Part shown: one piece after another, positions 1 to 11,796 of the stretch
How positions within the stretch are numbered: the first letter of the stretch is position 1
How the letters are laid out: each line of letters starts with the position of its first letter
Assembly (NCBI GenBank): GCA_014523625.1
Contig: JAATVP010000104.1
Location: 1 to 11,796, forward strand
Direction: 5' to 3'
Length of the DNA stretch: 11,796 nucleotides
From: Nitrososphaerales archaeon TH5896
GTDB lineage: Archaea > Thermoproteota > Nitrososphaeria > Nitrososphaerales > Nitrososphaeraceae
The notes under the pieces: model-generated
Databases searched by the model: none
Told to the model about the DNA's origin: nothing
The model's input: the letters and a program-made list of their open reading frames with translations, nothing else
Translations under genes and position numbers: made by a program

Positions 1-69
1 ACATACTAACTTTACCCAAAGTATAGGATTGGAGCCAGCATATTGGGATGGATACTTGATTGATTTGAA

Positions 70-327
70 ATGCTGAAGCATGATGTAGTTATACTTATTG
101 TTGATAATGAGATACAGTAATACGATCCAGTTCTGCAAAAGTTTGGGCTAACTATAGTACAAAAGAATACAGTAATATGGATCAATTCATGATTTAGTAT
201 TCTAGAAATGCTTCAAAATTTGGATGTAGAGCTTTCAATCCTTAAAGATTTATTCTCTGTTCAGCAGAATAACATTCTTTGGGACGTCACGGAATTTACG
301 GAGGACTGGAGAATTGGGAAAACATGA
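70..327 (+). pseudogene. decayed reading frame, possibly a cupredoxin remnant
   Basis: A frame starting at ATG 70 runs for 85 codons, interrupted only by TAA 118-120 and TGA 190-192, and ends at TGA 325-327, inside the start of carB. Between the two stops it reads like the metal-binding beta-strand region of archaeal cupredoxins (VQKNTVIWIN, compare the common pattern VxxGxTVxWxN). The copper ligand His/Cys residues expected downstream are not visible, so any such protein is non-functional. The last intact piece (ATG 208 to 327, 39 codons) could instead be a short independent ORF. A separate open stretch from the window edge to TGA 74-76 may be the tail of an upstream gene; it was not recognised. 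Nothing in 1-313 resembles the C-terminus of CarA, the usual partner upstream of carB. Assignment is weak. Confidence 0.22.
300..304 (+). promoter_or_regulatory. Shine-Dalgarno GGAGG deciding the carB start
   Basis: GGAGG lies 9 nt before TTG 314. Together with the in-frame homology that begins immediately after that codon, it supports TTG 314 as the true carB start, 286 bases before the first ATG (600) of the uninterrupted frame. Confidence 0.6.
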
Positions 328-3300
328 AAATATCAAGAAAGTTTTAGTCCTAGGTAGCGGGGCAATTAAGATCGGAGAAGCAGGCGAAAGTCATTCGGTA
401 AAGCGAAGACCGCCATTTCGATTACTCTGGTTCTCAATGCCTCAAAGCGTTAAGGGAAGATAACGTAAACACACTACTAATTAACCCAAATATTGCAACT
501 ATTCAAACCGATAGCAGATTCGCGGATCGAGTATACCTCTTACCCGTTAACCTTGAATATGTAACAAGCATACTTGAGCTTGAACGCCCAGATTCGATAA
601 TGTTGAGTTTCGGGGGCCAGACAGCGTTAAACTGTGGGGTTGCGCTGGAAAATAATGGGATCCTCAAGAAATATGGGATAAAGGTATTAGGCACACAAAT
701 TCACGGTATTCAAAATACCGAAGATAGACAACTTTTCAAGGATAATATGGCAGAATGTGGACTTCCAGTCCTTGAAAGCTCATCAGCGAACTCTATCGAA
801 GAGTCCCAAAAAATTGCCGAGCGAATAGGATATCCAGTAATCATAAGGGCGGCTTATACGTTGGGCGGACGGGGCGGCGGTGTTGCCTACAATGTTTACG
901 AACTACAGGAGATAGTACAACGAGGACTCGCACTTAGCGTGGTTCGACAAGTTCTAATAGAAAAATACGTAGGATCCTGGAAGCAAATTGAATATGAAGT
1001 AATGCGAGATCACCACGGAAACAGTGTAATAATATGTAATATGGAAAACGTTCTAGCGATGAAGGTTCACACGGGGGATAACATAGTCGTAGCTCCTTCG
1101 CAGACACTAAACAACTACGAATATCATGTACTTCGGAGTGCAGCATTGAAAGCCACTAAGAAATGTGATATCATCGGCGAGTGTAATATTCAGTTCGGAC
1201 TTGATCCTGGTTCTGAGAATTATTGCGTTATTGAAGTAAATGCGCGATTATCTAGATCCTCCGCATTGGCCAGCAAGGCTACCGGATACCCATTGGCATA
1301 CATGGCCGCAAAGATAAGCTTAGGGTACTCACTACCTGAATTAGTTAACACTGTCACGAAAGCTACTACTGCATGTTTTGAGCCTTCGTTGGATTACATT
1401 GTTCTGAAGATGCCTAGATGGGATTTCAAGAAATTTGAATTGGTAAAAAAGAGACTTGGCAGCACAATGAAATCAGTTGGGGAGGTAATGGCGATTGGCA
1501 GGAGCTTTGAAGAGGTAATTCAAAAGGCAGTCAGAATGTGCGACAATGGAAAGCATGGCCTCGTTTCCAATTCCAGGATTGACAGTAATGGGTCAGATGG
1601 CAATAATTTTTCTTCCACTTTTGTTTTTGATGAAAGGTATGGTGTAACTAATTTAAGTCAGCAGAAAGTGCTGCTTCCGACGTCAGTAGAGCGAGTACGG
1701 ATTGATTCGAATAATGCTTTGGATTTAAATTCGCCGGAAAACACAAGTGATCTATGTAGTGCAGATGTAAATTCTCAACGCGATAAACAGTTACCGTACT
1801 TGTCTTCATCAATGGGAAATAGTTCTGATGATGATAATATCAATAGTAGTAGTAATAGCTGTACTAATTGCAATGATGATAGTAGTATAAATGTAGAGGA
1901 TCATGAGATTGAATCCATCGAACAAGCTCTATTACATCCAACAGATGAGATCCTCTTTGATGTAGTAAGAGCGTTGAATGTGGGCATGTCAGTGGACCGC
2001 GTCAACTCGCTCTCGTCAATAGATCCTTGGTTCATAAACAAGATACAATCAATAGTCAGAACTGAAAAGAAGTTAAGAACTTCGACTCTAAACAAGAAAA
2101 TATTGCTGGAGGCGAAGAAAATAGGATTCTCAGACATCCAAATTGCCAACTGCTGTAGCATCGACGAGATTGATGTTAGATCACTGAGAAGGAAGTTGTT
2201 GATCCAGCCAGTTACCAAACAAATAGATACTTTAGCTGCTGAATGGCCAGCTAAGACCAACTATCTTTATCTCACCTACGGCGGTCAATTTGATGACGTT
2301 CAATATGATTCGAAAATAAAGTACAGAAAATTAATATCCAGTATGAAGGCTAGCAAGCCACTAGCAAAGAATAAGCCTTCAAAGGTGATAGTCCTAGGTG
2401 CTGGACCATACAGGATAGGCAGCAGTGTAGAATTTGATTGGGGCACCGTAAATATGGTTTGGGGCCTAAAGGACAACGGTTGTAAGGAAGTCATAATCAT
2501 CAATTGTAACCCTGAAACCGTCTCCACCGATTATGATATTTGTGACCGCTTGTATTTCGAAGAACTAACATACGAAAGGGTAATGGACATTTGTGAAAGA
2601 GAAAATTCTGATGGAATAGTAACTTGCGTGGGGGGCCAAACTGCAAATATACTAACCCCAAGGTTAGCGTCTGCAAATATGAATATTGTAGGAACATCTG
2701 CCGCAAGTGTAGACCAAGGCGAGGATCGATCCAAGTTTGGAAAGCTGCTTGACTCGTTGGGTATAAGACAGCCAGCTTGGAAAAAATTTACGAGTTTAGA
2801 TGAAGCAAGATCATTTGCAGAGGTAGTGAAATACCCTCTGCTCGTTAGACCCTCTTATGTACTTAGTGGCGCTGCAATGAAAGTCGTTTGGACCCCAGAG
2901 CAGTTAAAGAAATACTTGACTGAGGCAACAAATGTAAGCCCTGACCACCCAATTGTTATGACAAAGTTTTTGGAAGACGCTTCAGAAGTGGAAGTTGATG
3001 CAGTAGGAGACGGACAGAGCGTAGTAATTGGTTCGGTTATCGAACACATTGACAACGCTGGCATACACTCGGGAGACGCGATGATGTGCATTCCTCCTTG
3101 GAGGCTAGATAGGGAAACGATAGAGATGATCACTGAATATAGTAAAAGAATCGGCGTGGCTATGAAAATAATTGGACCTTTCAATATACAATTTTTGGTA
3201 AAGAAAGGCCAGGTATTCGTTATAGAAGCCAACGTGCGCGCTTCTAGGTCGATGCCATTCGTATCAAAATTTACTGGTCTAAATTTAATTTCACTGGCTG

Positions 3301-3956
3301 CTCAAGCCATGATGGGAAAAAAACTGCCTGATGATCGTAGCGATAGTTGGTTAAGAAAGTCTGGTTTTGGCATAAAAGTTCCTCAATTTTCTTTTATGCA
3401 GCTCGAGGGTGCGGATATTGTCCTTGGTGTTGAAATGCAATCTACAGGGGAGGTAGCCTGTTTTGGGTCAAGTTTTCACGACGCACTTTCGAAAGCCTAC
3501 ATTGCGGCCGGATTCAACCTACCACTCAGAGGTAGAGTATTGATAACTGCCGGAGGACCTACTAACAAGGAAAGAATCCTTCCTCTTGTACGAAAGATCG
3601 GCGACATGGGGTACTCTATTATGGCTACAGAACACACCGCAGATTTTATAGAAAATTTCAATATTCGCCCAGTTGAGAGAGTATACAAGATTAGCGAACC
3701 TCTAAGAAAACCCAATATTTCAGAGATGCTTTTTAAACGTCAAATCGATTTCATTATTAATATTCCATCCACATCTACAATTGAGCGATACGTTGGGATG
3801 CTAGATGATGAATATCAGATACGTAGGAAGGCGGTCGAGCTCGGAATACCTGTTTTGACCACGGTCGAATCTGCTTCCACATTCATCAATACACTGGAAT
3901 GGATTAGAACTCACACAACTACCTTTGACTACTTAAGACCCTACATTGAATCATAG
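314..3956 (+). CDS. carB: carbamoyl-phosphate synthase large subunit, intron-interrupted: join(314..388,417..3956)
   Basis: CarB makes carbamoyl phosphate from bicarbonate, ATP and ammonia (supplied by CarA from glutamine) for pyrimidine and arginine synthesis. The predicted spliced protein has 1204 residues. The N-terminal nucleotide fold begins KKVLVLGSGAIKIGEAGE at the TTG 314 start and continues FDYSGSQ after base 417. The two pieces are in different frames, separated by 28 extra bases. The first ATP-grasp half carries EVNARLSRSSALASKATG (E298, N300, matching the metal-ligand positions near 299/301 of the E. coli enzyme). The second half carries EANVRASRS (E962). The oligomerisation region lies between them (LHPTDEILF, from about 535), and an MGS-like regulatory domain begins near 1060 (GRVLITAGG). 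Two oddities are the insertion at 389-416 and a low-complexity segment of about 112 residues in the central linker, making the protein longer than the usual roughly 1070. Without splicing, translation from TTG 314 would stop at TAA 461-463 after 49 residues. No carA lies immediately upstream. Confidence 0.96.
389..416 (+). other. predicted 28-nt bulge-helix-bulge (BHB) intron in carB
   Basis: Seen in the sequence: the exon bases GGCG (383-386) pair with CGCC (411-414), giving a 4-bp central helix. A 3-nt bulge AAA (387-389) follows on the 5' side and a 3-nt bulge ATT (415-417) on the 3' side. Within the insert, GTC 390-392 pairs with GAC 408-410 and TTCG 394-397 with CGAA 404-407, with A393 bulged and a 6-nt loop at 398-403. 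Archaeal splicing endonuclease cuts between the second and third base of each 3-nt bulge, here after 388 and after 416. This removes exactly 28 nt and restores GEFDYSG, the conserved CarB motif, in frame. The outer exon helix is poor (only A382-T418 pairs), so this is a relaxed HBh' motif rather than the full hBHBh' form. The insert holds a TAA (399-401) in the exon-2 frame. Splicing itself is inferred. Confidence 0.8.
1566..1901 (+). other. low-complexity Ser/Asn/Asp-rich insert within carB
   Basis: About 112 codons (spliced residues roughly 409-520) between the end of the first ATP-grasp half (KAVRMCDNGKHGL) and the oligomerisation domain (IEQALLHPTDEILF) are rich in Ser, Asn and Asp. The stretch 1818-1890 is dominated by runs of GAT, AAT and AGT codons, the pattern expected from trinucleotide slippage. 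In known CarB proteins this linker is short. The frame stays open, so it is probably a tolerated disordered loop. It could conceivably be a second unspliced element, but no BHB fold bounding it was seen. Confidence 0.75.
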
Positions 3957-4028
3957 ACCTATTAGAATTCGATTAAATCAATTAAAGATCGTTAAATTGA
4001 GCTGCCCATCTTTCAATTTGCGAATTAT

Positions 4029-4784
4029 TCAAGTTACGAATGGGAGCAACCTTTCATCTCCCAATACGTATCCGTCCAAACAAACTACTAGCGCCTGCCT
4101 AACATAGTCATAAGATTTCGTTGCGTTTCTAATAATAGGGGACAAAGAAACAGTATTGTTCTTTTTTCTAGAGTCACTAGAGGGAGTGATAAATCGGTTA
4201 ATAGAAGGCATAGTTACTAAATCGAGGTACCCTTCTTCATTTTTGAAAACAGAACTTTTCTTAACTCTTAGAAATATCCAAACGCGTTGACCGTTTAGGT
4301 TGCTATCGGGCTTCTTTAAAATTGGATGTAGATGTCCCATTACTATTTTATTAACTGCGGATTTATTACGAGATGGCATTGTATGACCATGTAAGAAGAG
4401 TGTATCACCTATCGTAATCCCTGTTGGACTAGCTATTGACACCTCGGACGGGGACAAACTTTCGATCTTCACATCATGATTTCCAGGTATTAAATAGACG
4501 TGATAATTGTTAGCCAGATCCTTCAAGAACCGAGGTATATGATACCATTCTATAGAGTTAGTATTGACAATTGAATCCTTGATGTCTCCAAGCAATATTA
4601 TTCCATCTGGATTGAAACCTCTTACTATCGTTCGTATTTCTGATATTATTTGTTGGGTAAAGAATTTCGAATCTATTTGAATCCCCTTCTTCACAAGGTC
4701 GTACTCGAAGCCTAAATGAAGATCTGTGACGACGAGGTACTTCTTAGGAGAAATACCCGGCCCATGACAATACTTAAATGACAA
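4029..4784 (-). CDS. SbcD/Mre11-related metallophosphoesterase
   Basis: Archaeal calcineurin-like phosphoesterase of the SbcD-related type, a predicted two-metal phosphodiesterase or nuclease; the substrate is unknown. From TTG 4784 the 251-residue product shows all metal-binding motifs in order: DLH (D21, H23), LLGD (D67), PGNHD (N102, H103), LHGH (H132, H134) and GHLH (H151, H153). The C-terminal half (QRVWIFLRV, LDLVTMPSINRFI, LDGYVLG) also fits the family. It is convergent with carB, 72 bp apart. The start is doubtful. TTG 4784 has no Shine-Dalgarno, and the same frame upstream encodes IEIIAPHAAL, which resembles the usual N-terminal strand of the family but has no ATG, GTG or TTG before an in-frame TGA (4830-4832). 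The gene may originally have begun at GTG 4883. The domain assignment is firm; the full-length functional state is uncertain. Confidence 0.88.
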   Translation of the reverse strand: MSFKYCHGPGISPKKYLVVTDLHLGFEYDLVKKGIQIDSKFFTQQIISEIRTIVRGFNPDGIILLGDIKDSIVNTNSIEWYHIPRFLKDLANNYHVYLIPGNHDVKIESLSPSEVSIASPTGITIGDTLFLHGHTMPSRNKSAVNKIVMGHLHPILKKPDSNLNGQRVWIFLRVKKSSVFKNEEGYLDLVTMPSINRFITPSSDSRKKNNTVSLSPIIRNATKSYDYVRQALVVCLDGYVLGDERLLPFVT

Positions 4785-4883
4785 AGCAGCATGCGGAGCT
4801 ATTATTTCGATGCTCGTAGTAACATCCTTTCATTCAAGAACCGCTCTAATATGCTTTCCTTTATTATCATTCCACAATTCCAC
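4785..4883 (-). other. in-frame 5' extension of the phosphoesterase gene, interrupted by TGA
   Basis: GTG 4881-4883 lies 6 nt after a good Shine-Dalgarno (AAGGAG) and starts 2 nt after the TAG of the preceding small ORF, a normal operon junction. It opens 17 codons (VELWNDNKGKHIRAVLE) in the same frame as the phosphoesterase, then meets TGA 4830-4832. Fifteen more sense codons lead into TTG 4784. The simplest reading is an original start at GTG 4883 broken by a nonsense change, sequencing error or readthrough. Alternatively the 17-codon piece is a leader peptide. Confidence 0.4.
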
Positions 4884-4885
4884 AG

Positions 4886-5104
4886 CTAGCTCCTTGAAAC
4901 AAAGTCATCTAACGTAATACAGAGCTGCTGAATCAGAATTCCACCAAATAGTTCTCCTTCGCTCTGCGACGATATCACACCAAGTCGTATCTCACACGTT
5001 ATTTCATTGGGTATCAAGTAGCAACGATGAACAAAATAATCAAATTCACATTGAGGACTATATCGTATGTTCTTTATTGCAATTTCAATTAAACGAATTA
5101 ACAC
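4886..5104 (-). CDS. small hypothetical protein between rps8e and the phosphoesterase
   Basis: A 72-residue ORF starting at GTG 5104 and ending at TAG 4886-4888; I do not recognise it. It alternates short hydrophobic stretches (LIRLIEIAI, GGILIQQLCITL) with polar ones, has three cysteines scattered without a CxxC pair, and has no signal peptide or clear membrane segment. Its stop codon overlaps the ribosome binding site for GTG 4883, which suggests translational coupling to the phosphoesterase. A TTTATT box at 5129-5134 lies about 27 nt before the GTG, so a leaderless transcript is possible. No other start lies upstream before a stop. It could be a chance ORF. Confidence 0.4.
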   Translation of the reverse strand: MLIRLIEIAIKNIRYSPQCEFDYFVHRCYLIPNEITCEIRLGVISSQSEGELFGGILIQQLCITLDDFVSRS

Positions 5105-5115
5105 GCCAACACTAC

Positions 5116-5136
5116 AATAAAAGGGTGAATAAACCC
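5116..5136 (-). terminator. possible terminator after rps8e
   Basis: On the minus strand, GGGT-TTATTC-ACCC (5123-5136) forms a 4-bp stem with a 6-nt loop, followed by TTTTAT (5117-5122), 20 nt after the rps8e stop. The U-rich tail fits archaeal termination; the hairpin is short. The same T-rich bases could instead act as a promoter for the small downstream ORF. Confidence 0.35.
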
Positions 5137-5155
5137 AAAATCATGTACGAAAGTG

Positions 5156-5542
5156 CTATTGAGAGATTTGAACTGCGTTTACACATCCATGCTGTCCAGG
5201 TCTGGATGTTACCCTTGCAACACCTAACTCAGTTTGAATTATCGCTCCCTTGTTAACTACTCCTCTTCTTTCGTAATCCCTATTTGCAGGGTTTCTAATT
5301 ACCTGAGAAATACTGGTCTTCTGAGTCTTTCGAGTTTCAGGATTTGTTACATTGGCGAAATGTGAGCTTTTCAATGCGGTCTTATAATTTCCACCCCTGG
5401 TCCGTCGCGAAACAGAGATATTTTTACCCACTAATGCTTCATTAGGATATCGATCGGTCTCGTATTTTTTTCGACTTCTAGAAGGAGTAATTTTTCCCCC
5501 GGTGTATTTTCTGCCTCTGAGGTTCTCTATTGACTTCCGCAT
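5156..5542 (-). CDS. rps8e: 30S ribosomal protein S8e
   Basis: A 128-residue basic protein matching archaeal/eukaryotic S8e over its full length: N-terminal RGRKYTGGKITPSRSRKKYE, then RTRGGNYKTAL, the central SHFANVTNPETRKTQK, and the C-terminal signature NPANRDYERRGVVNKGAIIQ followed by TELGVARVTSRPGQHG. It binds 16S rRNA in the small subunit. The ATG at 5542 is the only sensible start, and the length is normal for archaea. A TATA-like box centred near 5571 places transcription within a few bases of the ATG, so the mRNA is probably nearly leaderless and independent of scpAB, whose stop lies 90 bp upstream. Confidence 0.97.
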   Translation of the reverse strand: MRKSIENLRGRKYTGGKITPSRSRKKYETDRYPNEALVGKNISVSRRTRGGNYKTALKSSHFANVTNPETRKTQKTSISQVIRNPANRDYERRGVVNKGAIIQTELGVARVTSRPGQHGCVNAVQISQ

Positions 5543-5565
5543 AATAGACCATCGTCCAAGAGGGG

Positions 5566-5581
5566 TAATTTAATACTTTTC
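5566..5581 (-). promoter_or_regulatory. rps8e promoter (BRE/TATA)
   Basis: Minus-strand GAAAAG followed by TATTAAAT (5568-5575) resembles a BRE plus TATA box. It lies about 26 bp before position 5545, so the start site would be almost at ATG 5542. Confidence 0.5.
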
Positions 5582-5632
5582 AATACACCGGATATCTTTA
5601 GGGAATGAATCATTAGTACATGTATCTAAGAA

Positions 5633-6163
5633 CTACGATTTACCAGAAGTGACCAAATTTCTTTTCAGCAAATCTATGTTCGGAATTCCAAAATAGCTTA
5701 CAAATTTCTCAGTTGTTTTGTATACCTTTATCCTGCCTAACGCATCATGCTTAACAAATCCGTGACTACGTAATTCCTTTAGATGCGAGTATACTTGAGA
5801 ACCTCTAATTCGTACCAATCTAGTAGATGTAACTGGTTGCTCGTATGCAATATAGGATAAGGTTTTCAGAGATGCTTGTGACAAAATAGGCTGATGCGAA
5901 AACTTTCTAACAATTGATAAATAGACTGGCTTCACCTGCAAGACGAAAGTACCGTCTTCCAACTTGGCAATTTCCAAAGCCTTCAGCTGAGAGTTAATTA
6001 TGTTCATTAAATCCTTGATGATTTGAACAGTTTTTTCTCTTGACGTAATACCTGAAGCCCTTACAAGCTCATCAACTGACATCGGTTTCCCAGAACAATA
6101 AAGGGCTACCTCAATACGGGCCCTAATCTCATCTTGCAAAAGACCATTCTCTCTCGTTTTCAT
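5633..6163 (-). CDS. scpB: segregation and condensation protein B
   Basis: ScpB partners the kleisin ScpA and SMC in the condensin complex that compacts and helps segregate the chromosome. The product has about 176 residues from ATG 6163. It shows the typical first winged helix (ARIEVALYCSGKPMSVDELVRASGI), a linking segment (FVLQVKPVYLSIVRKF), and the second winged helix with the ScpB-like LSQASLKTLSYIAYEQPVT and RGSQVYSHLKELRSHGFV. An in-frame ATG at 6232 would add 23 residues overlapping scpA, but that leader does not look like family sequence. ATG 6163, 13 nt after the scpA stop, puts the homology near the N-terminus. Its nearest AGGAG is rather distant (about 16 nt). It is cotranscribed with scpA. 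Confidence 0.92.
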   Translation of the reverse strand: MKTRENGLLQDEIRARIEVALYCSGKPMSVDELVRASGITSREKTVQIIKDLMNIINSQLKALEIAKLEDGTFVLQVKPVYLSIVRKFSHQPILSQASLKTLSYIAYEQPVTSTRLVRIRGSQVYSHLKELRSHGFVKHDALGRIKVYKTTEKFVSYFGIPNIDLLKRNLVTSGKS

Positions 6164-6176
6164 CTCAGTGTTTTCG

Positions 6177-6911
6177 CTACTCCTGCGGCGAACTGTCGAG
6201 TACCCTGCACAAAAGGATATCTTCGCTATCATTAGTCTCTTCTATATGGATACTTCCCTTCAAGGCCAAATACAACATTGCCAGGAAGCATCTCGCGCTC
6301 GAAAGCGGGTCCAATTCTGCGATCAAATTGCTGAATAATTCGCTCTCCTGTTTGAGAAGCCTACTTCGAATCATCGTTTCAAACTGCGCCAAAATTTCTT
6401 CTATCTTTACGAAGTATTCATCAAATGAAAAGTCCTCGACTGGTTCTAAATTGATACGTGGTTTACGTGACCCTGAGTCGGTGAGGGATGATACCATGCT
6501 CTCTAGCACAGACAGAAGCTCTTGTAGGGAAACAGGATAGCTTGACTCGTATCGAAATGGTATTGTTATAGGGCTTAGATTCTCAATAGGAATTTCATCT
6601 CCATGGCTTGGCGGTTTGCTTTTCTTTTCAGACAAAGTTTGCAACTTGAAAATGCTTTCCACTTTTATTCGGTGAATCATCGATGAAGTCAGGGCAGCAA
6701 CACCGCAAATTCTCAAATCCTTGTATTGGATTCTTTCAAGAATATCCAACAGCATTCTCAACATTAGTGTGACATCGATATCCCAGGCATTTCGCTTCAA
6801 GATCAGAGAGGGATTAAACAAAACATCAATGGGAGGCTCAGAAAGCTTTCTTCTCTCATTTTCGGAGATAGTATCTTCCGCCAAACTTTGATTTTCTCCT
6901 CTTCTAGACAT
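6177..6911 (-). CDS. scpA: segregation and condensation protein A (kleisin)
   Basis: ScpA is the kleisin that bridges the SMC ATPase heads and carries ScpB. The 244-residue product has the N-terminal SMC-neck binding region (PPIDVLFNPSLILKRNAWDI, then VTLMLRMLLDILERI). A long acidic linker follows, with a FSFDEYFVKIEEILAQFE helix. The C-terminal winged helix (LSSARCFLAMLYLALKGSIH) ends in a short tail. The ATG at 6911 is preceded by a TATA box 40-50 bp upstream. It is the first gene of the scpA-scpB operon and is divergent from the protease gene at 7108. Sequence similarity in this family is low, so the adjacent ScpB adds much of the certainty. Confidence 0.9.
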   Translation of the reverse strand: MSRRGENQSLAEDTISENERRKLSEPPIDVLFNPSLILKRNAWDIDVTLMLRMLLDILERIQYKDLRICGVAALTSSMIHRIKVESIFKLQTLSEKKSKPPSHGDEIPIENLSPITIPFRYESSYPVSLQELLSVLESMVSSLTDSGSRKPRINLEPVEDFSFDEYFVKIEEILAQFETMIRSRLLKQESELFSNLIAELDPLSSARCFLAMLYLALKGSIHIEETNDSEDILLCRVLDSSPQE

Positions 6912-6948
6912 TGTTTCCTACTATTCCGTTTCATAATCTTATCTTTGA

Positions 6949-6958
6949 TTTATATATA
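6949..6958 (-). promoter_or_regulatory. scpAB promoter TATA box
   Basis: A run of TATATATAAA on the minus strand, the strongest TATA box in the window, predicts initiation near 6927 and a leader of about 16 nt before scpA ATG 6911. Confidence 0.6.
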
Positions 6959-7052
6959 TTAGTGTTCAAATGTTACAATCTTCACCAATGAGTGACATAA
7001 TGTTTAATTTCATAATTTGCGTCGTACTCTCTTAATTATTGGTGAACTATTA

Positions 7053-7068
7053 TAGGCTAATAGGCTAA
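7053..7068. repeat. tandem 8-bp direct repeat TAGGCTAA x2
   Basis: Two perfect adjacent copies end 8 bp before the TATA box (7077-7084) of the protease gene. The position is right for an activator or operator site, but could also be slippage. No regulator is identified. Confidence 0.5.
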
Positions 7069-7076
7069 TGACTTCA

Positions 7077-7084
7077 TTTAAATA
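7077..7084 (+). promoter_or_regulatory. promoter of the site-2 protease gene
   Basis: TTTAAATA is centred about 27 bp before TTG 7108, so the predicted start site coincides with the initiation codon. This supports a leaderless mRNA and explains the absence of a Shine-Dalgarno. Confidence 0.5.
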
Positions 7085-7107
7085 GCCAATTATCGTTATA
7101 GTAGAAG

Positions 7108-8343
7108 TTGGGAAGCCAGGCACAAAGCAATAAGGTACGGGCTGAGATTAAGTTTCCATTAATACTTATTCATACACCTTATGGACTAAGTTTTTTCGAT
7201 AAAGTGGCAGGTAGTAAAATCGCCAAGATCTATGCGAGATTCAATACGTATCTTATGCCGCTCATAACTGCCCTAGCCGTATTTTTGATAGTAGGCTCGC
7301 TGATGGTTCTCTTTTCCAATGGAGCCGCTCGTGAAGGAGTTAGAGATATAGGACCTCAATCGAACCTGCTTATCCCAGGCCTAAACCCTTACTTGCCATG
7401 GACTTATGGCTGGGTTGCCTTAGTACTAACGATTGTCATTCATGAGGCAGGACACGGTATCGTAGCTAGGGTGTACGGTGTGAAGGTGGAGTCTACGGGA
7501 TTAGTGCTTATATTGGGTCTCCCTATCGGAGCATTTGTTAATATAGAAAGGGAAGAGTTGGCTAGAACCAAATTGAAGGAAAAGAGTGCAATTCTCACGG
7601 CAGGCCCCATGAACAATATGATAGTAGCTGGACTCTCTCTCGGTCTGCTCTATATGGTTGTCTTATCGCTGGCTCCCTTGCCACAACCGGAAGATGCCCA
7701 ATATGGAGTAGAGATTATGACTGTGGGTGATGCTTCACTGGCTAGTTCAATTGGTATGAAGAAAGGAGATGTTATTGTGGATATTGGAGGCGACAGGGTA
7801 AAGCACATTGAGGATTTGAGTAGTCTTCTTCAGTCAAATCTAGGAAATAGGGTGGCAATCACATGGAAAGACGCTGGTGGCCAGGAAGTTACAAGAATTG
7901 CATCGATTCCAGCTAGTGTGCAACCCAACACAGGCATCCTTGGCGTTACGATCACGAATGTATCTCCAGATCCTGAATTCGTTCTTAGTCGATACAAGAG
8001 TGCCTTTGGATCAAACCCCATTGCGATTCTTCTTCCACCGACTATGGCTGAAGGTTCAGTGCCTTATTCAGATCTAATGGCGTCCAAATATTCGTCAACA
8101 CTTGGTCCAGCTTTTCCAATTATTGCTAACTTTCTTTTTTGGTTATGGTTCATTAATTTTAATGTAGGCATCTTCAACGCATTGCCTATAGGCCCGCTTG
8201 ACGGAGGACAATTGTACAATTCACTGATCGAAAGAAAAGTTGGTGCTGGTTCCACCCGTTTTCGAAACGCATCTCTAATCCTGACGCTTGTGACGGTATT
8301 AATAGTAACCGTATCTTTTGTATTACCATGGGTTCTAAGATAA
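7108..8343 (+). CDS. site-2-type intramembrane zinc metalloprotease (M50) with PDZ domain
   Basis: The family cleaves membrane-embedded substrates, often anti-sigma-like or regulatory proteins; the substrate here is unknown. The 411-residue product has a cytoplasmic-looking N-terminal 45 residues and hydrophobic segments near 49-70, 98-120, 127-143, 163-188, 335-356 and 388-410. The active site HEAGH (H112, E113, H116) is in the second segment and the third zinc ligand is in NALPIGPLDGG (D365). A PDZ-like domain spans about 198-265 (IGMKKGDVIVDIGGDRV). All catalytic residues are present. TTG 7108 is preceded directly by an in-frame TAG (7102-7104), so no longer start is possible. It is divergent from scpA, and the next gene is a putative regulator in the same direction 160 bp on, without clear coupling. 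Confidence 0.93.
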   Translation: MGSQAQSNKVRAEIKFPLILIHTPYGLSFFDKVAGSKIAKIYARFNTYLMPLITALAVFLIVGSLMVLFSNGAAREGVRDIGPQSNLLIPGLNPYLPWTYGWVALVLTIVIHEAGHGIVARVYGVKVESTGLVLILGLPIGAFVNIEREELARTKLKEKSAILTAGPMNNMIVAGLSLGLLYMVVLSLAPLPQPEDAQYGVEIMTVGDASLASSIGMKKGDVIVDIGGDRVKHIEDLSSLLQSNLGNRVAITWKDAGGQEVTRIASIPASVQPNTGILGVTITNVSPDPEFVLSRYKSAFGSNPIAILLPPTMAEGSVPYSDLMASKYSSTLGPAFPIIANFLFWLWFINFNVGIFNALPIGPLDGGQLYNSLIERKVGAGSTRFRNASLILTLVTVLIVTVSFVLPWVLR

Positions 8344-8475
8344 GATGGCGAATGGCAAGGCTCCAAATATATCATGTTTATCCATTCACAAGACCCACCT
8401 AAGAACAATTGGAAGGTCAAAATACCAAAGATGATTCTGTATGGCCTGGTGAAGATTAATTATGCTCAGGATATG

Positions 8476-8485
8476 AACACGTGTT
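8476..8485. promoter_or_regulatory. perfect palindrome AACACGTGTT, possible operator
   Basis: A 10-bp perfect inverted repeat abuts the TATA-like TTTAAAG (8487-8493) before the regulator gene, over the BRE position. A dimeric HTH protein bound here would block TFB loading, so autoregulation is a reasonable inference. Confidence 0.4.
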
Positions 8486-8486
8486 G

Positions 8487-8493
8487 TTTAAAG
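8487..8493 (+). promoter_or_regulatory. TATA-like box of the HTH/FilR1 regulator
   Basis: TTTAAAG predicts initiation near 8515. That is downstream of TTG 8504 and favours translation from ATG 8534 or 8540. Confidence 0.35.
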
Positions 8494-8503
8494 AAACTAA
8501 TAT

Positions 8504-9397
8504 TTGAAACCGATTCAAATAGATGATTGGTGGATGAAAATGCATACTAGTGGTGATAAAGAGGAACATTTTCCGCTGATTAGTGAATATGAACATACTG
8601 AACACATTTTCTTTGAACTAGCAAGCGAACACAGATTGCAGATCTTGTTCAAATTGCATAATGAGAAGACAAAACTGGCCAAGCTTGCACGAGATCTGGA
8701 TGTAACAATGCAAGAGGTACATCGAAATCTAAACAGACTGTTTGAGGCAGGACTGATCGAGAAAGACTCAGGTGGCAATTTCTCACTTTCCACTTTTGGG
8801 AATATCATCATTAGGCAAATTTCGACCTTTAGTTTTTTGTCTACATATCAGAACTACTTTTCAGAACACATTGCTGGAGATATACCGATGAAGTTCATTT
8901 ACAGAATAGGGGCCCTAAATAAATGTGAATTCATTAACGGGCTTGTTGCTGTAATTGAGAGATGGAAAAAGATGTACGAAGAGTCTGAAGAGTACATCTG
9001 TGCAATGTTACCTCAAATTCCGCTAGAGCTGATCGAAGCGATTCTGCCGCGAATTAAAAGTAAAAAATTGAAGTTTAGCTATATTCTCCCTCAAAATGCG
9101 CTAGTTCCTAGAAAGCGTATAGACCTGCTTAGACAAGTTGGCTATCAGGACTTGCTAAAAAGCGGCGAAGTAGAACGGAGAATGATCGACAGAATACAAG
9201 TTGCCGTAGTTCTGAATGAACGACAAGCTACCGTGATTTTCCCCAATTCTAAGGGGATACCCGATATGACTTCTATGTTTTACAGTAATGGCTCAATCGA
9301 TCGTGAGGGACTTTTCCATGACTGGTGTCTCGATTTTTTCAGATATAATTGGTACAACTCAAAATCGTTTGACGAGAGTAAGTTAGTGGAAGTGTAG
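8504..9397 (+). CDS. winged-helix transcriptional regulator, FilR1/DUF1724 type
   Basis: Probable DNA-binding regulator of a family common in archaea; ligand and targets are unknown. Residues 38-100 form a winged helix (FELASEHRLQILFKLHNEK, then LAKLARDLDVTMQEVHRNLNRLFEAGLIEK as the helix-turn-helix, and a short wing GGNFSLST). After a linker, residues about 150-285 (LVAVIERWKKMYEESEEYI, VAVVLNERQATVIFPNSKG, the DWCLDFFRYNW tail) match the FilR1-type C-terminal effector domain first named in methanogens. Given from TTG 8504 (297 residues), but ATG 8534 (287 residues) fits the promoter better. No membrane segment is seen. It follows the protease gene with a 160-bp gap holding its own promoter elements. 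Confidence 0.85.
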   Translation: MKPIQIDDWWMKMHTSGDKEEHFPLISEYEHTEHIFFELASEHRLQILFKLHNEKTKLAKLARDLDVTMQEVHRNLNRLFEAGLIEKDSGGNFSLSTFGNIIIRQISTFSFLSTYQNYFSEHIAGDIPMKFIYRIGALNKCEFINGLVAVIERWKKMYEESEEYICAMLPQIPLELIEAILPRIKSKKLKFSYILPQNALVPRKRIDLLRQVGYQDLLKSGEVERRMIDRIQVAVVLNERQATVIFPNSKGIPDMTSMFYSNGSIDREGLFHDWCLDFFRYNWYNSKSFDESKLVEV

Positions 9398-9613
9398 AAT
9401 TACAAAGACTATTCTTGAACGGTCACAAGTGGTACCCATCATAAAAAACCACCAAACAATCTAGTTTGTCTAAAACTTCAGATACAAGTCACATATCAAG
9501 AAGATATATTAATGGTTTAGATACGTATTTAATTGCCCATTCTGGTAGGATACCCTTTGGCTAGAACTTTAAGTTGACCGTATAATACCTTAGCGGGCTG
9601 GGAATGAATAAAT
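9398..9613. other. intergenic region before aCPSF1
   Basis: No gene was found here. It contains two weak inverted repeats after the regulator (GTGGT...ACCAC, 9429-9452 region; CAAAC...GTTTG around 9452-9470) without a good T-run, a short palindrome ATACGTAT (9521-9528), and the aCPSF1 promoter at its end. Confidence 0.4.
9581..9587 (+). promoter_or_regulatory. aCPSF1 promoter TATA box
   Basis: TATAATA predicts initiation near 9608-9610, only a few bases before TTG 9614, consistent with a nearly leaderless mRNA. Confidence 0.45.
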
Positions 9614-11796
9614 TTGAAAGAAGATAGTGGTTCGGAGGATGATTTCAAGCTTAATAATATCGCGAATGCGAAATCAGTGGTTCACAAATCATCAATCCCC
9701 GAAGCAAATACGATCCCTCACAACCTTACGATGATAACAGATAAGAAGCGATTTAGGACGACTGACCACTTAGATGAATCGAATGGTGGATCCTTGTATG
9801 ATTCTCTGACTAAAATGCTTCCCAAAGAAGCATCAATTACTGCCGCCAGGTTTGAGGGCCCTAAGATTGCGCTCTATACAAAAAATCCCAAATTTGCTCT
9901 CACGGAACTCACATTGCACTTATCAGGCCTCTCCAAGACTATAAAAAAGAGGTTTGTGATCCGAACTGATCCAAGTATACGGATTTCAGAGGATTTAACT
10001 CGGTCAACAGTTTTGAAGCTCGTCCCCAAGAACGTGTCTCTTTCAGCAGTTTTCTGCGACGATGCAACGGGTGAAGTAATTTTGGAGTTAAGCAGTCCTG
10101 AAGTCATCACACCCGCATTGATTATAGAGATTGCATCGTTGACAGGTTGGCTAGCAAGAACTCGACTTTCTCCACATATCCCTTCTACGAGTATCAAGAC
10201 AATCCATTCAACTTTGAAGGGTTCTGCGAGGGAGAGAAGCAATTTCTTTCACGAGTTAGGACAAAGAATTTTTAGAACACCTCTTGTTGTAGGTACCCAC
10301 AGCTATTTGGATGGTATAAGACGGAAAGATACCCTGATGGATGAGAGTCATGCTGATACCAGGCTGATTTCGCCTGAAGCACCTGCTAGATTAGAAAAAT
10401 CTTCTTACTTCAACGCTAGCAAGACAGAGGTTCTAATTTATTGTCTGGGCGGAGTTAAGCAAGTCGGTAGGTCATGTTTCGTCGTATCAACACAAGAAAG
10501 CAAAGTCATGCTGGATTGTGGATTAAATCCAGGCGAGGCCATAGGACTAGATGCGTTCCCTAGAATAGATTGGTTCCCCTTTACGCTAAATGATCTTGAC
10601 GCAGTTATTTTGAGTCATGCACATATCGATCACCAAGGATTTTTGCCAGCACTTTATAGGTACGGATATAGGGGACCTGTTTATTGTACCGAACCCACAT
10701 TGCCTCTTATGACATTATTACAAATGGATTCGGTAAAGATAGCAAAAGCAAACGGTAGTTATCTACCCTACGAGTCTCGTGATGTTTACGAAGTGATCAA
10801 GCACTGCATAACGCTACCGTATGGCAAGCCTACCGATATTTCACCAGATATTACAATCACCCTCAACAATGCAGGTCATATTATGGGCAGTGCTACAGTG
10901 CATCTGAATATATCAGGCGCGCATAATATACTATATTCCGGTGATTACAAATATGCCAGAACTCAATTACTCGATACCGCTCTAGCGGTTTATCCAAGAG
11001 TCGAAACCCTCATTACTGAGAGTACTTATGGCAATACTTCCGATATCATGCCTGATCAAACTTCCGTATATGATAATTTTACCAAGAGCATAAACCAAAC
11101 CTTAAAGCAAGGTGGCAAGGTGTTGATTCCAGTTCCTGCTGTAGGTAGAGCTCAAGAAATGATGCTAGTGTTGGACAAAGAGATGCGAGAGAGAAATTTG
11201 ATCGAATGTCCGATTTATATCGAAGGAATGATCTCGGAGGCTAGCGCTATTCATATGTCGTATGCACACTATCTTGGATTTAACGTGAGGAAGAGTGTTT
11301 CTTCTGGTGTAAATCCTTTTCAGTCAGAGTATTTTACCCTCGTAAATGGACCCGGAAAACGGGATGAGATTTTAGAAGATCGCAATCCTTCTATTATAAT
11401 GGCGACATCAGGAATGCTCGAAGGTGGACCATCGGTGGAATATTTTAAGTCGATCGCTCCAGTACGTGGAAACAAGATAATATTCGTTTCTTATCAGATA
11501 AATGGTACTTTGGGGAGACGTGTAATGGACGGAACCATGAACGAAATTGGGATGATGGATAAGAACGGAAAGGTTAAGGTTATTCCAGTAAATTGTGATA
11601 CCCAGAGGATAGATGGTTTTAGTGGGCATAGCGACTATAACCAAATCATGAACTTTGTCTATCGAGTAAAGCCCAAGAGAGTAATTGTTAACCATGGCGA
11701 AAAATCAAAATCTGAGAATATTGCTAGTTCGATCCATAATAGGTATCATTTAAGAACCTCGGTACCAGATAACAGAGAAGTAATCAAGCTCCGCTA
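9614..11796 (+). CDS. aCPSF1/FttA-type KH-beta-CASP ribonuclease (transcription termination factor), 3' edge at window end
   Basis: Archaeal homologue of eukaryotic CPSF73. It is known to cleave nascent RNA at U-rich sites and trigger transcription termination. The 727 codons seen encode a unique N-terminal tail (1-65), KHa (about 70-130; FEGPKIALYTKNP), a KHb-like fold (about 138-205) and the metallo-beta-lactamase/beta-CASP body. Metal motifs are LDCG, SHAHIDH (H335, H337, D339, H340), AGHIMGSA (H422), SGDYK (D444), ESTYG (E469), SGHSD (H672) and VNHGE (H694), so the nuclease looks active. KHb lacks the GxxG loop, and about 40 extra residues (220-265) separate KHb from the nuclease. The last bases, CGC then TA, follow REVIKL, where family members normally end, so the stop codon is probably completed one base beyond the window. 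TTG 9614 is the first start after an in-frame TGA (9605-9607). Confidence 0.95.
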   Translation, partial: MKEDSGSEDDFKLNNIANAKSVVHKSSIPEANTIPHNLTMITDKKRFRTTDHLDESNGGSLYDSLTKMLPKEASITAARFEGPKIALYTKNPKFALTELTLHLSGLSKTIKKRFVIRTDPSIRISEDLTRSTVLKLVPKNVSLSAVFCDDATGEVILELSSPEVITPALIIEIASLTGWLARTRLSPHIPSTSIKTIHSTLKGSARERSNFFHELGQRIFRTPLVVGTHSYLDGIRRKDTLMDESHADTRLISPEAPARLEKSSYFNASKTEVLIYCLGGVKQVGRSCFVVSTQESKVMLDCGLNPGEAIGLDAFPRIDWFPFTLNDLDAVILSHAHIDHQGFLPALYRYGYRGPVYCTEPTLPLMTLLQMDSVKIAKANGSYLPYESRDVYEVIKHCITLPYGKPTDISPDITITLNNAGHIMGSATVHLNISGAHNILYSGDYKYARTQLLDTALAVYPRVETLITESTYGNTSDIMPDQTSVYDNFTKSINQTLKQGGKVLIPVPAVGRAQEMMLVLDKEMRERNLIECPIYIEGMISEASAIHMSYAHYLGFNVRKSVSSGVNPFQSEYFTLVNGPGKRDEILEDRNPSIIMATSGMLEGGPSVEYFKSIAPVRGNKIIFVSYQINGTLGRRVMDGTMNEIGMMDKNGKVKVIPVNCDTQRIDGFSGHSDYNQIMNFVYRVKPKRVIVNHGEKSKSENIASSIHNRYHLRTSVPDNREVIKLR

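Follow-up and report, generated by a model that had tools for sequence, protein, structure and literature searches.

Among described systems, the cbf5 introns of Crenarchaeota (Desulfurococcales and Sulfolobales) come closest to the element analyzed here. According to the available part of PMC2738675, they are short, ORF-less introns in a conserved protein gene, with mostly unconventional, relaxed BHB motifs that are cut between bulge residues 2 and 3, a variable interior and lineage-specific loss, and their relaxed pre-mRNA motifs have been linked to a hetero-oligomeric endonuclease. The same part mentions that introns in further archaeal protein genes had been predicted but lacked confirmation. 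As of 2020, the accessible text of PMC7714728 names a single archaeal mRNA BHB intron reported elsewhere, that of cbf5, in addition to its own case, a 46-nt intron in the leader of Haloferax volcanii HVO_1309 that is processed by the splicing endonuclease. The same source points out that circRNA-seq disfavors short RNAs.

Here, we analyzed a stretch of 11,796 nt from Nitrososphaerales archaeon TH5896, referred to as the window, in which a 28-nt insert at positions 389-416 disrupts the carB frame between GAA 386-388 and TTC 417-419. We are very confident that this insert is a BHB intron of the carB mRNA, predicted to be cut at 388/389 and 416/417, after which RtcB would join the exons and restore the frame. 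The carB element resembles the cbf5 introns in all the features named above. It differs in the host gene, in the archaeal group, and in its conserved exon-exon helices with frozen codons; moreover, cbf5 splicing was shown by cDNA, whereas carB splicing is predicted. Its size, described as extremely small in a preliminary description of this DNA, is ordinary beside the 16-44 bp given for cbf5 introns in the available part of PMC2738675. With HVO_1309 it shares an mRNA as host of a BHB intron, but the HVO_1309 intron lies in the 5' UTR according to the accessible text (PMC7714728), whereas the carB insert interrupts the reading frame. Archaeal tRNA introns at relaxed BHB sites are alike in cut geometry and size range (11-175 nt in the part of PMC2738675 available), but the carB host is an mRNA, with no tRNA body holding the exons. 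Archaeal rRNA introns likewise have BHB borders, and that part of PMC2738675 describes numerous ones with homing endonuclease ORFs, whereas the carB inserts are ORF-less and 20-40 nt long. A literature search by title and abstract start, with most subscription journals outside its reach, found no report of a carB intron, and we file the carB insert as a BHB intron of the known pre-mRNA kind in a new gene and lineage, with unusually clear exonic constraint.

Results

The carB reading frame and its insert

All features described below lie on the forward (+) strand. Exon 1 of carB (314..388) comprises 25 codons, from a predicted TTG start at 314 to GAA 386-388, and its translation is LGKHENIKKVLVLGSGAIKIGEAGE. 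The frame resumes at TTC417, the first codon of exon 2 (417..3956; 1179 codons plus the stop ending at 3956), as FDYSGSQCLKAL..., and the junction-spanning peptide of the joined CarB is IGEAGEFDYSGSQCLK. In the window allele, the junction cannot be slid by a single base, as 388 is A and 416 is T, while 389 is A and 417 is T. The insert coordinates and the junction had been given exactly in the preliminary description, and intron-less relatives have the clean join at this point. Against TIGR01369 (carbamoyl-phosphate synthase large subunit), the joined CarB reaches 1386.6 bits. The database gene call P0004 starts at base 600, so that the first 86 residues are missing, and scores 1233.7 bits, 153 below the joined protein.

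Over codons -17 to -11 of exon 1, the 110 intron alleles (see below) have mean entropies of 0.52/0.15/1.60 for the three codon positions, a pattern like that of a translated frame selected at the level of the protein. A DNA search of the source genome for carB returned just one match; carA is also present, on a different contig. Rfam and ARAGORN searches of the window gave no match. As a side aspect, a long low-complexity stretch lies between the two CarB halves at 1560-1920 of the window (SNSRIDSNGSDGNN...SSSNSCTNCNDDSS).

Structure of the predicted intron

In the predicted fold of the window allele, the central helix is formed by GGCG (383..386) in exon 1 and CGCC (411..414) in the intron, so that exon bases would supply one of its strands. 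It is flanked by the 5' bulge AAA (387..389) and the 3' bulge ATT (415..417). The inner stem (390..397 with 404..410) consists of the pairs GTC 390-392/GAC 408-410 and TTCG 394-397/CGAA 404-407, with A393 bulged. All these elements, already proposed in the preliminary description, were confirmed. As cuts fall between bulge residues 2 and 3 according to the available part of PMC2738675, the predicted sites are 388/389 in the 5' bulge and 416/417 in the 3' bulge.

In our model, the predicted 5' cut lies in a bulge of the regular 3-nt type, and the 3' site is relaxed, because the exon-exon clamp described below is set back by an internal loop. An exonic helix that directly closes the 3-nt bulge, as in a strict hBHBh' motif, is absent here, and the motif is filed as relaxed. 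The HBh' form proposed earlier omitted the conserved exon-exon helix.

The single-sequence fold energy of the window allele is unexceptional (z -1.2; 21 of 200 shuffles were equally good). It is the comparison across alleles, and not the fold of one sequence, that puts the BHB beyond chance.

Comparison of the junction across alleles

A wider reading of 251 loci, 245 of which could be parsed, yielded 208 distinct alleles, 110 with an insert and 98 with a clean join. The inserts are 20-40 nt long and fall into all three frames (46/36/28). Their precise removal restores the conserved protein, with the join GEAGE/FDYSGSQ in most alleles. Retention of any of the 110 would destroy the protein, through a frameshift in 64 and an in-frame stop in 46.

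We fixed the junction by protein homology alone and scored an allele as having a BHB when it formed three or more of the 4 central pairs and an uninterrupted run of 4 or more inner pairs. A BHB exactly at the protein-defined junction was found with 104 of 110 distinct inserts, compared to 43 of 22,000 mononucleotide-shuffled inserts, and when the junction was moved by 1-6 nt, 0 or 1 of the 110 alleles still passed. The six alleles that missed have an inner stem interrupted after 3 pairs and include the window's own, which fails because the bulged A interrupts its stem at this point. A G.A combination occupies the outermost central pair in 24 of the 110 alleles, leaving 3 central pairs.

For covariation, 38 diverse sequences were picked from 92 distinct ones. 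In this set, 95.7% of the cells are paired, and both-side changes occur in 52 cells, compared to a shuffled mean of 18.2 (0 of 500 shuffles as high) and to 3-15 in slid controls. The number of pairs with a both-side change is a weaker measure than the others (5 versus 3.6 expected, with 15 of 500 shuffles as high). Changes on both sides affect four of the five modelled stem pairs, and compensation is found mainly in the inner stem. In one allele (L204 of genome G347, family f16; here and below, codes are our own), the central helix reads GGTG/CACC and is thus fully compensated between exon and intron. When RNAalifold was given the 38-sequence alignment with no structure supplied, it recovered the inner stem, three of four central pairs, and one exon-exon helix. 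The structure of the carB insert is kept by compensatory change.

Proposed exon-exon pairing and frozen codons

Beyond the BHB, the flanking exons can pair with each other. The bases CGGAG (373..377) in exon 1 and CTCTG (425..429) in exon 2 form a proximal helix, with all 5 pairs formed in 108 of the 110 alleles with the intron, versus 11 of the 98 without it; this is the exon-exon helix recovered by RNAalifold. The two alleles without the CGGAG/CUCCG helix belong to f10. Among intron alleles only, the number of paired cells (384/390) does not exceed that in shuffles (384.0) because the helix hardly varies, and full pairing was found in 76 of 78 rows, a value that 0 of 2000 shuffles reached. 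The proposed proximal pairing draws its support mainly from the contrast with intron-less genes. A likely distal helix joins GGGGCA (359..364) and TGCCTC (438..443), with 6 of 6 pairs in 62 of 110 intron alleles versus 1 of 98 intron-less ones. It exceeds shuffles in paired cells (460/510 versus 454.6; 5 of 2000 as high) and in full pairing (44 of 85 rows; 3 of 2000 as high), and we grade it as likely because the excess is small.

In 108 of 110 intron alleles, TCGGA could instead pair with the five bases that open exon 2, and one suboptimal fold contains a helix of this kind. We favor CGGAG/CUCCG, since intron-bearing f2 genes conserve the third base of both TAC and TCC, a feature that the TCGGA alternative leaves unexplained.

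In intron-bearing genes, the codons next to the junction hardly vary, which is consistent with pairing of the exon bases. The GGC codon of the central helix is present in 108 of 110 intron alleles, compared to 10 of the 94 intron-less alleles with Gly at this position. Within f2 (Nitrosopumilaceae), the contrast between intron-bearing and intron-less genes covers GGC at Gly-2 (27/27 versus 3/35), GGA at Gly-5 (27/27 versus 8/35), GAC (27/27 versus 0/35), TAC (27/27 versus 6/35), and TCC (26/27 versus 0/35). In f4, it is seen for GGC (11/11 versus 2/12), GGA (11/11 versus 0/12) and TCC (11/11 versus 4/12), and is absent for GAC (11/11 versus 12/12) and TAC (11/11 versus 11/12). Across 16 conserved codons located further downstream, the two sets of genes have similar codon entropies (1.59 with the intron, 1.52 without).

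Distribution in the family, class, and phylum

Within the genus, the insert is present in five of five genomes, including the window's own, and is 28 nt long in the other four. One insert (L003) is identical to that of the window, and L004-L006 differ from it in the loop, the bulge and a single base of the central helix (G-C to G-U) without losing any pair. We then searched 70 genomes of the family, of which 62 had the carB stretch, and read all 62 junctions. The insert is at the junction in 61 of them, 60 whole and one partial (L025, close to a contig end, where only the 3' part is visible). The sole clean intron-less carB among the 62 is L035. The closest kin of the source genome keep the intron, and intron-less genes with exactly the predicted join are found in G034, which belongs to the window's family, and in many Nitrosopumilaceae.

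A covariance model was run against 400 genomes of the class, 321 of which matched. The matches fall into 204 strong (E <= 1.8e-17) and 117 weak ones (E >= 5.5e-12), with none between. The strong matches belong to eight families (f2, 130; f1, 57; f4, 11; f10, 2; f5, f15, f16 and f20, one each). The 150 strong matches listed with their places have the intron-bearing length, and the remaining rows were assigned by score; the weak matches listed with places are mostly 48 nt long, the length without insert. Beyond the class, no strong match appeared in a scan of 398 genomes of the phylum that scored up to 12 candidates per genome. The top-scoring row there, G483 (E 5.4e-12), spans 48 nt and belongs to a carB that lacks the intron. 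Translation in six frames showed no FDYSG motif in two longer, atypical rows, G613 (65 nt) and G682 (56 nt).

Of 80 named records, 76 could be parsed; 53 have the intron and 23 have none. By the labels as deposited, the intron is found in Nitrososphaera, Nitrosocosmicus, Nitrosarchaeum, Nitrosotalea, and 6 of 17 Nitrosopumilus; it is absent from 5 of 5 Nitrosopelagicus and from 11 of 17 Nitrosopumilus. With 204 of 321 matching genomes of the class, what had been presented as the novelty of a single genome gives way to a predicted intron that is lineage-wide.

Some records deserve separate mention. L129, labelled Nitrosopumilus, carries a carB intron of the Nitrosocosmicus type and is probably a mislabelled bin. 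Three genomes (G053, G213, and G376) have two matches each on separate contigs, and those that were read (L067 and L301; L302 and L303; L099 and L304, respectively) are intron-bearing; these genomes probably represent mixed strains. Within one genus of f4 (g26; L278-L287), the intron is present in some species and absent in others, a favorable case for studying recent loss.

Annotation of CarB proteins

We also checked the 120 best of 7998 scored database CarB proteins (P0004-P0123). In 92 of these, wrong-frame exon 1 and then the translated insert form the N-terminus; P0019 begins with the translated insert alone, and 20 start downstream of the junction motif. Only seven contain the true join; they share the N-terminus LKALAEEG..., unlike that of the window, and probably come from intron-less genes. 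As 113 of the 120 lack the join, the listed gene calls, those seven apart, miss the first exon. The mis-start among these 113 is a systematic gene-calling error.

Splicing machinery of the source genome

The source genome has two PF01974 (splicing-endonuclease-domain) genes. The product of the one on C42 keeps the motif GPGIDHAPF, with 3p1z as best match, and the product of the one on C207 is without that histidine, which we take to be the catalytic residue. Judging from these sequences, we infer that the pair would form an alpha2beta2 endonuclease, and the assignment of the two products to alpha and beta subunits is likewise putative. In the available part of PMC4090602, alpha2beta2 splicing endonucleases are assigned to Thaumarchaeota. 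The relaxed 3' site would fit such a hetero-oligomeric enzyme, by analogy to cbf5. A gene for the RtcB ligase is present as well (E 2.7e-170).

With these enzymes, the proposed pathway would be as follows. The carB mRNA would fold, with the exon-exon helix 373-377/425-429 clamping the structure and 359-364/438-443 as a probable second clamp. The tRNA-splicing endonuclease would then cut after 388 and after 416, and RtcB would join GAA to TTC, restoring the CarB reading frame. If so, CarB, and with it pyrimidine and arginine synthesis, would depend on the tRNA-splicing machinery.

Discussion

The reading of the insert as a BHB intron, which goes back to the preliminary description, is supported by the shared junction, the compensatory changes, the intron-less alleles, the single carB match, and the presence of splicing-enzyme genes. 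Based on this comparison of sequences, we predict splicing of carB with high confidence.

As the insert is short and structured and a skip would fall between two codons, it was in principle conceivable that the ribosome gets past it by hopping or by a frameshift, with no splicing of the mRNA. In phage T4 gene 60, bypassing uses matching take-off and landing codons. Such codons are matched in none of the 110 carB alleles, lengths of 20-40 nt in three frames at one constant junction suit splicing better than one slip, and the conserved parts are those of the BHB, all of which makes bypassing very improbable. Slightly less probable still is the view that the first 25 codons are dead and that translation of a shorter CarB begins within exon 2 or ahead of it, with the insert as a leftover or regulatory hairpin. 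The starts of 113 of the 120 best-listed database proteins, in wrong-frame exon 1, in the translated insert or downstream, would agree with it. However, the entropies of exon 1 (see above) resemble those of a translated frame, exon 1 encodes GSGAIKIGEAGE as do intron-less genes, the 46 inserts with an in-frame stop argue against it, and P0004, being 86 N-terminal residues short, drops 153 bits against TIGR01369.

The window comes from a draft genome of 277 contigs with 92% completeness, in which an error of sequencing or assembly would be conceivable, as would decay of this carB beside a second copy that is intact. Yet independent assemblies share the insert at the junction, including the single-contig genomes G011, G012, G013, G030, G031, and G047, and the DNA search found a single carB in the source genome. 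The same junction is occupied in 61 of 62 family carB genes, and we consider error or decay to be practically negligible as an explanation. The preferred reading is thus that of a BHB intron removed from the carB mRNA by splicing.

As to its history, one origin followed by repeated loss is the simplest reading of the sequences, because all the introns occupy one position and have their flanks in common; transfer or gene conversion may also have played a part. A tree of exon 2, built by a quick method from 104 rows, has 38 starred branches among 101 inner ones, and its f2 rows are biased to the best matches, which are mostly intron-less. It requires at least nine state changes, eight of them forced by starred branches, and gain and loss are indistinguishable in it. 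The intron-bearing carB L277 (G098, f20), from another order by kinship code, groups with f4 and was possibly transferred together with its intron. L186 (G140, genus code g18), an intron-bearing carB inside an intron-less clade of this tree, suggests gene conversion or transfer of the carB 5' end. A broader scenario, which we put forward tentatively and hold to be somewhat less probable than its opposite, is that the coding intron dates back to an early ancestor of the ammonia-oxidizing archaea and left its signal in the exon codons. The tRNA-splicing endonuclease and ligase would then gate the first committed step in the synthesis of pyrimidines and arginine, and this control would have been shed by open-ocean lineages (such as Nitrosopelagicus and many Nitrosopumilus).

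If carB is spliced as predicted, its introns would be the second widespread family of archaeal protein-gene introns after cbf5, and the carB annotation would have to be corrected in many genomes. Coding introns would then not be a thermophile curiosity, as the host is a housekeeping gene of soil and marine ammonia-oxidizing archaea and their relatives. The carB alleles constitute a large natural presence/absence series, and the codons beside the junction suggest that the needs of splicing can shape codon choice across an exon junction.
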